From IMG/VR virus record IMGVR_UViG_3300045740_000123, positions 21,145-85,144 of that record: a stretch of DNA of 64,000 bases, one strand, 5' to 3'. Each line of letters starts with the position of its first letter. Position 1 is the first letter of the stretch. This stretch comes from a virus. Positions 1 through 64,000 of this stretch are shown in pieces. The notes below the pieces were generated by a model, which was not told the DNA's origin, ran no database searches, and was given only the letters and a program-made list of their open reading frames with translations. The translations under genes were made by a program, and so were the position numbers.

Positions 1-148
1 CTGTTTTTTTAGTTGATTTGTACTTACGTGCTTTATCTAAAGCAGCCTTACGCTTTTCTTTATCACTCATCTCAGAACCATCTGCGTTCTTGGCTTCCTT
101 TTTGCGGAAGTGTTCAAGAAGCTGAGGAGGCATTTTGCCTTTTGCCAT
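1..148 (-). CDS. Small basic phage protein, cut by the left edge
   Basis: Begins at ATG 148-146 and runs off the window, so only the first 49 residues are visible. They are hydrophilic and lysine-rich (MAKGKMPPQLLEHF... then repeated KR/KAA). I recognise the type (MPPQLLEHF plus a charged tail) from phage structural regions but know no function. It is the last visible member of the minus-strand virion-type block and follows the coiled-coil protein at 180-716 by about 30 bases. Confidence 0.6.
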   Translation of the reverse strand, partial: MAKGKMPPQLLEHFRKKEAKNADGSEMSDKEKRKAALDKARKYKSTKKT

Positions 149-179
149 GACAGTTGTTTTTCTTTATTTTAACTTATTT

Positions 180-716
180 TTATTCTTCTAATTGCATACG
201 AGCCCAGACACTCATTGTTGCTTCATGTAGTGGGGCTTCGATGGGATCATCTTTGAAGATGAACATCAACTCACGAATGGCGCGATCTGCTCCAGCCATT
301 AGAAGGCCCTTACGATCTTTGCCGGATGTATATTGTTCAACTTGATTGATGGTTCCACGTAATTCTTTTTGCATGGCAGCAATACGCGCCACGCCAGAAT
401 CACGTTTCACGGCAAGGTTCTCAATGTCATCCCTAAGACGACGAATATCCTCTCGCATCTGCTCAATCTCATCTAAGAGCATTTTGCGGTGGTCTGGCTT
501 TGGATACCGTTCTTCTATCCAGGTTTCACAGGAAGGGATGCTTCCTACATAACCAAGGAATCTGGCATAAAGGAACGTCTCAATGACAGAGTAATTTTCT
601 TTAGCAAAAGAATGGAAGGATTCCTGGACGCTTTTATCCAGGGAATCCAACCACTCTTGAAAACATTCAGAAGAAGTCAAAGCAGAGCTTTGCCTTTTAG
701 TTGAAAATTTTAGCAT
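180..716 (-). CDS. Coiled-coil phage protein, unknown function
   Basis: 178 residues. The N-terminal part (about 1-70) is helical with aromatic residues; residues about 78-125 form a clear coiled coil rich in E, R, L and D (EQMREDIRRLRDDIENL). The C-terminal third ends in a second helix. Its ATG overlaps the stop of the 286-residue gene upstream (position 716), so the two are probably translationally coupled. A helix plus coiled-coil plan is compatible with a small terminase subunit or a scaffold-like protein, but no motif decides it. Confidence 0.75.
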   Translation of the reverse strand: MLKFSTKRQSSALTSSECFQEWLDSLDKSVQESFHSFAKENYSVIETFLYARFLGYVGSIPSCETWIEERYPKPDHRKMLLDEIEQMREDIRRLRDDIENLAVKRDSGVARIAAMQKELRGTINQVEQYTSGKDRKGLLMAGADRAIRELMFIFKDDPIEAPLHEATMSVWARMQLEE

Positions 717-1576
717 CAGAAACGATATGCACCTGCTGCTTTCAAATAATCTCGGCTGCGATCACGCTCAGAGAATTCCTGAAGCTGCTGCTTTTGTTCT
801 TCTTGAGAAGTCTGGAGTTTCTGCAGAAGGTCGGTAAACAGTTTCGGATCAAAAGCAGTTGATGCGTTTTGTTGTTGCAGATAACCTGCCAAATCAAACG
901 AAGGTTCTGGAGGAGCCGGAGGCTCCTGACCACCTTGTTCCTTAAGTGCCTTCATTTCTTCTGTCAAACTCTCAAAGAGTGTCTTGAGTTCGTCCAGCTG
1001 TGTCGGCTCTGTTGCCACCTCTGTTGTTGTGGTAGTTTTAGGAGGGGCAGCTTCAGGCGTTTCAATGGCAGGAGTCTTGGTTTTGTTTTTGCGAACAAAG
1101 TCACGAACGCGCTGCAATTCTTTCTTGCTGTCGATTTTTCCAAAACCTAAAGTCTTGGCTGCATCTAAGTAAGCAGGATTTTTATTTGCATCTCTTAAAT
1201 TTTTATTTAAACCGTCTTTACCTGCTTTGCCTATTGGGAGGCCAATACCCGGTAAAGTTTTTGGTGTTTTGTTTTGTTTTGATTGAGTTGAAGCCGCTTG
1301 CTTAGCCTTGCCTGGTTTTGTTCCTTGCAGAACATTCAGGATGGATTTATAAGTTTTAGGGTTTGTTACGGAAGCTTTGGCCGGGGCAGCTCCAGGGATG
1401 GTGTTCCTGGCAGTTCCCGTCGCAGCCGGAGAGCTTGCTTTTGCTGCTGGAGCACTTGCACGTGCTGCGGGGGCTGAAGCCTTGGCACCACCTCCTGCCT
1501 TAGCGCCACCTCCTCCCTTGGCACCGCCGCCTCCCTTGGCACCACCACCGCCTTTTCCGCCGCCGCCTTTAGCCAT
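716..1576 (-). CDS. Low-complexity Gly/Ala/Lys-rich virion-type protein
   Basis: 286 residues. The first 60 are almost pure glycine, alanine and lysine (GGGGAK repeats, then APAAKASSPAA). A basic middle follows, then a proline/threonine linker and a C-terminal glutamine-rich coiled coil (about 225-275). Disorder plus a coiled-coil end fits an internal or connector virion protein. It sits in the minus-strand virion block and overlaps the next gene by one base. Strand asymmetry makes the plus-strand frames here open, but they are shadows. Confidence 0.75.
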   Translation of the reverse strand: MAKGGGGKGGGGAKGGGGAKGGGGAKAGGGAKASAPAARASAPAAKASSPAATGTARNTIPGAAPAKASVTNPKTYKSILNVLQGTKPGKAKQAASTQSKQNKTPKTLPGIGLPIGKAGKDGLNKNLRDANKNPAYLDAAKTLGFGKIDSKKELQRVRDFVRKNKTKTPAIETPEAAPPKTTTTTEVATEPTQLDELKTLFESLTEEMKALKEQGGQEPPAPPEPSFDLAGYLQQQNASTAFDPKLFTDLLQKLQTSQEEQKQQLQEFSERDRSRDYLKAAGAYRF

Positions 1577-1595
1577 GTCTCTTAGGGATTATGGG

Positions 1596-1742
1596 TCAAT
1601 AAGAAGATTGGGTATCGGGTACGTTTTTAAGTTGTTCCCGAGATTTTTTTAGTTGCTCCAGGAGAACTTTAAAGTTCTGCGGATCAAAGGGTGCATTGAT
1701 GGGAGACCCTGGTTTAACAAAAGAAGAAACGGTTTCTTCCAT
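1596..1742 (-). CDS. 48-residue phage protein
   Basis: Short frame from ATG 1742 to TGA 1596 lying in the gap between two larger virion-type genes. The product begins MEETVSSFVKPGSPINAPF and continues with a short lysine-rich helix (LLEQLKKSREQLKN). The gap, spacing (20 and 34 bases to its neighbours) and protein-like composition support it. Function unknown. Confidence 0.55.
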   Translation of the reverse strand: MEETVSSFVKPGSPINAPFDPQNFKVLLEQLKKSREQLKNVPDTQSSY

Positions 1743-1776
1743 CTTTAGCAATGGTTTAATTATAACAGTTTAGATA

Positions 1777-2496
1777 TCAAGTAAATGCGTAGCCGATCAA
1801 GCCATATAACGCATTTGCTTGCTGCGTTTGTGCAAGATCTTTTGATGTTTTAGCAGAGATTAAAGCTTGCTCACGCGCAGACTTGGCTTGGATCTTATAA
1901 GGATCAATCTGAGTGGCGTACTCCATCTCAGCAATTGTAGAACCCTGTGCGCTATCTGGGCTTAACCCTGATAAGAAATCTTTGATGGAGGAAACAGGGT
2001 AACCGAAAGGTGACGTAGAAGATTGTTCGCCAGTCTGAGTAACTGTAGGAGTGGTCTTAACGTATTTACCGGTGGCTGGATCAGCTTTGTAGCGACCAGA
2101 TTCGCCAAGAAAACGAGAGACTTGGCCAGATAGCTGCTTACCTAAAAATGTTTGAGCAAGGTAATCTTGTACGTCTTCTTTTGAATAACCTTGACTGGCG
2201 GCTTTTTTAACAGCTTCTGAACTGATGGGGCGACCATAATACCCATCAAACTCAGCAAAACCTGCTTTTTCAAACGCAGATTTTACTTTGCCTGTTAAAG
2301 CAGAAACAGGAACTGCGCCAGAAACTCGGTTTAAGTATTTTTCAAAGCTTTCCCCTTTTTTACCTTTTGTTGCTTTACGAAATTCTTTGTTGCTTATTAC
2401 ATCGTTGGGGCCACGATAACCAACGGATTTACCAATCTTGGCTTGTTTTGCAGAAGAAGGTTTTGCACCTGTTCTAAAAAGTTGTTCTAAACTCAT
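1777..2496 (-). CDS. Virion-block protein, unknown function
   Basis: 239 residues, soluble, rich in Ser, Lys, Ala and Tyr. It contains two similar 'YGRP/GYS' style segments and a C-terminal helical stretch with AQTQQANALYGLIGYAF. The adjacent gene at 2543-3310 shares the motif 'FYGRP' and a similar style, which suggests related or interacting proteins. No enzyme motif seen. Part of the co-oriented virion block. Confidence 0.75.
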   Translation of the reverse strand: MSLEQLFRTGAKPSSAKQAKIGKSVGYRGPNDVISNKEFRKATKGKKGESFEKYLNRVSGAVPVSALTGKVKSAFEKAGFAEFDGYYGRPISSEAVKKAASQGYSKEDVQDYLAQTFLGKQLSGQVSRFLGESGRYKADPATGKYVKTTPTVTQTGEQSSTSPFGYPVSSIKDFLSGLSPDSAQGSTIAEMEYATQIDPYKIQAKSAREQALISAKTSKDLAQTQQANALYGLIGYAFT

Positions 2497-2542
2497 TGCT
2501 GTCTACCGTGCTACTTATAAGTATAAGATTAGAAAACAAAGA

Positions 2543-3310
2543 TCAGTAATTTAAAGCCGAGGATGGGGTGCTCCGGTTAAAGCGGAATGTACCGGTCATT
2601 GCACCATCAGCTGTGCGATAAGGCATCCCGTACTTGCCGCCATAAGGAAGATTGGCCATGAATGCAAGAGGATTAGAACGAATATATTCTGGGGAACTCA
2701 TCAAAGCAGTGCCAAGGAATTCAGAGAATGCTTCAGGCGTTGCTGCTTTACCAACAGCTTGAGCTGCTTTTTCGTATCCTTGTAATTGACTTTCGCTTAA
2801 TTGGCCCAGGCCAAGTTGTTGCGCAGCAAATTGAGTGAAAGGACGATAGCTTTGTACGGTGCTGGTCGGAGTAATGCCACGGGTTGTTGAAGCAATCTGC
2901 CCTGCCACCTTAAATGTCTCAGGCAGTTTGTAAGCAAGTCCAAAATCTTCAAAACGAGAAGATGCTTCTTGAGGACTTAAGCGACCAGCCCCGACTTGAT
3001 CCGTCAGATATTGAGCGTAATCTCCTGCCTGGCTAAAAATATTTTCTTCCCCTTTGCGTATATCAAATAAAGCACTTAAACCAGTCTCGCTAAGACGCTT
3101 AATCTGTTCCTGGGAAGATGTGCCACCAGATTTAATTTCCCCGGTAGGGAAACCAAACTGATCTAAACGTGGCCTTCCATAAAATTCGGAAGTGCCGCCA
3201 GATTTATCTTTAGCGTCTTTTTCTTGAAAGTAGGAAGAAAGTCCAGGTGCCGCTGGCATTTGGGACTTACTGCCGGAAGTGGGAAAATATGACTTAACAG
3301 GTGCTGGCAT
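2543..3310 (-). CDS. Virion-block protein, unknown function
   Basis: 255 residues. The N-terminus is disordered (PAPVKSYFPTSGSKSQMPAA); the middle is helical and glutamine/alanine-rich; the C-terminus ends in a tyrosine/glycine segment (NLPYGGKYGMPYRTADG). No signal peptide or membrane segment. Position between other virion-type genes with 30-50 base gaps argues for one late transcript. Function not recognised. Confidence 0.75.
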   Translation of the reverse strand: MPAPVKSYFPTSGSKSQMPAAPGLSSYFQEKDAKDKSGGTSEFYGRPRLDQFGFPTGEIKSGGTSSQEQIKRLSETGLSALFDIRKGEENIFSQAGDYAQYLTDQVGAGRLSPQEASSRFEDFGLAYKLPETFKVAGQIASTTRGITPTSTVQSYRPFTQFAAQQLGLGQLSESQLQGYEKAAQAVGKAATPEAFSEFLGTALMSSPEYIRSNPLAFMANLPYGGKYGMPYRTADGAMTGTFRFNRSTPSSALNY

Positions 3311-3347
3311 TTTTTTTACTCAATAATTATTATTTTAACTGAGTAAA

Positions 3348-3857
3348 TTAAAAAAGATTTAACGGCGACACATAACCAGGCATTGCTGAAGATAGTTGTG
3401 CAGCATAATCTTGGACACGATCAAAGCGAGAAAGACCTCGATTGATTGCCATGGCTGGGTTATAGGCCTGGAATTCAGCTTCTTGCTGTGCTTGCTTGAA
3501 CGCATTCAAACGATTTGCGGCGCCACCGGCACCAGTGTTATAACGCTGCGTAAGGTAATCAAAACCAAAGCCAGCCCATTCTTTGGCAAGCTCGCGACGG
3601 GTCGCTTCTTTTGAAGCTTGTTTGGTTGCTTCTGCAGCTTTTTCAGCAGCTTGTTCAGTCGCACTGGCAGCTTTTGACGCACCAAAGATAGAACCAGCTG
3701 CAGAAATACCGGCTGCCGCAAGTGGAATAAGTGGGAAAGCCATGGAAGAACTAGAAGCTGATGTAGTGGTAAAAGGGTTTTTTGATAAAGAATCAGCTAC
3801 ACCAGAAAACTGACCTGCTGTATCTATACCAAAACCGCCATCAAAGGGACCTGCCAT
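3348..3857 (-). CDS. Internal virion protein-like, Ala-rich helical
   Basis: 169 residues. After a glycine-rich start there is a hydrophobic Ala/Gly stretch (about 40-62, FPLIPLAAAGISAAGSIFG) followed by a long alanine/lysine/glutamate helix (KAASATEQAAEKAAEATKQ). Podovirus internal virion proteins such as T7 gp14 share this plan of a small membrane-prone segment next to an amphipathic helix. That comparison is by style only. Neighbours on both sides are virion-type. Confidence 0.75.
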   Translation of the reverse strand: MAGPFDGGFGIDTAGQFSGVADSLSKNPFTTTSASSSSMAFPLIPLAAAGISAAGSIFGASKAASATEQAAEKAAEATKQASKEATRRELAKEWAGFGFDYLTQRYNTGAGGAANRLNAFKQAQQEAEFQAYNPAMAINRGLSRFDRVQDYAAQLSSAMPGYVSPLNLF

Positions 3858-3880
3858 GACTCAATTATAAAGGTAAAGAA

Positions 3881-4318
3881 TCAACCAAACGTCACACTAC
3901 GACGCACAGGGTTGAACGGAGTGGCACGATAAATATCGGCAATCTGTCCAGGAATGGAGGCCAGAATTTGTTGACGTTGTGGGTTGTAGATCATGGTTGC
4001 AACTGATTCGGCGGTCTTGGGAATCAGGTTGACCAGATCACGCTTCATTTGCATATCAAAAGCTTGCTTGGCTTCTTCGCCACGAAACTCTTTATATACA
4101 TTCATGAGTTCACGTAAACGATCGGGGTCGTTATACATGTCCTCTTTGCGTTGCATTTCAGTAACAAGCCAAGGAAGAATCTGTTTATCCGGATCGTAGG
4201 GGTTATCAGAACGTTCCTGTTGCTGCTGAAGCATTGAACCAAACACGCTTCCGTCCATACCGGAAGAACCTGGTTCATTACCAGCAAGATTGGTAAACGG
4301 TAAGGAGAAAGGTGCCAT
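3881..4318 (-). CDS. Virion-block protein, unknown function
   Basis: 145 residues, mixed charge, with a glutamine cluster near residue 30 (MLQQQQERSDNPYDPD) and a conserved-looking helical centre. The C-terminal end is basic with RRSVTFG. No motif recognised. It lies 11 bases downstream of the glycine-zipper protein at 4330-5253 and probably shares its transcript. Confidence 0.75.
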   Translation of the reverse strand: MAPFSLPFTNLAGNEPGSSGMDGSVFGSMLQQQQERSDNPYDPDKQILPWLVTEMQRKEDMYNDPDRLRELMNVYKEFRGEEAKQAFDMQMKRDLVNLIPKTAESVATMIYNPQRQQILASIPGQIADIYRATPFNPVRRSVTFG

Positions 4319-4329
4319 TGTTATTTATT

Positions 4330-5253
4330 TCAACCGATAGAGATGTTTGGTGAACCTAATGCAACAACATAAGGATTGGTTGCAAGCGCTTGACGCATGG
4401 TAGCGCCACGCTCACGTTGTGCACCAAGAGCAAGGTTGGATTGAGCGCCGACCATCATCTGTTGCAGATAAGCATTGTTCTGGGTATTGATCAATGCTTG
4501 TGCACGAGTCAGCTGATCGTTTGCAAGTTTGGTGGTGATGGGAATCATCGCCCGCTGCATGTCGATCTCTTGCTGATTCTGGAACTGCGTCAAATCTTTA
4601 ATGTTTGACGTAGTCATGCCCATCATGGTGCCGTAATACTCAAGCTGACGCTTTTGGTTACGGTTATCAAAATCTTGTTGGGCAGCAGCATCATTAAGAT
4701 TGATGCGTCCCAGGGGAGTTTCAATGAAACGAGGAGGCTGTGCAACTTCCGTACCGGCTTTACCAGTAGGAGGTTTACCGGTGTAGGCAGAGACTGCAGC
4801 TTCTGCTGCACCGCCGCCAAGCATGCCGCCCAGAGCAGAGCCGGCAAGACCGCCGATTACCGTACCAACGCCAGGAAGCAGGGCAGTACCTAATGCAGCA
4901 CCAGCAGCACCACCTGCTGCGGAACCAACCAGGCCACCTGCTGCTTCAGCTGGACGACCTTCCATCAGGGAAGGGATTGCCATCAGCGCACCACCAGCCA
5001 AGCCACCGCGCAGGCCAGCACGCATTGGTTTATTACGGATATACTCTCCAGCGCCTTTAGCTTTTTCCTGCACAGACTCAAGAGCAGTGCCGGTACCAGC
5101 CTGAAGATTTGCCATGAAATCTTGCAAACCTTGTTGAGCCCGTGCACGGCGGCTCTGAGATGGAGCAGTGCCACCAACCTCCATTACTTCACCGGAGACT
5201 GGATCCCCCATGTAAGTCTTACCGGTGGATGGATCCGTAAAAATGCGAGCCAT
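4330..5253 (-). CDS. Glycine-zipper virion-type protein
   Basis: 307 residues. The N-terminus resembles structural proteins (MARIFTDPSTGKTYMGDP). Residues about 80-155 form a long Gly/Ala membrane-prone region with GxxxG zipper repeats (GGLVGSAAGGAAGAALG, GTVIGGLAGSALGGMLGG). The C-terminal half is helical and glutamine-rich. Glycine zippers insert into membranes, so a role in DNA ejection through the host envelope is a reasonable inference but not shown. Confidence 0.8.
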   Translation of the reverse strand: MARIFTDPSTGKTYMGDPVSGEVMEVGGTAPSQSRRARAQQGLQDFMANLQAGTGTALESVQEKAKGAGEYIRNKPMRAGLRGGLAGGALMAIPSLMEGRPAEAAGGLVGSAAGGAAGAALGTALLPGVGTVIGGLAGSALGGMLGGGAAEAAVSAYTGKPPTGKAGTEVAQPPRFIETPLGRINLNDAAAQQDFDNRNQKRQLEYYGTMMGMTTSNIKDLTQFQNQQEIDMQRAMIPITTKLANDQLTRAQALINTQNNAYLQQMMVGAQSNLALGAQRERGATMRQALATNPYVVALGSPNISIG

Positions 5254-5275
5254 CTATTTGATTATTTCTTATATC

Positions 5276-6190
5276 TTAAATTTTATCAGTACTCATTTCG
5301 TATTCAGCAACTGTTGGTAATTTAGGACGATTACCAGCAGCAATTGCTTCGTTAACAACGTTGCCGGTGGTTACGCCAAGCACAGATCCAACTGCGCCAC
5401 CAATTGCCCCACGAATCGCACGTGTTTTAGGAGTACCTCCACCGGCAGCGGCAATCTTCGCGCCAGCTGTACCAGCAGCAAAACCTCCGACCATCGGAAG
5501 ACTTACAGGGAAACCAAGCATTCGAACTTCTGGATGACCCTGAAGATTCTCCATAGTTCCTTTGACGATACCAAGACCAAGAAGGCCTTTTTCGTTATAT
5601 AAGAAATTAAGGTAGTTACCATAGCGCTCAGGCGTTAAATCGGGAATCTCTTCTTTTGCAGTGGCATACTTTAAGGGGTCGCCAGTACGGCCAAGGAAGA
5701 AGCGTTCAAATAATTCCTGCACTGGTTGCGCAGTTTGTCGACGATCCTCTGCACCTTTTGGAGAATAGGTCTGAGCGTAACCTTCGGGACGAAACTGCTC
5801 TTCTGGATTAGTAATGTCATAGGTACCAGCGGCAGCAACGGCTGGTATGGCAATGGCAAGACCAGCTGCAGCACGGCCGGTAGGTGTGTCGATTTCTTTG
5901 ACGCCTACTTCAGCGGCACGTTGAGCGATAGCAAGAGGATGGTTCCAACGCCACCAGTAGGTTCGCGTGCCGTCGTTACCAACGTCAATCAACATACGTG
6001 AGGTATAAGCACCAAGAAACTGACCAGGGGTTTCACGCGCTGAAATACCTTTTGCTTTGATAGCTTCTTTAAAACGCGGATCTAAAACACTTTCACCATA
6101 TCCAAGTCCCTCACGGACCATACGGATCTGGGCGATGTCTGCTTTTTTAAAACCACGTTTATATTCTTTTAAAAAATTAAGAGGATTCAT
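5276..6190 (-). CDS. Virion-type protein with two Gly/Ala membrane segments
   Basis: 304 residues. A basic soluble N-terminus (MNPLNFLKEYKRGF) is followed by a hydrophobic stretch at about 107-126 (AAAGLAIAIPAVAAAG), a charged middle, and a Gly/Ala-rich C-terminal half with GGFAAGTAGAKIAAAGGG and GAIGGAVGSVLGVTTG. It overlaps the upstream gene by one base. Like its neighbours it looks like a membrane-active internal virion protein. No enzyme motif. Confidence 0.8.
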   Translation of the reverse strand: MNPLNFLKEYKRGFKKADIAQIRMVREGLGYGESVLDPRFKEAIKAKGISARETPGQFLGAYTSRMLIDVGNDGTRTYWWRWNHPLAIAQRAAEVGVKEIDTPTGRAAAGLAIAIPAVAAAGTYDITNPEEQFRPEGYAQTYSPKGAEDRRQTAQPVQELFERFFLGRTGDPLKYATAKEEIPDLTPERYGNYLNFLYNEKGLLGLGIVKGTMENLQGHPEVRMLGFPVSLPMVGGFAAGTAGAKIAAAGGGTPKTRAIRGAIGGAVGSVLGVTTGNVVNEAIAAGNRPKLPTVAEYEMSTDKI

Positions 6191-6762
6191 TAGCTTGCTC
6201 CTCCAGCCATAACAAGCTGATCAATGTAACCAGGGGGCAGATTGGGAAGCATCTTGGTTACTTGCTGACGGTAGTCATCAAGGAATGTTTGCTCAATACC
6301 TTGTGCCTGGAATTGTGTGCCAGGGGCAACAGCTTGTGGTACCTGCAGATTATTGATGCCCTGACGTTGCATCATCTGTTGCATGATCTGTTGTTCCTGC
6401 GAAACCTGCGTGGGTTCCACCATCGAAGGAGCAATCAACCTACCTGCAACAGCTTCCGTTACAAAAGGAGAGACTAAGGAACCGCCAAGATTGGCCGCAG
6501 TCTCCAGGCGGGAAGGGACAAGTTCTTCTTCAAACTTGCCTGGTGCCACCTCAACGCGACGTGACTTGGGTGGGCGTAGTTTACGTGCTGCTGCAGTCAG
6601 TGGTAATGCTGTCGCAATATCCCCGAGACCATAAGCCAGGCCCATGCCAGGGCCGCCGGCCATTGCTCCAAACCCTGCAGATAACGCACTGCCCGCTGCA
6701 ACGTTGCCTACAAGATCTTTATTGCGTTTAGCAAAGCTAAGGGCGCGAGCAAACGGGTTCAT
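6190..6762 (-). CDS. Virion-type protein with Gly/Ala membrane segment
   Basis: 190 residues starting MNPFARALSFAKRNKDL. Residues about 18-50 are glycine/alanine-rich and membrane-prone (AGSALSAGFGAMAGGPGMG). The C-terminal part is glutamine-rich (QEQQIMQQMMQRQGINNL). Start sequence and layout resemble the next gene (both begin MNPxx and are followed by basic residues), which hints at duplication or a shared targeting signal. Confidence 0.78.
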   Translation of the reverse strand: MNPFARALSFAKRNKDLVGNVAAGSALSAGFGAMAGGPGMGLAYGLGDIATALPLTAAARKLRPPKSRRVEVAPGKFEEELVPSRLETAANLGGSLVSPFVTEAVAGRLIAPSMVEPTQVSQEQQIMQQMMQRQGINNLQVPQAVAPGTQFQAQGIEQTFLDDYRQQVTKMLPNLPPGYIDQLVMAGGAS

Positions 6763-6797
6763 ATCAATACTCTTTTCTTTATTTTAATTTGAGTAAC

Positions 6798-7331
6798 TCA
6801 AGAAATTTGCGTTCCGCTCTGCACTGTTTCATCTACAGCTGCAGGCAGTTCAGGAATCACCGGAGTGCCACCTTGCTGAACCATGGAACGTAAATAACCA
6901 AATGGATCCATATTGTCCTGACGAGGGAATGGATTTTTAGTTTTATCTTTAGGATCAATGATTGGACTTAAATTATAAAGTTCGTTCCAGGATGGATTGA
7001 AGTCTGGTTGCTGCTCTGGGAAGTTAGGTGTTTTGGGGCGTCCAATGAAAGGATCGTATTCAAAATCTGGAGAGAACCGTCCGAGATCAGGGAACTGAAC
7101 GTAAGGTTCAGCGTTAGGGTCTTCGGAAACAAAGTTGAGTTTATTGCGTGTTAAGCGTTTGTTTGCTACAGCACGCAGCAATTCCGCCTGACCCATGCGA
7201 GATGGTATCCAGGGTGTCTCGGCGGATTGTGGTTTGACTGCATACTGATCGACTAATTTACTTTTACTTTGGGAGTTGTCCGCAAAGTTAATGTAAATAT
7301 TAGGTGTAGTCTTGGGGCGATCTAGTTTCAT
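6798..7331 (-). CDS. Proline-rich virion-block protein
   Basis: 177 residues, soluble, rich in Pro, Asn, Asp and aromatic residues (PQFPDLGRFSPDFEYDPFIG). No membrane segment or motif. Its start overlaps the stop of the upstream 71-residue gene by 4 bases (7328-7331), so the two are coupled. Function unknown. Confidence 0.75.
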   Translation of the reverse strand: MKLDRPKTTPNIYINFADNSQSKSKLVDQYAVKPQSAETPWIPSRMGQAELLRAVANKRLTRNKLNFVSEDPNAEPYVQFPDLGRFSPDFEYDPFIGRPKTPNFPEQQPDFNPSWNELYNLSPIIDPKDKTKNPFPRQDNMDPFGYLRSMVQQGGTPVIPELPAAVDETVQSGTQIS

Positions 7332-7540
7332 TCAGCTTTTTTCTTCTTATGTAAACCTACAAGAGTTTTACGAAGATTAGCTTGCTTCACAGTTTTTTCA
7401 TCGTATTTATCTGGATTTGATAAAACGTTTTCTTGAAGCTGGGCTGGCGTGATGCCACGGGATTTAGCTTTAGCTGTGAAGGCACCTTCCTTCATCTCCA
7501 TCCCTTGGATCCATTTTTTATCTTTCTTCTTTTCAGCCAT
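7328..7540 (-). CDS. Small phage protein of the 'KKxWIQG...TAKAK' type
   Basis: 70 residues from ATG 7540 (a TTG two codons upstream is less likely). The sequence MAEKKKDKKWIQGMEMKEG followed by AFTAKAKSRG and a KTL(V)-K-rich tail matches a small protein I recognise as widespread next to head and portal genes in phages; the function is unknown. It lies 3 bases downstream of the 623-residue gene's stop. Confidence 0.75.
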   Translation of the reverse strand: MAEKKKDKKWIQGMEMKEGAFTAKAKSRGITPAQLQENVLSNPDKYDEKTVKQANLRKTLVGLHKKKKAE

Positions 7541-7542
7541 GA

Positions 7543-9414
7543 TCAAATACCAATGCCAAACTGTTTAAGAACTGATTGGGGATCGCGTCCCTCAATTGTA
7601 GCTCGACGTAATGCTTCGCTTACTTCCAGGGAGCGGCGTTTTTGTTCTGGTGTCGATTTTATTGCCGTTTCAAATTCTGGGTAGCTACCACGGCGTAATG
7701 TCATCTTAGTTTCTTCGCGTTGTAAAGCAGTTGGACGAAGTTCAACATCAGCAATTGGAAAATCACGTGGCTCTACGCCATAAATACCAATGGAAGAACC
7801 AGTTTGAGATTCAGGGTCATACATTGCATAAGTACGGCCGCCACCCGTTTTTTGTTCTTCTAATTGAACGGCGGGACGACCGGTACGAATCTCAAGAGTT
7901 TCAGCAATGGGCTCGCCTGTAGCAGGGTTTATTTCAAAGAAGGGACGAATACCTTCTTGTTTTTGTAGTGGTTTGTACTGTGTGCCAAGTGCTTCCAGGG
8001 AACTCATCCGATCGCGAACATAAGCGCGTTCTGCAAGCGCATCACCTAAATCAACATCAATAGATTCTGGGTTAAGCGATTGCTTTTCATATAACATCTT
8101 ATTGAGCAACTTGGTATAATAACCACCTTGCTCAGGTTCATCCGCTGCAGCAAACCTTAACTGTGGTTCAAGCTGGTCAATTTCTTCCAGGCGGTTAGCA
8201 ATTGCTTGTTTTTGTTCTCCAAGCGCGGAGATGCGGTTGGTTAAATTAATATCTTCTTCAATTAAATCGCCAACAAACTCACCTTGGCCAGTAGGTTGAT
8301 AGAACTTACGGGTTGGAATAGTTTCTTCCAAGAGTTCTGTTTGAACGCGTGGTTGAACAACCAATGGGGATGACGGTGTTGCAGATAGGCGACTTAATAC
8401 GGCTGGATCACCTGTGGATGCATACAGCTCAACAGCTTCTGCAATGGATGGATCCATGCCCATGACACGTTCCCGGCGGTAACGCCCTGGGATAGTGGCA
8501 CCTAATTCTTCAAACTTCGTCTGAAGGAAAGATTGTGCCTGCTCACGAGGGCTAACAGCAGCAGCAGGAAGGAGGGGAATAGTTTGCTGCTGGTTAACTG
8601 CATCGGGAGGAACGGTTGCTTCGCCCCAGGGGTCAGCAATGTTGAGCTTTTTGATAACACGACCGGTCAGTTGATCTTCTCCAGATTCAACTGCGTTAAT
8701 GAATTGATCCGCTGCAGCGGGTGCCTGGATTTTTTGCAGATCAGTCAATGATGTTGATGTTGTCCCAAGGCGTTCAGCTGCACTAAGAAGATCTTGTTGA
8801 GCAGCGATGCGACGTGCAGCCTGCACTTCAGGAGATGGTGGATATTTCTTTTCGAATGCAGCAAGTGCGGCAGAGCGATAACCAGGCTCTGGTTGACGTT
8901 CCCGATAACCAACCCCATACACGCGAGAGGCGGCAGCAGGGAAATTTAACTCCTCTGCAGTGGGTTCAGGCAGTTTAGAAACTAACTGACGCTTATATTG
9001 CTCAAATGCTTCCTCCTCTGTCGGCATTACACTGCGACCAGCAACCTTCGATGGCGCAGGTGGTGGTGTAGAAGGTGCAGGTTCTGCAGCCACACGGCGA
9101 ACAGCCTGCTCCATGTCCGCAAGATTGGCTTGGCGTACACCAGCGGTTGCAGATTTGGCTGGACCTTTCGGGATTTGTTGCCGCCGACTCAGTAATGCCT
9201 TCGCACCAAACCCCGCACCAGCCAATGCACCTAAGCCAAGTGCTGCTGCACCCAGGGCTGCAAGAGGATTTGAGCTTTCTTGCTGTGGTTTAAGTTGATT
9301 ACGGCGAAATTCAAGCACTTCAGGCGCCATTTCCGCCCGTTCTTCCGGACTTTCGGGCACCGGAGCCCCTGTTGCACGGCTATAGGCGTAAAAATCAGCA
9401 GGAGACAGCGCCAT
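7543..9414 (-). CDS. Large virion-type protein, first gene of the left late block
   Basis: 623 residues. Residues about 48-72 form a Gly/Ala membrane-prone segment (LAALGAAALGLGALAGAGFG). The rest is soluble, glutamate, glutamine and proline-rich, with a predicted helical centre. No catalytic motif recognised. It is the most upstream gene of the minus-strand block, with the promoter region expected at 9415-9534. An internal virion or ejection-type protein is the best guess. Confidence 0.8.
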   Translation of the reverse strand: MALSPADFYAYSRATGAPVPESPEERAEMAPEVLEFRRNQLKPQQESSNPLAALGAAALGLGALAGAGFGAKALLSRRQQIPKGPAKSATAGVRQANLADMEQAVRRVAAEPAPSTPPPAPSKVAGRSVMPTEEEAFEQYKRQLVSKLPEPTAEELNFPAAASRVYGVGYRERQPEPGYRSAALAAFEKKYPPSPEVQAARRIAAQQDLLSAAERLGTTSTSLTDLQKIQAPAAADQFINAVESGEDQLTGRVIKKLNIADPWGEATVPPDAVNQQQTIPLLPAAAVSPREQAQSFLQTKFEELGATIPGRYRRERVMGMDPSIAEAVELYASTGDPAVLSRLSATPSSPLVVQPRVQTELLEETIPTRKFYQPTGQGEFVGDLIEEDINLTNRISALGEQKQAIANRLEEIDQLEPQLRFAAADEPEQGGYYTKLLNKMLYEKQSLNPESIDVDLGDALAERAYVRDRMSSLEALGTQYKPLQKQEGIRPFFEINPATGEPIAETLEIRTGRPAVQLEEQKTGGGRTYAMYDPESQTGSSIGIYGVEPRDFPIADVELRPTALQREETKMTLRRGSYPEFETAIKSTPEQKRRSLEVSEALRRATIEGRDPQSVLKQFGIGI

Positions 9415-9534
9415 ATCCTTTAATTACTGAAAAATATTCCTTTTATTCTTTGTATTCTACCTTTTGTCGTTTAAAAAGAGTAAATGTCTTGTAAACTAAA
9501 GAGATATAAAACGTCAATGCGTTTATCAAGGTAA
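9415..9534. promoter_or_regulatory. Divergent promoter region between late (-) and early (+) blocks
   Basis: 120 bases between the divergently oriented genes at 9414 and 9535. On the plus strand, TTGTAA at 9489-9494 and GATATAAAA at about 9502-9510 resemble a -35/-10 pair for the downstream gene. AT-rich runs facing the other way could serve the minus-strand block. No start site can be fixed from sequence alone. Confidence 0.4.
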
Positions 9535-9747
9535 ATGGACGCCGAACTCCGAGGAAACCGCGACGCAGTAGAAGGTGCAATTGAGGAAAGCGCACGTAAA
9601 ATGCTGGCGAACGGTTCGAATCCTTTCGAAGTACAAAACTATCGGACGGAAAAGCGCCAGGAATTAGCTCGTGCTATACCTGATACACAGAAATATGCGC
9701 AGGCAACCAACCTTGCTGCACAATTTATTCAAAAGAAAGCAGCATAG
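9535..9747 (+). CDS. Small phage protein, unknown function
   Basis: 70 residues, helical and charged (MDAELRGNRDAVEGAIEES), with a run through KRQELARAIPDT to a basic end. I recall no family. It is the first gene of the plus-strand arm, preceded by the promoter-like bases near 9500 and followed 28 bases later by a strong terminator, so it is probably a single-gene transcript made early. Confidence 0.65.
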   Translation: MDAELRGNRDAVEGAIEESARKMLANGSNPFEVQNYRTEKRQELARAIPDTQKYAQATNLAAQFIQKKAA

Positions 9748-9775
9748 TACATAACAAAACACATAAAACGTAAGC

Positions 9776-9801
9776 GCCGAGGGTAATACCTCGGCTTTTT
9801 T
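9776..9801 (+). terminator. Rho-independent terminator
   Basis: Perfect 7-bp stem GCCGAGG / CCTCGGC with loop GTAATA followed by TTTTTT. It closes the 9535-9747 gene. Confidence 0.9.
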
Positions 9802-10220
9802 GTCTGAATTTTTGGGCTAACTAGGGAAAATCGGTACAAAATTAGGGTTTTAGCATTTTATTGGCTTTTTTGTTTAAAAGAATGGCCCCATAGCATCCAA
9901 ATAGGGTATAAAATTACCTGACGCTTCTCCCACCGCCCAACCGGCAGAGTTGCTGGAGAGAAAAAAGAAAGCGTGGGGTAGATTACCAAGGGTAAGCGAG
10001 AGTAACCTAATGAGTTTTTAATAGTGTGAATATAGAAGACGACGAATGTGGGCTGTAATCACACGAAACACCCACGAAACGTCGCTTAGTATACTATTAA
10101 CTACGGTAATTAGGTAGGAAATCCACGCGTTCTTAGTCTGCATATAAGACAGTGTGTATCTAACTGGATGATCGGGGGCTGCGCATCCGAACCACGCAGA
10201 CGTTCCACAGCAACTCAGCC
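9802..10220 (+). other. 419-bp non-coding stretch with several hairpins
   Basis: No convincing reading frame. A promoter-like TATAAAAT lies at about 9909-9916. Downstream are foldable segments: TCTCC...GGAGA near 9930-9963, TTACC-AAG-GGTAA near 9984-9996, and a strong compound hairpin at 10041-10083 (GACG/CGTC outside, GTGGG/CCCAC and TGT/ACA inside). This may be an untranslated small RNA or a long leader for the gene at 10221. Nothing recognised by name. Confidence 0.4.
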
Positions 10221-10409
10221 ATGCTTTTCTACGTCACAACGTCAGATGTTTACTGCGACGACTTCGCACCTGAATACACCACCAAATTCTTCAGAACACG
10301 TGAGGCTCTTGAGGCTTACGTTGTGACTCTTGAAGATGATGAGGTGCATTCAATGGGCGAATTAACTGAGCAGCAGCAGGAGCATTACTCCCAGCTGATT
10401 CCATTCTGA
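10221..10409 (+). CDS. Small acidic phage protein
   Basis: 62 residues (MLFYVTTSDVYCDDFAPEY...), acidic, with a short helix and ending in QLIPF. A CAACTCAG leader precedes the start. Its stop codon lies inside the tRNA-like element at 10406-10450. Function unknown. Confidence 0.7.
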   Translation: MLFYVTTSDVYCDDFAPEYTTKFFRTREALEAYVVTLEDDEVHSMGELTEQQQEHYSQLIPF

Positions 10410-10450
10410 GTACCAGGCGTGATGCCGGGGGATCGAATCCCCCACTCAGC
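10406..10450 (+). tRNA. tRNA remnant: acceptor stem and T-arm without D and anticodon arms
   Basis: CTGAGT (10406-10411) pairs with ACTCAG (10444-10449), enclosing a perfect T-arm GGGGG-ATCGAAT-CCCCC (10427-10443). Between them is only a mini-hairpin GGC-GTGAT-GCC, so the D and anticodon arms are missing. The canonical T-loop makes a tRNA origin likely; a functional tRNA is not possible in this form. It could be a decayed tRNA gene or a tRNA-like RNA signal. Confidence 0.5.
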
Positions 10451-10485
10451 ATTGCCACACTCACGTGGCATCCACTCAACGCAAC

Positions 10486-10653
10486 ATGATTCGCCAGCGA
10501 TTGTCCCAGCTCCTTGCTGTCGCCGCAGTCAAGGTAGCTCAAGACCAAACTCCTGAGAAGATCAAAGCTCAGCTCAATGTGCGTCGTGAAGCATTGGCCG
10601 TCGAGGTCAATGGTTACCGCAACGCACTGGCCAACCTCATCGCAGCTAAATGA
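10486..10653 (+). CDS. Small helical phage protein
   Basis: 55 residues from ATG 10486, preceded by CACTCAACGCAAC, the CAACTCAA-type leader used across this region. An in-frame GTG at 10465 would add seven residues. The product MIRQRLSQLLAVAAVKVAQDQ... is one long amphipathic helix. Its stop overlaps the next start (ATGA). Confidence 0.65.
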   Translation: MIRQRLSQLLAVAAVKVAQDQTPEKIKAQLNVRREALAVEVNGYRNALANLIAAK

Positions 10654-10916
10654 CCATGCAAGAAGCTATTAAGTCTCCAGTGATGATTTACGAGCCAGAA
10701 CGTCCACGGGGCTATCGAGTCACGTGGTATGGCGGTGAATCAACCTATCTGCATTTCGAACGTTACCGTTATCCTCAAGATGATTGGTATGAAGAGAGTG
10801 TACAGTCTCTGTGCATGAACTTCCCAACAGGCGTCAAGGAACTGTATCAAGCCATGCTTGAGTTTTATGACGCCTCAATCCTTGAGGAGATGGAGAAGTT
10901 CGCACGCAGAACATAA
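10650..10916 (+). CDS. Small phage protein, unknown function
   Basis: 88 residues, aromatic-rich (YRVTWYGGESTYLHFERY), ending in a charged helix. It overlaps the upstream gene by 4 bases (ATGA), so the pair is coupled. The second ATG (10656) is an alternative start. Family not recognised. Confidence 0.7.
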   Translation: MTMQEAIKSPVMIYEPERPRGYRVTWYGGESTYLHFERYRYPQDDWYEESVQSLCMNFPTGVKELYQAMLEFYDASILEEMEKFARRT

Positions 10917-10991
10917 GATTCTTGCTCTAAGGGGCTACGGCCCTTTACTGCAGGACTCAACTCCTGCTTCGTTCAACTCAACTCAAGTCAA

Positions 10992-11387
10992 ATGTCTGAC
11001 TACAAGAAGCTGCCTGACTTCCAGCAAACCGTACTGCACGGACGTATTGCTCACATGGAGGTGGCTGAGTACCAGGATCGCAAGTTCCTTGCTGTATCCC
11101 TGGTGCACACCATCTCCGAAACAGCAGATCTCCGTATCAAGTTCACCAACAGCAACGGGTTGCTTACGGCATACAACAATGGCACTCTTGTCGTAGGGCA
11201 AGAGCTGACCATCAGCGGTACCATCAGAGGCATTCGTGCCTTCTACATGAAGGAAGATGTCCTGACTCCGCTCAAGATGCCGGAAGTGCAATTCCGTTGC
11301 ATGAGTTATGCCTTTGGTTCCAAGCCTCAGCCCAAGGCAGAGGTCACACCAATGGCAGAACCTACGCTGGAAGAGATTCCCTTCTGA
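10992..11387 (+). CDS. SSB-like OB-fold protein with acidic PF tail
   Basis: 131 residues. The middle (about 30-85) has the beta-strand pattern of an OB fold (KFLAVSLVHTISETADLRI, GTLVVGQELTISGTIRG). The last residues are LEEIPF, very like the acidic PF tip that bacterial SSB uses to recruit partners. A second SSB-like protein at 28841-29653 ends EEVPF. A CAACTCAACTCAA leader stands before the start. Binding single-stranded DNA is inferred from fold and tail, not shown. Confidence 0.65.
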   Translation: MSDYKKLPDFQQTVLHGRIAHMEVAEYQDRKFLAVSLVHTISETADLRIKFTNSNGLLTAYNNGTLVVGQELTISGTIRGIRAFYMKEDVLTPLKMPEVQFRCMSYAFGSKPQPKAEVTPMAEPTLEEIPF

Positions 11388-11414
11388 CTGATCCCTGCAC
11401 TTAACCCTTCCTTC

Positions 11415-11434
11415 CTGATACGAATTCGTATCGG
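11415..11434. promoter_or_regulatory. Palindrome with central EcoRI-type core
   Basis: GATACGAATTCGTATC (11417-11432) is a perfect 16-bp palindrome, extended by one G-U and one C-G pair. It lies in the gap after the SSB-like gene. It could be an RNA hairpin or a dimeric protein site; no T-run follows, so it is not a standard terminator. Confidence 0.5.
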
Positions 11435-11495
11435 ACGGTGGGTTTTCTGCAGGCATCTCGCCTGCTAGTCCACATTCCAACTCACATGACTCAAC

Positions 11496-11711
11496 ATGAA
11501 ACACACAACACGTCTTGGACCCAACCGTTACATCAGACTTGATTCTTACGGTGAGTCCCGTCAAAATCGCCGTACCAACTTCCTTTGCACACTCTTCATC
11601 ATTGCCATCGTGGCAATCACAGGTGGCGCAATGGTCGGCGTTGACATCACTGATCCAAACCTCTATCTCAACCAACAGAACAATGGGAATACACGTAGCC
11701 CTGGTCGCTGA
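11496..11711 (+). CDS. Small membrane protein
   Basis: 71 residues. A basic N-terminus (MKHTTRLGPNRYIRLDSYG) leads to one membrane helix at about 30-49 (FLCTLFIIAIVAITGGAMVG), then a polar tail. The leader reads CTCACATGACTCAACATG. It overlaps the next gene by 29 bases in another frame. Function unknown. Confidence 0.65.
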   Translation: MKHTTRLGPNRYIRLDSYGESRQNRRTNFLCTLFIIAIVAITGGAMVGVDITDPNLYLNQQNNGNTRSPGR

Positions 11712-11910
11712 TCAAAGCGGTCGTTACGCCCATGTCTGGGGCACTGCACGGACCTTCAATCAATTCCACGAGCAACTCGAAGACATTGGCTGCGAGGTGA
11801 TCGAGGATCAATCGAATGAATGGGACGGCTGCACCAGAGATGAAATTGCTGAGGACTGCCTGTCAGTGCATCAGCTGCTCAACGACTCGGACTTCATCCC
11901 GCACGACTGA
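11683..11910 (+). CDS. Small acidic phage protein
   Basis: 75 residues from ATG 11683 (MGIHVALVADQSGRYAHVWG...), acidic C-terminus with CTRDEIAEDCLS. The start lies in the end of the upstream membrane-protein gene after CAACCAACAGAACA. A longer in-frame extension exists but lies inside that gene. No family recognised. Confidence 0.65.
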   Translation: MGIHVALVADQSGRYAHVWGTARTFNQFHEQLEDIGCEVIEDQSNEWDGCTRDEIAEDCLSVHQLLNDSDFIPHD

Positions 11911-12017
11911 CTACATCTGGTGTCCCGCAGACAGACCACGCTACGGCTGGTACTTGCATCCATGTATGTACCAGCTATTCTCTACCTGCATCCACTGCAC
12001 TCATCTCAACCAAAGAC

Positions 12018-12524
12018 ATGGAAGCTCTTAGCCAACTCGATGTCACTGCACCAGATCATGTCTCTGTCATTACCAGGGACGGCAAGGTGACGATCTCGGT
12101 GCTGAAGGATGGAACCTCAGTCACTCTGGGATTTCCTATCCGAACACCGTGGAATGAGTCAACTCCCCGTCCCCCTCTGCAGCAGACATCACCACAGGCT
12201 CAAGGCCGTGGGATGACCAAGGAAGAAGGCCTTGCTTATCTGCAGAAGCTCGCAGATCAAGATCGTGCAAAGGCTACGACAACCACACGGATCAAACCTG
12301 TGGGTGCTCCTGGTACTACACATACGCGTTATCGCGGTCCTGTACCAAAGCTCACACCCATTCATGTACGTGAGATCAAACAACTCATCAACGATGAGAA
12401 GTACATGGGTGGATGGACAAGCAAAACTCAGGCGTACCAAGCCATTGGTCGCCGTTACAACGTGACAGGCTGCGCGATCAGTAATATCGCACGCGGTATT
12501 GCCTGGAGCGATATCAAAGTCTGA
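12018..12524 (+). CDS. Putative DNA-binding protein with C-terminal helix-turn-helix
   Basis: 168 residues. The N-terminal third is beta-rich (HVSVITRDGKVTISVLKDG), then comes a proline/threonine linker. Residues about 112-168 (LTPIHVREIKQLINDEKY, then AYQAIGRRYNVTGCAISNI) have the spacing of a homeodomain-like helix-turn-helix, as seen in HNH-associated and resolvase-type recognition domains. A regulator is likely but no operator is known. The leader contains CATCTCAACCAAAG. Confidence 0.6.
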   Translation: MEALSQLDVTAPDHVSVITRDGKVTISVLKDGTSVTLGFPIRTPWNESTPRPPLQQTSPQAQGRGMTKEEGLAYLQKLADQDRAKATTTTRIKPVGAPGTTHTRYRGPVPKLTPIHVREIKQLINDEKYMGGWTSKTQAYQAIGRRYNVTGCAISNIARGIAWSDIKV

Positions 12525-12533
12525 CACGCACAA

Positions 12534-12585
12534 CCTGGGCCTCCACTCTTGAGAACTCTTCTCAATAAGTGGTATAAGTCCCAGG
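12534..12585 (+). promoter_or_regulatory. Leader motif 'CTGGGC...GTATAAGTCCCAG', copy 1
   Basis: CCTGGG (12534-12539) pairs with CCCAGG (12580-12585). Inside, CCACT pairs with AGTGG and TTGAGAA with TTCTCAA, giving a long near-continuous hairpin. The segment GTATAAGTCCCAG is shared with 14652-14707 and nearly with 13607-13647. It lies 45 bases before the gene at 12630. GTATAAGT could also act as a -10 element. Confidence 0.55.
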
Positions 12586-12629
12586 ACAAACACTCACTTC
12601 ACTCAATTCAAACCATCACAAACATTGAC

Positions 12630-12803
12630 ATGCTCCAAGAAGATGCCATGTTCCCTTGGCTTGCCGATGGATCAATGGCAGATCTTGACAACAACTACAA
12701 CGCAGACTTGCTCGATGCCATGGCTGATCAGTTCGAAGAACAAGAAGAAGCCATGCGTGAATCAGATCCACAAGAATGGGAGGGCTACGATGACGAATCG
12801 TAA
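12630..12803 (+). CDS. Small acidic phage protein
   Basis: 57 residues from ATG 12630 (MLQEDAMFPWLADGSMADL...), extremely acidic toward the C-terminus (EEQEEAMRESDPQEWEGYDDE). I prefer this start over an upstream ATG at 12549 because the upstream part overlaps the hairpin motif and the CACTCAATTCAAACC leader lies just before 12630. Function unknown; acidic mimicry of DNA is possible but only speculation. Confidence 0.6.
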   Translation: MLQEDAMFPWLADGSMADLDNNYNADLLDAMADQFEEQEEAMRESDPQEWEGYDDES

Positions 12804-13404
12804 GCACGAGGATGACATCTTCATCCACATTCTTGTCATCATTTCAATCCTCATTGAAACATTCATCGACGCAATCAAATGTCTTACATCTCTGAACTCC
12901 AAAAGTTCTACCCCAAAACCTACAAAGCTCGTCTCGCCATCCAGCGATACGACACCCACATCGAATGGGAACATGAAGTCCCAACGACTGTCACCGTCCA
13001 CGAAACCACGCTCAACTACGGCGGTCCAGAAGAAGGTGGTTGGTACTACCAAGCAGGACTCCCAGTCCTCACCCACTGCATCTTCTCCAAGAAGCAAGCG
13101 GTCCAAACCTTCATCCAATACTTCGACGAGTACGAGATCGCAGACCAGCCAAGCCTCGGGCTCTCGACGACGTACCACAACTACGAAGTCAACTTCGCCA
13201 ACGGATACGCTACTGTCTATCCCGAATCTAGACCTCACTACTGCTAATGGAAACAGCCGAAGGCTGCAATCAAATCATGGAAGCAGCATCGAAAGAAGAC
13301 GTGTTGACGATGCAGACAACACAATCATTGCCTCAGGTTCGAGGACTAACCATCAATCAACGCAACATTTATCTTTACTTCTTGGCACACAAGAAGAAGC
13401 ATAA
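12790..13404 (+). CDS. Small membrane protein with a possible overprinted Ser/Thr-rich extension
   Basis: Frame from ATG 12790 stays open for 204 codons. The first 35 residues look genuine: charged start MTNRKHEDDIF, then a membrane helix (IHILVIISILIETFIDAI) in sequence not covered by other genes. The rest (SKSSTPKPTKLVSPSS...) overlaps all of the 12879-13247 gene in another frame and may be a translation shadow or a true overprinted tail. Confidence 0.3.
   Translation: MTNRKHEDDIFIHILVIISILIETFIDAIKCLTSLNSKSSTPKPTKLVSPSSDTTPTSNGNMKSQRLSPSTKPRSTTAVQKKVVGTTKQDSQSSPTASSPRSKRSKPSSNTSTSTRSQTSQASGSRRRTTTTKSTSPTDTLLSIPNLDLTTANGNSRRLQSNHGSSIERRRVDDADNTIIASGSRTNHQSTQHLSLLLGTQEEA
12879..13247 (+). 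CDS. Phage protein, unknown function
   Basis: 122 residues, beta-rich and aromatic (IEWEHEVPTTVTVHETTL; GGWYYQAGLPVLTHCIF). Starts after GACGCAATCAA. Composition and periodicity are those of a folded protein, unlike the overlapping Ser/Thr-rich frame. Its stop overlaps the next start by one base (TAATG). Family not recognised. Confidence 0.7.
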   Translation: MSYISELQKFYPKTYKARLAIQRYDTHIEWEHEVPTTVTVHETTLNYGGPEEGGWYYQAGLPVLTHCIFSKKQAVQTFIQYFDEYEIADQPSLGLSTTYHNYEVNFANGYATVYPESRPHYC

Positions 13405-13561
13405 GAACACTCCGTGTTATGTACCACGGTGTTCAACACAAGTATCTCGGCTTGATCAATATCTCAACGCATTGGTCAAGCTGGAACAATACGGTTTGAT
13501 GCGTGTAGACAGAACCAGTGATAACTACACTGGCTGGATCATGCTCGAACCAAAGAACTAA
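13247..13561 (+). CDS. Putative winged-helix protein
   Basis: 104 residues. Residues about 33-100 (LTINQRNIYLYFLAHKKKH, VSRLDQYLNALVKLEQYGLM, VDRTSDNYTGWIML) follow the helix-helix-wing order of small winged-helix DNA-binding proteins. The start at 13247 overlaps the previous stop; ATG 13277 or 13310 are alternatives. Probably a regulator, inferred from fold pattern only. Confidence 0.55.
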   Translation: METAEGCNQIMEAASKEDVLTMQTTQSLPQVRGLTINQRNIYLYFLAHKKKHKNTPCYVPRCSTQVSRLDQYLNALVKLEQYGLMRVDRTSDNYTGWIMLEPKN

Positions 13562-13606
13562 TCCTCTACGTCATATAACACTTCCGTTATACAAGCAATA
13601 ATCAAA

Positions 13607-13647
13607 CCTGGGCATCACCGACGTAAGTACTGTGTGTAAGTCCCAGG
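13607..13647 (+). promoter_or_regulatory. Leader motif 'CTGGGC...GTGTAAGTCCCAG', copy 2
   Basis: CCTGGG (13607-13612) pairs with CCCAGG (13642-13647). Inner arm is weaker (CAC/GTG). The shared 3' part GTGTAAGTCCCAGG matches copies at 12534 and 14652. It lies 29 bases upstream of the gene at 13676, after which a CACTCAATTCATC leader follows. Confidence 0.5.
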
Positions 13648-13675
13648 GTTTAATCCAACCTCCACTCAATTCATC

Positions 13676-13930
13676 ATGGATCAAAACGAGTATTACTACC
13701 TTGCAGAAGTTCACTCCATCTTGAAGAATGTGCTGGCTCGCGAGAGCAAGCGCCATGAGATGGACGAACATCTTGCACCACACGCCAAAGGTGTAGTCGA
13801 AGAGATCATCACCATGCTGGAGGAAGAACTCGACTATGACCCAACTCCAAATGAACCAGGTGAACCACCCATCACTGCTGCAGAAATGCACGCAGCTGCA
13901 TGGAAGGAGCACCAGGCTATGCACTCATAA
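13676..13930 (+). CDS. Small acidic helical phage protein
   Basis: 84 residues (MDQNEYYYLAEVHSILKNV...), helical, acidic, ending with an alanine-rich segment (ITAAEMHAAAWKEHQAMHS). Preceded by leader motif copy 2 and by CCACTCAATTCATC. Function unknown. Confidence 0.7.
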   Translation: MDQNEYYYLAEVHSILKNVLARESKRHEMDEHLAPHAKGVVEEIITMLEEELDYDPTPNEPGEPPITAAEMHAAAWKEHQAMHS

Positions 13931-13951
13931 ATCAACTGATATCTAGGTCAG

Positions 13952-13984
13952 CCCCCTGGACCCCCGGAGGGGAGTACCAGGGGG
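13952..13984 (+). other. GC-rich hairpin, terminator-like without T-run
   Basis: CCCCCTGG (13952-13959) pairs with CCAGGGGG (13977-13984) and CCCC with GGGG inside. Only TTT follows nearby, so it may be an RNA stability or attenuation element rather than a full terminator. Confidence 0.6.
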
Positions 13985-14079
13985 ATACCTTTAGTTCTAT
14001 AAGAAACTATTATCTATCAACCCTAAATCAATCCTTGACAACCCTGGTAGACTTCCATCACTAATCACCTACTCAACTC

Positions 14080-14286
14080 ATGTCTAACAACAAACCAATC
14101 ATCCCCAACTCCGTAGATCCTCAAAAGCTTCAGTTCATGCAACTGACTGCAAAGATGAAAGAATCTGCAGACAAATATGGCATGGGATTCATCGGGGGCT
14201 TTGTTGCCCCCGATGGAGAAGTCTTCTACATGTCAAATATGAATGATGAAGACACCCAGGCATTACTCCCTGATCAACTCAAATGA
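14080..14286 (+). CDS. Small phage protein, unknown function
   Basis: 68 residues (MSNNKPIIPNSVDPQKLQF...). Contains a beta-like core (GMGFIGGFVAPDGEVFYMSN) and an acidic end. Leader CACCTACTCAACTC sits directly before the ATG, with no Shine-Dalgarno. Overlaps the next gene by 4 bases. Confidence 0.7.
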   Translation: MSNNKPIIPNSVDPQKLQFMQLTAKMKESADKYGMGFIGGFVAPDGEVFYMSNMNDEDTQALLPDQLK

Positions 14287-14453
14287 AACAAGTTATTTAC
14301 AAGGAGATCATTAGTATTGATGGCAGGGAATATACAGTTAGCAACTGTGATTATTCCGAATCAATTTATGAACTAATCCATGACAATATCTTGGAAGATG
14401 ATAACCAAGAAATTGTCAATCACATTGTTGATGACATTGTTAATTCACAATGA
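14283..14453 (+). CDS. 56-residue acidic protein
   Basis: From ATG 14283 to TGA 14453, too short for many gene finders. Product MKQVIYKEIISIDGREYTV... ends in an acidic helix (IVNHIVDDIVNSQ). It overlaps both neighbours by 4 bases (ATGA at each junction), which strongly supports a coupled three-gene unit 14080-14647. Confidence 0.7.
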   Translation: MKQVIYKEIISIDGREYTVSNCDYSESIYELIHDNILEDDNQEIVNHIVDDIVNSQ

Positions 14454-14647
14454 CTAAACGATCCATCATCAGTTTTGATCGCACTATCCATGGTGTGAAC
14501 ATCACCGAACACGGTGTTAAATCACTGACTAAAGCAATCAAGCTTGGGCCATTCCAACTGACACTCAATGCCAATCCCAATGGCATCAAAGGATCAGTCA
14601 GTATCCCTGGCACTGGACTAAGTATTCCAAACATTAAATTAATCTAA
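14450..14647 (+). CDS. DUF4236-like small protein
   Basis: 65 residues. The C-terminal half (LGPFQLTLNANPNGIKGSVS, then IPGTGLSIP) resembles the repeated beta motif 'G...LN.S..G...S.G.PGTGLS' of DUF4236 proteins common in bacteria and phages. Function unknown in that family. It is the third gene of the coupled unit starting at 14080. Confidence 0.55.
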   Translation: MTKRSIISFDRTIHGVNITEHGVKSLTKAIKLGPFQLTLNANPNGIKGSVSIPGTGLSIPNIKLI

Positions 14648-14651
14648 AGAA

Positions 14652-14707
14652 CTGGGCGTCTGTACTTGTTGTGCAAACAGCACAGAAGGAGGCAGTATAA
14701 GTCCCAG
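14652..14707 (+). promoter_or_regulatory. Leader motif 'CTGGGC...GTATAAGTCCCAG', copy 3
   Basis: CTGGG (14652-14656) pairs with CCCAG (14703-14707); CTG with CAG inside; then a hairpin TGTGC-AAACA-GCACA (14670-14684). The 3' part GTATAAGTCCCAG equals copy 1. It lies 28 bases before the gene at 14735, followed by the CTACTCAACTCAAACC leader. Confidence 0.55.
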
Positions 14708-14734
14708 CTTCTGTCCACCTACTCAACTCAAACC

Positions 14735-14920
14735 ATGTCACTTTATCTCGACGAACTCACTCTGTTTGATCGCATCAACCTCGCTGCCTGCGCCATGCGC
14801 AGAGCATCGGAGAACACACTTGACGGCGATCGATTTCATGGAGAGTACAACAGTGCTCGTGCATGGAACAAGTACAAGTGTGTCATCACCAAAACGTATT
14901 CCTACGTGGATGAAGACTAA
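14735..14920 (+). CDS. Small phage protein, unknown function
   Basis: 61 residues from ATG 14735 (MSLYLDELTLFDRINLAAC...). This start directly follows CACCTACTCAACTCAAACC; the earlier in-frame ATG at 14666 lies inside the hairpin motif and is less likely. Overlaps the next start by one base (TAATG). Confidence 0.65.
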   Translation: MSLYLDELTLFDRINLAACAMRRASENTLDGDRFHGEYNSARAWNKYKCVITKTYSYVDED

Positions 14921-15180
14921 TGACTAATCACTGTTCAGTACTTGCCATCGAAGATGCTCAATTCACTGACACTCATGTCACAGTTACAGCTCTTGTTGAC
15001 GAAATGCGCCTACTCTATCGGGCGACTCGCTTCGATCCTGAAGAGTGGGCTCCTGCATTGTGTACAGCAACTGTCGAACTGGATCCAGAGGAACCAATCC
15101 CTCTTGATGAAGATGGCTTCTGTACCTATCTTGATCACCTCGATCCTCAATGGCAACTCGTTGACATGAGTGACGACTAA
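14920..15180 (+). CDS. Small acidic phage protein
   Basis: 86 residues, acidic (DPEEWAPALCTATVELDPEE; DEDGFCTYLDHLD). One-base overlap with the upstream gene. No recognised family. Followed by the first pseudoknot leader at 15204. Confidence 0.7.
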   Translation: MTNHCSVLAIEDAQFTDTHVTVTALVDEMRLLYRATRFDPEEWAPALCTATVELDPEEPIPLDEDGFCTYLDHLDPQWQLVDMSDD

Positions 15181-15203
15181 TCAACTCACTCTAAATTAAA
15201 CCT

Positions 15204-15231
15204 ACGTCCTGGACATGACGTTAAACTGTCC
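15204..15231 (+). promoter_or_regulatory. Pseudoknot leader element, copy 1
   Basis: Stem 1 ACGTC (15204-15208) with GACGT (15217-15221); stem 2 GGACA (15211-15215) with TGTCC (15227-15231). The arms interleave as in an H-type pseudoknot, with conserved linkers CT and TAAAC. It lies 21 bases before the SH3-protein gene. Four more copies have the same stem 1 and linkers but different, self-complementary stem 2. Confidence 0.7.
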
Positions 15232-15251
15232 ATTTACTTTAGCTATCAATC

Positions 15252-15521
15252 ATGAAACACCTGCTTTCATTGCTTGCACTCAACTTCCTTGTTGTACTGC
15301 CAGCTAATGCACAATGGGCCATGACATGTACCAGGGACCCAAACTCATCTGTCAACCTACGCAACGGTCCATCCAAGAACAACACCATCATCGCCTCCAT
15401 TCCAAACAGTCAATACCTCCGCGCATTGGACTGGGTATGGGGCGGTGATCAAGTCCGTTGGTACCGTGTCGAATACAACGGTCTTGTTGGTTGGATGCGT
15501 TCTGATTACCTCTGCCGATGA
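15252..15521 (+). CDS. Secreted bacterial SH3-domain protein
   Basis: 89 residues. Signal peptide at 1-21 (HLLSLLALNFLVVLPANAQ, cleavage after ANA). The rest matches a bacterial SH3 (SH3_3) domain: VNLRNGPSKNNTIIASIP, then VEYNGLVGWMRSDYL. Such domains bind peptidoglycan or other envelope parts, so it probably acts in the host periplasm. Its leader carries pseudoknot copy 1. It overlaps the next gene by 4 bases, starting an envelope module that runs to 16663. Confidence 0.8.
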   Translation: MKHLLSLLALNFLVVLPANAQWAMTCTRDPNSSVNLRNGPSKNNTIIASIPNSQYLRALDWVWGGDQVRWYRVEYNGLVGWMRSDYLCR

Positions 15522-15919
15522 CAAAGAAGATCATTCTTGGTATCGCTGTCTTCATTGGTTTCATCATTGCTTGCGCTGGTGTAGCAACTATGCAAATGGT
15601 CATGGGTTCTTTGATACCCAATAACCAGCCTGATCCAGACGGCAAGCTTGAACCTGATCCTCAGGAGAAATCCAAACAGGAATGGGAAACCAAGCTCAAA
15701 GAAGACGGACAATCAGAGTCATCCACTAAACAGGAGCCAACACCACAACCAACGGAATCCACACCGCAACAAACACCACTTGTTGTTGAGCAGCCTGTTG
15801 CACCGCAACCAGTTCCTGCTCCGCCACCACCACGTGCCCTGACAACAGGTCCTGGTAACTTTGATGCACCTCCTGCATACTACGCACCGTCTGGCGCCAC
15901 TGGCCCAGGCAATATGTAA
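15518..15919 (+). CDS. Membrane-anchored proline-rich protein
   Basis: 133 residues. One N-terminal membrane helix at about 5-30 (IILGIAVFIGFIIACAGVA), then a charged and proline/glutamine-rich periplasmic or cytoplasmic tail (PTPQPTESTPQQTPL; PAPPPPRALTTGPGN). The plan of one anchor plus a proline-rich stalk resembles TonB-like and spanin-like proteins. Coupled to the SH3 gene upstream and 3 bases before the L,D-transpeptidase-like gene. Confidence 0.7.
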   Translation: MTKKIILGIAVFIGFIIACAGVATMQMVMGSLIPNNQPDPDGKLEPDPQEKSKQEWETKLKEDGQSESSTKQEPTPQPTESTPQQTPLVVEQPVAPQPVPAPPPPRALTTGPGNFDAPPAYYAPSGATGPGNM

Positions 15920-15922
15920 CTC

Positions 15923-16663
15923 ATGAAACTCAGAATGATTGCACTCATCTCAGCCATTGTTGGCAGCAGTTCTGCTGTTGCAGTACATACTGTCAACAAC
16001 ATGATTGCTCATCACAATGAACAGCAAGATCACCTGCGTTCATTGATGTATGCACAACCACTGGAGCAAGGGCCTGGTGACATGGCTCTCGCCGTACCAG
16101 ATGGGATGCTTCCCCTGGATGCAACACCCACTCCTGGTGCGCCTCCTGAGCCAGGCTCCGAGCGACCTGTCATTCAATTCAAGAACAACATCATCCTGCC
16201 AACGCCAAGCAAGCGGCCATCCGCAAAGCTGCTGCTGATTCGCACCAATGAAACCGTTAAGCAAACCAAGGATCCAATCTGGAAACTACAGTTGGTTGCC
16301 AACGGTCAAGTCCTGGACAGCATGCCTGCATTAACAGGACGTGCCTCGAAGCAAACAGCGAATCGCAACATTGCTGGCAACAAATCACCATTGCCTAAAG
16401 GCACATACTCCATCGATCGGTACGGCATTGCCCGTGCACCATTCGATGATCCAGAACTTGGTAAAGGATTCTGGGTACCAGTGATTCCTTTGTTCAACAC
16501 CAATCGTTCAGCCCTTGGCTTCCACCAAGATCCAAGCTGGGGCAAACTCAATGGTGAGTCCGGTACCAGTGGATGCATTGGTCTGGAATCACCTGAGGCC
16601 ACAGCAAAGCTGGTTGAATGGATCAAACATTACAACATTCAATTGTTAACAGTTGAATCGTAA
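15923..16663 (+). CDS. L,D-transpeptidase-like (YkuD) protein
   Basis: 246 residues. N-terminal membrane or signal segment (about 3-25, MIALISAIVGSSSAVAVHTV). A proline linker follows; the C-terminal half has WKLQLVANGQVLDSMPALTG, KSPLPKGTYSID, FHQDPSW and the active-site-like GTSGCIGLES. The family signature is H-x(14-17)-[ST]-H/x-G-C. Here the H of FHQDP and the Cys of SGCIG fit, with Gly/Ser in place of the usual second His. Known members cross-link or edit peptidoglycan, so it likely remodels the host wall. Third gene of the envelope module. Confidence 0.75.
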   Translation: MKLRMIALISAIVGSSSAVAVHTVNNMIAHHNEQQDHLRSLMYAQPLEQGPGDMALAVPDGMLPLDATPTPGAPPEPGSERPVIQFKNNIILPTPSKRPSAKLLLIRTNETVKQTKDPIWKLQLVANGQVLDSMPALTGRASKQTANRNIAGNKSPLPKGTYSIDRYGIARAPFDDPELGKGFWVPVIPLFNTNRSALGFHQDPSWGKLNGESGTSGCIGLESPEATAKLVEWIKHYNIQLLTVES

Positions 16664-16670
16664 TGTCATC

Positions 16671-16698
16671 ACGTCCTGAGCACGACGTTAAACTGCTC
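16671..16698 (+). promoter_or_regulatory. Pseudoknot leader element, copy 2
   Basis: Stem 1 ACGTC (16671-16675) with GACGT (16684-16688); stem 2 GAGCA (16678-16682) with TGCTC (16694-16698); linkers CT and TAAAC. Relative to copy 1, stem 2 has changed on both sides while pairing is kept. It lies 31 bases before ATG 16729, which supports that start for the PcfJ-like gene. Confidence 0.7.
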
Positions 16699-16728
16699 AC
16701 CACTACGAACCAACTACGAACTCAACTC

Positions 16729-18456
16729 ATGCATTTCCAACTTCCCTCTCATCTTCAACAAGAACTCCTGGCTTATGACCCAAAGCTCAAGGCTTTGGTG
16801 CGTGAGCAATCACCTAACAAGCCAACCAAGAAAGCAAAGTATCCACTCGGCAACATCCCGCATCTCATCCCACATAACGTGGTGCGTGAATCAGATCAGC
16901 AAGCTGCGATTGATCACATCAACCAGCAGCTAGCACCAAATCGTTACCGGATATTTACCACGCCTGTGGACGTAGCAACTCCTCAGGCCAGACTTAAAGT
17001 TATTGCCATCTTGTATCACTATGAACAAGTATGGTACGCAGCATGGCTGCCTCCGAAGAAAGAAGCTGATCAGTATGTGTATGGCCATGCCTACGCATTC
17101 AAGAACACATCAGCTGCTGCTAAAACTGCACCCCATCACATCTGGACCAGCAAAGACAAGTGCATCGAGCACGAAGGTGCTCGTGGTGTCCAGACCTTTA
17201 TTTACTCAATGAACATCACCAAAGGTGATATTGAATCAAGTGAAGGCAGTGGCTGGCGTGCCTATCAGTGGCAAGCAGCTAACCTTCACTGCCAAAAGGG
17301 ACGCGAGATCCTTGAGCATTGCGTCCGTCCATATGAAGCAAGCCTACGGGAAGACATGCCCACATGGTCTGACTCTCGTGGATTATTTGATCGTATTCGC
17401 TGCAAGAACATCTTTGATGCAGCTGATATGCCTCCGATGATGACTAAATGCCTGGATATAGAGCAAGGCTTAACTGTTGATAACTTACTTAATGCAGCAA
17501 TTGAATTCAACAAGAACCCTAACTTTCCATCATCAACGTTTTGTGTACTGGAAAGAATCAGTCATATCATTTCCAAGCCAGCAATCAAGAAGCTGTTGCA
17601 AGCAGAGCTTGATCGTTGCACCCTTGCATACAATGACCCAAGTAATACTGAGCGCAAGCCAATTACTCAAGGCTTTAGAACATTTATTCATGTCATTGAT
17701 TCCATTGATTGGATCAACAAAGTATGGCTTGACTGCCCACTTGATTACTACCAAACCTATTACAAAGAACTTCGTTATATCAGACTGAGTCAAGTACGTA
17801 CAAGCAGCATCAGCACCAACTCAAATGCATTTGTTGGTTGGCTACGTCAGCACATGCCTGTTGCATCGTTGTTCACAATGCTGCGTAAATATCTTGAAAC
17901 TTATACACTCAAAGGTATTGATTCAGAAGTTGGTTATCCACGCGTTGGATTCTATGAACTGAATGACACATTCTCCATGGCAATCCGCATCCTTGACCAT
18001 GGCAATGAACTCACGCCACCCAAACGGTGGCGCATCAATGAGTTCCATGACTATGTGCAAGCCGAGTCCTGGAAGATTCAGAATCCCAACGAATCATTGC
18101 GTCAAGATCTATTCCCTGAACCCATCAGGGTTACACGCAATGGTGAGACCTGGTCATTCTTCCAGCCTGTTGATACACATCAGTTGGCTATGTGGGGTCA
18201 GGCCGTACGCAACTGCGTCGGCTCTGCATCACACTATGCCGATGACATCAAGAAGCGTAAACACTTCATCGTGCTATGCATGATTGATGGCAAGCCCACA
18301 TTCACCATCCAGCTGGTGGTTGATATGGGTCTGATGTCAGTCAAGCAAATTGCTGGCGTTGCTAACCAGCGATTGACTGACGAGCAACGTGAAGCTTACA
18401 CAGAAGCTTTCCGTGAGGTCTTGCAACAACGGGAGAAGCAGCTACAATCTGCCTGA
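16729..18456 (+). CDS. PcfJ-like domain protein
   Basis: 575 residues from ATG 16729, preceded by GAACTCAACTC; an upstream in-frame ATG at 16663 would put the pseudoknot inside the gene and is rejected. Residues about 480-560 (QLAMWGQAVRNCVGSASHYA; KKRKHFIVLCMIDGKPTFTI) match the conserved core of PcfJ-like proteins, found on plasmids and phages and of unknown biochemical role. The N-terminal two thirds are unrecognised. Confidence 0.7.
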   Translation: MHFQLPSHLQQELLAYDPKLKALVREQSPNKPTKKAKYPLGNIPHLIPHNVVRESDQQAAIDHINQQLAPNRYRIFTTPVDVATPQARLKVIAILYHYEQVWYAAWLPPKKEADQYVYGHAYAFKNTSAAAKTAPHHIWTSKDKCIEHEGARGVQTFIYSMNITKGDIESSEGSGWRAYQWQAANLHCQKGREILEHCVRPYEASLREDMPTWSDSRGLFDRIRCKNIFDAADMPPMMTKCLDIEQGLTVDNLLNAAIEFNKNPNFPSSTFCVLERISHIISKPAIKKLLQAELDRCTLAYNDPSNTERKPITQGFRTFIHVIDSIDWINKVWLDCPLDYYQTYYKELRYIRLSQVRTSSISTNSNAFVGWLRQHMPVASLFTMLRKYLETYTLKGIDSEVGYPRVGFYELNDTFSMAIRILDHGNELTPPKRWRINEFHDYVQAESWKIQNPNESLRQDLFPEPIRVTRNGETWSFFQPVDTHQLAMWGQAVRNCVGSASHYADDIKKRKHFIVLCMIDGKPTFTIQLVVDMGLMSVKQIAGVANQRLTDEQREAYTEAFREVLQQREKQLQSA

Positions 18457-18469
18457 GCCCGCACGGTTT

Positions 18470-18499
18470 ACCAGCCTTAGCCTCGATACTAGGGCTGGT
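18470..18499 (+). other. 11-bp hairpin between PcfJ-like gene and next gene
   Basis: ACCAGCCTTAG (18470-18480) pairs with CTAGGGCTGGT (18489-18499), one G-U pair, loop CCTCGATA. Only TT follows, and the next start is 8 bases away, so it may end transcription weakly or control the downstream start. Confidence 0.6.
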
Positions 18500-18506
18500 T
18501 TCAACT

Positions 18507-18725
18507 ATGACCGACTACACCGATGATCAGCTACTCGCCATGGCTATGGCCAACATTGGCGAGTACATCACCGACAACTCACCTCAGTACATCTTGATTG
18601 AAGACGATCCTCGCAATGAGGATGACTACGACACATGGGAGTACGGCACTGAGCCGTTACCTCAAGACCACACTTGGCACTCCACATCGATTGATGTAGA
18701 GGTAAGTCCAAGTGAGGCCGACTAG
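18507..18725 (+). CDS. Small acidic phage protein, stop inside a tRNA remnant
   Basis: 72 residues, very acidic (IEDDPRNEDDYDTWEYGTE). Its last three codons and stop lie inside the duplicated tRNA 5' half (18716-18744). Function unknown. The reading frame end may therefore differ from the ancestral one. Confidence 0.65.
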   Translation: MTDYTDDQLLAMAMANIGEYITDNSPQYILIEDDPRNEDDYDTWEYGTEPLPQDHTWHSTSIDVEVSPSEAD

Positions 18726-18744
18726 CCCAACGGCAGAGGCAAGC
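18716..18744 (+). pseudogene. Orphan 5' half of a tRNA gene, cut by an HNH gene
   Basis: GGCCGACTAGCCCAACGGCA... through GGCAAGC gives acceptor strand, T8-A9, a canonical D-arm (GCC-CAACGGCAGA-GGC) and the start of the anticodon stem, then breaks exactly at the ATG of the HNH gene. The same 5' half, slightly diverged, is present in the complete tRNA at 19114. So the insertion left this piece behind. Confidence 0.8.
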
Positions 18745-19131
18745 ATGAAACTCTATGGCCCATACACTCGCAAAGATGGCAGACAACATGTCATTCTTTA
18801 CGAAAATGGCAAACGCAAAACAGTAAGCTATCCCAAGTATTTACTTGAGACAAAGCTTGGTCGATCCCTTTTGCCTCATGAAACCTGTGATCACATTGAT
18901 GGCAATCCTTTAAACAATTCTTTAGATAACTTGCAACTGCTATCCAGAGCGGATAACATACGCAAGCACGCAGCTCTTTTACCTGCAGAGCTGGGAACTT
19001 TCACTTGTCCTATTTGTTTGTGTTCATTTACAAAACGAATGCATAACACTAGGCACAATCGAAAGCAAGGAAAACGTGGACCTTATTGTTCACGTTCATG
19101 TGCAGGTAAAGCTGGCCGACTAGCCCAATAG
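18745..19131 (+). CDS. HNH homing endonuclease inserted in a tRNA gene
   Basis: 128 residues from ATG 18745. N-terminal part GPYTRKDGRQHVILYENG, then the HNH_3-type core ETCDHIDGNPLNNSLDNLQL. A C-terminal zinc-finger pair (CPICLCSF ... CSRSCAGKA) follows. The ATG abuts an orphan tRNA half and the last six residues and stop are read from the 5' end of the intact tRNA, so the gene sits between two copies of its target. Likely a DNA-cutting homing enzyme. Confidence 0.85.
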   Translation: MKLYGPYTRKDGRQHVILYENGKRKTVSYPKYLLETKLGRSLLPHETCDHIDGNPLNNSLDNLQLLSRADNIRKHAALLPAELGTFTCPICLCSFTKRMHNTRHNRKQGKRGPYCSRSCAGKAGRLAQ

Positions 19132-19191
19132 GAAGCAGGCAAGCGACTTAAAATCGCTCAAGTCCCGGTTCGAATCCGGGGTCGGCTACCA
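19114..19191 (+). tRNA. tRNA with UAA anticodon (Leu codon UUA), CCA encoded
   Basis: Cloverleaf: acceptor GGCCGAC/GTCGGCT (one G-U), T8-A9, D-arm GCC...GGC, anticodon stem AGCGA/TCGCT with loop CTTAAAA (anticodon TAA), variable loop CAAGT, T-arm CCCGG-TTCGAAT-CCGGG, A73 and CCA. Odd: bacterial tRNA-Leu normally has a long variable arm, but this one is short (5 nt). The D-loop (CAATAGGAAGCA) is longer than in the orphan half. Amino-acid identity is therefore uncertain. Confidence 0.85.
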
Positions 19192-19212
19192 ACCCAAACT
19201 CAATTCAAACCC

Positions 19213-19575
19213 ATGCAATTCTTTGCTGCTTTCAAGTCCCTCATCCCTGAGTTCCATGCCTACTCAGATGAGGACAATCGCTACAATCTTGGTGCCACCT
19301 GGACTGCAGCCGATGGCCTGAAGGACTATCACAACCTGGAGCTACGGTACATCCGTAACTCAGAGCGTCTTGCTCTCCAGGGTGAGCCCTGTCCTGATGG
19401 CAGCTGGCGCTACGTCGAGCCCAATGGTGCTGTCCATACCATCAGTCCTGAACGTGCCAAGCACTTCATGGAGCAAACCCAAGCTCATGCCACACTCATG
19501 GTTGGCATGCTTGATAAGTTACGGGATGCTGGCATCCTGGATCAGATGGTGGACACCACGGCAGAACCTGCCTAA
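19213..19575 (+). CDS. Phage protein, unknown function
   Basis: 120 residues (MQFFAAFKSLIPEFHAYSD...), with aromatic-rich middle (DGSWRYVEPNGAVHTI) and helical C-terminus. Leader CAAACTCAATTCAAACCC directly precedes the ATG. Followed by a terminator at 19594. Not recognised. Confidence 0.7.
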   Translation: MQFFAAFKSLIPEFHAYSDEDNRYNLGATWTAADGLKDYHNLELRYIRNSERLALQGEPCPDGSWRYVEPNGAVHTISPERAKHFMEQTQAHATLMVGMLDKLRDAGILDQMVDTTAEPA

Positions 19576-19593
19576 GATCACTGCGGAATGTTC

Positions 19594-19620
19594 GGCCCCT
19601 GCATGTGCGGGGGTCTTTTC
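19594..19620 (+). terminator. Rho-independent terminator
   Basis: GGCCCCTGC (19594-19602) pairs with GCGGGGGTC (19607-19615), followed by TTTTC. It ends the 19213-19575 transcript and is immediately followed by the next start at 19624. Confidence 0.75.
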
Positions 19621-19623
19621 TTC

Positions 19624-19953
19624 ATGATCACTCCAGCTCAGTCAGAGATAGTTACAGATGTAACTGAACTCATTGCAGATTGCATCCCTGATTCCGAATG
19701 GGATCGGGTGCGTCAAGCAATTGTCGAACGCATTGTTGACAACATGCCATCACAAGTCATGATGCAACTAACTAACAGCGTTGACAACTTTGATTTTGCT
19801 GAGCTGGTACTCAACACTCACTACAAAGAAGCACCAAACCTTGAGTTGATTGTCGATGCATTCAAACTCATTGGTGCTGAACAAACTGCTGACCTGCTTG
19901 ATTCACTAAACATTCAACAAGAGAATGGCATTCCAGAAGCCAATCCTTCCTGA
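19624..19953 (+). CDS. Helical phage protein, unknown function
   Basis: 109 residues from ATG 19624 (MITPAQSEIVTDVTELIADC...), acidic, all-helical. An in-frame ATG at 19588 lies in the terminator stem and is unlikely. It overlaps the next gene by 29 bases. Confidence 0.65.
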   Translation: MITPAQSEIVTDVTELIADCIPDSEWDRVRQAIVERIVDNMPSQVMMQLTNSVDNFDFAELVLNTHYKEAPNLELIVDAFKLIGAEQTADLLDSLNIQQENGIPEANPS

Positions 19954-20329
19954 CTGTCCTCAATGCAATCAACCTGAACTCAAAGTTATTGAATCCAGGA
20001 AGACTGGTCTATCAACAAGACGCCGTAAGAAATGCGGTTGCTGTGGCTACAAGGTTACAACCCATGAAGTTACAGCAGACTTCTTTGAAGAAGCCAAGCG
20101 CAATCTTTATCTTGTTGAGCAGCTCCACAAACTCATGGCAAATCAACCACTCACATCCGGGGTGGTTCCACCCCCATCTGGGGTGAGTCCATCTGAGTTC
20201 AAAGCACTCAACAAATGCAGTGACTGCCAGCACAACAAAGATGGTTGTTACTGCGCTTTTGATTTCCCTGAGTACGACACTGCTGAGTCGTACGATTGCA
20301 ATCACTTTCAACTCTGGAAATCCAAATGA
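19925..20329 (+). CDS. Protein with NrdR-like zinc ribbon
   Basis: 134 residues. Residues 11-50 (CPQCNQPELKVIESRKTG... RRRKKCGCCGYKVTTHE) match the zinc ribbon that starts the transcription regulator NrdR (CPxC...SR...RRRxxC..C...TTYE). The ATP-cone that normally follows in NrdR is absent. The C-terminal half has a second cysteine cluster (CSDCQHNKDGCYC). So a nucleic-acid-binding zinc protein is likely; it is not NrdR itself. Confidence 0.65.
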   Translation: MAFQKPILPDCPQCNQPELKVIESRKTGLSTRRRKKCGCCGYKVTTHEVTADFFEEAKRNLYLVEQLHKLMANQPLTSGVVPPPSGVSPSEFKALNKCSDCQHNKDGCYCAFDFPEYDTAESYDCNHFQLWKSK

Positions 20330-20673
20330 CACAACAACATCCCATCACCCCATCTCCCGAGCTAATACAGCAGTGGATTGATCAATCTTTACTTGCTATC
20401 AATTATGACCATTGTATTGCTATCCGGGCCGCCCAATGGGGCGCAGACCAAGAGCTGGAGGCTTGCTGTGAATGGATTGCTGATTGGTACGGACATGGAT
20501 GCAATGAGGTAATTGACAATCTCCGCACCTCACGCCGCCCCAAGCAGCCGAGCTTGAAGGAGCAGGCGCTGAAAGAACTGGCATGGGTTGACGAGCATCT
20601 CGACATGCCGCTGCACAACCACTGCAACGCTATTCACGCAATCCGCCGCGCACTGGAGCAGCTCGATGACTAA
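20326..20673 (+). CDS. Cyanophage small-protein family (MTQQHPITP type), copy 1
   Basis: 115 residues. Modules in order: MTQQHPITPSPELIQQWID, WGADQELEACCEWIADW, RRPKQPSLKEQALKEL, AIRRALEQLDD. Copies at 20666, 23106 and 24558 share some of these modules, and I associate the pattern with Synechococcus phages. Function unknown. The region is more GC-rich than its neighbours, suggesting later acquisition. Overlaps 4 bases with the previous gene. Confidence 0.75.
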   Translation: MTQQHPITPSPELIQQWIDQSLLAINYDHCIAIRAAQWGADQELEACCEWIADWYGHGCNEVIDNLRTSRRPKQPSLKEQALKELAWVDEHLDMPLHNHCNAIHAIRRALEQLDD

Positions 20674-20908
20674 CTTCCAAGCACTTTGCGCTGAACTGGT
20701 GAAACAACTGGAAGGATGGCAGTGCTATGCGAGCCCGGATGGCCCCAACGCTAAGGTGCTGGACCGCGCCCGAGCCGCCCTATCCCAGCCCAAGCCGCCG
20801 AGTTTGAAGGAGCAGGCGCTAGAGGCGTTAGCTCACATTCTCAATAACAGCTCTACTCAACTTGGTGCAGACACCATCCGCCGCGCACTTGAACAACTCC
20901 CTGATTAA
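20666..20908 (+). CDS. Cyanophage small-protein family, short copy
   Basis: 80 residues from ATG 20666, 8-base overlap with the previous gene. Shares the C-terminal modules PKPPSLKEQALEAL and IRRALEQLPD with neighbours at 20326 and 24558 but has a different start (MTNFQALCAELVKQLEGWQ). Looks like a recombined module copy. Confidence 0.7.
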   Translation: MTNFQALCAELVKQLEGWQCYASPDGPNAKVLDRARAALSQPKPPSLKEQALEALAHILNNSSTQLGADTIRRALEQLPD

Positions 20909-20912
20909 TTCA

Positions 20913-21215
20913 ATGACAACCAAACGCCAGTACGACTACACCATTGGTGATCGCGTAGCAGAGCGTCCCAAATCCCATGGTATCTTTGCTGTACGCAATG
21001 AAACCAAAGATCGTATTCAGCAGTACAGGTCCCAGCGCTATGGCACTGTTGTTGGTATTAATCTGAAACCAAACAAGTCAGGTGCTAAGCAGAAGTTCTT
21101 GCTGATCAGGTGGGATCATTTGCAGACTCCCACGGAACATGCACAGATGAGGATCTGTCCTGCTGATCAACTCCAGCGTTTACAATCTGAGGGTTATGGA
21201 TTCGAAGTCGAATGA
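20913..21215 (+). CDS. Phage protein, unknown function
   Basis: 100 residues from ATG 20913. A small beta-rich protein with basic patches (YRSQRYGTVVGINLKPNKSG, FLLIRWDHLQTP), possibly an SH3-like or KOW-type barrel. Overlaps the cupin gene by 4 bases (ATGA). Unrecognised. Confidence 0.65.
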   Translation: MTTKRQYDYTIGDRVAERPKSHGIFAVRNETKDRIQQYRSQRYGTVVGINLKPNKSGAKQKFLLIRWDHLQTPTEHAQMRICPADQLQRLQSEGYGFEVE

Positions 21216-21568
21216 AAGTCGACAAGCCATGGGGTTGGTACAACACACTGACCCCAGAACAAACCTCATTGTTCCGTGGCTACCTCGTTAAAGAACTACA
21301 CATCAACAAAGGCCATCGCCTTAGCCTTCAGCGCCATCAACACCGGTGTGAACACTGGATTGTTGTCAATGGCGAAGGATTGTTTGAGTGTGATGGCCGC
21401 ACACAAATTGTTAATGAAGGTACTCACTTGTACATTCCAAAGCAATCAGTCCATCGCCTCACTGCAACAAACCAAGACATTCGCATTGTCGAAGTTCAAT
21501 GCGGTGAAGTAATCTCTGAAGACGACATCGAACGTTTAGAAGATGATTATGAACGATCACAGAACTAG
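21212..21568 (+). CDS. Cupin mannose-6-phosphate isomerase-like protein
   Basis: 118 residues, the size of one cupin. DKPWGWYNTL..., INKGHRLSLQRHQHRCEHW, VVNGEGLF and YIPKQSVHRL match the C-terminal isomerase module of ManC and stand-alone type II phosphomannose isomerases (metal ligands H, H, E, H visible). The known reaction interconverts fructose-6-P and mannose-6-P. With the GDP-mannose dehydratase at 45810 this suggests a phage mannose-derived sugar pathway, though the GDP-transferase part of ManC is absent here. Confidence 0.75.
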   Translation: MKVDKPWGWYNTLTPEQTSLFRGYLVKELHINKGHRLSLQRHQHRCEHWIVVNGEGLFECDGRTQIVNEGTHLYIPKQSVHRLTATNQDIRIVEVQCGEVISEDDIERLEDDYERSQN

Positions 21569-21758
21569 CATGATTCTTCAGTCTATTGTCTGGGGTTTAA
21601 TCTTTGGAACATTCATTGTACTTTTCATCGCAATGATCTTTGATACGCCAGAAACAACTAGAGAGAAATTCAAAGTTGTTGACAACTACAAAGGTTGCGA
21701 TGTTGTTCAGTACAATGATCCATCACAACGCTATCAGTACTTCTTGCACTGCTCATGA
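21543..21758 (+). CDS. Small membrane protein
   Basis: 71 residues with one membrane helix at about 10-31 (SIVWGLIFGTFIVLFIAMIF) and a short outer domain with two cysteines (GCDVV...FLHCS). It overlaps the cupin gene by 26 bases and thyX by 4. ATG 21549 is an alternative start. Unknown function. Confidence 0.65.
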   Translation: MIMNDHRTSMILQSIVWGLIFGTFIVLFIAMIFDTPETTREKFKVVDNYKGCDVVQYNDPSQRYQYFLHCS

Positions 21759-22393
21759 ACGTTGACTTAACTTGGGTAACGCCCAATGCTGAAGAACTCA
21801 TCGTTAAGATGGCACGGGTCTCAGCACCTAAGAACCAAGACAACATGGAGACAGCTCCAAAGTTGTTGCGTTACTTGATCAAGCACAAGCACTGGTCGCC
21901 ATTTGAAATGGCAAACATGTGCGTAGAAATCGAGACGACGCGTGCAATCTCACCACAGATTCTTCGTCATCGTTCGTTTAGCTTCCAGGAATTTAGTCAG
22001 CGTTATGCAGACACAAATGAACTGGGCTCAGCTGTTATTCCGCATCTACGTAGACAAGATCAGAAGAACAGGCAAAACAGTATTGATGACTTATCTTCTG
22101 ATCTTGTTGGTACTTATTATCGACGCATCAGTGAACTGTATGAGAACGCAGAACATCTGTATCGCGAGATGGTAAGCAATGGTATTGCCAAGGAATGTGC
22201 CCGTTCCATTCTGCCGCTATCGACACAGACCCGTCTCTTCATGAACGGTACACTTAGGTCTTATATACATTATTTACAAGTGCGAACTGACCCAAGTACT
22301 CAGCTTGAGCATCGACAAATTGCCTTGGAAATCAAAAAGATTTTTTGCCAACAGTTTCCAATTATTGGTGAGGCTGTATTTAGTGATCAATGA
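21755..22393 (+). CDS. thyX: FAD-dependent thymidylate synthase, 3' end replaced
   Basis: 212 residues. Converts dUMP to dTMP using methylene-THF and FAD. Family signature seen: RHRSFSFQEFSQRY (RHR...S motif) at about 68-82, preceded by KHWSPFEMANMCVEIET and followed by SILPLSTQTRLFMNGTLRSY. It is full length. The end IHYLQVRTDPSTQLEH... has a diverged second copy 1.2 kb downstream (23617-23745), so an HNH insertion swapped in a foreign 3' end. Its stop overlaps the HNH start (ATGA). Confidence 0.95.
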   Translation: MNVDLTWVTPNAEELIVKMARVSAPKNQDNMETAPKLLRYLIKHKHWSPFEMANMCVEIETTRAISPQILRHRSFSFQEFSQRYADTNELGSAVIPHLRRQDQKNRQNSIDDLSSDLVGTYYRRISELYENAEHLYREMVSNGIAKECARSILPLSTQTRLFMNGTLRSYIHYLQVRTDPSTQLEHRQIALEIKKIFCQQFPIIGEAVFSDQ

Positions 22394-22851
22394 TTAAGCA
22401 TTGTCGTTATTGTGAGCAGGATAAACCTTCTGCTCACTTTTCTCCACACCCACATACAACTGATCGTTTAAGTAACAAATGCAAAGACTGTGTCAGTGTT
22501 TACAACAAACTTCGACATTCAAAAAGAACCAGAAAAGAACTGGATTTAATCAATGCAAAACGAAGAGCAAACAGAAACACATGGAAAACCGATAGGAAAA
22601 AACATTTCAAAAGAGCATATGGAATTACTGTTGAAGACTATGAGGTAATGCTGGTTAACCAAAATAGTGTTTGCAAGATTTGCAATAAACCATGCAAGTC
22701 AGGTAAAAGTTTAGCTGTTGATCATTGCCATGAAACCGGAAAGGTCCGAGGTTTACTGTGTGCAAAATGCAACACAAATCTTGGACGTATCGAAGCATAC
22801 CTTCGTGATCCTAAACCATGGGATGATTATCTTAAATCCTACGAACCTTAA
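22390..22851 (+). CDS. HNH endonuclease of the endonuclease VII type, at thyX 3' end
   Basis: 153 residues. N-terminal zinc knuckle (CRYCEQDKPSAHFSPHPH; CKDCVS), basic linker, then the core CKICNKPCKSGKSLAVDHCH followed by KVRGLLCAKCNTNLG, the pattern of recombination endonuclease VII-like homing enzymes. Starts inside the thyX stop. Related genes here are at 40769 and 42585. With the displaced thyX end downstream it looks like the agent of that rearrangement. Confidence 0.9.
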   Translation: MIKHCRYCEQDKPSAHFSPHPHTTDRLSNKCKDCVSVYNKLRHSKRTRKELDLINAKRRANRNTWKTDRKKHFKRAYGITVEDYEVMLVNQNSVCKICNKPCKSGKSLAVDHCHETGKVRGLLCAKCNTNLGRIEAYLRDPKPWDDYLKSYEP

Positions 22852-22870
22852 CCATTACCACTAATCACCC

Positions 22871-23086
22871 ATGCCCGTAACAACAATCAAACGCTGTCAA
22901 TATGAATCCGAGTGGTGGTGGACAGTTGAAGACTGCGTTGCCGAGTACGACGTAGAGCCTGGCTCTGGCCTCACCATCAAGTATCACGACGACAATGATC
23001 AAGTGGGTGAGATAAAGCTAAGCCTTAGCAAGGAAGACGCTCTTCTCATTCGTGATGCAATCAATCAGCTTTATCCGCCCTCTTAG
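22871..23086 (+). CDS. Small phage protein within the thyX insertion
   Basis: 71 residues (RCQYESEWWWTVEDCVAEYD...; SLSKEDALLIRDAINQLY). Leader CATTACCACTAATCACCC precedes it, like the copies before 23106 and 24558. Its position between thyX and the displaced thyX end places it inside the inserted segment. Function unknown. Confidence 0.7.
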   Translation: MPVTTIKRCQYESEWWWTVEDCVAEYDVEPGSGLTIKYHDDNDQVGEIKLSLSKEDALLIRDAINQLYPPS

Positions 23087-23105
23087 CCGCTTCTACTAAT
23101 CACCT

Positions 23106-23342
23106 ATGACACAACAACATCCCATCACCCCGTCTAACCTTTCACCACAAGCCTGGGTTGTATTAGAAGCAGCCTATCAAGCACCTGACGGTAGGAACGC
23201 CACTCGCCAATGCGTTGCCGCCGCCCTGCGAGCTGCTGCGAATGAATTGGGCTATCGCATCATCTACGACGACGGTGACACCGAGTACAGGATTGATGTC
23301 ACTGATCTGCTAGCCATTGCCGCCGAGCTTGAAGCCCAGTAG
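23106..23342 (+). CDS. Cyanophage small-protein family (MTQQHPITP plus AALRAAANEL)
   Basis: 78 residues. Starts MTQQHPITPSNLSPQAWVV like 20326 and 24558 but continues with CVAAALRAAANELG and LLAIAAELEAQ, the module seen at 25068 (CVATTLRAAADQ, LLAIADELETQ). So two families share interchangeable start modules. I associate both with Synechococcus phages. Function unknown. Confidence 0.75.
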   Translation: MTQQHPITPSNLSPQAWVVLEAAYQAPDGRNATRQCVAAALRAAANELGYRIIYDDGDTEYRIDVTDLLAIAAELEAQ

Positions 23343-23356
23343 TCACCTTCACTTCT

Positions 23357-23590
23357 ATGTCTGACAAGAAATCAACCAAGAAAATCGAGCGTTACAAGCT
23401 CGAAGCAGCATTCGTCTCCCTGGCGGACTACGACGTAACCACCAAAGGCGACGACTTCATGGAAGTGTCCATGTGGCACAACGGTGAGGGCTTCGATGTC
23501 ATCGTCAACAGCAATGGCGAACAACGCTTTTGCCTGACATGGGGGCAGTACAAGGCGCTCAAGACGCTCGTAAAAGAGCTGGACGGCTAA
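23357..23590 (+). CDS. Small phage protein, unknown function
   Basis: 77 residues (KIERYKLEAAFVSLADYD...; NGEGFDVIVNSNGEQRFC), a likely beta-sheet protein with a helical end. Last gene of the segment inserted between thyX and its displaced 3' end. Leader ACTTCT before ATG, no Shine-Dalgarno. Confidence 0.7.
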   Translation: MSDKKSTKKIERYKLEAAFVSLADYDVTTKGDDFMEVSMWHNGEGFDVIVNSNGEQRFCLTWGQYKALKTLVKELDG

Positions 23591-23616
23591 GCCCAGTAGT
23601 CACCTTCCCTAAATGA

Positions 23617-23745
23617 ATCCACTACCTTGATCTCCGCTGCTCCAATGGAACTCAACTCGAGCACCAACAAATTGCCAGAGCAATCAGAAAAATCTTCTGT
23701 GAACAATTCCCAATCATTGGAGAAGCTGTGTTCTCAGCAGATTAA
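23617..23745 (+). pseudogene. thyX: Displaced original 3' end of thyX
   Basis: In one frame after an in-frame TGA, 42 codons and TAA read IHYLDLRCSNGTQLEHQQIA, then RAIRKIFCEQFPIIGEAVFS and AD. The intact thyX ends IHYLQVRTDPSTQLEHRQIA ... KKIFCQQFPIIGEAVFS. Identity is about 70% over the whole tail. There is no start codon, so it is a leftover end separated from its gene by about 1.2 kb of inserted genes. Confidence 0.9.
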
Positions 23746-23917
23746 TGACTTGATTGAAAAGTACGAGGAGCCCGAGCAAGCCCGTCAGTTTTTAATGAAG
23801 GCTGGCGTCATTGATGAAGACGGTAATCTAATGCCTCCATGCCAAAAGACCCCAGAGAAAACTCAGGGGCCATTGGATGAATGGAGATCAGAAGGTCGCG
23901 GCGCTTTGTTTTTTTAA
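23645..23917 (+). CDS. Small phage protein overlapping the thyX remnant
   Basis: Frame open from TTG 23627; ATG 23645 or GTG 23699 are plausible starts. The part beyond the remnant (INDLIEKYEEPEQARQFLM, AGVIDEDGNLMPPC) looks like a real small protein. Before the rearrangement it probably overlapped the thyX end, as many gene pairs do here. Start uncertain; function unknown. Confidence 0.5.
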   Translation: MELNSSTNKLPEQSEKSSVNNSQSLEKLCSQQINDLIEKYEEPEQARQFLMKAGVIDEDGNLMPPCQKTPEKTQGPLDEWRSEGRGALFF

Positions 23918-24004
23918 TTCAGTAACAGCATGCTTGGACTCCACATCCTTGCGCGTCTGCTTCTTCCGTTTGTCTACCAGGTAGACGATCAGTGCTTTGT
24001 TCAT
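23888..24004 (-). CDS. 38-residue basic protein
   Basis: ATG 24004 to TGA 23888: MNKALIVYLVDKRKKQTR, then a lysine-rich helix. Its start overlaps the stop of the DUF4278 gene (ATGA), so the two form a minus-strand pair inside the plus-strand arm. It overlaps the 3' end of the plus-strand gene before it by 30 bases. Confidence 0.45.
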   Translation of the reverse strand: MNKALIVYLVDKRKKQTRKDVESKHAVTELKKQSAATF

Positions 24005-24153
24005 TTGATTTGACCTCCGGTGACAAAGGGAAAGTAGCAAACGTTACGGTAGGTCAGACAGAGCCAGGGACGGTGGGCTAAGTTCCACCAGGCTTTGTCT
24101 GCCTTGGCCTGATCCTCTTGGTTGTATTTGCAACCACGATACGTTAACGTCAT
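24001..24153 (-). CDS. DUF4278-like protein (cyanobacterial family)
   Basis: 50 residues from ATG 24153. Starts MTLTYRGCKYNQ and repeats LTYRNVCYFPF near the end; MxLTYRGxxY at both ends is the hallmark of DUF4278, a family I know mainly from cyanobacteria and their phages. Function unknown. An upstream in-frame ATG at 24225 would overlap the divergent gene and is rejected. Good evidence for a cyanobacterial host. Confidence 0.8.
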   Translation of the reverse strand: MTLTYRGCKYNQEDQAKADKAWWNLAHRPWLCLTYRNVCYFPFVTGGQIK

Positions 24154-24183
24154 GGGTTTTGTATCTATTGATACGGAAACTAT

Positions 24184-24534
24184 ATGACGATTGATGTATA
24201 TGATGTCGTTCACCTGGTAACACAACTCAAAAGTTTAATGAAAGGTTTTGGTTCAACTCAACAACCAACAAAGTCAGCAGCGTATTGGATAGCTGCTTAT
24301 GCCAAAGACAACGAAGATGAACCACTTGGTGTGGTTAAGAAAGTCTTGACCTATAAACCAGGACAGGACAAAGAACTCTTGATGATTCGTTACTGCAATT
24401 CAGTAATGAAAATCAACCGAAACATATGGGAGATGTTGGTCCACCAAGGACCAACTGAGATTCCAGACTCTGGTGACCAAATTGTTTTACGATTATCCAG
24501 GGAAAAGTTCAAGGGTTCTGCTCAAGTAAACTGA
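24184..24534 (+). CDS. Phage protein, unknown function
   Basis: 116 residues (MTIDVYDVVHLVTQLKSLM...), mixed beta/helix, no motif. Divergent from the DUF4278 gene with a 30-base gap that must hold both start signals. The next gene starts 23 bases after its stop. Confidence 0.65.
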   Translation: MTIDVYDVVHLVTQLKSLMKGFGSTQQPTKSAAYWIAAYAKDNEDEPLGVVKKVLTYKPGQDKELLMIRYCNSVMKINRNIWEMLVHQGPTEIPDSGDQIVLRLSREKFKGSAQVN

Positions 24535-24557
24535 CTAGCCATTACCACTAATCACCC

Positions 24558-24908
24558 ATGACACAACAACATCCCATCACCCCACCGCAGGAGCTGATTG
24601 AACAATGGGTGGACGAGTACATACATACCAAGCCAGACTGCACTGCTCCGCAGCTTGTTGCCGCCCGCTCCGCCCAATGGGGCGCAGACCAAGAGCTGGA
24701 GGCGTGCTGTGAGTGGCTGGAGCAGCAGACTCTGTGTGGCCACCAAGACTTGCTTCCTTCATTCCGCGCCGCCCGCCGCCCCAAGCCGCCGAACTTGAAG
24801 GAACAGGCGCTTGAAATCGTGAGGAAAACTCCAGTCAACAGCGCCGCACTTTATTCCTATGAGCACGTAGAAATCATCCGCCGTGCACTGGAGCAACTCA
24901 ATGACTGA
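24558..24908 (+). CDS. Cyanophage small-protein family (MTQQHPITP type), copy 2
   Basis: 116 residues with the full module order: MTQQHPITPPQELIEQWVD, WGADQELEACCEWLEQQ, RRPKPPNLKEQALEIV, IIRRALEQLND. The first 25 bases of the gene are identical to those at 20326 and 23106. High GC locally. Overlaps the next gene by 8 bases, as at 20666. Function unknown. Confidence 0.75.
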   Translation: MTQQHPITPPQELIEQWVDEYIHTKPDCTAPQLVAARSAQWGADQELEACCEWLEQQTLCGHQDLLPSFRAARRPKPPNLKEQALEIVRKTPVNSAALYSYEHVEIIRRALEQLND

Positions 24909-25053
24909 ACTACAGCACACTGACGAGGATCTTGATGAGTTTGCCACCTTCTGGTGGCGACCGGAAACAGATGACCTCACCGTTGCCACAGCAATCGAAA
25001 ACGGCCAAATGACGGCGTTTGTTAGGGCTGTAGCTACATGGCTTACCGAATAG
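24901..25053 (+). CDS. 50-residue acidic protein
   Basis: ATG 24901 to TAG 25053: MTELQHTDEDLDEFATFWWR, then a helix (AFVRAVATWLTE). The 8-base overlap with the family gene upstream copies the arrangement at 20666. I recall similar FW-rich starts in Synechococcus phages. Function unknown. Confidence 0.6.
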   Translation: MTELQHTDEDLDEFATFWWRPETDDLTVATAIENGQMTAFVRAVATWLTE

Positions 25054-25067
25054 TCGCTTCCACTTCT

Positions 25068-25313
25068 ATGTCTGATCTTTCACCCGCTGCAGAAGCAGTT
25101 CTAAATGCCTACATGGATAACTGTGGCTGGCTAGATGGCCCTCTGCAAAGGGATTATCAATGCGTTGCCACCACCCTGCGAGCTGCTGCGGATCAGGTGG
25201 TGCCGGAGGAGCCGCTTTACGGGGGTGATCAGCGCTGGATGTTTGAGCGCGATGCCCGCCAGGATTGTCGTAAGAAACTCCTCGCAATCGCTGATGAGCT
25301 TGAAACCCAGTAG
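25068..25313 (+). CDS. Cyanophage small-protein family (LSPAAEAVLNA type)
   Basis: 81 residues from ATG 25068 (MSDLSPAAEAVLNAYMDN, CVATTLRAAADQVVPEEP, LLAIADELETQ). I recognise this layout from Synechococcus phage and cyanobacterial small proteins; no function known. An upstream ATG at 25038 overlaps the previous gene and is less likely. Shares its end module with 23106. Confidence 0.75.
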   Translation: MSDLSPAAEAVLNAYMDNCGWLDGPLQRDYQCVATTLRAAADQVVPEEPLYGGDQRWMFERDARQDCRKKLLAIADELETQ

Positions 25314-25682
25314 TCACCTTTATTAAAAGCTAAGCCGTGTGTGGAACCACGGCTCTATGCTCTCCAGCTCAGACCAAGCTTCACGAGGCAAGGCCCTGAC
25401 CGTTGCTGGTTACGGGTAACGCCCATGAAGTACAAAGGGCTTCCAAATCCTACATAAATGTTTTATATTTGCACTGGTTCTGCAGACCACTCGTGGCCAC
25501 GAGTTAACCAGGAGGTGCAGAGTGGAAGCTGCACCTTTGACAAAAACGATGAAGCAAGCTGGGGAGTAAGGGCCGACCCTTACTTAAAATCCGTGAACGG
25601 GATCCCTAGCCCTTCATCACTGGACCTGAGCAAGTCCATAAACTACTCATAAGCTCAGCTTATCAATCAACTCAACTCAACC
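25314..25682 (+). other. 369-bp mostly non-coding gap
   Basis: No strong gene. A hairpin CCGTG-TGTGGAAC-CACGG lies at about 25336-25353. A ten-codon frame (25427-25456) and the 64-codon frame 25458-25652 are the only candidates. The CAATCAACTCAACTCAACC leader of the next gene ends the gap. Confidence 0.5.
25458..25652 (+). CDS. Doubtful small protein
   Basis: 64 codons from ATG 25458 (MFYICTGSADHSWPRVNQE...). Composition is acceptable but no leader, motif or neighbour supports it. It may be a chance frame in a non-coding stretch. Confidence 0.25.
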   Translation: MFYICTGSADHSWPRVNQEVQSGSCTFDKNDEASWGVRADPYLKSVNGIPSPSSLDLSKSINYS

Positions 25683-26453
25683 ATGAAACTTCTCAAGTTC
25701 TCCAAAGGCAATGGGAAGCTCAGCAACCGTCTGATCTTTAGCTTGCCTGCTGGCTACTCATGCCCACACGCTGGTGTGTGCAAGACCTTTGCTGATCGCA
25801 CCACTGGTGCCATCACTGACCTGCCTCAGTACACAGGTGTGACAGCTGAACGGGACTTCCGTTGCTTTGCTGCCATGGCAGAGGTACGGCCTAACGTACG
25901 GGAAGCACGTTGGCACAATTGGGATCTGCTGCGTGAAACCATTCACATGAATGGGAATCAAGCCATGTTGATCCGTGATCTGATCGACCTCTCACTCTTG
26001 ATGCAGCCGCCGAAAGATCTGATCCGCATCCATGAGTCTGGTGACTTCTGGACTGAGAACTACATGAAGGCTTGGATGATGGTTGCTCAAGGCAGACCCG
26101 AGCAGAGGTTCTATGCCTACACCAAATCCCTTGGGATGTGGTACAACCTGCGTGACATGATCCCATCCAACTTCTATCTCACTGCATCGCACGGTGGTAC
26201 GCTCGACTACTTGATGGACAAGTATCCTGAGGTATTCACCAGGGTTGCTCACGTTGTGTACACAGAAGAACAAGCCGCAGAGCTTGGTCTTGAGATTGAC
26301 CATGACGACAGCCACTGCCTTGGCGACAAGCCCTTCGCACTGCTGGTCCATGGCTCCCAGAGGGCTGGCTCTGAGGCAAGCAAGGCCCTTGCTCAACGTA
26401 AGAAGGATGGTGGATTTGTGGGATACAACAAAGCAAAACAGAAGACAACTTGA
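25683..26453 (+). CDS. GP88-domain phage protein
   Basis: 256 residues. The start KLLKFSKGNGKLSNRLIFSL followed by PAGYSCPHAGVCKTFADR matches the 'gene product 88' domain found in many phages (N.KL...FSLPAG.TCP.A..C). Further conserved-looking parts: RIHESGDFWTENYMKAWMMV and FYAYTKSLGMW. Function unknown; the cysteines could bind metal. Preceded by CAACTCAACTCAACC; followed by a terminator. Confidence 0.75.
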   Translation: MKLLKFSKGNGKLSNRLIFSLPAGYSCPHAGVCKTFADRTTGAITDLPQYTGVTAERDFRCFAAMAEVRPNVREARWHNWDLLRETIHMNGNQAMLIRDLIDLSLLMQPPKDLIRIHESGDFWTENYMKAWMMVAQGRPEQRFYAYTKSLGMWYNLRDMIPSNFYLTASHGGTLDYLMDKYPEVFTRVAHVVYTEEQAAELGLEIDHDDSHCLGDKPFALLVHGSQRAGSEASKALAQRKKDGGFVGYNKAKQKTT

Positions 26454-26466
26454 AGAACCTTGACGG

Positions 26467-26508
26467 GAATGAAAGATCGGATAGCATCTGTCCGTCTTTC
26501 ATTCTTTT
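26467..26508 (+). terminator. Rho-independent terminator
   Basis: GAATGAAAGA pairs with TCTTTCATTC, with CGGA/TCCG inside, followed by TTTT. It separates the GP88 gene from the DNA polymerase unit; the next ATG (26509) directly follows the T-run. Confidence 0.8.
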
Positions 26509-26736
26509 ATGTCTTACATCATTGCCACTTGGAAAAATGGCAGGCCATTTGCCATTACTGCGGCAACCACTCAATTCGAATTAATTCCGTTAGATTCAGA
26601 TGTAGCACTTAACAAGATCTTCTCTCATCCCTACAGGGCTGGAGCACAACAGATCTTGTCTTGGATTAATAAAAATGACACGGACCTTGCCACTGAACAA
26701 CTCGAAGTTCGAGATGAAGCCCAGTTCCGTAAATGA
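26509..26736 (+). CDS. Small phage protein before DNA polymerase
   Basis: 75 residues (MSYIIATWKNGRPFAITAA...), ending in an acidic helix. It overlaps the polymerase gene by 23 bases, so the two are probably coupled. No family recognised. Confidence 0.65.
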   Translation: MSYIIATWKNGRPFAITAATTQFELIPLDSDVALNKIFSHPYRAGAQQILSWINKNDTDLATEQLEVRDEAQFRK

Positions 26737-28540
26737 CAAGTGGTATGTCTTTGACATTGAGACGGATGGACTTTATGACAAAGCTTCCAAAGTTCACTGC
26801 ATTGTCCTCTATGAGGTCAACAGTAACAGCGTTTTGTCTTTTGGTCCTGACGGCATTGACAATGCTCTTGAGTATCTGCGTAACGCTGATGTTCTTATTG
26901 GGCATAACATCTGCTTTTACGACATCCCAGTCTTAAAGAAATTATTCCCAGACTTTGAAACTAAAGCACGCATCATCGACACTCTCATTTGTTCACGTTT
27001 GATCTGGCCCAAGGAGGTTCTCTATGAGCTTGACATCGAACAATATCCGGAAGTTCCAAAGGCAAACCGTGGATCCCCATCACTTAAGGCATGGGGATGG
27101 CGATTGGCCAGTCATAAAATCGACTTCAAGGACTTCACGGAATACTCCCAGGAGATGCTCGACTACTGCATCCAGGACGTGGCAGTTACCTTTAACCTAT
27201 GGCAACTCATTGCTTCTCAAAACTATGCAGACTCCGCCCTTCTCTTGGAGCATGACTTTGCTCTGGCGATTAACCGACAAATTAGATCAGGTGTTCCTTT
27301 CGATTTGGATGCTGCTCTTGATTTGGTGGATGGCCTCCGAGCAAAAGAAGCAGAACTTGAAGCACACCTAAAACAAATCTTCCCACCAATCAAACATGAA
27401 ACAACATTCATTCCAAAAGTAAATAATAAAAATCGTGGTTATGTCAAAGGAGAACCTTTCACTAAGGTCAGCTATGAAGAGTTCAATCCTGGATCTCGTC
27501 AGCAGATTGCTGATCGACTGCGCAAAAAGTACGGATGGACTCCAGAGAAAACAACTGAGAAAGGAAATCCAAGTATTGATGATGAAGTATTAGAACGGCT
27601 TCCGTATCCAGAAGCTAAGCCATTGGCAGAATATATGTTGATTAAGAAACGTCTTGGTCAAATTGCTGATGGTAACAATGCTTGGATCAAACTATTCAAC
27701 AACGACACTGGTCGTGTACACGGCGACCTTATTACTAACGGTTGCATTACTGGGCGCTGTGCACACCGCAATCCAAACATGGGTCAGGTCCCAGCAGGTT
27801 ACTCCCCTTATGGAAAAGAGTGCCGAAGTTTGTTCGTTCCTCCTGACGGGTGGGATCTCATTGGCATTGACGCTAAAGCACTTGAGCTACGTTGCCTTGC
27901 TGGATATCTCGCCTACTGGGATGATGGTGAATACGCAAAGCTGGTAACAGATGAATCAATTGATATCCATACCTACAACCAAAAACAATTTGGTGTAGAG
28001 ACCAGGGACATCAGCAAGCGTTTGCTCTATGGCATGCTCTATGGATGCGGCTCTGTAAAAGCTGGATCAATCATTGATCCCAATCTTAAAGATGAAGATG
28101 AACTGCGCATTCTTGGTCGTGATGCCATCGATGGTTTTATGCGTGGGGTGCCTGCACTAAAAGCACTCAAGATGGAAATCGATAAAACCATTGGCCTACG
28201 TGGTTATCTCATTGGTCTTGATCGTCGTCAGTTGTATTGTCGTTCTGCATTTAAAGGACTAAATGTATTACTGCAATCAGCGGGCGCTATCTTAATGAAG
28301 CAAGTTGTTATTAACATCCAGAACAACATCAAAACAAACCTTGGTTTGGAATACGATCACGACTGGCAACAACTGTTGATGGTGCATGATGAAGTGCAGC
28401 TAGCTTGCAAACCTGAATACACCGAAGCCATCCGGGAGCAGGCCATGCTTGCTTTCCCGCAAGCACAGGAATTCTTTGGATTCCGTTGCAGTATTGAGGG
28501 GGATTCCAGGGTAGGATCCGACTGGTCGCAGACCCACTGA
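26714..28540 (+). CDS. DNA polymerase I family, T7-like, with 3'-5' exonuclease
   Basis: 608 residues from ATG 26714 (an earlier in-frame start at 26675 lies inside the previous gene). Exonuclease: DIETDGL near 14, LIGHNICFYD, and YCIQDVAVT. Polymerase: motif A IGIDAKALELRCLAGYLA (as T7 DASGLELRCLA), motif B RDISKRLLYGMLYGCG, motif C LLMVHDEVQLA with catalytic His-Asp-Glu. Replicates the phage genome. Length is a little under T7 gp5 (704). It overlaps the next gene by one base. Confidence 0.95.
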   Translation: MKPSSVNDKWYVFDIETDGLYDKASKVHCIVLYEVNSNSVLSFGPDGIDNALEYLRNADVLIGHNICFYDIPVLKKLFPDFETKARIIDTLICSRLIWPKEVLYELDIEQYPEVPKANRGSPSLKAWGWRLASHKIDFKDFTEYSQEMLDYCIQDVAVTFNLWQLIASQNYADSALLLEHDFALAINRQIRSGVPFDLDAALDLVDGLRAKEAELEAHLKQIFPPIKHETTFIPKVNNKNRGYVKGEPFTKVSYEEFNPGSRQQIADRLRKKYGWTPEKTTEKGNPSIDDEVLERLPYPEAKPLAEYMLIKKRLGQIADGNNAWIKLFNNDTGRVHGDLITNGCITGRCAHRNPNMGQVPAGYSPYGKECRSLFVPPDGWDLIGIDAKALELRCLAGYLAYWDDGEYAKLVTDESIDIHTYNQKQFGVETRDISKRLLYGMLYGCGSVKAGSIIDPNLKDEDELRILGRDAIDGFMRGVPALKALKMEIDKTIGLRGYLIGLDRRQLYCRSAFKGLNVLLQSAGAILMKQVVINIQNNIKTNLGLEYDHDWQQLLMVHDEVQLACKPEYTEAIREQAMLAFPQAQEFFGFRCSIEGDSRVGSDWSQTH

Positions 28541-28803
28541 TGGATTACCTTGACATCACCAAAGTAGAGCAGTGTCCGGCCTGTGAAGTCAGCTGGATTC
28601 ATTCCTATATTCCTCAAGAATCAATCGATAAAGGTTATTATTCACCTGATTCGAAATTCTTTAGCCGTGTTATTGGTGTGGAGTATTTGGGCACTGACCG
28701 TGTTAATCATTATCAGTGTCCTGATTGTGGTAAATGTTGGAATCGAAAAGGTGAGATGATTGAAGTTAAACATAAACCAGTTGATCTCTCGTCCTTGAGG
28801 TAA
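28540..28803 (+). CDS. Zinc-ribbon protein coupled to DNA polymerase
   Basis: 87 residues. Two CxxC pairs: QCPACEVSW near the start and YQCPDCGKCWN near 65, a zinc ribbon. Start overlaps the polymerase stop (TGATG). A replication accessory or nucleic-acid-binding role is likely from position only. Its 3' end overlaps pseudoknot copy 3. Confidence 0.7.
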   Translation: MDYLDITKVEQCPACEVSWIHSYIPQESIDKGYYSPDSKFFSRVIGVEYLGTDRVNHYQCPDCGKCWNRKGEMIEVKHKPVDLSSLR

Positions 28804-28819
28804 GACGTTAAACTGCCTC
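28790..28819 (+). promoter_or_regulatory. Pseudoknot leader element, copy 3 (SSB leader)
   Basis: Stem 1 CGTC (28790-28793) with GACG (28804-28807); stem 2 GAGGTA (28797-28802) with TGCCTC (28814-28819), including one U-G pair; conserved TTAAAC between. It begins inside the end of the zinc-ribbon gene and lies 21 bases before the SSB start. Confidence 0.7.
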
Positions 28820-28840
28820 TCACACAAACTGTTTGAATCC

Positions 28841-29653
28841 ATGAACCAAGTCTTTGTTTGCGCTGAAACTACTGAACAGCCCCGCGAGGTTTACACCTCA
28901 GCAACCTCAACTGCAATTCGATGCAATGTAATGTTGCCTCCTGTTGGCAACAAAGCAGCAACACCAATCGAACTTAACGTCTACGGCAAAAACTCTGAGC
29001 GTTTTGCACGTACACCTAAGGGTTCTCAGATTTACATCCATGGTGCAAAGCTTCGTTTTGATCTAGAGACCAGGACTTATTCGTTGCATGGTGGCATCAT
29101 TGCTCCTGTTAACGAATCTTTCCCCATCTTTAATACAGTCATCCTCTCTGGACGCTGCGTTAAAGACATCAGTCAAGATGATTCGCGTGCCTTTAAGGCA
29201 ACGGCTGATGGCCTGATGATCTGCAATCAAACCCTCTCCGTTAACACCGGACGTAATCAAGCAGATCTCTTTAACTTCTACGCCATCAACTCAACAGATG
29301 ACAAGTTAAACAATGCAGAACTGCTTGTTAACTTCACCCGTAAGGGCACTGGTCTGACGATCCAAGGTCGTCTGGTTACAGATTCCTGGACGGATAAAGA
29401 AACCAAGGAACGTCGTATTGCAACCAAGATTCAATTGGTTTCGATGACGCTTGCTCCCAAGGTGGGAGATGGTGCTGCCAAAACGGTAACCAATCAGACA
29501 ACCGTGACCTCTGATGACAAAGTAACCTCCCTCTGGGGTGGTCGCCGTGCAGAAGAAGCTGGTGACCCATGGACCCAGGCATCTGGTGGTGGTCTGCCTG
29601 ATCTGCCAGGTCACTACGGTGCAGCACCAGATATGGAAGAGGTTCCATTCTGA
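28841..29653 (+). CDS. Single-stranded DNA-binding protein
   Basis: 270 residues, apparently two OB folds. First: IELNVYGKNSERFARTPKGS and YIHGAKLRFDLETRTYSL. Second (about 95-200): NTVILSGRCVKDI, NNAELLVNFTRKG and LTIQGRLVTDSWTDKET, the pattern of bacterial-type SSB. A disordered linker ends in the acidic tip DMEEVPF. Binds single-stranded DNA during replication, next to polymerase and Gp157-like genes. Its leader holds pseudoknot copy 3, reminiscent of the autoregulatory pseudoknot before T4 gene 32. Confidence 0.85.
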   Translation: MNQVFVCAETTEQPREVYTSATSTAIRCNVMLPPVGNKAATPIELNVYGKNSERFARTPKGSQIYIHGAKLRFDLETRTYSLHGGIIAPVNESFPIFNTVILSGRCVKDISQDDSRAFKATADGLMICNQTLSVNTGRNQADLFNFYAINSTDDKLNNAELLVNFTRKGTGLTIQGRLVTDSWTDKETKERRIATKIQLVSMTLAPKVGDGAAKTVTNQTTVTSDDKVTSLWGGRRAEEAGDPWTQASGGGLPDLPGHYGAAPDMEEVPF

Positions 29654-29895
29654 TGACAACTCCAACTCACGATCAATTCACTCTGCTCTACGAAGATGAA
29701 GACACCAAGGTTCTTCATGAATTCAAAGGGGTCGTCGCTGACGATGTGATTCAACACATGATTGATTTCCTCAAAGGGTGTGGGTACATGGAAGGCAGCA
29801 TCTTTGAAACCATGAAGGAGCTGTCTGAGATGTACTTCGATTCATTAAGTACTCAGCAGTACGTGATGAAATGGGACAAGACTGAGGCAGAATGA
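29653..29895 (+). CDS. Small acidic phage protein
   Basis: 80 residues (MTTPTHDQFTLLYEDEDTK...), acidic with a helical end. Overlaps the SSB stop by one base (TGATG). Family not recognised; a replication-region accessory by position. Confidence 0.7.
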   Translation: MTTPTHDQFTLLYEDEDTKVLHEFKGVVADDVIQHMIDFLKGCGYMEGSIFETMKELSEMYFDSLSTQQYVMKWDKTEAE

Positions 29896-29899
29896 GGCC

Positions 29900-29927
29900 A
29901 CGTCCTGGGATGACGTTAAACTCATCC
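29900..29927 (+). promoter_or_regulatory. Pseudoknot leader element, copy 4
   Basis: Stem 1 ACGTC (29900-29904) with GACGT (29912-29916); stem 2 GGAT (29908-29911) with ATCC (29924-29927); TAAACTC linker. Same conserved stem 1 and loop, shorter stem 2. It lies 21 bases before ATG 29949, which supports that start over the longer frame from 29892. Confidence 0.65.
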
Positions 29928-29948
29928 ACCTCTGACTACGAAACAACC

Positions 29949-30965
29949 ATGACTTCTTCCATGACCACCAAGAAAACTGCTGCGCTTGCAACCCGTGGAC
30001 TCGACTCCTTCCGGATGTTTCAGTCCAAAGAATTTGTATCTGGTTACCAGAACCTCGTCACCATTCAACCCCTAAACAAATCAAAAGTACGCGGATGGTT
30101 CATCCGTAAATCTGATCTTGATACCTGCGGTTGGACTGCAACTGAAGATCAGTTTGCTAAAGGTTCTGTCATTTGGGATTACAAGCAAACCTTTGGCATG
30201 GCTCCCAATACTTCCGTTGAAGAAGGCCTTAACTTCACTGAGCCACGCATTCAAATCCTGCTGCGTTCTCCTCTGATGGTTGAAGAAACCACAGGGATGC
30301 GTCAAACGATTGGTACCTTTGAACACCCAGAGGTCAAGGAATTATTTGATGCTGACAAGATTGCAGCCGACCTTGCCAACAGCAAGGGCGAGATGTACAA
30401 GCGTAAGTACAGCGTGCGCACTAAGTACCTCATCTACATCGTGACTGAGGACAACAAGCGTGCCCATAAGATCCCGATGGTCCTTACCCTCAAAGGTCTG
30501 AACGGCACTGATGTGTCCGATAAAGTCAAGATGTACGAGAAGGAAATGTCCAAGTGCCTGAGCAAGGCTCTGGATTCCGAAGTGCCCCTTGCCTTCAATG
30601 AAAAGTTCTACGCCACTACCGTATTTGCTCCGGTACTTGCCAATGAAATGCGTGGAGCCAACAACGTTGAGATCTGCGCAATTGAATCTTTTGACATCCC
30701 TGATTACAGCGACCAAGATGCCGCCATCGAATCGCTGAGCCGCATGTCGATTCCTGATGAAGATCGCGAATCAACCTGGAAGTTTCAGGAAATGTTTGGT
30801 GATTACATCAACCAGCATGCACGGCAGGATGCAGAGAAACTTGGCGGTGCTTATGGCATCAAGCAAGGCGTGGAGATCCTGCCCGTCTCCCGCACCACCG
30901 ATGCAGTCGATGTGAAAGCACTGCCTGCTCGTGATCCCCTCACCGGAGAGGACGATTCACTTTGA
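29949..30965 (+). CDS. Replication-region protein, possibly DUF5895-type
   Basis: 338 residues from ATG 29949. N-terminal half beta-rich (SKVRGWFIRKSDLDTCGW; RIQILLRSPLMVEETTG), middle helical with basic patches (RKYSVRTKYLIYIVTEDN, KIPMVLTLKGLNGTDVSD). I believe this matches a family of unknown function (DUF5895) shared by cyanobacteria and their phages. Between SSB and Gp157-like genes it may take part in recombination or replication. Leader holds pseudoknot copy 4. Confidence 0.65.
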   Translation: MTSSMTTKKTAALATRGLDSFRMFQSKEFVSGYQNLVTIQPLNKSKVRGWFIRKSDLDTCGWTATEDQFAKGSVIWDYKQTFGMAPNTSVEEGLNFTEPRIQILLRSPLMVEETTGMRQTIGTFEHPEVKELFDADKIAADLANSKGEMYKRKYSVRTKYLIYIVTEDNKRAHKIPMVLTLKGLNGTDVSDKVKMYEKEMSKCLSKALDSEVPLAFNEKFYATTVFAPVLANEMRGANNVEICAIESFDIPDYSDQDAAIESLSRMSIPDEDRESTWKFQEMFGDYINQHARQDAEKLGGAYGIKQGVEILPVSRTTDAVDVKALPARDPLTGEDDSL

Positions 30966-31217
30966 TGTAATGTCGGGGTTTCCCAAGTCGTTTTGTTCAA
31001 CAGCTACGTTGTTGAAGATAAACATATCTTGGACTAAACCCCGTATTACGCCTTGACGTTGAGTGGCAATCCTCGCCAAGAGGGTTGCCATTTCTCGTAA
31101 CGTACTAACCGAATCACATTCTTGAATGGAACGTTTGATTTTTTCTTCCCAAAACTTATCATCAAGACTCGGTTCTATTTGAAATCTAGTTAAAGGTACG
31201 TATTTAATTTCGTCCAT
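30957..31217 (-). CDS. Cyanophage small protein ('ATQRQGVIRGLVQD' family)
   Basis: 86 residues on the minus strand within the plus arm. DEIKYVPLTRFQIEPSLDD followed by LREMATLLARIATQRQGVIR and GLVQD is a pattern I know from several Synechococcus phages; function unknown. Overlaps the end of the plus-strand gene by 9 bases, so the two converge. Confidence 0.7.
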   Translation of the reverse strand: MDEIKYVPLTRFQIEPSLDDKFWEEKIKRSIQECDSVSTLREMATLLARIATQRQGVIRGLVQDMFIFNNVAVEQNDLGNPDITSK

Positions 31218-31298
31218 TTTGTATTAAATTGTTACGCTTATTCTAATGCCTCAGTAAAAACCATTTCCAAACTTTACAAAGTATCAAGATTTACAGTC

Positions 31299-31511
31299 AT
31301 GGACAACCCTGAAAAAGCTGCAGTTAAAGAAGGACTAACTACAGCTGTTATCGGCAGTGTTGCTGCCACACTCCTTGCTAATCCTGTTTGCTGGGCTGCT
31401 GTTATCTATGGAACGTATCGGATGGGTAAGGCAGCTTACCGGCGGGCCAAGATCAATGCTAAGATCAAGGCGAACAAAGCGCTGGAGGACACGTCCTTCT
31501 GGCACGTTTGA
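31299..31511 (+). CDS. Small membrane protein
   Basis: 70 residues. One hydrophobic segment (about 12-40, LTTAVIGSVAATLLANPVCW, then AAVIYG) followed by a basic amphipathic helix (RRAKINAKIKANKALED). Possibly holin- or pinholin-like in plan, but position among early genes argues against lysis. Divergent from the minus gene at 31217. Confidence 0.6.
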   Translation: MDNPEKAAVKEGLTTAVIGSVAATLLANPVCWAAVIYGTYRMGKAAYRRAKINAKIKANKALEDTSFWHV

Positions 31512-31541
31512 TTCCCACTCAACTCAATCCAACTCAAACCA

Positions 31542-32486
31542 ATGTCCGTCCAACATCAGACTGAACTCAACTCGGCGCAAGCTCTTATTTATTCTCGCTC
31601 CAACATCCGGCGGGCGTATCCGGAATTTGATGACACCTCAATCGCTGGCATTTATCTGCGAGGCGATCATTGTCTTGTGGTGCGTCATGATGGCACTGAG
31701 CAAATCTACGACCGGTCACTAATCAAGACCGCGTTTCAGTCTTACACAAACCGTCTCAAAGATTTCTTTTCTTACCTTGGTCCCAATTACCGTGGCCCTA
31801 GTGTATGGCATAACAATGCTTACATTCTTTTTAAGGGCTGGAACTACTCGCACGCACTCGGACACCTGACTTCCAATGCCAAGCTTCAGGCGCACTGGGC
31901 AGATAAATTCATACATGTATCAGACCCCGAAAAGATCAAAGTGCTCCTTCAGTCTGACCAAACGGACTTGGGCCATTTGGTGGCGCCTGACGGACTTCGG
32001 CTTCCGAATCGGCCACTTGATATGGACGGTGAATTGGATGATGTGCAAGAACAACAGTCCTCGTTTGGTGAACCTAGTTGTTCATGTGGGTCCTTTCAAC
32101 GCCAGCTTTCAAATCTATCTGCTTTCCAAGAAGAGATCCAAGGCTTTAAACCATGGTGCATCCACCTGACGTGGTTTAACAAATACAGGGAACTGCTGTG
32201 CAAGCGCACAGATGTACGGAATGCGAGTCCCAGCGGCACACCAGATAAGTGTGTTGCCTGGTGGTATGCACCGCCCGCTGATCACATCAGTGATGGACGC
32301 TTTGTTCTGCTCCATACCAAGTCCGGTGCTCAAGCTCCCCTCTCCCACTGGCGTACCTACAAACCACAAGAGGTGTTCACACAACACCATGCCTGGGATC
32401 TTTTCTTCAATATGATGGAGGCTGGTTACACACCATTCCCTGGTGTCTCATTGCCACAACTCAAAGCTGCTGTTAAAAAGCAATGA
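31542..32486 (+). CDS. Phage protein, unknown function
   Basis: 314 residues. N-terminal part beta-rich (FDDTSIAGIYLRGDHCLVVR), a central CSCGSF, and a C-terminal region with WCIHLTWFNKYRELLC, WWYAPPADHISDGRFVLLH. Cys and His spacing could bind zinc but no family is recognised. The leader CACTCAACTCAATCCAACTC is the longest example of the repeat leader. Overlaps the next gene by 4 bases. Confidence 0.65.
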   Translation: MSVQHQTELNSAQALIYSRSNIRRAYPEFDDTSIAGIYLRGDHCLVVRHDGTEQIYDRSLIKTAFQSYTNRLKDFFSYLGPNYRGPSVWHNNAYILFKGWNYSHALGHLTSNAKLQAHWADKFIHVSDPEKIKVLLQSDQTDLGHLVAPDGLRLPNRPLDMDGELDDVQEQQSSFGEPSCSCGSFQRQLSNLSAFQEEIQGFKPWCIHLTWFNKYRELLCKRTDVRNASPSGTPDKCVAWWYAPPADHISDGRFVLLHTKSGAQAPLSHWRTYKPQEVFTQHHAWDLFFNMMEAGYTPFPGVSLPQLKAAVKKQ

Positions 32487-32713
32487 CGGACGAAGAGTTG
32501 TACGAGCATGCACTATCACTTGCTATGAAAGTATCCGAGCAACCCATGATGTTGTCCAACGGCAAATACTCTTTGCACCTTGAGGTTGATGAAGACACCT
32601 ACTGGGGTCTGATTAAACTTGGCGCAGAGATCAGGACTGATTGTGAAACCTATGCAGAAAACATCCTCATTGGGCATGTCGAATCCGGACTCGATCGACA
32701 AGCTACAGATTGA
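32483..32713 (+). CDS. Small acidic phage protein
   Basis: 76 residues (MTDEELYEHALSLAMKVSE...), helix then beta (LSNGKYSLHLEVDEDTYW). ATGA overlap upstream; overlaps the next gene by 38 bases. No family recognised. Confidence 0.65.
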   Translation: MTDEELYEHALSLAMKVSEQPMMLSNGKYSLHLEVDEDTYWGLIKLGAEIRTDCETYAENILIGHVESGLDRQATD

Positions 32714-32864
32714 ATGCATTGATGAAGAGGATGGTTCCGCAACCATCCGTATTGATTGGGATGAAACAGATCCTGATCTCCAATGGTGGACCGACTTGGG
32801 TCCAGAAGGACAAGAAACGTTTATGATTGATGCGCTAACAAACGCACTCGATTCTTACTCTTAG
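32676..32864 (+). CDS. Small acidic phage protein
   Basis: 62 residues from ATG 32676 (MSNPDSIDKLQIECIDEED...), strongly acidic with IRIDWDETDPDLQWWTDLG. The long overlap with the upstream frame is unusual but both frames look coding. Resembles small acidic early proteins in cyanophages. Function unknown. Confidence 0.6.
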   Translation: MSNPDSIDKLQIECIDEEDGSATIRIDWDETDPDLQWWTDLGPEGQETFMIDALTNALDSYS

Positions 32865-32867
32865 GTT

Positions 32868-33503
32868 ATGGCCTTCCAAAGCGTCTGGTATGAGACTGAA
32901 CTTCCTTCTGAAGTCATCAGGCTTGTTGAATCTGTACTCGAAGAAAAGTATGACGAAGATCTAATCAACTCTGTTGTTGGTGAAGGGGGCGGCGGTGTCA
33001 TTAATGAAAAGGTTCGCAAAGCAAAAAATGCTTGGCTTCCTGCCAGCCATTGGGTTGCAGGTTTTGTTATGCATTATGTCAACTTAGCTAACCTCCAAAA
33101 CTTCCGTTATGACATCATTGGTCTGGATGGTCAATCTGCTCAGTACACCGTCTATGACAAAGGTGAGTTCTACAACTGGCATGTAGATCAAGGCATCTCA
33201 TCTTTCTATAAACCTGAACATAACAATGGTCATGGTTTTAGTGAAGAAGTTATTAAGGATGACATCATCCCCAAAGGTGAGCTGGTCCGTAAACTTTCGT
33301 TCTCTCTTCAGTTATCTGATGAAGATGAGTACAAAGGTGGTGATCTACAAATCATGGATGAAGGTGAATCAATGTATGACGTTCCCAAAAAGAAGGGACT
33401 TCTGGTTTGCTTTGACTCCAGGGCTCGTCACCGCGTTACAAAAGTAACGTCTGGTCGCCGTAAATCCTTGGTAGGCTGGGTCGTTGGACCTCGTTGGCGT
33501 TGA
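32868..33503 (+). CDS. 2-oxoglutarate/Fe(II) oxygenase (PKHD/prolyl-hydroxylase type)
   Basis: 211 residues. Iron ligands: His and Asp in FYNWHVDQG (about 103-108) and His in ARHRVTKV (about 187); the 2OG-binding Arg is in RRKSLVGWVVGPRW. LSFSLQLSDEDEYKGGDLQI is the typical beta core. Hydroxylates a protein or small substrate; the target is unknown. Such oxygenases are frequent in cyanophages. An earlier GTG-type start is not needed. Confidence 0.85.
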   Translation: MAFQSVWYETELPSEVIRLVESVLEEKYDEDLINSVVGEGGGGVINEKVRKAKNAWLPASHWVAGFVMHYVNLANLQNFRYDIIGLDGQSAQYTVYDKGEFYNWHVDQGISSFYKPEHNNGHGFSEEVIKDDIIPKGELVRKLSFSLQLSDEDEYKGGDLQIMDEGESMYDVPKKKGLLVCFDSRARHRVTKVTSGRRKSLVGWVVGPRWR

Positions 33504-33517
33504 CCTTTCTTCGAATC

Positions 33518-33913
33518 ATGGCATTTGATACCTACGGACTTAGTACTGAACAGTACGTAAAGTTCTTCAAAGACAACGTCAGGCTTTCTGCCAGGCTTTA
33601 TCTGGATACTTGCAACATCCTTTCTGCTGAAGGTGCTGGCAATGTTGATTTCAAAACAGTTCTTGATATGTATCAAGAAGCTGTCTATGCCGCTAACGAT
33701 GACTGTCGCAAGTACCAAAAGATCAACAACCCTGAAGCCATCAAGGACAATGACATCTTTGGCTTGACCCCTTCCAGGGAAGAGCTGATGGAGGAAATCA
33801 AGTCTGTTAACGCCAAGGTCGAAGCCTTGACTGACTACATTGCTGAGTTGGTCAAGGTCACAGCCAATGGTCTCAACGGCTTGGCCGAAACCTTTGATGA
33901 GGCACTGACTTGA
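33518..33913 (+). CDS. Helical phage protein, unknown function
   Basis: 131 residues from ATG 33518 (MAFDTYGLSTEQYVKFF...), all-helical, with a C-terminal coiled coil (MEEIKSVNAKVEALTDYIAE). The region after it (33914-33947) contains GGTTCCCACCGGGAGTGGG, then pseudoknot copy 5. Unknown function. Confidence 0.65.
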   Translation: MAFDTYGLSTEQYVKFFKDNVRLSARLYLDTCNILSAEGAGNVDFKTVLDMYQEAVYAANDDCRKYQKINNPEAIKDNDIFGLTPSREELMEEIKSVNAKVEALTDYIAELVKVTANGLNGLAETFDEALT

Positions 33914-33949
33914 CAGGCCTGGTAGACTGACGGTTCCCACCGGGAGTGG

Positions 33950-33977
33950 GCGTCCTGGTCATGACGTAAAACTGACC
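33950..33977 (+). promoter_or_regulatory. Pseudoknot leader element, copy 5
   Basis: Stem 1 GCGTC (33950-33954) with GACGT (33963-33967), one G-U pair; stem 2 GGTCA (33957-33961) with TGACC (33973-33977); linkers CT and AAAAC. It lies 25 bases before the small membrane protein at 34002. Confidence 0.65.
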
Positions 33978-34001
33978 ACACCTTCTAATCAAATTCAACT
34001 C

Positions 34002-34121
34002 ATGTTTGAAACTTTTCTTGGCGCTCTTATTCCTGTTGTTAAAGATTTACTTTGGGCAGCGGCAGGCATGCTGCTGACCTACGCAATCAACAAAATTCAA
34101 TCTCACTTCCAACACATCTGA
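34002..34121 (+). CDS. 39-residue membrane protein
   Basis: ATG 34002 to TGA 34121: one membrane helix (LGALIPVVKDLLWAAAGMLL) and a short polar tail. Preceded by pseudoknot copy 5 and the leader AAATTCAACTC. Too short for many gene finders, but the leader and spacing (3 bases to the next ATG) support it. Confidence 0.7.
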   Translation: MFETFLGALIPVVKDLLWAAAGMLLTYAINKIQSHFQHI

Positions 34122-34124
34122 GTC

Positions 34125-34838
34125 ATGTCTCAAATCACCAAGACTAAGCTTGAGGACCTTAACGTCATCAAGCTGTACGAGCACTATGGTGCCCTGGAGC
34201 GCTCTCTTCCTCTCCTCACTCCTGAGTCCCAAGAACTGGCAAAAGCTGAGCTGGAAGCTTGTGCCGACCTGCGTTCAGAAAAGATTGATCGCATTTACTA
34301 CGCAATGGCAGCGCACGAAGATGCCTTGGAGCGTATTAAAAAAGAATCTGATCTAATCACACAGGCTAAGAGGCATCACGAATCACAACTACAGTCTCTT
34401 AAAAATCTATTAAGCTGGCTGAGGCGGGTGCTTCCGTTGGACACCAGCCGTATTCAAGGCAAAAATTATGAGTTTGTCCTCAGCAAGAAAAAGGAACTCA
34501 CGGTCGAGATCACGTCAGATCCAGAGTTTTGGCACTCTGACGAAAGAAAACTTTATTGCATTGAACAAGAAACAACCACAACCAAACGAGTCGTGGTACG
34601 TTCAATGTCGGGAACAGTCATCTCAGAAAGAACTGAACCCAAAACTAAACTCGAAGTACTCCCAAATCTCGATGCAATCCGTAATGCCTATCAAGAAGGA
34701 CGCCCCATCCCGCACGGTGTCAAAGTGGAACAGCAATATGCAGTCCGAAAAAACAGAATCTTCACCACTAAGCGGATGGCCGCACAAGCACCCGAATATA
34801 TCGGAGAACTTCTATCAGAACCTGACGGCGCCGAATGA
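34125..34838 (+). CDS. Gp157-like phage protein
   Basis: 237 residues. Residues about 45-110 form a long coiled coil with DALERIKKESDLITQAKRHH and LQSLKNLLSWLRRVLP, then a beta segment (GKNYEFVLSKKKELTVEI). This order matches the Siphovirus Gp157 family, often found with SSB and recombination genes. Its role there is unclear. C-terminal third unrecognised. Confidence 0.65.
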   Translation: MSQITKTKLEDLNVIKLYEHYGALERSLPLLTPESQELAKAELEACADLRSEKIDRIYYAMAAHEDALERIKKESDLITQAKRHHESQLQSLKNLLSWLRRVLPLDTSRIQGKNYEFVLSKKKELTVEITSDPEFWHSDERKLYCIEQETTTTKRVVVRSMSGTVISERTEPKTKLEVLPNLDAIRNAYQEGRPIPHGVKVEQQYAVRKNRIFTTKRMAAQAPEYIGELLSEPDGAE

Positions 34839-34860
34839 TCTGGAAGATGCTCACATCCTT

Positions 34861-35079
34861 ATGTCCTGCTACCAGCAGGCAGTAGACGACTTCCGTCTAC
34901 AAATTCAAATGGTTGAGATGGAACTCTCCATGCTTTGCCAAGGAGAAGAGCCACCTGCTTACCTGGAATCCAAGGTGGATGAGCTTGAATCTAAAAAACT
35001 CAAGCTCATGAGCGGTATGCGGTACAACCAGAATGCACGCAATGCTTATTGGTATGTCACCGCACGGGGCAATAAATAA
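34861..35079 (+). CDS. Coiled-coil phage protein
   Basis: 72 residues from ATG 34861 (MSCYQQAVDDFRLQIQMVE...), with a short linker (EEPPAYLESKVDELESKK) between two helices. An in-frame extension upstream overlaps the Gp157-like gene in another frame and is less likely. Function unknown. Confidence 0.6.
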   Translation: MSCYQQAVDDFRLQIQMVEMELSMLCQGEEPPAYLESKVDELESKKLKLMSGMRYNQNARNAYWYVTARGNK

Positions 35080-35114
35080 ACTGCAATACAATAAGTAGAT
35101 GCAAGAGGAGTCCC

Positions 35115-35372
35115 ATGGGCGGCGATCCAGTTCTGAACAAGTTAATTGCTGGGTTTACCAACGATGGGACTCCTTTAGCTGCAACCATTGGTTCAAAGAT
35201 TGAGAATGGTGTCGTCATCTTGACGGCAGCCATGCTTGCTAATGAAAACCTTGCAGCTTCCATGGATGCAGAAGAAATGGTAGATGCTGCAATCAATTAT
35301 TACAACATCATTCAAGAACGCATTGGTTACTACGAAAGTACCAAAGTTCAATCTTTAGAGCGTCTAATCTGA
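35115..35372 (+). CDS. Small phage protein with a true Shine-Dalgarno
   Basis: 85 residues (MGGDPVLNKLIAGFTNDGT...; ENGVVILTAAMLANENLAA). GAGGAG nine bases before the start is a canonical ribosome site, unlike the CAACTCAA leaders upstream. This suggests a shift in start-signal type near 35 kb. Function unknown. Confidence 0.7.
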   Translation: MGGDPVLNKLIAGFTNDGTPLAATIGSKIENGVVILTAAMLANENLAASMDAEEMVDAAINYYNIIQERIGYYESTKVQSLERLI

Positions 35373-35414
35373 TTAAAGTTTGCTGCTAAAGTATTTTGGT
35401 CTTCAATGGTTTAG

Positions 35415-35612
35415 ATGGAACCGGTAACTGTGCCTAAGTTGACTGTCTCGTTTGCAGTTGACGTTGATGTGGAGTACAACTCCTTTGGCGGCAAAACAGC
35501 AGATGAGATTGCAGAGGCCTTGCAAGATGGTCTTGATGACCTTTTGTTTGAACTCTCACCTAACGTCAAAGGTGTCTATACTTCTGTCACAGCGGTGAAT
35601 TTCAATGACTGA
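35415..35612 (+). CDS. Small phage protein, unknown function
   Basis: 65 residues (MEPVTVPKLTVSFAVDVDVE...), beta then helix then beta, with an acidic helix (DEIAEALQDGLDDLLF). Overlaps the next gene by 8 bases. Not recognised. Confidence 0.65.
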   Translation: MEPVTVPKLTVSFAVDVDVEYNSFGGKTADEIAEALQDGLDDLLFELSPNVKGVYTSVTAVNFND

Positions 35613-35904
35613 CGACCTTGCTAAAAAACTGAAAACTGCTGGTGCTTTTGATACGCCCTGGCTGAAAGAACAACTTCTCAACTGGGATGTTAAGGCTGAG
35701 CAGAAGAAAGCTGATTTCATGGAACACATGTATCAGTGTTCTGCACGTACCAATGGTCTTTACACTGGTCTGTGGCAAGACTTCTGCCTTAAAGAGGCAG
35801 GTCCCTACTGCCGAGATGAATTCTATAATCGCATTGAATTCATTGAAAAACTAAAGGCTGGAGAGTTTGATGATCAGGAAATGCAAATTCCTTTGACTGT
35901 TTAA
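35605..35904 (+). CDS. Small phage protein, unknown function
   Basis: 99 residues, helical, with three cysteines (QCSARTNG, FCLKEAGPYCRDEFYN). Preceded by the stop overlap with 35415-35612 and followed by a terminator. Not recognised. Confidence 0.65.
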   Translation: MTDDLAKKLKTAGAFDTPWLKEQLLNWDVKAEQKKADFMEHMYQCSARTNGLYTGLWQDFCLKEAGPYCRDEFYNRIEFIEKLKAGEFDDQEMQIPLTV

Positions 35905-35929
35905 ACAACATTCGTTTTTAGAATAGAAG

Positions 35930-35952
35930 GACGCGATCAAGCGTCTTTTTTA
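35930..35952 (+). terminator. Rho-independent terminator
   Basis: GACGC (35930-35934) pairs with GCGTC (35941-35945), loop GATCAA, then TTTTTTATTTTT. Short stem but a strong T-run. Confidence 0.75.
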
Positions 35953-35959
35953 TTTTTAT

Positions 35960-36133
35960 ATGGACTCCCGCAGCTCAATCGATTTACTGCGTCAACTTGA
36001 TATCAACTACATCATTTACGTCGCATTGTCACATGATGACAAATGTAAAGATCCCGTTTCCGCCGAATGGCTTCAGGGTTATCATCAAGCAGTAAATGAT
36101 GCCTCTGAATTCCTGCGCAATGGCAAACCTTGA
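35960..36133 (+). CDS. 57-residue phage protein
   Basis: ATG 35960 to TGA 36133: MDSRSSIDLLRQLDINYII..., helical, with WLQGYHQAVNDASEFLRNG at the end. It overlaps the next gene by 14 bases. Function unknown. Confidence 0.65.
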   Translation: MDSRSSIDLLRQLDINYIIYVALSHDDKCKDPVSAEWLQGYHQAVNDASEFLRNGKP

Positions 36134-36437
36134 AGACGTTTACGCACAAGCTTCTGAACTGTTCCCCAGTAAAAGGTTGGCCCAGGAGACGGCAAATAAA
36201 ATCTTTAACGAGTCCAAGCAGTCGGCAAAGAACAGACTAGAAGAGTACCTGGGTGATACCATTTCTGAATTCGTTGATACCAATTGCCTGACTGGTGAGG
36301 AGTTCTACGAGGTTCTCGTGGACTGTGTTCGTAAGAACTGGGAGTACTACCAGCGCAATGCTGACTGCAATAAAAACCTTCTTAATCTATTGAAACCACA
36401 ATCTTCTGTTGAACTAGAAGAATACACAAAGAAATAA
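36120..36437 (+). CDS. Helical phage protein, unknown function
   Basis: 105 residues from ATG 36120 (MANLEDVYAQASELFPSKR...), acidic helices throughout, ending in EEYTKK. An in-frame ATG at 36096 would overlap the previous gene further. Ended by a strong terminator at 36454. Confidence 0.65.
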   Translation: MANLEDVYAQASELFPSKRLAQETANKIFNESKQSAKNRLEEYLGDTISEFVDTNCLTGEEFYEVLVDCVRKNWEYYQRNADCNKNLLNLLKPQSSVELEEYTKK

Positions 36438-36453
36438 ATTTTGTTTTGTGTTG

Positions 36454-36484
36454 CATCCGTCTCGATCAGAGGCGGATGTTTTTG
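36454..36484 (+). terminator. Rho-independent terminator
   Basis: CATCCGTCTC (36454-36463) pairs with GAGGCGGATG (36469-36478), loop GATCA, then TTTTTG. It separates the early/middle genes from the virion-type gene at 36527. Confidence 0.85.
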
Positions 36485-36526
36485 TTTGTCTATACAAAGT
36501 AGAATAATAAAAACGAATTAATAGAC

Positions 36527-37846
36527 ATGCCTGTATATAGAGACCCTACAGATAAAAACCTGTATCACGTCCATAAGGTACAGACTTGTAGTGGTCGGCC
36601 GTTAGAAGTAACGACGGCAAGTGGCAACATTGTTCAGGTAACAACTGCTGGCACAACTGCAGGTGATGCTTTTGGTCGTACTCGTGTATCCGAACCATTA
36701 ACGCTCTTTGATTCCAGCCATCGTTATAGCGATAATGGACTGTGGGCAACTGCGACAGGTGTTGGATCTGACGCAACGTTTAATGCTAACGCTGGCCTTG
36801 TTGAATTAAATGTACCAACAACATCTGGTGGTTACGTTAAGCGTGAAACCAAAAAGGTTTTTGCGTATCAGCCAGGGAAATCCTTGTTGGTCCTTTCGAC
36901 TTTTACATTGAGTCCTGCTAAGACTAACCTGCGTCAGCGGGTTGGTTATTTTAATGATGACAATGGACTTTATATTCAATTAAATAATTCGACCCTTGGT
37001 TTTGTTGAGCGTAATTCCGTAACTGGAACCCTAGAAGAAACAGTTGTTAATCAAGCCGATTGGAATATAGACAAGCTGGATGGCACCGGACCATCCGGTA
37101 TAACACTTGATATCACCAAGGCTCAAATCTTTTGGATGGATATTGAATGGTTAGGACTTGGAACAGTGCGTCTTGGTTTTGTGATCAATGGCGTATTTAT
37201 TCATTGCCACTCTTTCCACCATGCAAACTTAATTACGAGTACCTATATCACCACGGCATGCCTACCGTTGCGGTATGAGATCGAAAACCTTGATACAACC
37301 TCAAGCAACAGCACATTAAAACAAGTATGTTCCACCGTTATTTCAGAGGGTGGATACGAGTTGCGGGGTCGGCAAAATGCTATCGGAACCCCAATTAATT
37401 CACCACGAACCTTGACTTCTACTGAAGTTGTTTATCCAATTGCTTCCATCCGACTTAAAACAAGCCCTGACCGTCTTGATGCAATTGTCATTCCGACTGC
37501 CGCAAGCATACTTGGTTCTGGTAACAATGCATACTTTGAATGGCGCCTGCAAAGCCATGCCACAACATCGGGTGGTACTTGGACCAGTGCAGGGGCCGAT
37601 TCTTCTGTTGAGTACAACCTCAGCGGAGTTAGTACCAGTGGAGGAACTACCCTTGCTAAAGGTTACATCTCGTCCACAACACAAAGCAATAACTCCATCA
37701 ATATCTTGAAAGCTGCTCTGTTTCAATTCCAGCTGCAGCGCAATGGGCTGATTGGTACTCCAGAAGAATTCAGTCTTTTGGTTCAAACTGCAGACGCTAA
37801 TAGTCAAGTATATGCATCAATTGACTGGGAAGAAATTTCTCTTTGA
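36527..37846 (+). CDS. Virion structural protein, probably tail or fibre
   Basis: 439 residues, beta-rich, Thr/Ser/Asn-rich (NGLYIQLNNSTLGFVERNS; VRLGFVINGVFIHCHSFHHA). This composition and the opening VYRDPTDKNLYHVHKV resemble tail or neck proteins I have seen in marine cyanophages; exact role unknown. It starts a plus-strand group of three virion-type genes and is preceded by AAAGTAGAATAATAAAA, which may be a promoter. Confidence 0.65.
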   Translation: MPVYRDPTDKNLYHVHKVQTCSGRPLEVTTASGNIVQVTTAGTTAGDAFGRTRVSEPLTLFDSSHRYSDNGLWATATGVGSDATFNANAGLVELNVPTTSGGYVKRETKKVFAYQPGKSLLVLSTFTLSPAKTNLRQRVGYFNDDNGLYIQLNNSTLGFVERNSVTGTLEETVVNQADWNIDKLDGTGPSGITLDITKAQIFWMDIEWLGLGTVRLGFVINGVFIHCHSFHHANLITSTYITTACLPLRYEIENLDTTSSNSTLKQVCSTVISEGGYELRGRQNAIGTPINSPRTLTSTEVVYPIASIRLKTSPDRLDAIVIPTAASILGSGNNAYFEWRLQSHATTSGGTWTSAGADSSVEYNLSGVSTSGGTTLAKGYISSTTQSNNSINILKAALFQFQLQRNGLIGTPEEFSLLVQTADANSQVYASIDWEEISL

Positions 37847-37872
37847 TAGACTGGTACCACTGATTAAAAGCT

Positions 37873-38424
37873 ATGTATACTCCTGGTCCTCAAGTGGTTC
37901 CTGCGCCTGAAGCAGCGCCAATGCAGCCTGTTCCAGAACCTCAGGCAAAGCCAAAAGGCCCTGCCCGTTCAAAGAATGGTGATGTCGGGGCCTTTATCCA
38001 GCAGTGCATCTCCTTGGCTTCTTACCTCAAGGAACTTCAGACACAAGCCCATCTTATTCACCTGAACTACGAGGGGTCGAACTTCCTCGGGGTGCATGCT
38101 TTCCTTGGAGATCAGTACGAGGCTCATCAGACTCAATTTGATACGTTGTCGGAATTCATCAGGTCTATGGATTACCTGATGCCTATGTGTGCCAGGGGTC
38201 TAGCCGATGCTGGTCCTGGCATCCAGCACGTTACCAGCTACAAGGGAAGCGATCAGCTCACCACGTACTACAAAAACCTGGAAGAGCTGGGCATGAAGAC
38301 CAAGAAGCTGGAGCCTATTGCTGCCAAGGTGGGTGCTATTGATATCCAGAACTACATGGCTGAGCTGTGTGGTCAAGCCTTTAAGGCTGCTTGGCAAATC
38401 AAAGCTACACTTAGGACTTCTTAA
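37873..38424 (+). CDS. Phage protein with swapped C-terminus beside an HNH gene
   Basis: 183 residues: a proline-rich start (APMQPVPEPQAKPKGPARS), then helices (AFIQQCISLASYLKELQTQA) and a conserved-looking centre. The last residues IKATLRTS are encoded across the antisense end of the HNH gene. A possible original end (NKATLRNG-stop) survives at 38897-38923, directly overlapping the next start. Role unknown, virion by context. Confidence 0.65.
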   Translation: MYTPGPQVVPAPEAAPMQPVPEPQAKPKGPARSKNGDVGAFIQQCISLASYLKELQTQAHLIHLNYEGSNFLGVHAFLGDQYEAHQTQFDTLSEFIRSMDYLMPMCARGLADAGPGIQHVTSYKGSDQLTTYYKNLEELGMKTKKLEPIAAKVGAIDIQNYMAELCGQAFKAAWQIKATLRTS

Positions 38425-38869
38425 ATTTTTGCCCTGGAATAACTGGTTGCATTACTGCGTCGTAATGTGACCAACCAAGTTTTAATCGTCGTTCAATAGT
38501 CTGACGTTTAAGGCCTATTTCTAGCGCCCATTCTTTAACTGTTTGGCATTTGCCATCAATGGTTATATAAATACACATTGAACGATTTCTGTTTTGTTCA
38601 ATGCGTGTTGCCCATTTGCAATTATCTGGAGAATAACCTTTGCTTAAATTAATGCGTTCAATAGAGTATTCTTTACCAGGTCGTTCTCCCATGTCCATTA
38701 AAAAGTTTTCAAAACTATTCCATCTATCACAAACTTTAATTCCTTTTGCACCATATCTTTCGTAGGCTTTTGTATTTGGATTATTACATCTTGAGCGCAT
38801 ATTATGCCAAGTAGAATGAGTCAAAGAACGAATACCGTTTGTCGAATGGCCATGTCGTTGAGCGCTCAT
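38411..38869 (-). CDS. HNH endonuclease (AP2-like DNA-binding end)
   Basis: 152 residues from ATG 38869. IRSLTHSTWHNMRSRCNNP, YGAKGIKVCDRWNSFENFL, then MGERPGKEYSIERINLSKGY and NCKWATRIEQNRN form the HNH core common in phages; the C-terminus (VKEWALEIGLKRQTIERRL) is a helix-turn-helix. It lies antisense between two plus-strand genes and overlaps the end of the first. A homing function is likely. Confidence 0.85.
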   Translation of the reverse strand: MSAQRHGHSTNGIRSLTHSTWHNMRSRCNNPNTKAYERYGAKGIKVCDRWNSFENFLMDMGERPGKEYSIERINLSKGYSPDNCKWATRIEQNRNRSMCIYITIDGKCQTVKEWALEIGLKRQTIERRLKLGWSHYDAVMQPVIPGQKFKKS

Positions 38870-38896
38870 TGCCAAGGTTGCGGAAGTAACCAGTCT

Positions 38897-38923
38897 AACA
38901 AAGCCACGTTGCGCAATGGCTGA
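38897..38923 (+). pseudogene. Possible displaced 3' end of the 37873-38424 gene
   Basis: Reads NKATLRNG-TGA in frame, against IKATLRTS-TAA at the end of the upstream gene, on the far side of the HNH gene. The TGA overlaps the next ATG (TGATG), the layout expected for the original gene pair. Only five residues are identical, so the case is weaker than thyX. Confidence 0.45.
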
Positions 38924-39783
38924 TGCCAAACATCTTTCAAAACTTTCTTAACCAAGTAACTTCTGGTTATCGCCAAGCAGATAAACAGTTGGGTGGATGG
39001 TTGCCAGGGGGTGGCACTGCTTCTCCTGTGACGCGTATAGTATTCCCTCCTCAAAGCTTTCCTGCCAGAAGCAAAGAGCTTCAACAAATGACAGGCGTCA
39101 AAGGACGTTTTGTAGATATTGATAAAACCCCGACAATTACGCGACAAATTGCACAAACAGTGGCTCCACTGTGGGGATCGCAGCCCTATGCAAACCCTTT
39201 GATTGGCGAGGTTGGCGCCCCCGGTTATAGGGGAGGAGCAACACCAAGAGAAAGACACTTAGAAATTCATGAGCTTGGTCATTTAAATCCAGCCGATAAA
39301 GGCATCTATAGTTATTTAGGCGTAGCTGGAAGATACTTGCAAGGACTTAGCAACAGCACTGGTAACTTACCTGTTGTTGATCTTTTGGCTGGTAAACTAA
39401 TGAAACATTTTGATGCACAGGAGGAAGACCGTGCAGAACGTTTTGCAGCTCGTTTTGCAACCCAAGGAAATTATCCTGCTCCTCAAATAAACCCTGAAGG
39501 AACCTCTGCCTATGGAGATCGGCTAAGAAAAGAAGGTAGTGAGATGAGCGAAAATGCTGTTAGTAGAATGCTTAATCCTTGGGGAATCCCTGAAAAAATA
39601 ACCGGGCTTGTAAATCAACAACGGGCATCTATTCTACAAAATGAATTATCACGCTCACTTCCTATTTATCGGGAACGTTTTGGAGGGGAAACCGAGCTTT
39701 CTCCAGAAAATTTAAAAGAAACAGAACGTCTTAACAATTTGGCAAAGCAAATAGAAGCTTTAGGAATTCAACCAAGGTACTAA
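38923..39783 (+). CDS. Zinc metallopeptidase-like phage protein
   Basis: 286 residues. HELGH at about 109-113 within RHLEIHELGHLNPADK is the HExxH zinc motif of metallopeptidases; a later DRAERFAARFA contains Glu residues that could be the third ligand. N-terminus (NIFQNFLNQVTSGYRQADK) looks structural. Possibly cuts virion or host wall proteins. Its 3' end overlaps an antisense HNH gene by 4 bases. Confidence 0.65.
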   Translation: MPNIFQNFLNQVTSGYRQADKQLGGWLPGGGTASPVTRIVFPPQSFPARSKELQQMTGVKGRFVDIDKTPTITRQIAQTVAPLWGSQPYANPLIGEVGAPGYRGGATPRERHLEIHELGHLNPADKGIYSYLGVAGRYLQGLSNSTGNLPVVDLLAGKLMKHFDAQEEDRAERFAARFATQGNYPAPQINPEGTSAYGDRLRKEGSEMSENAVSRMLNPWGIPEKITGLVNQQRASILQNELSRSLPIYRERFGGETELSPENLKETERLNNLAKQIEALGIQPRY

Positions 39784-40037
39784 GTTACTGACCAGTGCTC
39801 AAGCCTGTGGCAATTGCAGCATAACGGGATGCACTTGCTGATCTCTTCTTCTACTCGGCCCCAGCCGTAGCCATGGTTCACCATGTCAGATATGTTGTTA
39901 TCCTTGTCTCCAATGTGGTGAAACTCTAAGACACGGTGATCATCCAACCCACACTTCTTGCACTGCAGAGTCTTCTTGTACTCCAGAAGCTTCTGTCGAT
40001 TCTTGTTGATACGTTCCTTGGATTGACTCCAGGGCAT
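39780..40037 (-). CDS. Small HNH endonuclease
   Basis: 85 residues. CKKCGLDDHRVLEFHHIGDK, then CIPLCCNCHRLEH: the canonical HNH core with two zinc pairs and the HH of the active site. Among the smallest in this window. It is antisense to the metallopeptidase end and 47 bases from the broken tRNA-Pro end. Probably a free-standing homing or nicking enzyme. Confidence 0.85.
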   Translation of the reverse strand: MPWSQSKERINKNRQKLLEYKKTLQCKKCGLDDHRVLEFHHIGDKDNNISDMVNHGYGWGRVEEEISKCIPLCCNCHRLEHWSVT

Positions 40038-40089
40038 TCATAGCTTTATTGGTGTAATTAATATAACGCTTTTATTGGAATTGTTGATA

Positions 40090-40125
40090 TCGGAGATGCA
40101 GGATTCGAACCTGCGACCCTCTGCT
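40090..40125 (-). pseudogene. 3' half of an interrupted tRNA-Pro gene
   Basis: Minus strand AGCAGA (anticodon stem), GGGTC, T-arm GCAGG-TTCGAAT-CCTGC, acceptor ATCTCCG and A73. It directly abuts the TAG stop of the HNH gene. Acceptor and anticodon stem pair exactly with the 5' half at 40612-40644. Together they look like a cyanobacterial-type tRNA-Pro whose anticodon loop has been replaced by the HNH segment. Confidence 0.85.
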
Positions 40126-40518
40126 CTATTTAGCTTTTTGTTTCTTCACCTCTCTTTGCTTTTTACCCGCCTGGCTTTTTGCTGTTTTGCACAAATCACA
40201 CCGACATCCATATTTGGAATACGACCAAACTGTCCCATGTGTTTGTCGTTTTTCGTTGGTCCAGCCTTTACCATAACTTCCTTCTTCTAAAGTCTTAATG
40301 TGATGACAGGGTTTGCAAAGTAACTGACACTTTTTAAGTTCTGTTTCTAATGTATCCCAATGGGTTGACCACTTGCAGCTAATATCAAAACTTTTAGAAG
40401 TGTGATCTATGTGGTCAATATGCAACAAATCAGAACAGCCGCATTTAATGCAAACACCCCCAAGAAAATCAATCATCTCTTGGCGACGTTTTTTGTAATC
40501 AGAAATTTTTGAAACCAT
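40126..40518 (-). CDS. HNH endonuclease inside a tRNA-Pro gene
   Basis: 130 residues from ATG 40518 (an upstream TTG frame adds glycine-rich residues and is unlikely). CIKCGCSDLLHIDHIDHTSK and CQLLCKPCHHIKT form the HNH core; CRCDLCKTAKSQAGKKQREV is a C-terminal finger and basic tail. Its last codons (GCT AAA TAG) carry the 7-bp repeat GCTAAAT also found at the end of the tRNA 5' half. Confidence 0.85.
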   Translation of the reverse strand: MVSKISDYKKRRQEMIDFLGGVCIKCGCSDLLHIDHIDHTSKSFDISCKWSTHWDTLETELKKCQLLCKPCHHIKTLEEGSYGKGWTNEKRQTHGTVWSYSKYGCRCDLCKTAKSQAGKKQREVKKQKAK

Positions 40519-40523
40519 AAAAA

Positions 40524-40594
40524 TCGGGGTGGAAGGTACTGCCCCTTCTCCTCCGCCTCCCAAAGACGGCGTGATACTTTTCTACTACACCCCG
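40524..40594 (-). tRNA. Degenerate tRNA-Pro-like structure (UGG) inside the insertion
   Basis: 71 nt that fold as a cloverleaf: acceptor CGGGGTG/CACCCCG (7 bp) with A73, T8-A9, anticodon stem CCGTC/GGCGG with loop TTTGGGA (UGG, proline), T-stem GAAGG/CCTTC. But the D-arm pairs poorly and the T-loop is GGCAGTA, not TTCRANY. Acceptor and anticodon resemble the interrupted outer tRNA-Pro. It may be a replacement tRNA, a decoy or a decayed copy. Confidence 0.45.
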
Positions 40595-40611
40595 AGGGGT
40601 CCGATCAATTT

Positions 40612-40644
40612 AGCAGATGCGCTACCAAACTGCGCTAATCCCCG
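40612..40644 (-). pseudogene. 5' half of an interrupted tRNA-Pro gene
   Basis: Minus strand CGGGGAT-TA-GCGC AGTTTGGTA GCGC-A-TCTGC-T: acceptor, D-arm and 5' anticodon stem. CGGGGAT pairs with ATCTCCG and TCTGC with GCAGA of the 3' half 0.5 kb away. Sequence after T32 diverges into the insertion. No anticodon remains in either half. Confidence 0.85.
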
Positions 40645-40768
40645 GTGTTAGGGCGAGAGTGTCTGCCTACGATGATCTACGATGCAGCCGAGGGGACTCT
40701 TCGTTTAATACGACGTTCCTTGTCGTACCCTTTGCAGCCCCATCGGAAAGAGAGGGGGTACTTATTTA
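40645..40768 (-). other. Structured non-coding stretch with promoter-like TATAAT
   Basis: On the minus strand TGTATAAT (40768-40775) lies at the end of the HNH gene and could drive the tRNA region. Downstream, TACGAC-AAGGAAC-GTCGTA forms a 6-bp hairpin with a 7-nt loop, and CGATG pairs with CATCG around it. The start GGGGCTGCAAAGGGTACGAC resembles tmRNA starts, but no tmRNA end is visible. Confidence 0.35.
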
Positions 40769-41317
40769 TTATACAGATTCATTGGGTGTTTTCCAGAAAT
40801 AATCATCGCATTCTCCAAGCCGACCCCACTTCTCTTCCCGATAATCAATATCTTTAGTTAAAAAATCAATAGCGTTTTTCAATATTTGGATATTGTCTTT
40901 GGCGTGGCCAAGCATTGTATTGCATCTATGGCATAAAAGCCCTCTAACCTTGCCTGTTTCATGGCAATGATCTACACAAAATGTTTTCTTTGGAGCGGGA
41001 CTGTTTGTTTTGCATATGGCGCAACAACCTTTTTGAATTTCCAGAATTTGTTTGTATCTACCCCTAGGTAAACCATAGGAACGCAAACGATCAAGATCAT
41101 TAGCGTGTTCTAAATTGTTTTGGCGCCATCGATTGTAATTTTCTTGATGGCGCTTTTTGTTTTTTCTTGACCATTCCCGGCTGTACTCGTTTGTACAAAC
41201 ACGGCACCAAGTATTTAAACCATCTTTGTTTTTCTTTGCTTTGTTAAAAGCATCCTTGGATTTAATCTCTAGGCATTTGGTGCATTTTTTCGTTGGGAGT
41301 TTGCCAGAAATAGTCAT
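40769..41317 (-). CDS. HNH endonuclease (endonuclease VII type) whose ends mimic its target
   Basis: 182 residues. KCTKCLEIKSKDAFNKAKK and CRVCTNEYS form an N-terminal zinc knuckle; core CCAICKTNSPAPKKTFCVDH, GKVRGLLCHRCNTMLGHA. The first codons overlap the end of the upstream gene in another frame; the last 20 residues (WGRLGECDDYFWKTPNESV) are the displaced C-terminus of that same gene, read in frame. So the gene is wedged exactly at the target's 3' end. Confidence 0.9.
   Translation of the reverse strand: MTISGKLPTKKCTKCLEIKSKDAFNKAKKNKDGLNTWCRVCTNEYSREWSRKNKKRHQENYNRWRQNNLEHANDLDRLRSYGLPRGRYKQILEIQKGCCAICKTNSPAPKKTFCVDHCHETGKVRGLLCHRCNTMLGHAKDNIQILKNAIDFLTKDIDYREEKWGRLGECDDYFWKTPNESV
40782..40829 (-). 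repeat. Displaced C-terminal codons of the 41262-41951 gene
   Basis: Bases 40782-40829 closely match 41293-41339 on the same strand (TTGGGxGTTTxCCAGAAATAxTCATCGCA and on). Both encode KWGRLGECDDYFWxTPNE. The upstream copy is the present end of the gene; this copy, now fused to the HNH gene, is probably the old end. Confidence 0.85.
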
Positions 41318-41951
41318 CGCACTCGCCTAGGCGCCCCCATTTTAACGCTTTTTCAGAGTCAAAGTATCGAGTCGATACCTTAAAGTCTGGTGTCTTTAGA
41401 TCGTGGTTGGTGAGCGATGGATCAACCATTCGACAACGATTGTTGGGATAAGCGCCAATTTGACCGTTGTCCAAAGCCACAATGTTGTGGGACTTATGCT
41501 CGTCAGGAAATTCCGCAAAGTAAAAATCCGGTTCGTTCCTATGAGGATGATAATTGTCAACCGTAAATAGGTATGTGCCTTTCATTACACCTGCACTACG
41601 TGTCATAACTTGAAACTCCATATTGAAGATCAAGTTCTTTTCGACAACCGTAAGACCATGATCAAATCCATTCCAGAACTGCAGGTCAGTTAGCTCTAGG
41701 TCAGGAGTGGGTGCTTGAGGTTTGTCCGGATAATCTGGATCCCATGCCAGGAATGCACTGATGGGAAGCTTGTCGTAAAGGGCTCCGTACTCAGTAAGAT
41801 AAGTCTCAAACTGAAGTGCTCTACCAGTTAAAGATTTACAACTTACCCAATAACCAGGCGTATATTCACCATGACCGTCTCTTAGGTCACGTAAGTATTC
41901 ACGCCTTACCCAAACCTTGACGGGCGGGACATTGGCCACAAGAGTTGTCAC
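41262..41951 (-). CDS. Conserved phage protein (YLRDLRDGHGEY type), C-terminus swapped
   Basis: 229 residues. VWVRREYLRDLRDGHGEYTP, GRALQFETYLTEYGALYDKL and FNMEFQVMTRSAGVMKGTYL match a protein I have seen in several marine phages; function unknown. End KWGRLGECDDYFWQTPNEKM differs from the displaced copy at 40782. The first start (GTG 41951) abuts a hairpin, so a slightly later start is possible. Confidence 0.75.
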   Translation of the reverse strand: MTTLVANVPPVKVWVRREYLRDLRDGHGEYTPGYWVSCKSLTGRALQFETYLTEYGALYDKLPISAFLAWDPDYPDKPQAPTPDLELTDLQFWNGFDHGLTVVEKNLIFNMEFQVMTRSAGVMKGTYLFTVDNYHPHRNEPDFYFAEFPDEHKSHNIVALDNGQIGAYPNNRCRMVDPSLTNHDLKTPDFKVSTRYFDSEKALKWGRLGECDDYFWQTPNEKMHQMPRD

Positions 41952-41979
41952 AAAAAATCCCGGTGTATCATGCCGGGAT
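41951..41979 (-). terminator. Terminator for minus-strand genes at 42 kb
   Basis: Minus strand ATCCCGG-C-ATGATACA-CCGGGAT (7-bp stem) followed by TTTTTT. It ends transcripts from the DUF5872-like region. It directly precedes the next gene's start, so that gene needs its own start signal or readthrough. Confidence 0.75.
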
Positions 41980-42077
41980 CATAGCTTCCTTCCACGCTCT
42001 TGTGAGCACCACGTTCGTAACGTGGAGGGGTTTTCGACTATTACCCCTAGAGCGGTATTGCTCCGCCTGTCAGCATA
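41980..42077. other. Foldable non-coding gap
   Basis: About 100 bases without a gene. On the plus strand GAGCA/TGCTC enclose CCACG-TTCGTAA-CGTGG and GGGG...CCCC, a three-arm shape. The 7-nt loop recalls a T-arm, but no tRNA can be built. Possibly another tRNA remnant or a small RNA. Confidence 0.3.
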
Positions 42078-42284
42078 TCAGGATTTACTTCTTTGATAAC
42101 GCCTTGCTGCGCGTCCAGCAAGTTTTGCTTTTCTGGTGTTTGGTACAAATTGTTTGCCTTCGCGGCTAGCCTCGCGTTTCTTTTGGTCAGTCTCTTGCCG
42201 TTCTTCTTTAGATAATGAGGCCCAGGCAGACTCAGGTAGATAACGTTTGGTGTATCCCTTTTGAATTGCTTTATCTGCCATCAT
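42078..42284 (-). CDS. Small basic phage protein ('YTKRYLPESAWxSL' type)
   Basis: 68 residues (two adjacent ATGs, 42284 and 42281). YTKRYLPESAWASLSKEERQ followed by FVPNTRKAKLAGRAARRY is a small basic domain I know from phages and large viruses, often beside DUF5872-like proteins. Overlaps the end of that gene here (AAATGATG). Function unknown; DNA binding is possible. Confidence 0.75.
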   Translation of the reverse strand: MMADKAIQKGYTKRYLPESAWASLSKEERQETDQKKREASREGKQFVPNTRKAKLAGRAARRYQRSKS

Positions 42285-42592
42285 TTACTATCCTTGTATT
42301 TCTTTGCAGCTTCTTTAGCTTTACCGCGCTTTTCATACTCATCTTTCGTCATCCATTTCTCCTTGCCCCACTTCTCCAGGGACTTCTGCTTCTCACCTTT
42401 ACCTCCTTTGTATCCACCGCCTGCACTCTTGTATTCCTGTGCCACAAGCTGAGCTTTTCTAGCCGAAATAATTAGTTAGCCTTACGGCTACGACCATTCT
42501 CCTGGTTTACCGCCACGGCCTTCACGCATAACTTTGTTTTTGATGCGCTCACGCAGGTCTGGTTTTGTGTACTTGCTTTTATCTTCAGCCAT
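42281..42592 (-). CDS. DUF5872-like gene interrupted by a 24-nt insert between TCG codons
   Basis: From ATG 42592 34 codons read YTKPDLRERIKNKVM...GGKPGEWS, then TAG. After 24 nt (42467-42490) the same frame resumes: SARKAQLVAQEYKSAGGGYK, KGEKQKSLEKWGKEKWMTKD and a basic end to TGA 42281. Family members I know run straight through GQWSARKAQ, so the two parts make one normal protein of about 95 residues. Either the gene is broken, or ribosomes skip the insert as in T4 gene 60. It follows an HNH gene with an 8-base overlap. Confidence 0.75.
42467..42490 (-). other. 24-nt insert: TAG, perfect hairpin, flanked by TCG codons
   Basis: Minus strand TCG-[TAGCC-GTAA-GGCTA-ACTAATTATT]-TCG. The stem TAGCC/GGCTA is perfect with a GTAA tetraloop and starts at the stop codon. 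The insert has three in-frame stops (TAG, TAA, TAA) and keeps the frame. Identical TCG codons flank it, as matched take-off and landing codons do in known bypass elements. Confidence 0.7.
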
Positions 42593-43193
42593 AACTTCCT
42601 CGCTCTTTAAGATAAGTGACTGCGTTTGTCAATACATCTATATTATCACCAAATAAACCTAAGGCTCTATTGCACTCTTTGCATAATAAACCTCTGAACT
42701 CATTGGTTTGATGATTATGGTCCATGGCTAAAGATTGTTTATCCTTGGGAGGCTCTTGGCAAATTGCGCATAAACCTTCCTGGGACTCAAACACAATGTC
42801 GTATTGCTCTTTTGTTATCCCTCTGCGTTCGTATTTTTTGTGATTATGATGCAATAAATCTTGCCCTTGTTTTTTAACTTTCTGATAATGCTCCTTATTA
42901 TTGTTTACCCATTTATCCCAACTTAACTTATTGCAAGTTTTACATGAAGAATGAAGGTATAATTTACCGTCTTGCTTTCTTCTTCTAAAGCAATCCCAAT
43001 CTAAATAATGAGCACATTTAGAGCATTGTTTTTGACCGTCTGCTCCATACAATAATCTAAATCGACGGTTGATCAAAGATCTACAATCTTTGCATACGCT
43101 GTCTCTTTTTATATTACCAGCAGAGTTATACCCTTTGTTCCCAAAATTTTCATGCGGCTTTCGGGTTCCGCATTCTCGGCAAAGCTTTTGCAT
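42585..43193 (-). CDS. HNH endonuclease (endonuclease VII type) before the DUF5872-like gene
   Basis: 202 residues from ATG 43193; a GTG at 43232 overlapping the stop of the remnant (GTGA) is an alternative start. Three zinc knuckles (CRECGTRKPHENFG; QCSKCAHYLDWDCF; CKTCNKLSW), then CAICQEPPKDKQSLAMDHNH and FRGLLCKECNRALG. Long for its group (other copies 153-182). It overlaps the start of the interrupted gene by 8 bases and is preceded by a remnant of the same target. Confidence 0.85.
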   Translation of the reverse strand: MQKLCRECGTRKPHENFGNKGYNSAGNIKRDSVCKDCRSLINRRFRLLYGADGQKQCSKCAHYLDWDCFRRRKQDGKLYLHSSCKTCNKLSWDKWVNNNKEHYQKVKKQGQDLLHHNHKKYERRGITKEQYDIVFESQEGLCAICQEPPKDKQSLAMDHNHQTNEFRGLLCKECNRALGLFGDNIDVLTNAVTYLKERGSYG

Positions 43194-43228
43194 TGGTTGG
43201 TTTGTGCTTTTCTTACAATAGCACAAAA

Positions 43229-43324
43229 TCACTGCCCAGGCTTGCCGCCTTTAGAACCAGCCATTACGCGATCTTTAATCCTCTCGCGTAACTCCGGTTT
43301 CGTGTATTTGTTTTCCTGAGATAT
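43229..43324 (-). pseudogene. Remnant N-terminus of a DUF5872-like gene
   Basis: Reads ISQENKYTKPELRERIKDRV, then MAGSKGGKPGQ and TGA, closely similar to the start of the gene at 42592 (KYTKPDLRERIKNKVM...GGKPGE). The first codon is ATA where ATG would be expected. Synonymous sites differ widely between the two copies, so the downstream one came from another source. Confidence 0.8.
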
Positions 43325-43478
43325 CAGGATTATTTTTTCTTTCTTCTAATATTTTAGCCCACTTACATGGCTTAGCATTCACTGCCCAGTTTCGTGGGGG
43401 TTCCGGAATTAAATGATTAAGCTGGCGAAAGTATGCCGCCAGCCTTTCTTCTTCACTCGATCCTCTATTCTTGGCCAA
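43275..43478 (-). CDS. Small phage protein overlapping the remnant
   Basis: 67 residues if TTG 43478 is the start; it overlaps the previous gene by 14 bases and shares its last 17 codons with the DUF5872 remnant in another frame. LAAYFRQLNHLIPEPPRNWA looks like a real protein. Its present end is probably abnormal because of the rearrangement. Confidence 0.4.
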   Translation of the reverse strand: MAKNRGSSEEERLAAYFRQLNHLIPEPPRNWAVNAKPCKWAKILEERKNNPDISGKQIHETGVTRED

Positions 43479-43686
43479 GGTTTAAGTTTGGTGTTTTGTT
43501 TTTGCTCATTGAACCATACTTCTCCATAATCTCATCCATGGATTCGATTGATTCACATCTAATCAAAAGATCAGAAATGGCACTAATCGTTACAGGATGC
43601 TCGGATCTTGCCGCAAAAGCTAGGGCCTCACGCAAATGAATCGTTGCCTGATTCACTGCTTCCTTGACTTGATTCGATAAGGCCAT
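43465..43686 (-). CDS. Small helical phage protein
   Basis: 73 residues from ATG 43686 (MALSNQVKEAVNQATIHLR...), helical and acidic. A longer in-frame start at 43728 would overlap the upstream gene more deeply. Function unknown. Confidence 0.6.
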   Translation of the reverse strand: MALSNQVKEAVNQATIHLREALAFAARSEHPVTISAISDLLIRCESIESMDEIMEKYGSMSKNKTPNLNLGQE

Positions 43687-43828
43687 CTGAGATTCCGTTG
43701 GTTGCCTCAGTATAAACGTTGTTAGCATTATCTTTGGATAGTAATAAACTCTTTAGGACATTGTTGTGATTTTGTAGGAACTGACGCCCCTGCTCAATCA
43801 CATCTACGTATTGTGGCAGTTTTTCCAT
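43628..43828 (-). CDS. Small helical phage protein
   Basis: 66 residues (MEKLPQYVDVIEQGRQFLQN...), ending Ser/Gly-rich (SSQGSSESGNDSFA). It overlaps the next gene by 59 bases. Lies 43 bases downstream of the glycosyltransferase. Unknown function. Confidence 0.6.
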   Translation of the reverse strand: MEKLPQYVDVIEQGRQFLQNHNNVLKSLLLSKDNANNVYTEATNGISDGLIESSQGSSESGNDSFA

Positions 43829-43871
43829 GATTCAAAAAGGGTAGTGGCCGTAAAGAAAAGTTGGGTTTACT

Positions 43872-44597
43872 CTAATTCCCCAGGTGGATCAGCGGCATTT
43901 TATACAAAGAGATCTTGGTGTACCCCCTTTGAATAAACTCACCGCAGATATTGGTGGTGTCACAGTCCCAGTGTTGCGTGATCGGGTTGACGCCAGAGAA
44001 ACGGGCGCCTTCTATAAAAGGTTGGGCGCGGTACACACAAAAACAATTAAAGGTTGACTGCACCGGAAGCACATCTGGCATTTCAAAGATGCGCGGACCT
44101 TTAAAGATGTCATCCTCAATGTTTAGGCGTGTTGCCCAGCTGTCATAGATCCAGCGGTGATTTTGGTATTCAACTGGGTGCAGACTATAGGGCGAACAGA
44201 TGTCGTCATCTGTATACAACAACTGACTTAGCTCGGCTGGATTGAAGTTAATATCTGGCTCTATAAAAAGAACCTTGTCATAAACACTAAGGTCAACCTG
44301 GTCCAGGGTTTTGTTTCGGGCCGAAGCCAGTAACGCAACCCTTTCTTCGTCACGAACGGAGCCAAAGTAAGGTTTGTTTTCAGATAAAGAAGTAATGCAA
44401 ACCTTGTTTAGTTCTGACTCTAGTTCTGGAGCAATGCTTTGCAAATACTCCTTGGTGCCATCGGTTGAATCGTTCTCATAGACGGAGAGGTCAAATGTGG
44501 TTCCTGGGTTTTCATCCATTAAACACAGGATTAAATCCTTCCACCCAAACAAGAAATCCTTGCGGTTGCGGATGATGCTGCAGATCAATACATGCAT
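43872..44597 (-). CDS. Glycosyltransferase, CAP59/GT69-like
   Basis: 241 residues. DLSVYENDSTDGTKEYLQS near 38 is the nucleotide-sugar region of CAP59-type mannosyltransferases, and VLFIEPDINFNPAEL supplies the acidic motif. Further conserved-looking parts: ARNKTLDQV and NCFCVYRAQPFIEGARF. Probably transfers a sugar made by the neighbouring DegT and Gmd enzymes. Overlaps DegT by 13 bases, so the two are co-translated. Confidence 0.75.
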   Translation of the reverse strand: MHVLICSIIRNRKDFLFGWKDLILCLMDENPGTTFDLSVYENDSTDGTKEYLQSIAPELESELNKVCITSLSENKPYFGSVRDEERVALLASARNKTLDQVDLSVYDKVLFIEPDINFNPAELSQLLYTDDDICSPYSLHPVEYQNHRWIYDSWATRLNIEDDIFKGPRIFEMPDVLPVQSTFNCFCVYRAQPFIEGARFSGVNPITQHWDCDTTNICGEFIQRGYTKISLYKMPLIHLGN

Positions 44598-45760
44598 TTG
44601 TCCAGCTCCTTCGACAGTTTGCGGATATCATCTGAAGTAACAAAATGATTGTTACCGATATAAAAAGAATTTGTATCCATCCGTTCTGTGTTCGGTAAGG
44701 GAATTACAGATTGATAATCCTTCATGAACGGTTGCTTCAGCAAGTTGCCGACCAGGAACGGGCGAGTTTCGACCCCGATTAGGTTGAGGAATTTTTTGAC
44801 CTCCTTGGCAACATCCTCTCTTGTGCAATGGAATGGCAGCGTCATCGCTGAATTCCCCACATAAGAAGCCGCTGTTTCGATCCAGGATTTGGAGAGCATC
44901 TCCTGGCAGAATACTTCGTAGTTTTTGGCGCGTTGTGCATTCCACTTGTCAAGTTTCTTGAGCTGCACTCGACCAATCACTGCACCGCTCTCAACGTTTC
45001 GGAAGTTATATCCTTTGGTTGGGAACAAGAAGGTCGGATCAATTGTTGGGTTTTCGCTTTCGATGACCTTCTTGTAAGACGGCAGCATCTCCCTGGATAA
45101 ACCATGGGAACGCTTGGCACGCAATAAGTTGTACAACTTTTCGTCATTGATGCACACCATGCCGCCTTCCACGGTCGTCATGTGGTGACCAAAGTAGAAG
45201 GAGAAGGTTGAGCCAATGCCTGTATTGCCGACTTTCACACCCGTATTTCGGTCGCGTGCGCCATGGGATTCGCAGCAATCTTCAATGATGGCGGCATGGG
45301 GCCAAAGTTCCTGCACCTTCGTCATGTCATTGGAGATGCCAAGGACATGGGTCACGTAGACAACGTCTGGAACTAAACCTTTAAAGAACAGGTTGTTGGC
45401 TGAAGCGAGAGTGGGGCTATAAGTTTCGTAATCAATGTCATAAAAATACACATCATGTTTCTGCTGGCAGAACGTTGCGATATTGGTGGCCCAGTTAATG
45501 GCTGGCGCAAAAATAGTTAAGCGTTCTTTATCGGGAAAATATAGTTCCTTGACAGCGTCAAGCAAAAGGAAGTTGGCGACTGATCCGTTGGCTACATACA
45601 ACGAATGATCACAGCCCTGCCACTCAGACCACTCATCTTCAAAGGCGCGACACTGAGGACCATTGGTAAAACGGTCTTCAAAGGCAAAAAACTTCAGAAG
45701 AGCAAGCCGTTCCTTCCAGCCGATGGTGTTCTTTTGAAGCGGCCAAGAAAACAAGGTCAT
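44585..45760 (-). CDS. DegT/DnrJ/EryC1 sugar aminotransferase
   Basis: 391 residues, normal for PLP-dependent sugar aminotransferases. ANGSVANFLLLDAVKELYFP (start), CESHGARDRNTGVKVG with the pocket Asp/Glu, and FSFYFGHHMTTVEGGMVC where the usual SFHxxKxxxxGEGG lysine region appears as HHMTTVEGG: the catalytic Lys is replaced by His/Met. With His there, it may act as a dehydratase like ColD rather than an aminotransferase. Divergent from gmd 49 bases away. Substrate likely GDP-4-keto-6-deoxymannose. Confidence 0.8.
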   Translation of the reverse strand: MTLFSWPLQKNTIGWKERLALLKFFAFEDRFTNGPQCRAFEDEWSEWQGCDHSLYVANGSVANFLLLDAVKELYFPDKERLTIFAPAINWATNIATFCQQKHDVYFYDIDYETYSPTLASANNLFFKGLVPDVVYVTHVLGISNDMTKVQELWPHAAIIEDCCESHGARDRNTGVKVGNTGIGSTFSFYFGHHMTTVEGGMVCINDEKLYNLLRAKRSHGLSREMLPSYKKVIESENPTIDPTFLFPTKGYNFRNVESGAVIGRVQLKKLDKWNAQRAKNYEVFCQEMLSKSWIETAASYVGNSAMTLPFHCTREDVAKEVKKFLNLIGVETRPFLVGNLLKQPFMKDYQSVIPLPNTERMDTNSFYIGNNHFVTSDDIRKLSKELDKCMY

Positions 45761-45809
45761 TCCTTTTGATAGGTTTAGTGGTTATACTTTAACCACAAAA
45801 GGCAAAACA

Positions 45810-46832
45810 ATGAAACGGGCGTTAGTAACTGGTATCACTGGCCAAGATGGTTCCTATCTTGCACGTAACCTCGTTGAGAATGGCTATATAATCTGCGGCG
45901 TCGTTAGGAATCACACGCAACCCAACCATCTCGAAAAACTGAAATGGGTATTTGGCGGTGAAATTCCCAGTCAAGTCCAGATTGAATACTCTGATCTGAC
46001 TGATGCACCCTCTTTGACCAGGGTGATCCAGGACTTTGCTCCTGATGAAGTGTATAATCTGGCCGCTCAAAGCCATGTTGGGGTCAGCTTTAAATCTCCA
46101 GTGAGCACAGCAGCGGCTAATGCCATTGGCGTCATGAATGTTTTGGAGGCATGTCGGGCTGGTTCCATTAACCCACGCTTTTACCAAGCCTCTACTTCTG
46201 AGATGTTTGGTAAGGTTCAATCATTTCCGCAAAACGAAGAGACTGGCTTCTACCCACGCAGCCCATACGGTGTTGCAAAGCTGTTTGGTTATTGGCTGAC
46301 TGTCAATTACCGCGAAAGCTATGACATGTTTGGTGCCAACGGAATCCTCTTTAATCATGAGAGCCCGATCCGTGGTGATAACTTCGTCACAAAGAAGATC
46401 ACCAAGGGATTAGTTTCGGTTATTAAAGGAAAAATTCCTGTTTTAGAGCTGGGCAACCTAGAAGCCAAACGTGATTGGGGCCACGCGAAAGATTATGTGG
46501 AGGCCATGCGTTTGATTTTGCAGCAATCAATGCCTAAAGACTATGTGATTGCCAGTGGTATTCAACACAGTGTTCGGCAATTCTGTGAGATTGCTGCTGA
46601 CTATTTGGATCTTGGCTTGGAATGGCAAGGAGAAGGCGTGAATGAAGTCGGCTACAGTACCAAATTGGGGGAAATCGTAATTAAAATCAACCCACAGTTT
46701 TATCGTCCGGCAGAGGTTGATACTCTCCTGGGTGATTGCACCAAGGCTCATCGAGAGTTGGGCTGGGAGCCTCGCATCACCTTTGAAGATATGGTGAAAG
46801 AGATGATCACCTACGATCTGGCAACCGTCTAG
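45810..46832 (+). CDS. gmd: GDP-mannose 4,6-dehydratase
   Basis: 340 residues, full length. NAD(P) motif GITGQDGSYLARNLVENGY at the N-terminus; YNLAAQSHVGVSFKSPVST; catalytic TSEMFGK and YGVAK (Tyr-x3-Lys) near 150; FNHESPIRGDNFVTKKIT is typical for the family. Makes GDP-4-keto-6-deoxymannose from GDP-mannose. With the DegT protein (44585), two glycosyltransferases and the cupin isomerase (21212) it forms a deoxysugar module, divergent from DegT and GT. Confidence 0.93.
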   Translation: MKRALVTGITGQDGSYLARNLVENGYIICGVVRNHTQPNHLEKLKWVFGGEIPSQVQIEYSDLTDAPSLTRVIQDFAPDEVYNLAAQSHVGVSFKSPVSTAAANAIGVMNVLEACRAGSINPRFYQASTSEMFGKVQSFPQNEETGFYPRSPYGVAKLFGYWLTVNYRESYDMFGANGILFNHESPIRGDNFVTKKITKGLVSVIKGKIPVLELGNLEAKRDWGHAKDYVEAMRLILQQSMPKDYVIASGIQHSVRQFCEIAADYLDLGLEWQGEGVNEVGYSTKLGEIVIKINPQFYRPAEVDTLLGDCTKAHRELGWEPRITFEDMVKEMITYDLATV

Positions 46833-47104
46833 AGATCAACACGTAAGTAAAGCTCGCCTTCTTGGATCAACCGGTCTTCGAAGGCGTTTGCTTCTACTGT
46901 CTCTATATCATCAAAGGCAACACCATTGCGGCTGCGTTGCTCAAGCTTTATGAATGATTTGAGATCAATGTCTGGATCACAGTAATAGAAACGAGTAATG
47001 TTACAAGCCATACTAAAATCACTTCCCAATTCAGCTTGATGCAAGTCCAAAAAATTTGTGCCAGTACGCCCAGGCAGCTCCACCAGCCCTGAACGCCAAG
47101 CCAA
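46829..47104 (-). CDS. Small phage protein, start uncertain
   Basis: Up to 91 residues from TTG 47104; ATG 47012 (MACNITRFYYCDPDIDLKS) would give a shorter protein. It converges with gmd (4-base overlap). Acidic C-terminus (ETVEANAFEDRLIQEGELYL). Not recognised. Confidence 0.45.
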   Translation of the reverse strand: MAWRSGLVELPGRTGTNFLDLHQAELGSDFSMACNITRFYYCDPDIDLKSFIKLEQRSRNGVAFDDIETVEANAFEDRLIQEGELYLRVDL

Positions 47105-47111
47105 AAGCGTG

Positions 47112-47201
47112 TCAATGGATCCAATGGGGGATTAACTCGATACTCACGGTGACAAGCATAGCTAACAGTATCGTCAATATAATCGCCCTGAATTCATCCA
47201 T
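47112..47201 (-). CDS. 29-residue membrane peptide
   Basis: ATG 47201 to TGA 47112: MDEFRAIILTILLAMLVTVS, then IELIPHWIH. One membrane helix. Such tiny membrane peptides are common in phages but the evidence is only the frame and composition. Confidence 0.4.
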   Translation of the reverse strand: MDEFRAIILTILLAMLVTVSIELIPHWIH

Positions 47202-47248
47202 ACCACGGTTAAAACCTGCTACATTGTAGCTAATATACAAAACCTTTA

Positions 47249-48103
47249 ATGGTTGCTAGAATCGATACATCAGATCCTTGGATTAAAGCCAAGGATGAGC
47301 AACCAGAAGTTATGCGGTCGATTAATCGGACCGCAGCCAGAATTACGCTTAACGGAAAACGTCACTACACAACTCCGTTACCCACTGGACCTGCGCCGTC
47401 CGTAACCACTATCATTAGCGAGACAGCTTCCGAAGCAAATAAACGGAAGCTTGAAATGTGGTCGAAAGCAAATCCAGGTGTCAAAGAACAAGCAGCCGAG
47501 CGGGGCACTGCCATTCACTATGGTATGGAGCAGTACCTCAAAGGGAATAAAACACCGGAAATCAAAGAGGAATATGCAGACTTTTGGGCAGGCATGCCGT
47601 CAATCCTGGATCAGTTCCAGGAAGTCCTTTGGGCCGAATCCCCTGTTCTGGATAAGTTTGACTTCACTATTGGTGCTGATGACGTTGCACGTGTTTGGGG
47701 TTGCGACGACGAAGGACGTGCTTGGGCTGGTGCCCCTGATATTATTGCCGTCGCTAATAACAAACTTACGCTCGCGGACTTAAAGACCAGCGTTAAACCC
47801 TACAGCCGTAAGTGGCCAAAAGACCTGGAGAAAGGTTCGCCTGAATGGCGTGATCTCCTCGGTGGTCATATGAAATTCAAGAAGACATGTAAACAGCTCG
47901 CGGCATATGACATTGCCATCGAGCAGACATTAGGTATGAAAGTACAACAGGCGGCAATTTTAGTTTCGACGCCTGTACGTACTCAAGTTTTTAAGATCTC
48001 CAGGAACTTCTTGGATTCCTTAAGAGAAGATTGGTTGAAGATCGTAGCCGAATACTATTCCCAAATTGAAAATTGCAACGTCTACGATCCTGATCTCATC
48101 TAA
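47249..48103 (+). CDS. PD-(D/E)XK exonuclease (RecB/Cas4-like)
   Basis: 284 residues. Family motifs in order: AAERGTAIHYGMEQYL (GxxxH region), GAPDIIAVANNKLTLADLKT (the D...DxK core) and CKQLAAYDIAIEQ (QxxxY). This set defines phage recombination exonucleases of the RecB/Cas4/YqaJ superfamily. Likely processes DNA ends for recombination or replication, with SSB and Gp157-like proteins. The start follows TTTAATGG; an earlier start is possible. Confidence 0.8.
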   Translation: MVARIDTSDPWIKAKDEQPEVMRSINRTAARITLNGKRHYTTPLPTGPAPSVTTIISETASEANKRKLEMWSKANPGVKEQAAERGTAIHYGMEQYLKGNKTPEIKEEYADFWAGMPSILDQFQEVLWAESPVLDKFDFTIGADDVARVWGCDDEGRAWAGAPDIIAVANNKLTLADLKTSVKPYSRKWPKDLEKGSPEWRDLLGGHMKFKKTCKQLAAYDIAIEQTLGMKVQQAAILVSTPVRTQVFKISRNFLDSLREDWLKIVAEYYSQIENCNVYDPDLI

Positions 48104-48647
48104 ATTTAGATGGTTTTTTAGGGGCCTTAAGCGGTTTAATGGGACGCGTAGGCGGTAATGTTACTGGAGCTACATACCCAGGAACCTGAGATGCACTGGC
48201 AGGTCCTGGCGGTAAAGACACAGGGCCAGGAACGAAAGAAGGCGGTGGAACCGGAGCCCGACTAGGAACTACAGGCTTGGCTGAGCCAACAGCAGGGGTC
48301 GACGTTGCTTTTGGTACAAAAGAAGGGGCTGGAGCCGAAGGTGGAGTAGGAACCACAGGCTTGGCTGAGCCAACAGCAGAAGGTCCTTTTGGTACAAAAG
48401 AAGGTCCTGTAGGTACAGCTGAAGGTCCTTTTGGTACAAAAGAAGGTCCTGTAGGTACAGCTGAAGGTCCTTTTGGTACAAAAGAAGGTCCTGCAGTTGG
48501 ACGAGATGCTGCTTTCGCTTTTGACCGTTCAGATGGTGCTCCAGCGCCACTGCTCTTTTGAGCTTTACTGGATTTTAGTTCTTTTAACACACCTCGATAA
48601 GTAGCTAAATCAGCTGAAGGTTTCGAGGCGCCGGCTTGTTTTTTCAT
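48096..48647 (-). CDS. Proline-rich repeat protein
   Basis: 183 residues, Pro/Ala/Ser-rich. The core repeats 'GPSFVPKGPSAVPT' (14 residues, about two and a half copies) and 'VGSAKPVVP'. It probably forms an extended or disordered region in a virion protein. Overlaps the exonuclease end by 8 bases in convergence. The DNA repeat is listed separately. Confidence 0.65.
   Translation of the reverse strand: MKKQAGASKPSADLATYRGVLKELKSSKAQKSSGAGAPSERSKAKAASRPTAGPSFVPKGPSAVPTGPSFVPKGPSAVPTGPSFVPKGPSAVGSAKPVVPTPPSAPAPSFVPKATSTPAVGSAKPVVPSRAPVPPPSFVPGPVSLPPGPASASQVPGYVAPVTLPPTRPIKPLKAPKKPSKFR
48379..48492. repeat. 42-bp tandem repeat inside the proline-rich gene
   Basis: Two identical 42-bp units (48379-48420, 48421-48462) and a partial third, encoding the 14-residue protein repeat. 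Perfect identity suggests recent expansion. Not a CRISPR: no spacers. Confidence 0.9.
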
Positions 48648-48668
48648 TTTTTTATTTGTTTAATTTAT

Positions 48669-49271
48669 TCAGTAAGACCGGCGCCGGCTACGGCTGCTAG
48701 TCGCTGGATTGGTGAAGCTTGGTGGGGTGCCGCCAAAGGGAACAGATGCTGGATAATTCGGGCCAGACATTCCAACAAAAGGCGTATTTTGTGTGCCGGC
48801 AAAGGGAGTTGATGCTGAGTAATTGGGACCCGACATCCCACCAAACGGTTGTGTTGGGGTGGGATATGCAGATGGCACCGCAGGAACTCCAACCGTTGGT
48901 GTAGAAGTCGTTGGTGTAGAAGGAGTTGGGGTAGAAGGTAATGAAGTTGGAGTGGAATAATTTGGACCGCTATAAGCCGGAGTTGGGGTTGGGGTTGGTG
49001 CAGTAGGCGTTGGCCGAGAAGGAGTTCTCCGAGTGCTTGGTGTATACGATGCGCGTTTTTGTTCCGCAACAGAAGTTGGCTTATTCTTTGCAGCTAAACC
49101 AGTGCGTTGTGCAGGTTTTTCTGCTGTTTTTTTAGTTGCTGAAGTCCGGGTCTTAGGTGCAGAAGCCTGAAGCTTGGCACTTTTTGGAGCCTTCGAACCG
49201 CCAGCTTTTGCACCGCCTTTACCAGCGGCACCACCCTTAGCTTTCATGTTTAAATATTTAACTTCTTCCAT
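48669..49271 (-). CDS. Basic, low-complexity repeat protein
   Basis: 200 residues (ATG 49271) or 192 (ATG 49247, followed by KAKGGAAGKGGAKAGGSK, like the 716-1576 gene). A Pro/Thr-rich middle and the repeat 'PFxGMSGPNYxAS' near the C-terminus. Probably a virion protein. It starts a minus-strand pair with the proline-rich gene. Confidence 0.65.
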   Translation of the reverse strand: MEEVKYLNMKAKGGAAGKGGAKAGGSKAPKSAKLQASAPKTRTSATKKTAEKPAQRTGLAAKNKPTSVAEQKRASYTPSTRRTPSRPTPTAPTPTPTPAYSGPNYSTPTSLPSTPTPSTPTTSTPTVGVPAVPSAYPTPTQPFGGMSGPNYSASTPFAGTQNTPFVGMSGPNYPASVPFGGTPPSFTNPATSSRSRRRSY

Positions 49272-49391
49272 TTTACTTAAAGTTACTTAACCTTTTTATG
49301 GGTCTCGTGCGTCTCAAATAAATTCACGAAATCATAATGGCCTCCTGGATCAGGAGCCGTAGGATGGTATGACACCCGAAAGCCAACCCCT

Positions 49392-49571
49392 ATGGAAATT
49401 TATATTTCCGTAGGTGAGTGGATGAATACTCTCCAAGACCGCATGACCACTGCGGTTGATGGGGATTGTTTTTGTCTGCCCACCGATATGCATCTTCATG
49501 CATTTTGGCTCATTAAAAACTCAATGTTCCCTGAACGAAACTTTAAAGTAGAGGTTCACCAAGAGCGGTAA
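49392..49571 (+). CDS. 59-residue protein before primase-helicase
   Basis: ATG 49392 to TAA 49571: MEIYISVGEWMNTLQDRMT..., with CFCLPTDMHLHAFWLIKNS. Five bases before the primase start, so probably coupled to it. The divergent gap upstream contains a CTCCTG-GAT-CAGGAG hairpin. Function unknown. Confidence 0.65.
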   Translation: MEIYISVGEWMNTLQDRMTTAVDGDCFCLPTDMHLHAFWLIKNSMFPERNFKVEVHQER

Positions 49572-49576
49572 TACAC

Positions 49577-52210
49577 ATGGCAAACACCCATCAACAAGCA
49601 CTTAAGCCAGGCGAGATCAGGCTCGACTACCTCCCGGTCGACTGGCCTCTCACTCCTCTTGGTAAAAATAAAGATCCATACGTAGCTGGTTGGCAGAACA
49701 AACCTTTTAGTGTCCGTGAAATTGAAGAAGAAGTCATCGGCGGCAAATGTAAAGCGGTCGGTTTGCTTGGCGGCCCTGTCTACAACCATCCCTATGGTCT
49801 TATTTGGGTTGATGTTGATGGTCCAACTGTCTACTCCCTCATCGAATCACTTGCAGATCAACCATTCGATGACGCACTTCCCAATACCCTGACAATTCTC
49901 AGCGGTAAAGAAGGGCGTGAACGCAAGCTATACCGCCTCGATCGCGAAAAACACAAGCATATCGTCCGTAATAAATACACCTGGCAAGCGGAAGGAGAAA
50001 AAGAAAAACTTGAAATTCTCTGGAAGCGGCACCAGGGTGTTCTCATGGGCCTCCACCCTGAGACTGATGGTTACTACACCGCTGCAGAACAAGGTTTTGA
50101 GTGGATTGAATCCCTGCCTGAGTTCCCGGATTGGTTGCTGAACGCAATCATCAACAAAAACGTCAAGCAAGGGATACCCGCAAAAGAAAAGACACGAATC
50201 GTTGGTCCTTCTTTTGCAATCAACACAGAAATTTCCCTTGATCGGGACATGCAGCTGGCAACGGAAGCCATGTGGGCTCTGCCTCCAGAAGCTGCTGATG
50301 ACTACGACGTTTGGATCACTGTTGGACAGTCACTCCATTCGTTGGATGAATCGTTACTTGATGATTGGGATGAATGGTCCAAGCAATCTGAAAAGTATCA
50401 GGCTGGTGAATGCCGTAGACGTTGGCTTTCCTTCTCAAAAGGTGGCGGTCGTGGGATTGGTTCCCTTATTCACATCGCTCAGGAAAACGGTTGGAAGCCC
50501 TCCCAGGATCACAAGGCTATGAATGTTGACGATCTCACGCTTGATCATGTGTCCAAACTGCTGGAGGAACTGGAGCAAGATCTATTTCCTGAAGTTGCAT
50601 CTGATGCGACTCCTCTTGCAGATACCGTAGAGCCACTGGTTGCATCTCGTGGTAAAACACGGAACCTGCGCATGCAAGGAAAAGGTAAAGACCAGAAGCC
50701 ACGTAATCCTTCATCCGACATCGTCGCAGATATTCTCGGGCAAATGTACCAGGGGAATCTGCGTTACAGCCAAGCTCAAAACAGTTTCTTTATCTATGAG
50801 TTCAAGGGGCATGGCCTTTGGTCTCAAGTGTCTGAATATGAGATGAAGGGTGACATCAAAGATAAGCTGGATCAAATCAAGAAGGAGGTGCTGCCCAACG
50901 GTTACTCGATGAACCTGGTGGGTGACATCCTTGAGCAGCTTCGTATTTCCTTCATCTTTGATGACTGGTATGAAGACAACGACTACCTGCTTTTCACCAA
51001 CGGTGTGCTGGATGTAAATACCAGGGAGCTGCTTCCTTTTGACCGTGAGCTGTACATCACACAACAACTGCCTTACGACTACGACCCTTACGCAACCTGT
51101 GAAGAAATCATTAAATGGCTGAAGCATTCACAGAACGACAGCTGGGGTCGTGTTCAAGTTCTGCGTGCATGGCTCCGTGCCGTGCTGCTCAGTCACTCTG
51201 AAATCCAAAAGTTTGTTGAAATTGTCGGCCCAGGTAAATCGGGTAAGTCCACCTACAGCAACCTTGCTCACGCACTTGTTGGTGATGACAACGCCATGAT
51301 CTCCTCCCTGGAGCATCTGGAGAAAAACCGATTTGAAACCGCCAACCTATATAAAAAGAAACTGTTGCTCTTCAATGATGTAGAGCGTTACGGTGGATCT
51401 GTCTCCGTATTAAAAGCAATTACTGGGCGAGATCTGATTCGTAATGAAAGAAAGTTCCAGGCGGGCAGTCAAAAGCCCTTTAAATTCAATGGTCTCGTCA
51501 TCATCACCGCCAACGAACCTATTCAAACGACTGACCCGACCAGTGGTTTGGCTCGTCGGCGTCTTACTATTCCTTTTGATCGTCCGTTTACTGGATCTTC
51601 TGCAGAACAGAAAACTCTCATCGACATGGATGACCGTGGTCGTCCCTTTGGAGAATTTGCTGCTCTTCTGCCTGGATTGGTGAACTGGGTCCTTGATATG
51701 TCAGAAGCGGAAATGAGGGAATACCTCATGGAAACCAACGAAAAAGTACCCTTCTTTGCCAAGCATCACAGGGAACAGATCCTTAAATCCAACCAGATCC
51801 TTGATTGGATGCAGCACTGTGTGGTCTTTGACCCAGGTATTGCTTCTCCTGTTGGCCTAGCAAAACATGCCCCAGGTGGTGCATCAAACCTTTATATCAA
51901 TTGGGATAAATGGCTCTATGCCAGTTACTGCGAGTTCAGCCGCAGTTCCAATGGCAACATCCTGGGCCGCAGTCGATTTGAAACCCTTCTGATGGACGTA
52001 TGTGTGCATCAGCTCAAGCTAAACATCTATCAATTTAAAAATAGTCGTGGCATGCGGGTGGTCAACATCGCACTCAGGGCTTCATCTCCTAAGTACGATT
52101 CGTATCCATCTCTGGTTGAAGTGGGTTTGAACAAAAATGAATGGCGTGAATTCTATGGAAATGTCTTGGATAAGAAATCTTCTGAGACAATGGAAGCTGA
52201 AGAGGAATAA
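49577..52210 (+). CDS. Primase-helicase with prim-pol and D5/P4 ATPase domains
   Basis: 877 residues. N-terminus with PVDWPLTPLGKNKDPYVAGW and LIWVDVDGP matches prim-pol (AEP) type primases; the middle links to a PriCT-like part (YDVWITVGQSLHSLDESLLD). C-terminal helicase: Walker A VGPGKSGKSTYSNL, Walker B-like LLLFNDVERYG, and ITANEPIQTTDPTSGLARRR. This is the P4/D5 superfamily III type, opening DNA and making primers. speD follows 2 bases later. Confidence 0.9.
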   Translation: MANTHQQALKPGEIRLDYLPVDWPLTPLGKNKDPYVAGWQNKPFSVREIEEEVIGGKCKAVGLLGGPVYNHPYGLIWVDVDGPTVYSLIESLADQPFDDALPNTLTILSGKEGRERKLYRLDREKHKHIVRNKYTWQAEGEKEKLEILWKRHQGVLMGLHPETDGYYTAAEQGFEWIESLPEFPDWLLNAIINKNVKQGIPAKEKTRIVGPSFAINTEISLDRDMQLATEAMWALPPEAADDYDVWITVGQSLHSLDESLLDDWDEWSKQSEKYQAGECRRRWLSFSKGGGRGIGSLIHIAQENGWKPSQDHKAMNVDDLTLDHVSKLLEELEQDLFPEVASDATPLADTVEPLVASRGKTRNLRMQGKGKDQKPRNPSSDIVADILGQMYQGNLRYSQAQNSFFIYEFKGHGLWSQVSEYEMKGDIKDKLDQIKKEVLPNGYSMNLVGDILEQLRISFIFDDWYEDNDYLLFTNGVLDVNTRELLPFDRELYITQQLPYDYDPYATCEEIIKWLKHSQNDSWGRVQVLRAWLRAVLLSHSEIQKFVEIVGPGKSGKSTYSNLAHALVGDDNAMISSLEHLEKNRFETANLYKKKLLLFNDVERYGGSVSVLKAITGRDLIRNERKFQAGSQKPFKFNGLVIITANEPIQTTDPTSGLARRRLTIPFDRPFTGSSAEQKTLIDMDDRGRPFGEFAALLPGLVNWVLDMSEAEMREYLMETNEKVPFFAKHHREQILKSNQILDWMQHCVVFDPGIASPVGLAKHAPGGASNLYINWDKWLYASYCEFSRSSNGNILGRSRFETLLMDVCVHQLKLNIYQFKNSRGMRVVNIALRASSPKYDSYPSLVEVGLNKNEWREFYGNVLDKKSSETMEAEEE

Positions 52211-52212
52211 CC

Positions 52213-52572
52213 ATGAGCAATGGGCGCCACTTAATTCTTGATCTCTATGACTGTGATCAGGAAATCCTGAATGATTACGATGAACTCCAGCGGCTCCTTG
52301 AAGCGTCGCTGGTTATGGCAAAGGCGTCCATTCTTCGGATCATCGGTGAAAAATTTGAACCGCAAGGTGTAACGCTGGTTGCATTACTGGCTGAATCACA
52401 TGCCTCCATACACTCCTGGCCGGAGATTGGATATGCAGCAGTTGATTTCTATACCTGTGGCGATACAACGAATACTCATAAGGCAGCTGAGTTCCTCAAG
52501 AAAAAACTAAAAGCTAAAATTAGCGAGGAGAAAGAACTCACGCGATCAATAACTCCAACAACTTATGTATAG
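52213..52572 (+). CDS. speD: S-adenosylmethionine decarboxylase proenzyme
   Basis: 119 residues. ESHASIHSWPEIGYAAVDFY is the active site: the Ser of ASIHSWPE becomes the pyruvoyl group after self-cleavage, and CGDT follows as in all SpeD. Makes decarboxylated SAM for spermidine. Known as an auxiliary gene in cyanophages. Two bases after the primase stop, so translated together with it. No other polyamine gene is visible. Confidence 0.95.
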   Translation: MSNGRHLILDLYDCDQEILNDYDELQRLLEASLVMAKASILRIIGEKFEPQGVTLVALLAESHASIHSWPEIGYAAVDFYTCGDTTNTHKAAEFLKKKLKAKISEEKELTRSITPTTYV

Positions 52573-52595
52573 TTAGACGAGATATCATCGGCTAA

Positions 52596-53855
52596 ATGTC
52601 TGAAAAACCAAAACTCCTATGGGTCGGCGACATTGTCGCAATGACCGGATTTGCGCGTGTAACAGAGAACGTCCTTGCTCGTATCAAAGATCGGTACGAC
52701 ATTTATGTCCTGGGTTGTAATTGGCATGGCGATCCCTCCCCGCTGCAGGCCGAATATCAAATGTTCCCTGCTTCCAATGCCTACCAAACAGCTCCCTTTG
52801 GTGAAGCACGGATTCGTGAAATCACAGAGCACGTCAAGCCTGATGTGATCTTTACGATCAATGACTGCTGGATCATCAATAACCAGTGGGCTCAGATTCG
52901 TGATCTACGGGAACAAATCGGCTTTAAGTTCGTGGGCTACTTCCCCATGGACTCCTACGGCTGGTATGGCTGTCTTAATGACACCATGGAAGAGTGGGAT
53001 GCAGCAATCTGCTACACCAAATTTGGTGCAGAAGAAACACTCAATGCAGGTGTCAAGAAGCCAATCTGGGTGATCCCCCATGGCGTTACCCCAGGTCAGT
53101 TCTATCCCAAGGACAAGGCTGAGTGCCGTAAGCAGCTGAACCTGGATCCAAATGATTTCATTGTTTTCAACGGCAACCGCAACCAATTCCGCAAACGTAT
53201 TGACCTAACGATTTCGGCATTTGCAAAATTTGCAGTCAATCGACCTGATGCCAAGCTCTACCTCCATATGGGGCAGAAAGATCAAGGTTGGGACATCATG
53301 CCCCTCTTCGCCCGTGAGATGAACCGCCAGGGCCTTGATCCAAACGGTCGCATCATCATGAGTACGCCCACCAACGGCGGACCCAACGTGCCTGTCGACC
53401 TGTTGAACACCATCTACAACTGCGCTGACGTTGGCATCAATACGTGCAAAGGGGAAGGCTGGGGTCTGGTCAACTTTGAACACGCTGCCTGCCGTGTCGC
53501 CCAGGTGGTGCCTGATCACACTTCCTGTAAGGAGATCTTCGATGGCTACGGAAAACTGATCCGCAACCTGCACGCTGACGTTGATACCAACTTTGGCCGC
53601 ATCATGCCCTGCCCCGACGACAATCACCTGGCCCAAATCCTTGGTGAGCTGTACCAAGACCGTGCTGAACTCGATCGTGTGGCGCAGGCTTGCTACGAGC
53701 GGGTGACAGATCCTTGCTTCAACTGGGACACGGTGTCTTCTGATTTTGTTGAGGTCTTTACTGAGGTTCTGGCCCAGAAGGAAGGGGATCCGATTACGGA
53801 AAGTAAGCGGAAGAACAAGAAGGCAGCGGAAGTTAAGGAACCTGCTACCGTCTGA
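52596..53855 (+). CDS. Glycosyltransferase family 4-like
   Basis: 419 residues. GDIVAMTGFARVTENVLARI is the glycine-rich N-terminal loop; VIPHGVTPGQFYPKDKAECR and VFNGNRNQFRKRIDLTISAF the linker; GEGWGLVNFEHAACRVAQVV (E-x7-E) the donor site. This is a GT-B enzyme of family 4. Donor unknown; it may use the deoxysugar made by Gmd and the DegT-like protein. Followed by a strong terminator. Confidence 0.85.
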   Translation: MSEKPKLLWVGDIVAMTGFARVTENVLARIKDRYDIYVLGCNWHGDPSPLQAEYQMFPASNAYQTAPFGEARIREITEHVKPDVIFTINDCWIINNQWAQIRDLREQIGFKFVGYFPMDSYGWYGCLNDTMEEWDAAICYTKFGAEETLNAGVKKPIWVIPHGVTPGQFYPKDKAECRKQLNLDPNDFIVFNGNRNQFRKRIDLTISAFAKFAVNRPDAKLYLHMGQKDQGWDIMPLFAREMNRQGLDPNGRIIMSTPTNGGPNVPVDLLNTIYNCADVGINTCKGEGWGLVNFEHAACRVAQVVPDHTSCKEIFDGYGKLIRNLHADVDTNFGRIMPCPDDNHLAQILGELYQDRAELDRVAQACYERVTDPCFNWDTVSSDFVEVFTEVLAQKEGDPITESKRKNKKAAEVKEPATV

Positions 53856-53871
53856 GCGGAGATGTGACGGA

Positions 53872-53892
53872 GCCCCGAAAGGGGCTTTTTTA
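53872..53892 (+). terminator. Rho-independent terminator
   Basis: AGCCCC-GAAA-GGGGCT followed by TTTTTT. Closes the primase-speD-glycosyltransferase transcript. Confidence 0.93.
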
Positions 53893-54151
53893 TTGGCAAG
53901 TTGATCTCATTGTGAGACCAAGGTGCCGGTACAGAGAACACAGAATCAGACCCCGTTTATTCTTAGCGCATAGTTAAACGACACTTTGAAAGCGGCGTAC
54001 CTAGTACAGGCGTTCGGATGCAGGGGGCGCAGGGGTGGCGAGGACCGACTAAGGTAGGTACACTGTTGAAGCGGCGTACTTTGGGTCTAATAAAGAAAAA
54101 ATTAACCCCATTTCTGCATTCTCTGCATCTCACCTGAGTCTCAAAACACCC
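53893..54151. other. Non-coding gap with a repeated 11-mer
   Basis: About 260 bases without a convincing gene. AAGCGGCGTAC occurs at about 53989 and 54069, preceded each time by TTGAA. GTACCTAGTAC nearby is palindromic. Possibly an untranslated RNA, a promoter region or a replication site. Confidence 0.4.
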
Positions 54152-54814
54152 ATGGCTAACGTCCGAAGATCCGTTCGCATCCTCGATGAGCAAGCTTCAC
54201 TCCGTTATCTGGCGGATATTGACAAGCTCAGCAAGGAACAGCTGCTAGAACATAATTACTACATTGGTTTTCCATGTGTGCACGGGCATGTCATCCGCGA
54301 TGCCACGTACCACTGGTGCTACCACTGTGCCCGCAAGATTTCCAGCAACCGCTGCGGCTTTGACATCAACTACTTGCACGTTGATTACAAAACCAAGTAT
54401 TTCCGTCTGTGGGGCAAGGTCAAAATCTCTAATCCAGAGGAATGCTGGACAATTCAAACCAAGGGTGATCAGGCTCCAAGCCGGATTCACATGCCGTCTT
54501 ACCGATCGGAATACAGTGCCCAGAAATGTGAGCACGTTTCCTTCCACAAAGCGTTGTATCAGTGCGCCTGGGGAGATGTCGGCAAGCTTGTCGTCACACG
54601 AACCTGCGGAAATCCATGGTGCGGCAACCCTCTTCACATGACATCCAGCTGGAATCGCTCGTATCCACCGCAGAAGGTTTATCCGATGGCAACGGAGTTC
54701 GAAGCGGAGAAGCTAATGCTCTACGGAAGATTAAAAAATAATGAAATTATCTCCAATATTGGCTTTCGTATGTCCATTACAAACCCACTGGAGTCCAAAG
54801 AAACCGAAGAGTAA
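54152..54814 (+). CDS. HNH-like zinc protein of phages
   Basis: 220 residues. Cys/His sets CVHGHVIRDATYHWCYHCARK and KCEHVSFHKALYQCAWGDVG, TRTCGNPWCGNPLHM (HNH-type core with N-P-x-H). Such proteins are annotated as HNH endonucleases in marine phages. No duplicated target end is seen next to it, unlike the homing-type genes here. Confidence 0.7.
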   Translation: MANVRRSVRILDEQASLRYLADIDKLSKEQLLEHNYYIGFPCVHGHVIRDATYHWCYHCARKISSNRCGFDINYLHVDYKTKYFRLWGKVKISNPEECWTIQTKGDQAPSRIHMPSYRSEYSAQKCEHVSFHKALYQCAWGDVGKLVVTRTCGNPWCGNPLHMTSSWNRSYPPQKVYPMATEFEAEKLMLYGRLKNNEIISNIGFRMSITNPLESKETEE

Positions 54815-54841
54815 AATAGTGATATTAATCAAGGAATATAA

Positions 54842-55588
54842 ATGCCCCGTACTGGTACGTCGCAACGGCAACGCACGCAAGATAATCCGTTAAACCTTGG
54901 AACATTCAGCCAATTAGCGGTACGTAAACTGCACGGCAGCCTTGGTCCCGTCAACCAACTCGTTGGTCGGAGCGATACAAGTCAAACGTCAAACGGTGGT
55001 TATGGCGGAGGAGCTTATAACCACTGGTTTCGTATTGGCATTGATTCTCCCGCCTGGATTATTGTTGCCAAAGGAGGGCCACGCCCTAAATACATCCAAA
55101 CGTCTGTCTACGACCTTAATCAAAATCCCATCCAGGGTCGGATGATTTTCCAGAGGGACAGCATTGCTACCAATGTGAATGGAACAACGTATTACCCGTA
55201 TAACGATCATGTGATGGGGGCGCCATCTGATCTATATAACGAGTTTGATCCAAGGCGCTTAGACGAAGGTAACTCACTGTATTTCCCCTTGGAAAGAGGT
55301 TCTTATTTGTTGTGCGTTTCAACGACACGCAATGAACCACTGGAATATAACGTCGCATTTGTTGTTGAATTTCCAACAGGTGAGTTTGAGTTATTGCTAG
55401 AGGACTATACTTATCTATTGTTGGAGGACACAACGACCAGTTATTTTGAGGCTGACATCACCGAAAACTATCGAGGCCAAGATTTCCACAGTCACTCTCT
55501 CACCGAATGGACAGATGCCTGGAAGCGTGAGCACCAAGAGTATGACGTGTTTCCGACTGAGCTTGTTCCCCTTGCAACACAACCATGA
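54842..55588 (+). CDS. Virion-type protein
   Basis: 248 residues, beta-rich and aromatic (GAYNHWFRIGIDSPAWIIV; RGSYLLCVSTTRNEPLEYNV), with a short internal repeat (LLLEDYTYLLLED). I recognise the style from cyanophage structural proteins but not the function. Preceded by AAGGAATATAA. Overlaps the next small gene by 4 bases. Confidence 0.7.
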   Translation: MPRTGTSQRQRTQDNPLNLGTFSQLAVRKLHGSLGPVNQLVGRSDTSQTSNGGYGGGAYNHWFRIGIDSPAWIIVAKGGPRPKYIQTSVYDLNQNPIQGRMIFQRDSIATNVNGTTYYPYNDHVMGAPSDLYNEFDPRRLDEGNSLYFPLERGSYLLCVSTTRNEPLEYNVAFVVEFPTGEFELLLEDYTYLLLEDTTTSYFEADITENYRGQDFHSHSLTEWTDAWKREHQEYDVFPTELVPLATQP

Positions 55589-55722
55589 TGAAGTTCTATA
55601 ACTGGCTTGTCTGTAAGTTATTCAAACGTTGTCACGTCTATTTCCCCAAGGAACCGTTCTCTTTCGAAAAATATTGTAAAGATAATCCCAGTGCTCCGCA
55701 TTGTCGTATCTACGAAGACTGA
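55585..55722 (+). CDS. 45-residue cysteine-rich protein
   Basis: ATG 55585 to TGA 55722: MMKFYNWLVCKLFKRCHVYF, then KYCKDNPSAPHC. Four cysteines suggest disulfides or zinc. ATGATG overlap with the upstream stop. Function unknown. Confidence 0.65.
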   Translation: MMKFYNWLVCKLFKRCHVYFPKEPFSFEKYCKDNPSAPHCRIYED

Positions 55723-55757
55723 AGGGAATAGAATATAAATAACTGCAGGAGGTATCC

Positions 55758-55922
55758 ATGCACAAACTCAATGAATATCTAGAAGTTGCCCTTGCTGTAC
55801 ATGCAGCATGTTCTGCAATTTGCGCTTTAACCCCTACTCCAAAAGACGATCAGTTTGCTCGTAAGCTGTATCGCGTAATCGAAATCGGTGGCCTTCTGGT
55901 CGGCCGTGCAAAAATGCGTTGA
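55758..55922 (+). CDS. 54-residue helical protein with strong ribosome site
   Basis: ATG 55758, preceded by AGGAGG (55748-55753) and by TATAAATA (about 55734), a T4-like late promoter core. Product MHKLNEYLEVALAVHAACSA..., helical with a basic end. It converges tail to tail with the minus-strand gene ending at 55923. Function unknown. Confidence 0.7.
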   Translation: MHKLNEYLEVALAVHAACSAICALTPTPKDDQFARKLYRVIEIGGLLVGRAKMR

Positions 55923-56084
55923 TTAATCAGGAAGTGCCTGGAACCACCAGACGCTTCCGTCATTCTTTTCAACCCAAGCTCTTGTTGCGTAAGCCTCTTC
56001 TTTACTGAGGGTTGCGCATTTTTTTTCGTCGCCAACTTCCCAGCACATATTAACCCTAATCTTTGGATCTTTATTCTTTTTCAC
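55923..56084 (-). CDS. 53-residue protein coupled to the endolysin
   Basis: From GTG 56084, overlapping the endolysin stop by 3 bases (GTGA), to TAA 55923; ATG 56048 is an internal alternative. Reads MKKNKDPKIRVNMCWEVGDE, then CATLSKEEAYATRAWVEKND. Too short for many gene finders; the stop/start overlap supports it. Function unknown. Confidence 0.55.
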   Translation of the reverse strand: MKKNKDPKIRVNMCWEVGDEKKCATLSKEEAYATRAWVEKNDGSVWWFQALPD

Positions 56085-57199
56085 TTTGATACCAAGATCG
56101 CCCAGCCTGTATTCTTACCGTCACATTCCCAACGGCGAAGCCAATTCTTCTTGCTGTATTTAACTCCCTTACCAGCAGATGCTTTGTTATTGACGTAACC
56201 GCCATTTACCATGTCGGCTTCTCCATTGGGATCATTAAATACGAAGGAATCAGACGTAAAACCAATGCAACAAGTCCAATGACCACCACCTGTTGGATAA
56301 CTAACAGAGCCATGATGAAGCCAGCCGACAGCAACGGGTCGTCCTTGTCTGATTTCATTTTCTAAAAGTGCGGAATTACCGTTGGTAATAAACCTTGCAT
56401 TAAGTCCCAGGTAGCGTAATGCTGCTATTTGTGCATTGCGATCGGTTGTATCACCGTACCTTGCCCTGATTTGATTATATTCATCATCGCCTTTTACTTT
56501 TCCATAGAACTCGGCAATCATGGCACAAGTACTGGAGAAGCACTCGCGATATCCGGTTCCTGATTGATTGTCTAGTTGATACTCATAAGGAACATTTAGT
56601 ATCTTTTGCGACACGTAGTCATCTGTATTACCCCCTGGCGTACCAAGGTGCTTGTCCATTATCTGGATTAATTTACTACTATATGCGGGATCTGTAGCGT
56701 AACCCTCTTTTACTAAAAGTTGAGCGCATTCGTTCCTATTTTTAGCGCGATTAACCCCTTGGAAATTTTTAAAGTCTTTATACCAACGATCAACAAGGTA
56801 GCAAACACAGGTATAAAGATCAGGGAAATCAAGGAAACCCGCTTTGATTGTGATCCATTTTCCGTTGATGAATTCTTGCGTATCAACGGAAGTACCTGTG
56901 CCTTTTAAACCAAAATAATTGTGTTTACCATCAGCAGGTAAATGCTGGCCGTAGCCCGACTCTAACGCCCATTGTGCTGCGACACATTCAGGCCAGCGGC
57001 TGCCCGCTGCTTTTGCCGCAGCCACAACACCATCCCAGGTATTGGGAAACTGATCAATTGGCTTGGGAACAGTTCGATACTTTTCAGCAAATAAACCCAA
57101 GGTATCTGCTGAGATCTTTTTCTCGAGCCACTCCCAAGCCTCTCGCTGGTGCGGAAGCTCTTTGTAGTACTTTGCCGCATCAACGAGTTTGATTGTCAT
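56081..57199 (-). CDS. Two-domain endolysin: glucosaminidase (GH73) plus C39-like peptidase
   Basis: 372 residues. Residues about 35-190 (AAKAAGSRWPECVAAQWALE ... NYFGLKG...) are a GH73-type N-acetylglucosaminidase, with the catalytic-type Glu in WALESGYG. Residues about 200-370 resemble a papain-like C39 peptidase: Cys in RECFSSTCAMIAEF, His in GGGHWTCCIGF and Asp/Asn in VFNDPNG. It could cut both glycan and peptide bonds of the host wall. First gene after the tail block in the late direction. Confidence 0.85.
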   Translation of the reverse strand: MTIKLVDAAKYYKELPHQREAWEWLEKKISADTLGLFAEKYRTVPKPIDQFPNTWDGVVAAAKAAGSRWPECVAAQWALESGYGQHLPADGKHNYFGLKGTGTSVDTQEFINGKWITIKAGFLDFPDLYTCVCYLVDRWYKDFKNFQGVNRAKNRNECAQLLVKEGYATDPAYSSKLIQIMDKHLGTPGGNTDDYVSQKILNVPYEYQLDNQSGTGYRECFSSTCAMIAEFYGKVKGDDEYNQIRARYGDTTDRNAQIAALRYLGLNARFITNGNSALLENEIRQGRPVAVGWLHHGSVSYPTGGGHWTCCIGFTSDSFVFNDPNGEADMVNGGYVNNKASAGKGVKYSKKNWLRRWECDGKNTGWAILVSK

Positions 57200-57204
57200 T
57201 GACC

Positions 57205-57603
57205 TTATGCACCAGGCATTTGTACTTCAACCCAAGACTGAGTTGCTTCGTCCCACTCATACATTTTCCCATCGGTGGGATAAGGCACCGGAGCATCCCA
57301 GAGACCAGTGGTTGTATTCAGCAACCAAGATGGGTAGGGCTTGGGGGGAATGAAACCATCAATGATTTCATCGTAGGTGTAACCAATGCCAGCGTAGTTT
57401 TTACGAAACGCTTTGGATTGGTCAGGGCCAGGGGTGTTGCTATTTGGTAGGTAATACACACCGCCACGGGTGTTGTAGCTGGTTTGTTTGTATACCTGAC
57501 CAGTGCGAGCGCTCAGCTCTGCCTCTTTGCCGTCGTCTTCATCACGACCAACGGTAACAAAAGTGACGATGTTGTTTTCGTCGAGAAGTGCGAAGTGTGC
57601 CAT
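57205..57603 (-). CDS. Conserved tail-region protein (YAGIGYTYDEIxDGFIPPKPYPSW type)
   Basis: 132 residues. KNYAGIGYTYDEIIDGFIPP followed by PYPSWLLNTTTGLWDAPVPY and YEWDEATQSW is a pattern I know from cyanophages and other marine phages, usually in tail or virion clusters; function unknown. It lies between the endolysin and glycine-rich tail genes. Confidence 0.85.
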   Translation of the reverse strand: MAHFALLDENNIVTFVTVGRDEDDGKEAELSARTGQVYKQTSYNTRGGVYYLPNSNTPGPDQSKAFRKNYAGIGYTYDEIIDGFIPPKPYPSWLLNTTTGLWDAPVPYPTDGKMYEWDEATQSWVEVQMPGA

Positions 57604-58584
57604 TTAGCTAAACGTTACGGTTTCAGAAGTGGTCGAGGTTGCAGTAATAGTATAAATCTTAAATCCTGCAACAGATGTAGAAAGCGAACTTGTTACACCA
57701 CCGGAGAAAGTAGCTGTCCTTGTATCTGGGATTTTAATAATAACAACACCAGATCCACCATTTGCAGCTGTTACGTTATATGCGCCGCCGCCACCGCCGC
57801 CAGTATTAGCGGTACCTGCAACTGCAGCAGGTGTATTTGGTTGGGTCGCACCTGCGCCGCCGCCACCTGCTCCACCAGTTCCTGCTGTTGAAGCACCGGA
57901 ACCTCCGCCGCCACCAGCGCGAGTTACAGATGAACCTGTAATAGAGGAGGCAACGCCATTACCACCGTTACCACCAACGCCATTCGTAACAGCAGCTGCG
58001 CCAATTTGACCAGCGCCGCCGCCACCACCAAAAGCATTTGCGAAGGATGTTATACCGGCGCCGCCTGCATAACCTTGATTCGCGGTACCTGGTCCGCCAG
58101 CTCCGGCCGCGTATCCAGGAGCCGCTCCAAGACCTCCGCCACCACCTGAGCCACCAGAAAGACCATCCAATACAACGGCACCAAAAGCACCGGCTCCACC
58201 ACCGCCTGTCGAAGTTACCGTACTGAAAACAGAGTTATTTCCGCTAGTCCCTCGAGTTGCGCCACCACCTGTTGCGCCACCACCTCCAACCGTAACTGTA
58301 TAGGCGATTCCAGTATATGCCGTAATAGTACTTTCAGCGGATGCGCCGCCGCCTGATGGTCCGGCAGAAGTTCTGTACCCGCCTCCACCGCCACCGCCAA
58401 ATGATCCTCCCCCACCACCGGCAATAACTAAGTAATCAACTGTGAACGAAGGAGGAATAATCTGAGGCCACTGTCCATCTTTCCTCAGTTTAAAAACCTG
58501 ACCAAGATCCCATTCACCAGGGCGAACACCACTGGTCCATGTCGGAGTATTACCTAAATAACCACCAAGAGGACGTGGTGCCAT
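57604..58584 (-). CDS. Glycine-rich tail protein, short copy
   Basis: 326 residues. Long runs of glycine (VDYLVIAGGGGGSFGGGGG, YRTSAGPSGGGASAESTITA) separated by short conserved blocks, ending KIYTITATSTTSETVTFS. The same start (MxxRPLGGYLGNTPTW) and ending recur in the 58628-60475 gene, which contains two units. Phage glycine-rich adhesins of this kind bind receptors at the tail tip; this is inferred by similarity of style. Confidence 0.8.
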   Translation of the reverse strand: MAPRPLGGYLGNTPTWTSGVRPGEWDLGQVFKLRKDGQWPQIIPPSFTVDYLVIAGGGGGSFGGGGGGGYRTSAGPSGGGASAESTITAYTGIAYTVTVGGGGATGGGATRGTSGNNSVFSTVTSTGGGGAGAFGAVVLDGLSGGSGGGGGLGAAPGYAAGAGGPGTANQGYAGGAGITSFANAFGGGGGAGQIGAAAVTNGVGGNGGNGVASSITGSSVTRAGGGGGSGASTAGTGGAGGGGAGATQPNTPAAVAGTANTGGGGGGAYNVTAANGGSGVVIIKIPDTRTATFSGGVTSSLSTSVAGFKIYTITATSTTSETVTFS

Positions 58585-58627
58585 GCTTTTATCTTCTAAT
58601 CAAGCGCTTGTTTAAATTATAAGTTAC

Positions 58628-60475
58628 TTAGCTAAAAGTAACTGTTTCACTGGTTGTTGATGTTGCTGTAACGGTGTAAATGTTAAATCCCGCAACGGCT
58701 GTAGACAGAGAACTTGTCACACCAACAGAGAAAGTGGCGGTCACTGTATCTGGGACTTTAATAATCACCACTCCAGATCCCCCAGCGCCACCGGTACCTG
58801 TTGTGTCTACATTGCCATGTCCACCGCCACCGCCGCCTGTATTTGCAGTGCCACTTGTTCCTGTTTTACCTGTATCGCTACCACCGGGGCCTCCACCACC
58901 AGGACCTCCTGTTCCGCCGGGCGCAGTGCCACTACCACCACCGCCGCCGCCGCCACCGCCGGCGCGGGTTACTGAGGTACCTGTAATTGACGATGCAGTA
59001 CCTGTTCCTCCAGGTTGTCCAGGTTGTCCTGTACTAGCAGTGCCTGCTGCTCCAGCACCACCGCCGCCTGCACCGCCTGCACCGCCGCTTGCGGCACTAC
59101 CGCCTGGATTACCCTGTGAAGGAGACGTTGATGGTGTATTTCCACCGCCGCCATAACCGTAAGATGGGCCACAATAACCAGCGCCGCCGCCACCTGAACC
59201 ACCAGCCTGGCCGTCACCTGCACTGCTGTTGTTATTAGAACCGCCGCCGCCGCCCCGTGCGGCTGTAATCGAACCAAATACAGAGTTAGAGCCGTTTGAT
59301 CCTTGTCCAGTATTCGTTGTAGCTCCGGCGCCACCTGCGCCAACAGTGACGGTATAGGCTTGGTTTTTAACCAAACCTCCAGAAGTAAATTCCCTATACC
59401 CACCGGCACCACCGCCGCCTGCTGTTCTAACTCCGCCACCGCCACCGCCGGCAATGACTAAGTAATCAGCCTCAAAACCGACTTGGAAAGTGACTGTTTC
59501 TGATGTAGTAGATGTAGCGGTAACGGTGTAGATTTTATACCCCGCAACAGCTGTAGATAAAGAACTTGTTACACCACTAGAGAATAATGCGACATATCGA
59601 TCGGGAATTTTTAAAATAACAGCACCAGATCCGCCTGCCCCACCTGCGAGGCCTCCGCTGTTATAGCCACCGCCGCCACCGCCGCCACCAGTATTAGCAG
59701 TACCTGCCGTACTTGCAGGTGCACTGGGGCCACCACCAGCAGGGCCACCGCCGCCAGAGCCACCTGTGCCACCGGGGCCACCATAACTACTACCAGCGCC
59801 GCCTCCAGCGCGGGTTACGGAAGAGCCAGTAATAGATGATGCAACACCTGTGCCACCATTACCACCGTTCGTTGTTCCATTAGCGCCTACTGCACCAGCG
59901 CCACCCCCACCGCCGGCGCCAGCATTAACAGTGCCCTCACCAGCGCCGCCAGCATAACCTTGGTCAGCAGTACCCGCTGCTCCAACACCAGCGCCACTTC
60001 CGCGACCGCCTCCAGAACCACCCGTAGCGCCTGCGCCGTTGTATCCACCGCCTCCGCCACCGCCTCCTGTAGATGTAATAGTAGAAAAAACACTATTGGA
60101 GCCAGATGTTCCAGTAGCACCCGGAGATGGGCCAGCCGGTGCTCCTGCGCCACCTGCGCCGACCGTGATTGTATATGCAGTGCCCGTACTTAAGGTTGTA
60201 AGGGTCGATTCTGCACTTGCACCACCGCCCGATGGTCCTGCAGATGTGCGATAACCTCCCGCACCACCGCCGCCTCCAATATATCCGCCGCCGCCTGCAC
60301 CACCTGCAACAACTAAGTAATCAACTGTTAACGGTGCTACGTACCCAGCTATTGGCCATGTACCTTGGCGTTGATACGTCAATGCATTCCGCAAACTCCA
60401 CATCCCTGGACGAGACGCGAACGACCAACTACTGGGTGTTGACCCTAAATATCCGCCTTCCCTCTTCTTACCCAT
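58628..60475 (-). CDS. Glycine-rich tail protein with two units
   Basis: 615 residues. Two tandem units (about 45-330 and 335-615) each begin VDYLVVAGG/ADYLVIAGG, hold glycine-rich blocks with repeated ITGSSVTRAGGG / GTANTGGGGGG, and end SLSTAVAGxxIYTVTATSTTSETVTF. The 57604 protein equals one unit. So the genes arose by duplication and can gain or lose units. Likely a receptor-binding tip protein. Confidence 0.85.
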   Translation of the reverse strand: MGKKREGGYLGSTPSSWSFASRPGMWSLRNALTYQRQGTWPIAGYVAPLTVDYLVVAGGAGGGGYIGGGGGAGGYRTSAGPSGGGASAESTLTTLSTGTAYTITVGAGGAGAPAGPSPGATGTSGSNSVFSTITSTGGGGGGGGYNGAGATGGSGGGRGSGAGVGAAGTADQGYAGGAGEGTVNAGAGGGGGAGAVGANGTTNGGNGGTGVASSITGSSVTRAGGGAGSSYGGPGGTGGSGGGGPAGGGPSAPASTAGTANTGGGGGGGGYNSGGLAGGAGGSGAVILKIPDRYVALFSSGVTSSLSTAVAGYKIYTVTATSTTSETVTFQVGFEADYLVIAGGGGGGVRTAGGGGAGGYREFTSGGLVKNQAYTVTVGAGGAGATTNTGQGSNGSNSVFGSITAARGGGGGSNNNSSAGDGQAGGSGGGGAGYCGPSYGYGGGGNTPSTSPSQGNPGGSAASGGAGGAGGGGAGAAGTASTGQPGQPGGTGTASSITGTSVTRAGGGGGGGGGSGTAPGGTGGPGGGGPGGSDTGKTGTSGTANTGGGGGGHGNVDTTGTGGAGGSGVVIIKVPDTVTATFSVGVTSSLSTAVAGFNIYTVTATSTTSETVTFS

Positions 60476-60509
60476 TGGGACTTACTTCAGCGTATTTCTA
60501 TAATAACAA

Positions 60510-60902
60510 TTAAGGCTGAATATCAACAGCAGAAACAGTAAATACAACACCTGAGGCGGCACCTGCTAATGCACGCAGTTTGCTGCCATAAGGAACGTTA
60601 GCTTTGTTAACAATCAGTTCAAGTGATGCACCCGATGGTACGGTGATGCCACGTGCCATGTAGAAGCTAGTGGCCTCTCCACTGACTGTTGCCACATCAG
60701 TACTGGTAGATCCCGTTGCCGTTGTGAACAATGTTACTGCGACATCACCAGTTGCTTGGATGTTAGAAGCCAAAACAGACAAAATGACCGATGTCCCACT
60801 GGCATTGGTGAGATTGCCGTCTTGACCAGAGGTTGGGTTGTAGATGTCAGTAACACCAGTCGTTGTTAGCTTGGTGCCCTTAAATTCAAAATACTCGGCC
60901 AT
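60510..60902 (-). CDS. Tail-associated beta protein
   Basis: 130 residues, Thr/Ser/Val-rich beta sandwich style (TGVTDIYNPTSGQDG, SVILSVLASNIQATGDVAVT, GITVPSGASLELIVNKANVP). I recognise this layout from small tail proteins in marine phages. Lies between glycine-rich proteins and the repeat fibres. Confidence 0.7.
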   Translation of the reverse strand: MAEYFEFKGTKLTTTGVTDIYNPTSGQDGNLTNASGTSVILSVLASNIQATGDVAVTLFTTATGSTSTDVATVSGEATSFYMARGITVPSGASLELIVNKANVPYGSKLRALAGAASGVVFTVSAVDIQP

Positions 60903-60939
60903 TTTTAAACTCTTTTCTACTGATTATAAGATCAAGTAA

Positions 60940-61641
60940 TTAACCGCCAAGTGCGATTACAAGACCCAAGCTGACCCCTGCAGTTGCTGCGGTTGTTTGG
61001 GTCGTCCCATCTGGGAACCTAAATCCACCTGTAGTGGATTGAATGATCCCTGAGGTCAACAATCCGGAAGCAAAATTACCACTGGAGAACACACCAGTTG
61101 TTGCTCGAACAGTTACGCCAGAGACAGTTCCTGCAGAAGTTACATTACCGCTGGCATTTACGTTACCGGTAATCGTGAGATTGGTTTTGGTAATTCCAGT
61201 CTCAACAATCGCTGTAATAGCGTTAATAGTTGTGAAATTACCTGTGGTTCCGGTAATTGTGGTTCCACTTAACCGATCCGTGAAAACACCGCTGACGCCA
61301 GTAATGTTGGCGCCCTGGATGGCGTTACCAGTAATCGTTGCACCGCTGAGTTGAGTTGTAAAAATACCCGTAACACCGGTATAAGTTGTACCAAGTACAA
61401 CATCACCAGTGATGGTGGCACCGCTCAGGCGGGTTGTAAAGATACCGCTGACACCACTGATTGTGCTACCAAGGACAACGTTGCCTGTGATCGTTGCACC
61501 TGAAAGGTTGCTGGTAAAAATACCAGAGGCACCGGAGATAACAGGGGAGCCAATGTAGGTAATCCCGCTAACAGGGAAGTTAACATCCCCAGTTATCGTT
61601 GAGTAAATGAGTGTATCGACCTTTACTGATCCGTATGCCAT
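60940..61641 (-). CDS. Repeat-rich fibre protein, short
   Basis: 233 residues built from about seven repeats of the pattern 'GVSGIFTTxLSGATITGxV' (about 18-21 residues), ending FRFPDGTTQTTAATAGVS. The repeats suggest a beta-solenoid or triple-stranded fibre shaft. Same repeat as in the next gene. Confidence 0.8.
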   Translation of the reverse strand: MAYGSVKVDTLIYSTITGDVNFPVSGITYIGSPVISGASGIFTSNLSGATITGNVVLGSTISGVSGIFTTRLSGATITGDVVLGTTYTGVTGIFTTQLSGATITGNAIQGANITGVSGVFTDRLSGTTITGTTGNFTTINAITAIVETGITKTNLTITGNVNASGNVTSAGTVSGVTVRATTGVFSSGNFASGLLTSGIIQSTTGGFRFPDGTTQTTAATAGVSLGLVIALGG

Positions 61642-61689
61642 TGTTTACAACACCTTATTCATCTAGTTTAAGACAGATACGTTCAACTG

Positions 61690-63669
61690 TTAAAGTATTG
61701 CCCAGTTTGAACCGGAGGGAACAGTGACGATAATTCCAGATGCAATTTCTACCGGAGATACCGAAGCTCCATTGTAACCAACTCCGATTGCATAGTTGGT
61801 ATCAATAACAATCTTGGTTTCTGCAATAATGTTCGTCGTTAAAACTCCTGTGGCCGTAGCAACAGCCCACGCTGTGGTGCCATCACCAAGAGTTGTCAGG
61901 ACGTAACCGGACGTACCTGGGCTTGGTGGGAATGAGAACTGGTTGAACGGACGAACATCACCGGCACCAGATGCAAAGATGACGCCGCCAGCGACAAAAA
62001 CGCTACCAGTAACCCGATTGAATAAACCAGTTGCAACACGAAGGCTATTGCCTGTGATGGTATCACCAGATAACGAGGTGAATTGTCCGCTAACCGTTGT
62101 TAAGTTCGCGAACTGACCAGTGATTCCAGTGATCGTTGCGCCTGAAACACGTGTGAAATTACCCGTGCCAACCGTCAGCAGTGGGAATAAACCTGTCGCT
62201 CCTGTAACGGTTGCACCAGAAACAAGATTAAAGACGCCTGTTGCAAAAGTTCCAAACGTACCGCTGATGTTATTGCCGGTAATTGTGGCGCCACTCAGTA
62301 CGGAAGTAAAAACACCCGTAACTCCAGTAATGTTTGTTCCAAGAAGTGCATTACCTGTGATGGTGGGAGCCGAGATGATCGTGCCACCAACAATGCCATT
62401 ACCGCTAACAGTATCAAAAGCGCCAACATCACCAGTAACAGTGATGCCAGAGATAGTGCCATTGACCCTAAGGCCACTTGCGATGGTGCCACTACCACCA
62501 ATCGTTAAATCACCACTGGCTGAAATGTTACCAGTCGTCGAAATCGTGGTGACGTTGATTTGATCGGTAAATGTACCGGTCGCAGCTGTCAGCGTGGTAA
62601 ATAAACCAGTGACGCCTGTAATAGTTTGGCCGGAAAGCGAAGATGTAAAGACGCCAGAAGCACCGGTTAATGTTGTGAACTGTCCGGTGTCACCTGTTAC
62701 AACACCACCTGATACTTGGTAAAGAAAAACGCCTGATAAACCAGCAACTAAATCAATGACACCAGTCTGGAAGGTTGCGGTAAGACCAGAAACCTGAGTG
62801 GTTCCAGTGACATAAGTTGCGGTGAGGCTTGTAAACTGCCCGGTCGCACCAGTGACTGTGGTTCCAGACAGCGAAGTAAACTGCCCAGTTACACCATTGA
62901 GTTGTGTGAATTGACCCGTGACACCGGTGATAACTGCACCAGAGAGTCTCGAAGTAAAGGTACCAGAGACACCAGTGGTGTTGGCTAATAAAGCCGTATC
63001 ACCGGTAATGGTTGCACCTGATAAACGGGTGGTGAACGTACCGGAAACACCAGTCAGGTTCGTGAAACGCCCAGTGTTGCCTGTTACAACAGCACCGGAA
63101 ACACTTGTGGTGAAGACACCAGTGACACCTGTTAAGGTCGTGATGTTCCCATTGATTGCATGGATGACATCACCACTGATTGTTTGACCGGTGATGCCAC
63201 TTGCACGGATGGTGTTACCCGTGATCGTGCCGCCGCTAAACGTCGTAATGCGTGCTGCATCAATCGTTGCGTTAACAGCTTGCAGGTCAACAAAGTAACC
63301 GTTGTTGCCGTTGACATTAACGCCCTGAACACTTTGACCAGTGATCGTATTACCACTGATCGTGCCAGTTGCAATTAAGTTATTAAGAGTTAAGGTTGCA
63401 AACGTACCCGTACCCAGAATGTTGAGGTTCCCACGAACCGTTGCATCTCCAGATACGTTTAAATTATTGCTGACCGTAAGGGTGGTGATTGTGCCACCCG
63501 TCAGCTGAAGATAGTAATTATTAAGGTATGCCTTGTGCTCACTAACGGTAAATTTCTTGTTCTTGAGCCCAGGATCAACCTCTGCTACATGGACAACAGT
63601 AAACAGGTCGGCATCATTAATGTCGACCGCACTGATAGCTGGTAACTCAGATATCCGCCTATTGGCCAC
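61690..63669 (-). CDS. Repeat-rich long fibre protein
   Basis: 659 residues. After a short adaptor (ANRRISELPAISAVDINDAD, also seen in virion anchors of cyanophages), more than twenty repeats of about 18-22 residues ('GVTGxFTxLSGATITG', 'NTTGVSGTFTSRLSGA') and a C-terminal tip (GYNGASVSPVEIASGIIV). Probably a host-recognition fibre with a beta-helical shaft. Shares repeats with 60940-61641, so recombination between them is likely. Confidence 0.85.
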   Translation of the reverse strand: MANRRISELPAISAVDINDADLFTVVHVAEVDPGLKNKKFTVSEHKAYLNNYYLQLTGGTITTLTVSNNLNVSGDATVRGNLNILGTGTFATLTLNNLIATGTISGNTITGQSVQGVNVNGNNGYFVDLQAVNATIDAARITTFSGGTITGNTIRASGITGQTISGDVIHAINGNITTLTGVTGVFTTSVSGAVVTGNTGRFTNLTGVSGTFTTRLSGATITGDTALLANTTGVSGTFTSRLSGAVITGVTGQFTQLNGVTGQFTSLSGTTVTGATGQFTSLTATYVTGTTQVSGLTATFQTGVIDLVAGLSGVFLYQVSGGVVTGDTGQFTTLTGASGVFTSSLSGQTITGVTGLFTTLTAATGTFTDQINVTTISTTGNISASGDLTIGGSGTIASGLRVNGTISGITVTGDVGAFDTVSGNGIVGGTIISAPTITGNALLGTNITGVTGVFTSVLSGATITGNNISGTFGTFATGVFNLVSGATVTGATGLFPLLTVGTGNFTRVSGATITGITGQFANLTTVSGQFTSLSGDTITGNSLRVATGLFNRVTGSVFVAGGVIFASGAGDVRPFNQFSFPPSPGTSGYVLTTLGDGTTAWAVATATGVLTTNIIAETKIVIDTNYAIGVGYNGASVSPVEIASGIIVTVPSGSNWAIL

Positions 63670-63719
63670 CTATTAACTCGCAAATCCTATAACTAAAATT
63701 ATAGTTTAGGTTTGCTCAG

Positions 63720-64000
63720 TCATTTTACCTTGACTTCGATTCGTGGCAGTAGGTTAGAAGCAAATCCCCAACCTGCTTGCAAGCCGACGACAAGACCACA
63801 GGACAAGGCAAAAACTAAAATTAATTCAGCCACCGTTAAGTTACGGCGAACATAAACCACTCGCTGGGAAGGGACGACAGTTTGCGATGGTGCTGGCACC
63901 GTTTGCTTTTGTTGTTCCAGGGTCGTTTGGATGGCGCGTTCTCGCGCAAAAGCCTTGAGCTGCTCAATCTGCTCAGGAGTCAACGACGCAAGGCTAAAGC
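63720..64000 (-). CDS. Small membrane protein, possibly cut by the right edge
   Basis: The frame is open to the window edge (…SLASLTPEQIEQLKAFARE), so the start may lie outside; TTG 63983 is the only visible start. A membrane helix near residue 60 (LILVFALSCGLVVGLQAGWG) and a basic tail. A second frame ends in TGA at about 63981-63983 and may be the previous gene. Holin-like or adaptor role unclear. Confidence 0.55.
   Translation of the reverse strand, partial: FSLASLTPEQIEQLKAFARERAIQTTLEQQKQTVPAPSQTVVPSQRVVYVRRNLTVAELILVFALSCGLVVGLQAGWGFASNLLPRIEVKVK

Follow-up and report, generated by a model that had tools for sequence, protein, structure and literature searches.

A putative translational bypass element carried by a mobile HNH cassette in a DUF5872-like gene of S-EIV1-like cyanophages

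The split DUF5872-like gene and its cassette

The window, the whole 64,000-nucleotide stretch of DNA analysed here, comes from an IMG/VR virus record of 85 kb. Its DNA polymerase and its phrog_3704 protein are 67% and 86% identical, respectively, to their counterparts in Synechococcus phage S-EIVl, and on these identities the virus is placed as a probable S-EIV1-like cyanophage. In the window, a small DUF5872-like gene is split, and all parts of the gene and of the HNH cassette lie on the minus strand (Table 1). A sequence-only reading had described a frame that stops at TAG directly after a TCG codon and resumes in the same frame 24 nt later after another TCG, and this is what we find. The frame at 42592..42488 closes with ...KPGEWS and TAG (ORF1), and ORF2 opens with TCG GCT AGA AAA GCT CAG (SARKAQLVAQEYKSAGGGYKGG...), in the frame of ORF1 here, and reaches its stop at 42281. 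The layout is ...GEW-TCG, TAGCC-GTAA-GGCTA-ACTAATTATT, TCG-GCT (SARKAQ...), and the 24-nt gap (42490..42467) is TAGCCGTAAGGCTAACTAATTATT, read TAG CCG TAA GGC TAA CTA ATT ATT. The perfect hairpin that starts at the stop, and the three in-frame stops that the same reading had counted in the insert, are both present.

Table 1. Features of the split gene and the HNH cassette, in window coordinates.
Feature	Coordinates	Strand	Evidence or remark
Truncated local copy of target 5' part (YTKPELRERIKDRVMAGSKGGKPGQ)	43229..43306	-	Ends ...GGKPGQ; ATG gone
Complete mobile cassette of 763 nt, with HNH, replacement 5' part, take-off codon and gap	42467..43229	-	Empty-site comparison
Cassette 5' end, inverted repeat TTTGTGCT...AGCACAAA	43201..43228	-	Conserved across cassettes; hairpin-blind pattern search
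HNH/endonuclease VII gene, 215 aa	42585..43232	-	Pfam PF02945 E=1.3e-22; PHROG endonuclease VII 8e-34
ORF1, replacement 5' gene part (N', 34 codons, MAEDKSKYTKPDLRERIKNKVMREGRGGKPGEWS)	42491..42592	-	Ends TCG-TAG
SD-like AGGAG, 5 nt before take-off codon	42499..42503	-	Gly codon bias in interrupted genes
Putative take-off codon TCG	42491..42493	-	TCG in 40/40 interrupted genes
Hairpin from UAG stop, UAGCC-GUAA-GGCUA, GNRA loop	42477..42490	-	Conserved in relatives; T4 gene 60 has UAGCC-UUCG-GGCUA
A/T-rich linker	42467..42476	-	Length 6-16 nt across relatives; all gaps lack UC
Putative landing codon TCG	42464..42466	-	TCG in 38/40, TCT in 2/40
ORF2, remainder of DUF5872-like gene, 61 codons and stop	42281..42466	-	Omega 0.06-0.10 interrupted, 0.064 uninterrupted

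The hairpin has a 5-bp stem, TAGCC/GGCTA, around GTAA (-7.1 kcal/mol), and 7 of 200 shuffled sequences fold as well. When a 91-nt stretch was folded alone the hairpin was not favoured; the competing upstream part of that fold would be covered by a ribosome standing at the take-off codon. TCG is the rarest serine codon among the long ORFs of the window, and no tRNA able to serve UCG was found there, the sole tRNA in the window being a tRNA-Leu.

Joined, ORF1 and ORF2 score 24.9 bits (E=3.4e-5) against Pfam DUF5872 (PF19197), below the curated cut-off of 27.5, and the protein is therefore called DUF5872-like only; the joined sequence matches PHROG 17747 at 4e-19. The sequence-only reading had seen a normal-looking family protein in the two sides together, written GEWS followed by SARKAQ. 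These matches uphold the first part of this claim, but the double serine does not stand, since intact relatives have a single serine in W-S-A in 93 of 93 cases. The RYLP... C-terminal domain is encoded by a separate gene here (42078-42284, minus strand) that shares 4 nt with the end of ORF2, and in other families, for example L040 and L044, it is fused to the DUF5872-like protein.

Upstream, the HNH ORF overlaps the ATG of ORF1 by 8 bases (42585-42592), and a truncated copy of the target lies beyond it, both as had been noted from the sequence. The HNH/endonuclease VII product is presumed to be a homing endonuclease. Comparison with empty sites shows that the cassette entered the target gene after the TG of its Trp codon and ahead of its Ser codon: L085 and L029 are 91% identical up to the TG of TGG and 94% identical from the Ser codon onward, while the empty-site pair L008 and L009 shows 98% identity upstream. 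Truncated local copies gave no sign of relaxed selection, with an omega of 0.09 and no clear decay. The 5' end of the cassette (43201-43228) holds GTAAGAAAAGCACAA, resembling GCTAGAAAAGCTCAA of the target, in the inverted repeat before the HNH start, and this may be a remnant of the target or a control hairpin.

This strand carries as many as four HNH/endonuclease VII-like ORFs in a 3.5-kb stretch (39780-43232, at 39780-40037, 40126-40563, 40769-41317 and 42585-43232), of which the Pfam scan covered 40769-41317 and 42585-43232. The ORF at 40769-41317, a second EndoVII/HNH gene, has at its end KWGRLGECDDYFWKTPNESV, which repeats the tail (...KWGRLGECDDYFWQTPNEKMHQMPRD) of the neighbouring phrog_3704 gene (41262-41951, minus strand), and the region 40769-41951 holds a further HNH insertion in which part of the adjacent gene is duplicated.

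Distribution and conservation of the gap

The exact 24 nt of the window were found in 15 other contigs, each time between GEW-TCG and TCG-SARKAQ. A wider pattern returned 53 stretches from IMG/VR contigs, 48 of them in the DUF5872-like gene and always at the same codon. These 48 contigs, drawn from 46 metagenomes, collapse to 40 distinct interrupted genes, which we compared with 93 uninterrupted relatives; the search for relatives with and without the insert that the sequence-only reading had suggested has thus yielded both. Gap length was measured from the Trp codon of ORF1 to the ARKAQ codons of ORF2, without consulting the insert, and three hairpin-blind searches were run alongside to guard against bias from the hairpin pattern. 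Interrupted genes numbered 7 in a whole-protein search and 17 in a search with ORF1 alone, and every one of them has the TAGCC/GGCTA stem; a search for the far 5' end of the cassette recovered 23 contigs, of which 21 have the gap and two end before it.

Outside this set, bacterial and archaeal genomes gave two chance matches only, S-EIVl carries an uninterrupted gene, and the gap was found in no cultured phage. Allowing any take-off codon in the pattern added no further gene, and a T4-type loop pattern run on viral contigs gave no new bypass gene among the matches listed. Of 430 distinct TAGCC-N4-GGCTA hairpins collected from the retrieved loci, only those of the DUF5872-like set and of T4 gene 60 look bypass-like; the remaining computed candidates, judged by eye only, resemble antisense or intergenic ORFs. 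Among the papers searched, none describes bypass in a cyanophage or in a DUF5872 gene.

Gap lengths among the 40 distinct genes are 20 nt (2 genes), 21 nt (11), 24 nt (14), 25 nt (7), 26 nt (5) and 30 nt (1), so ORF2 resumes in all three frames relative to ORF1. Despite these different lengths, TAG opens the gap in 40 of 40 genes, inside a TAGCC/GGCTA stem, and the loops seen (GTAA, GTGA, GCAA, GGGA and GAAA) are all GNRA. The codon pair flanking the gap is TCG/TCG in 38 genes and TCG/TCT in two. At the same serine, the 93 uninterrupted relatives use TCT (51), AGT (15), TCA (10), TCG (8), AGC (7) and TCC (2). The dinucleotide TC is absent from all gaps, which means that no UCN codon precedes the landing site in any frame.

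Two features of ORF1 also set the interrupted genes apart. For the Gly codon ahead of take-off, all 40 interrupted genes use GGA or GGG, compared with 15 of 93 uninterrupted ones (Fisher p=8e-22), which yields an SD-like GGRGAR 5 nt ahead of the take-off codon; at two nearby Gly codons GGT or GGC predominates. Lysine is present at Y-3, 29 residues before the take-off serine, in 40 of 40 interrupted genes but in only 2 of 48 close uninterrupted relatives. A role for the SD-like stretch and for this lysine is suggestive only, ORF1 being inherited with the cassette, and part of the constancy of the take-off codon, the SD-like stretch and the lysine may reflect inheritance, because all three lie in the shared cassette. 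RNAalifold, run on 38 and 39 sequences, gave good support upstream to the gap hairpin only and to nothing downstream.

The gap travels with the endonuclease. Of the 40 interrupted genes, 38 have an HNH gene or its remnant upstream, compared with none of the 93 uninterrupted genes. In nine loci (L018, L087, L100, L109, L116, L118, L120, L121 and L128) the HNH gene is reduced to a remnant or absent, and the gap and ORF2 are kept. Interrupted and uninterrupted genes are intermingled on the ORF2 tree, where the well-supported branches alone force at least five changes of state, which is the pattern of a mobile element.

Selection on ORF2 and alternative explanations

Selection was measured by Nei-Gojobori comparisons and is given as median omega. 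For ORF2 this is 0.07 in the long form, 0.10 in genes with gaps of 25 or 26 nt, and 0.057 for the 20-nt gap (one pair), compared with 0.064 in uninterrupted genes. ORF2 is therefore under strong purifying selection, even past gaps that put it out of frame, and is in all likelihood translated.

The alternative that survives best, and which we still regard as improbable, is that translation terminates at UAG and that ORF2 is re-initiated separately as its own small protein from a nearby internal start. Re-initiation would also account for the freedom of frame, and candidate starts are to hand in some genes: GTG is codon 8 of ORF2 in the window, and in the short-form clade, which has gaps of 25, 26 or 30 nt and includes L098, L109, L120 and L134, almost every gene has ATG as its seventh ORF2 codon. 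A shorter, separate or second product from this ATG is conceivable in that clade. However, no start codon conserved across ORF2 was seen, and ATG, GTG and TTG are all absent from the first 25 codons of most long-form ORF2s, including the out-of-frame ORF2 of L101 with its 20-nt gap. Even where the ATG is present, the SARKAQ residues ahead of it are kept as protein while their synonymous sites are free to change (pN 0.013 and pS 0.53 over the first eight codons after landing in genes with gaps of 25 or 26 nt). Re-initiation, moreover, requires neither matched TCG codons nor a hairpin anchored on the stop.

Passage through the gap by stop-codon readthrough or frameshifting is less probable again. 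A gap of 24 nt is divisible by three, and the 20-nt gap leaves the landing frame open back to the take-off codon. In every other distinct gap, however, a stop within the gap closes the landing frame, in many cases one or two codons ahead of the landing codon, as in the 25- and 26-nt gaps, so neither readthrough nor a simple frameshift can be the common explanation. Most gaps hold two or three in-frame stops, no slippery sequence was seen, and readthrough would insert residues that are absent from every intact relative.

The sequence-only reading had named a plain broken gene as its main alternative. In that case a remnant of the HNH insertion would have broken the gene and ORF2 would be dispensable. 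The gene is indeed divided by the cassette, and the window's truncated copy lacks a start, but the comparative data reject this explanation, to which we give hardly any weight: none of the 40 distinct ORF2s has a frameshift or an early stop, and their omega equals that of intact genes. Nor is the insert a random mutation of a single clone, the outcome that would have undone the proposal, given that it recurs in 48 contigs from 46 metagenomes. Removal of the gap from the RNA, whether by splicing or by cleavage and ligation, is just as remote, since 20-30 nt is far too small for a self-splicing intron, restoring W-S-A would require the loss of one TCG, and the hairpin is the sole conserved feature.

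Proposed bypass mechanism and comparison with known systems

Set against these alternatives, the 24 nt very likely form an element for programmed translational bypass (ribosome hopping) that is carried by a mobile HNH cassette. The sequence-only reading had proposed a bypass cassette using TCG/serine, and sequence comparison supports it through the insertion site and content of the cassette, the empty sites, the restriction of HNH to interrupted genes, the retained codons and hairpin, the gap free of frame, and the selection on ORF2. From these observations we infer the bypass and its efficiency. The HNH enzyme would cut intact genes, and the gap would shield the cassette-bearing gene from it while the protein is kept.

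In the mechanism we propose, the ribosome would read the 34 codons of ORF1 and arrive at UCG, at which point UAG and the hairpin would occupy the A site or lie close to it. The tight GNRA hairpin, together with the SD-like AGGAG upstream of the P site, would probably help the peptidyl-tRNA-Ser to release its codon, and the nascent chain may also contribute to take-off. The ribosome would then slide across the 20-30 nt gap, which offers no UCN, and re-pair at the first UCN it meets, the landing UCG. Translation would go on through GCN MGN AAR... to give one DUF5872-like protein with a single serine at the joint. As the relatives have one serine at this position, the predicted product is GEW-S-ARKAQ, consistent with one tRNA re-pairing from TCG to TCG. 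The stretch GEWSAR is not peculiar to such a joined product, being encoded by some uninterrupted genes as well.

To our knowledge, efficient programmed bypass in bacteria has for decades been represented by one proven case, T4 gene 60, which reads GGA-UAGCC-UUCG-GGCUA-...-AUUAUU-GGA. The sequence-only reading had seen the same plan in the window, and the two elements indeed share the UAG directly after the take-off codon, where it opens an identical UAGCC/GGCUA stem with a stable tetraloop. They also share matched take-off and landing codons, a gap length not tied to multiples of three, an HNH endonuclease neighbour, and a gap present only in some relatives. In T4, mobA is annotated as a pseudogene and the gap stays, comparable to the cyanophage genes with an HNH remnant or none. 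The elements differ in codon (GGA/Gly in T4, UCG/Ser here), in gap length (47 nt in T4, or 50 nt with the landing codon, against 20-30 nt), in loop (UUCG against GNRA) and in target (a topoisomerase against a DUF5872-like gene). The cyanophage element has the SD-like stretch ahead of take-off, its cassette brings a replacement 5' gene part and an EndoVII-type HNH, and conserved stem-loops 5' of take-off or 3' of landing, as in T4, are not found. The T4 features of codon, stop, hairpin and frame are thus present and the 5' and 3' stem-loops absent, and the element likely works like the T4 bypass by mechanism. The A site in T4 is occupied by a small stem-loop that follows the take-off codon and helps sliding begin (PMC11194080), and the nascent-peptide signal KKYK acts from about 30 residues ahead of take-off (PMC5009743, PMC11194080). 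The window shares with T4 the 5-bp stem and the ATTATT before landing, which are too short to separate descent from convergence; we do not claim descent from the T4 gap, because the stem must start with UAG and two further identical pairs could easily arise twice.

Shorter bypass counterparts with matched codons have been anticipated by reviewers (PMC5009743). Byp elements in the mitochondria of Magnusiomyces capitatus, with 81 cases (PMC5009743), are likewise short, numerous inserts bypassed in translation. They act on mitochondrial ribosomes, seemingly independent of context and with codons that are not always matched (PMC5009743), unlike the cyanophage element with its defined hairpin, codon pair and endonuclease gene. 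The terminase gene of Streptomyces phage Hau3 is another phage gene with a proposed bypass (PMC5009743), but there a dependence on UUA decoding is proposed and no insert lies in a mobile cassette. Free-standing homing endonucleases of the T4 mob/seg type resemble the cassette in that an HNH gene lies between parts of the target gene and the site is otherwise intact. The split genes covered by one review yield two separate polypeptides (PMC2988022), whereas here one gene would be rebuilt, by bypass, from a replacement 5' part and a gap.

Taken more broadly, and with somewhat less confidence than for the window itself, we think it probable that these genes represent a widespread, minimal natural bypass family, made up of a matched UCG pair, a UAG-based GNRA hairpin and a linker of any length, which would work on cyanobacterial ribosomes without the long signal set of T4. 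Such an element would act as a translation-level intron of phage homing cassettes, sparing the product of the invaded gene, and should hide that gene from the nuclease. The cyanophage genes also lend support to the idea that homing-endonuclease cassettes carry bypass gaps with them as they spread. Gene callers split such genes into two.

The set offers dozens of natural variants in one gene, differing in gap length, loop and linker and using either of two landing codons. From their evolution the rules that govern take-off, sliding and landing can be read, and these rules can be tested directly. Two natural variants, L100 and L135, combine a TCG take-off codon with a TCT landing codon and provide a ready test of which tRNA-Ser serves.
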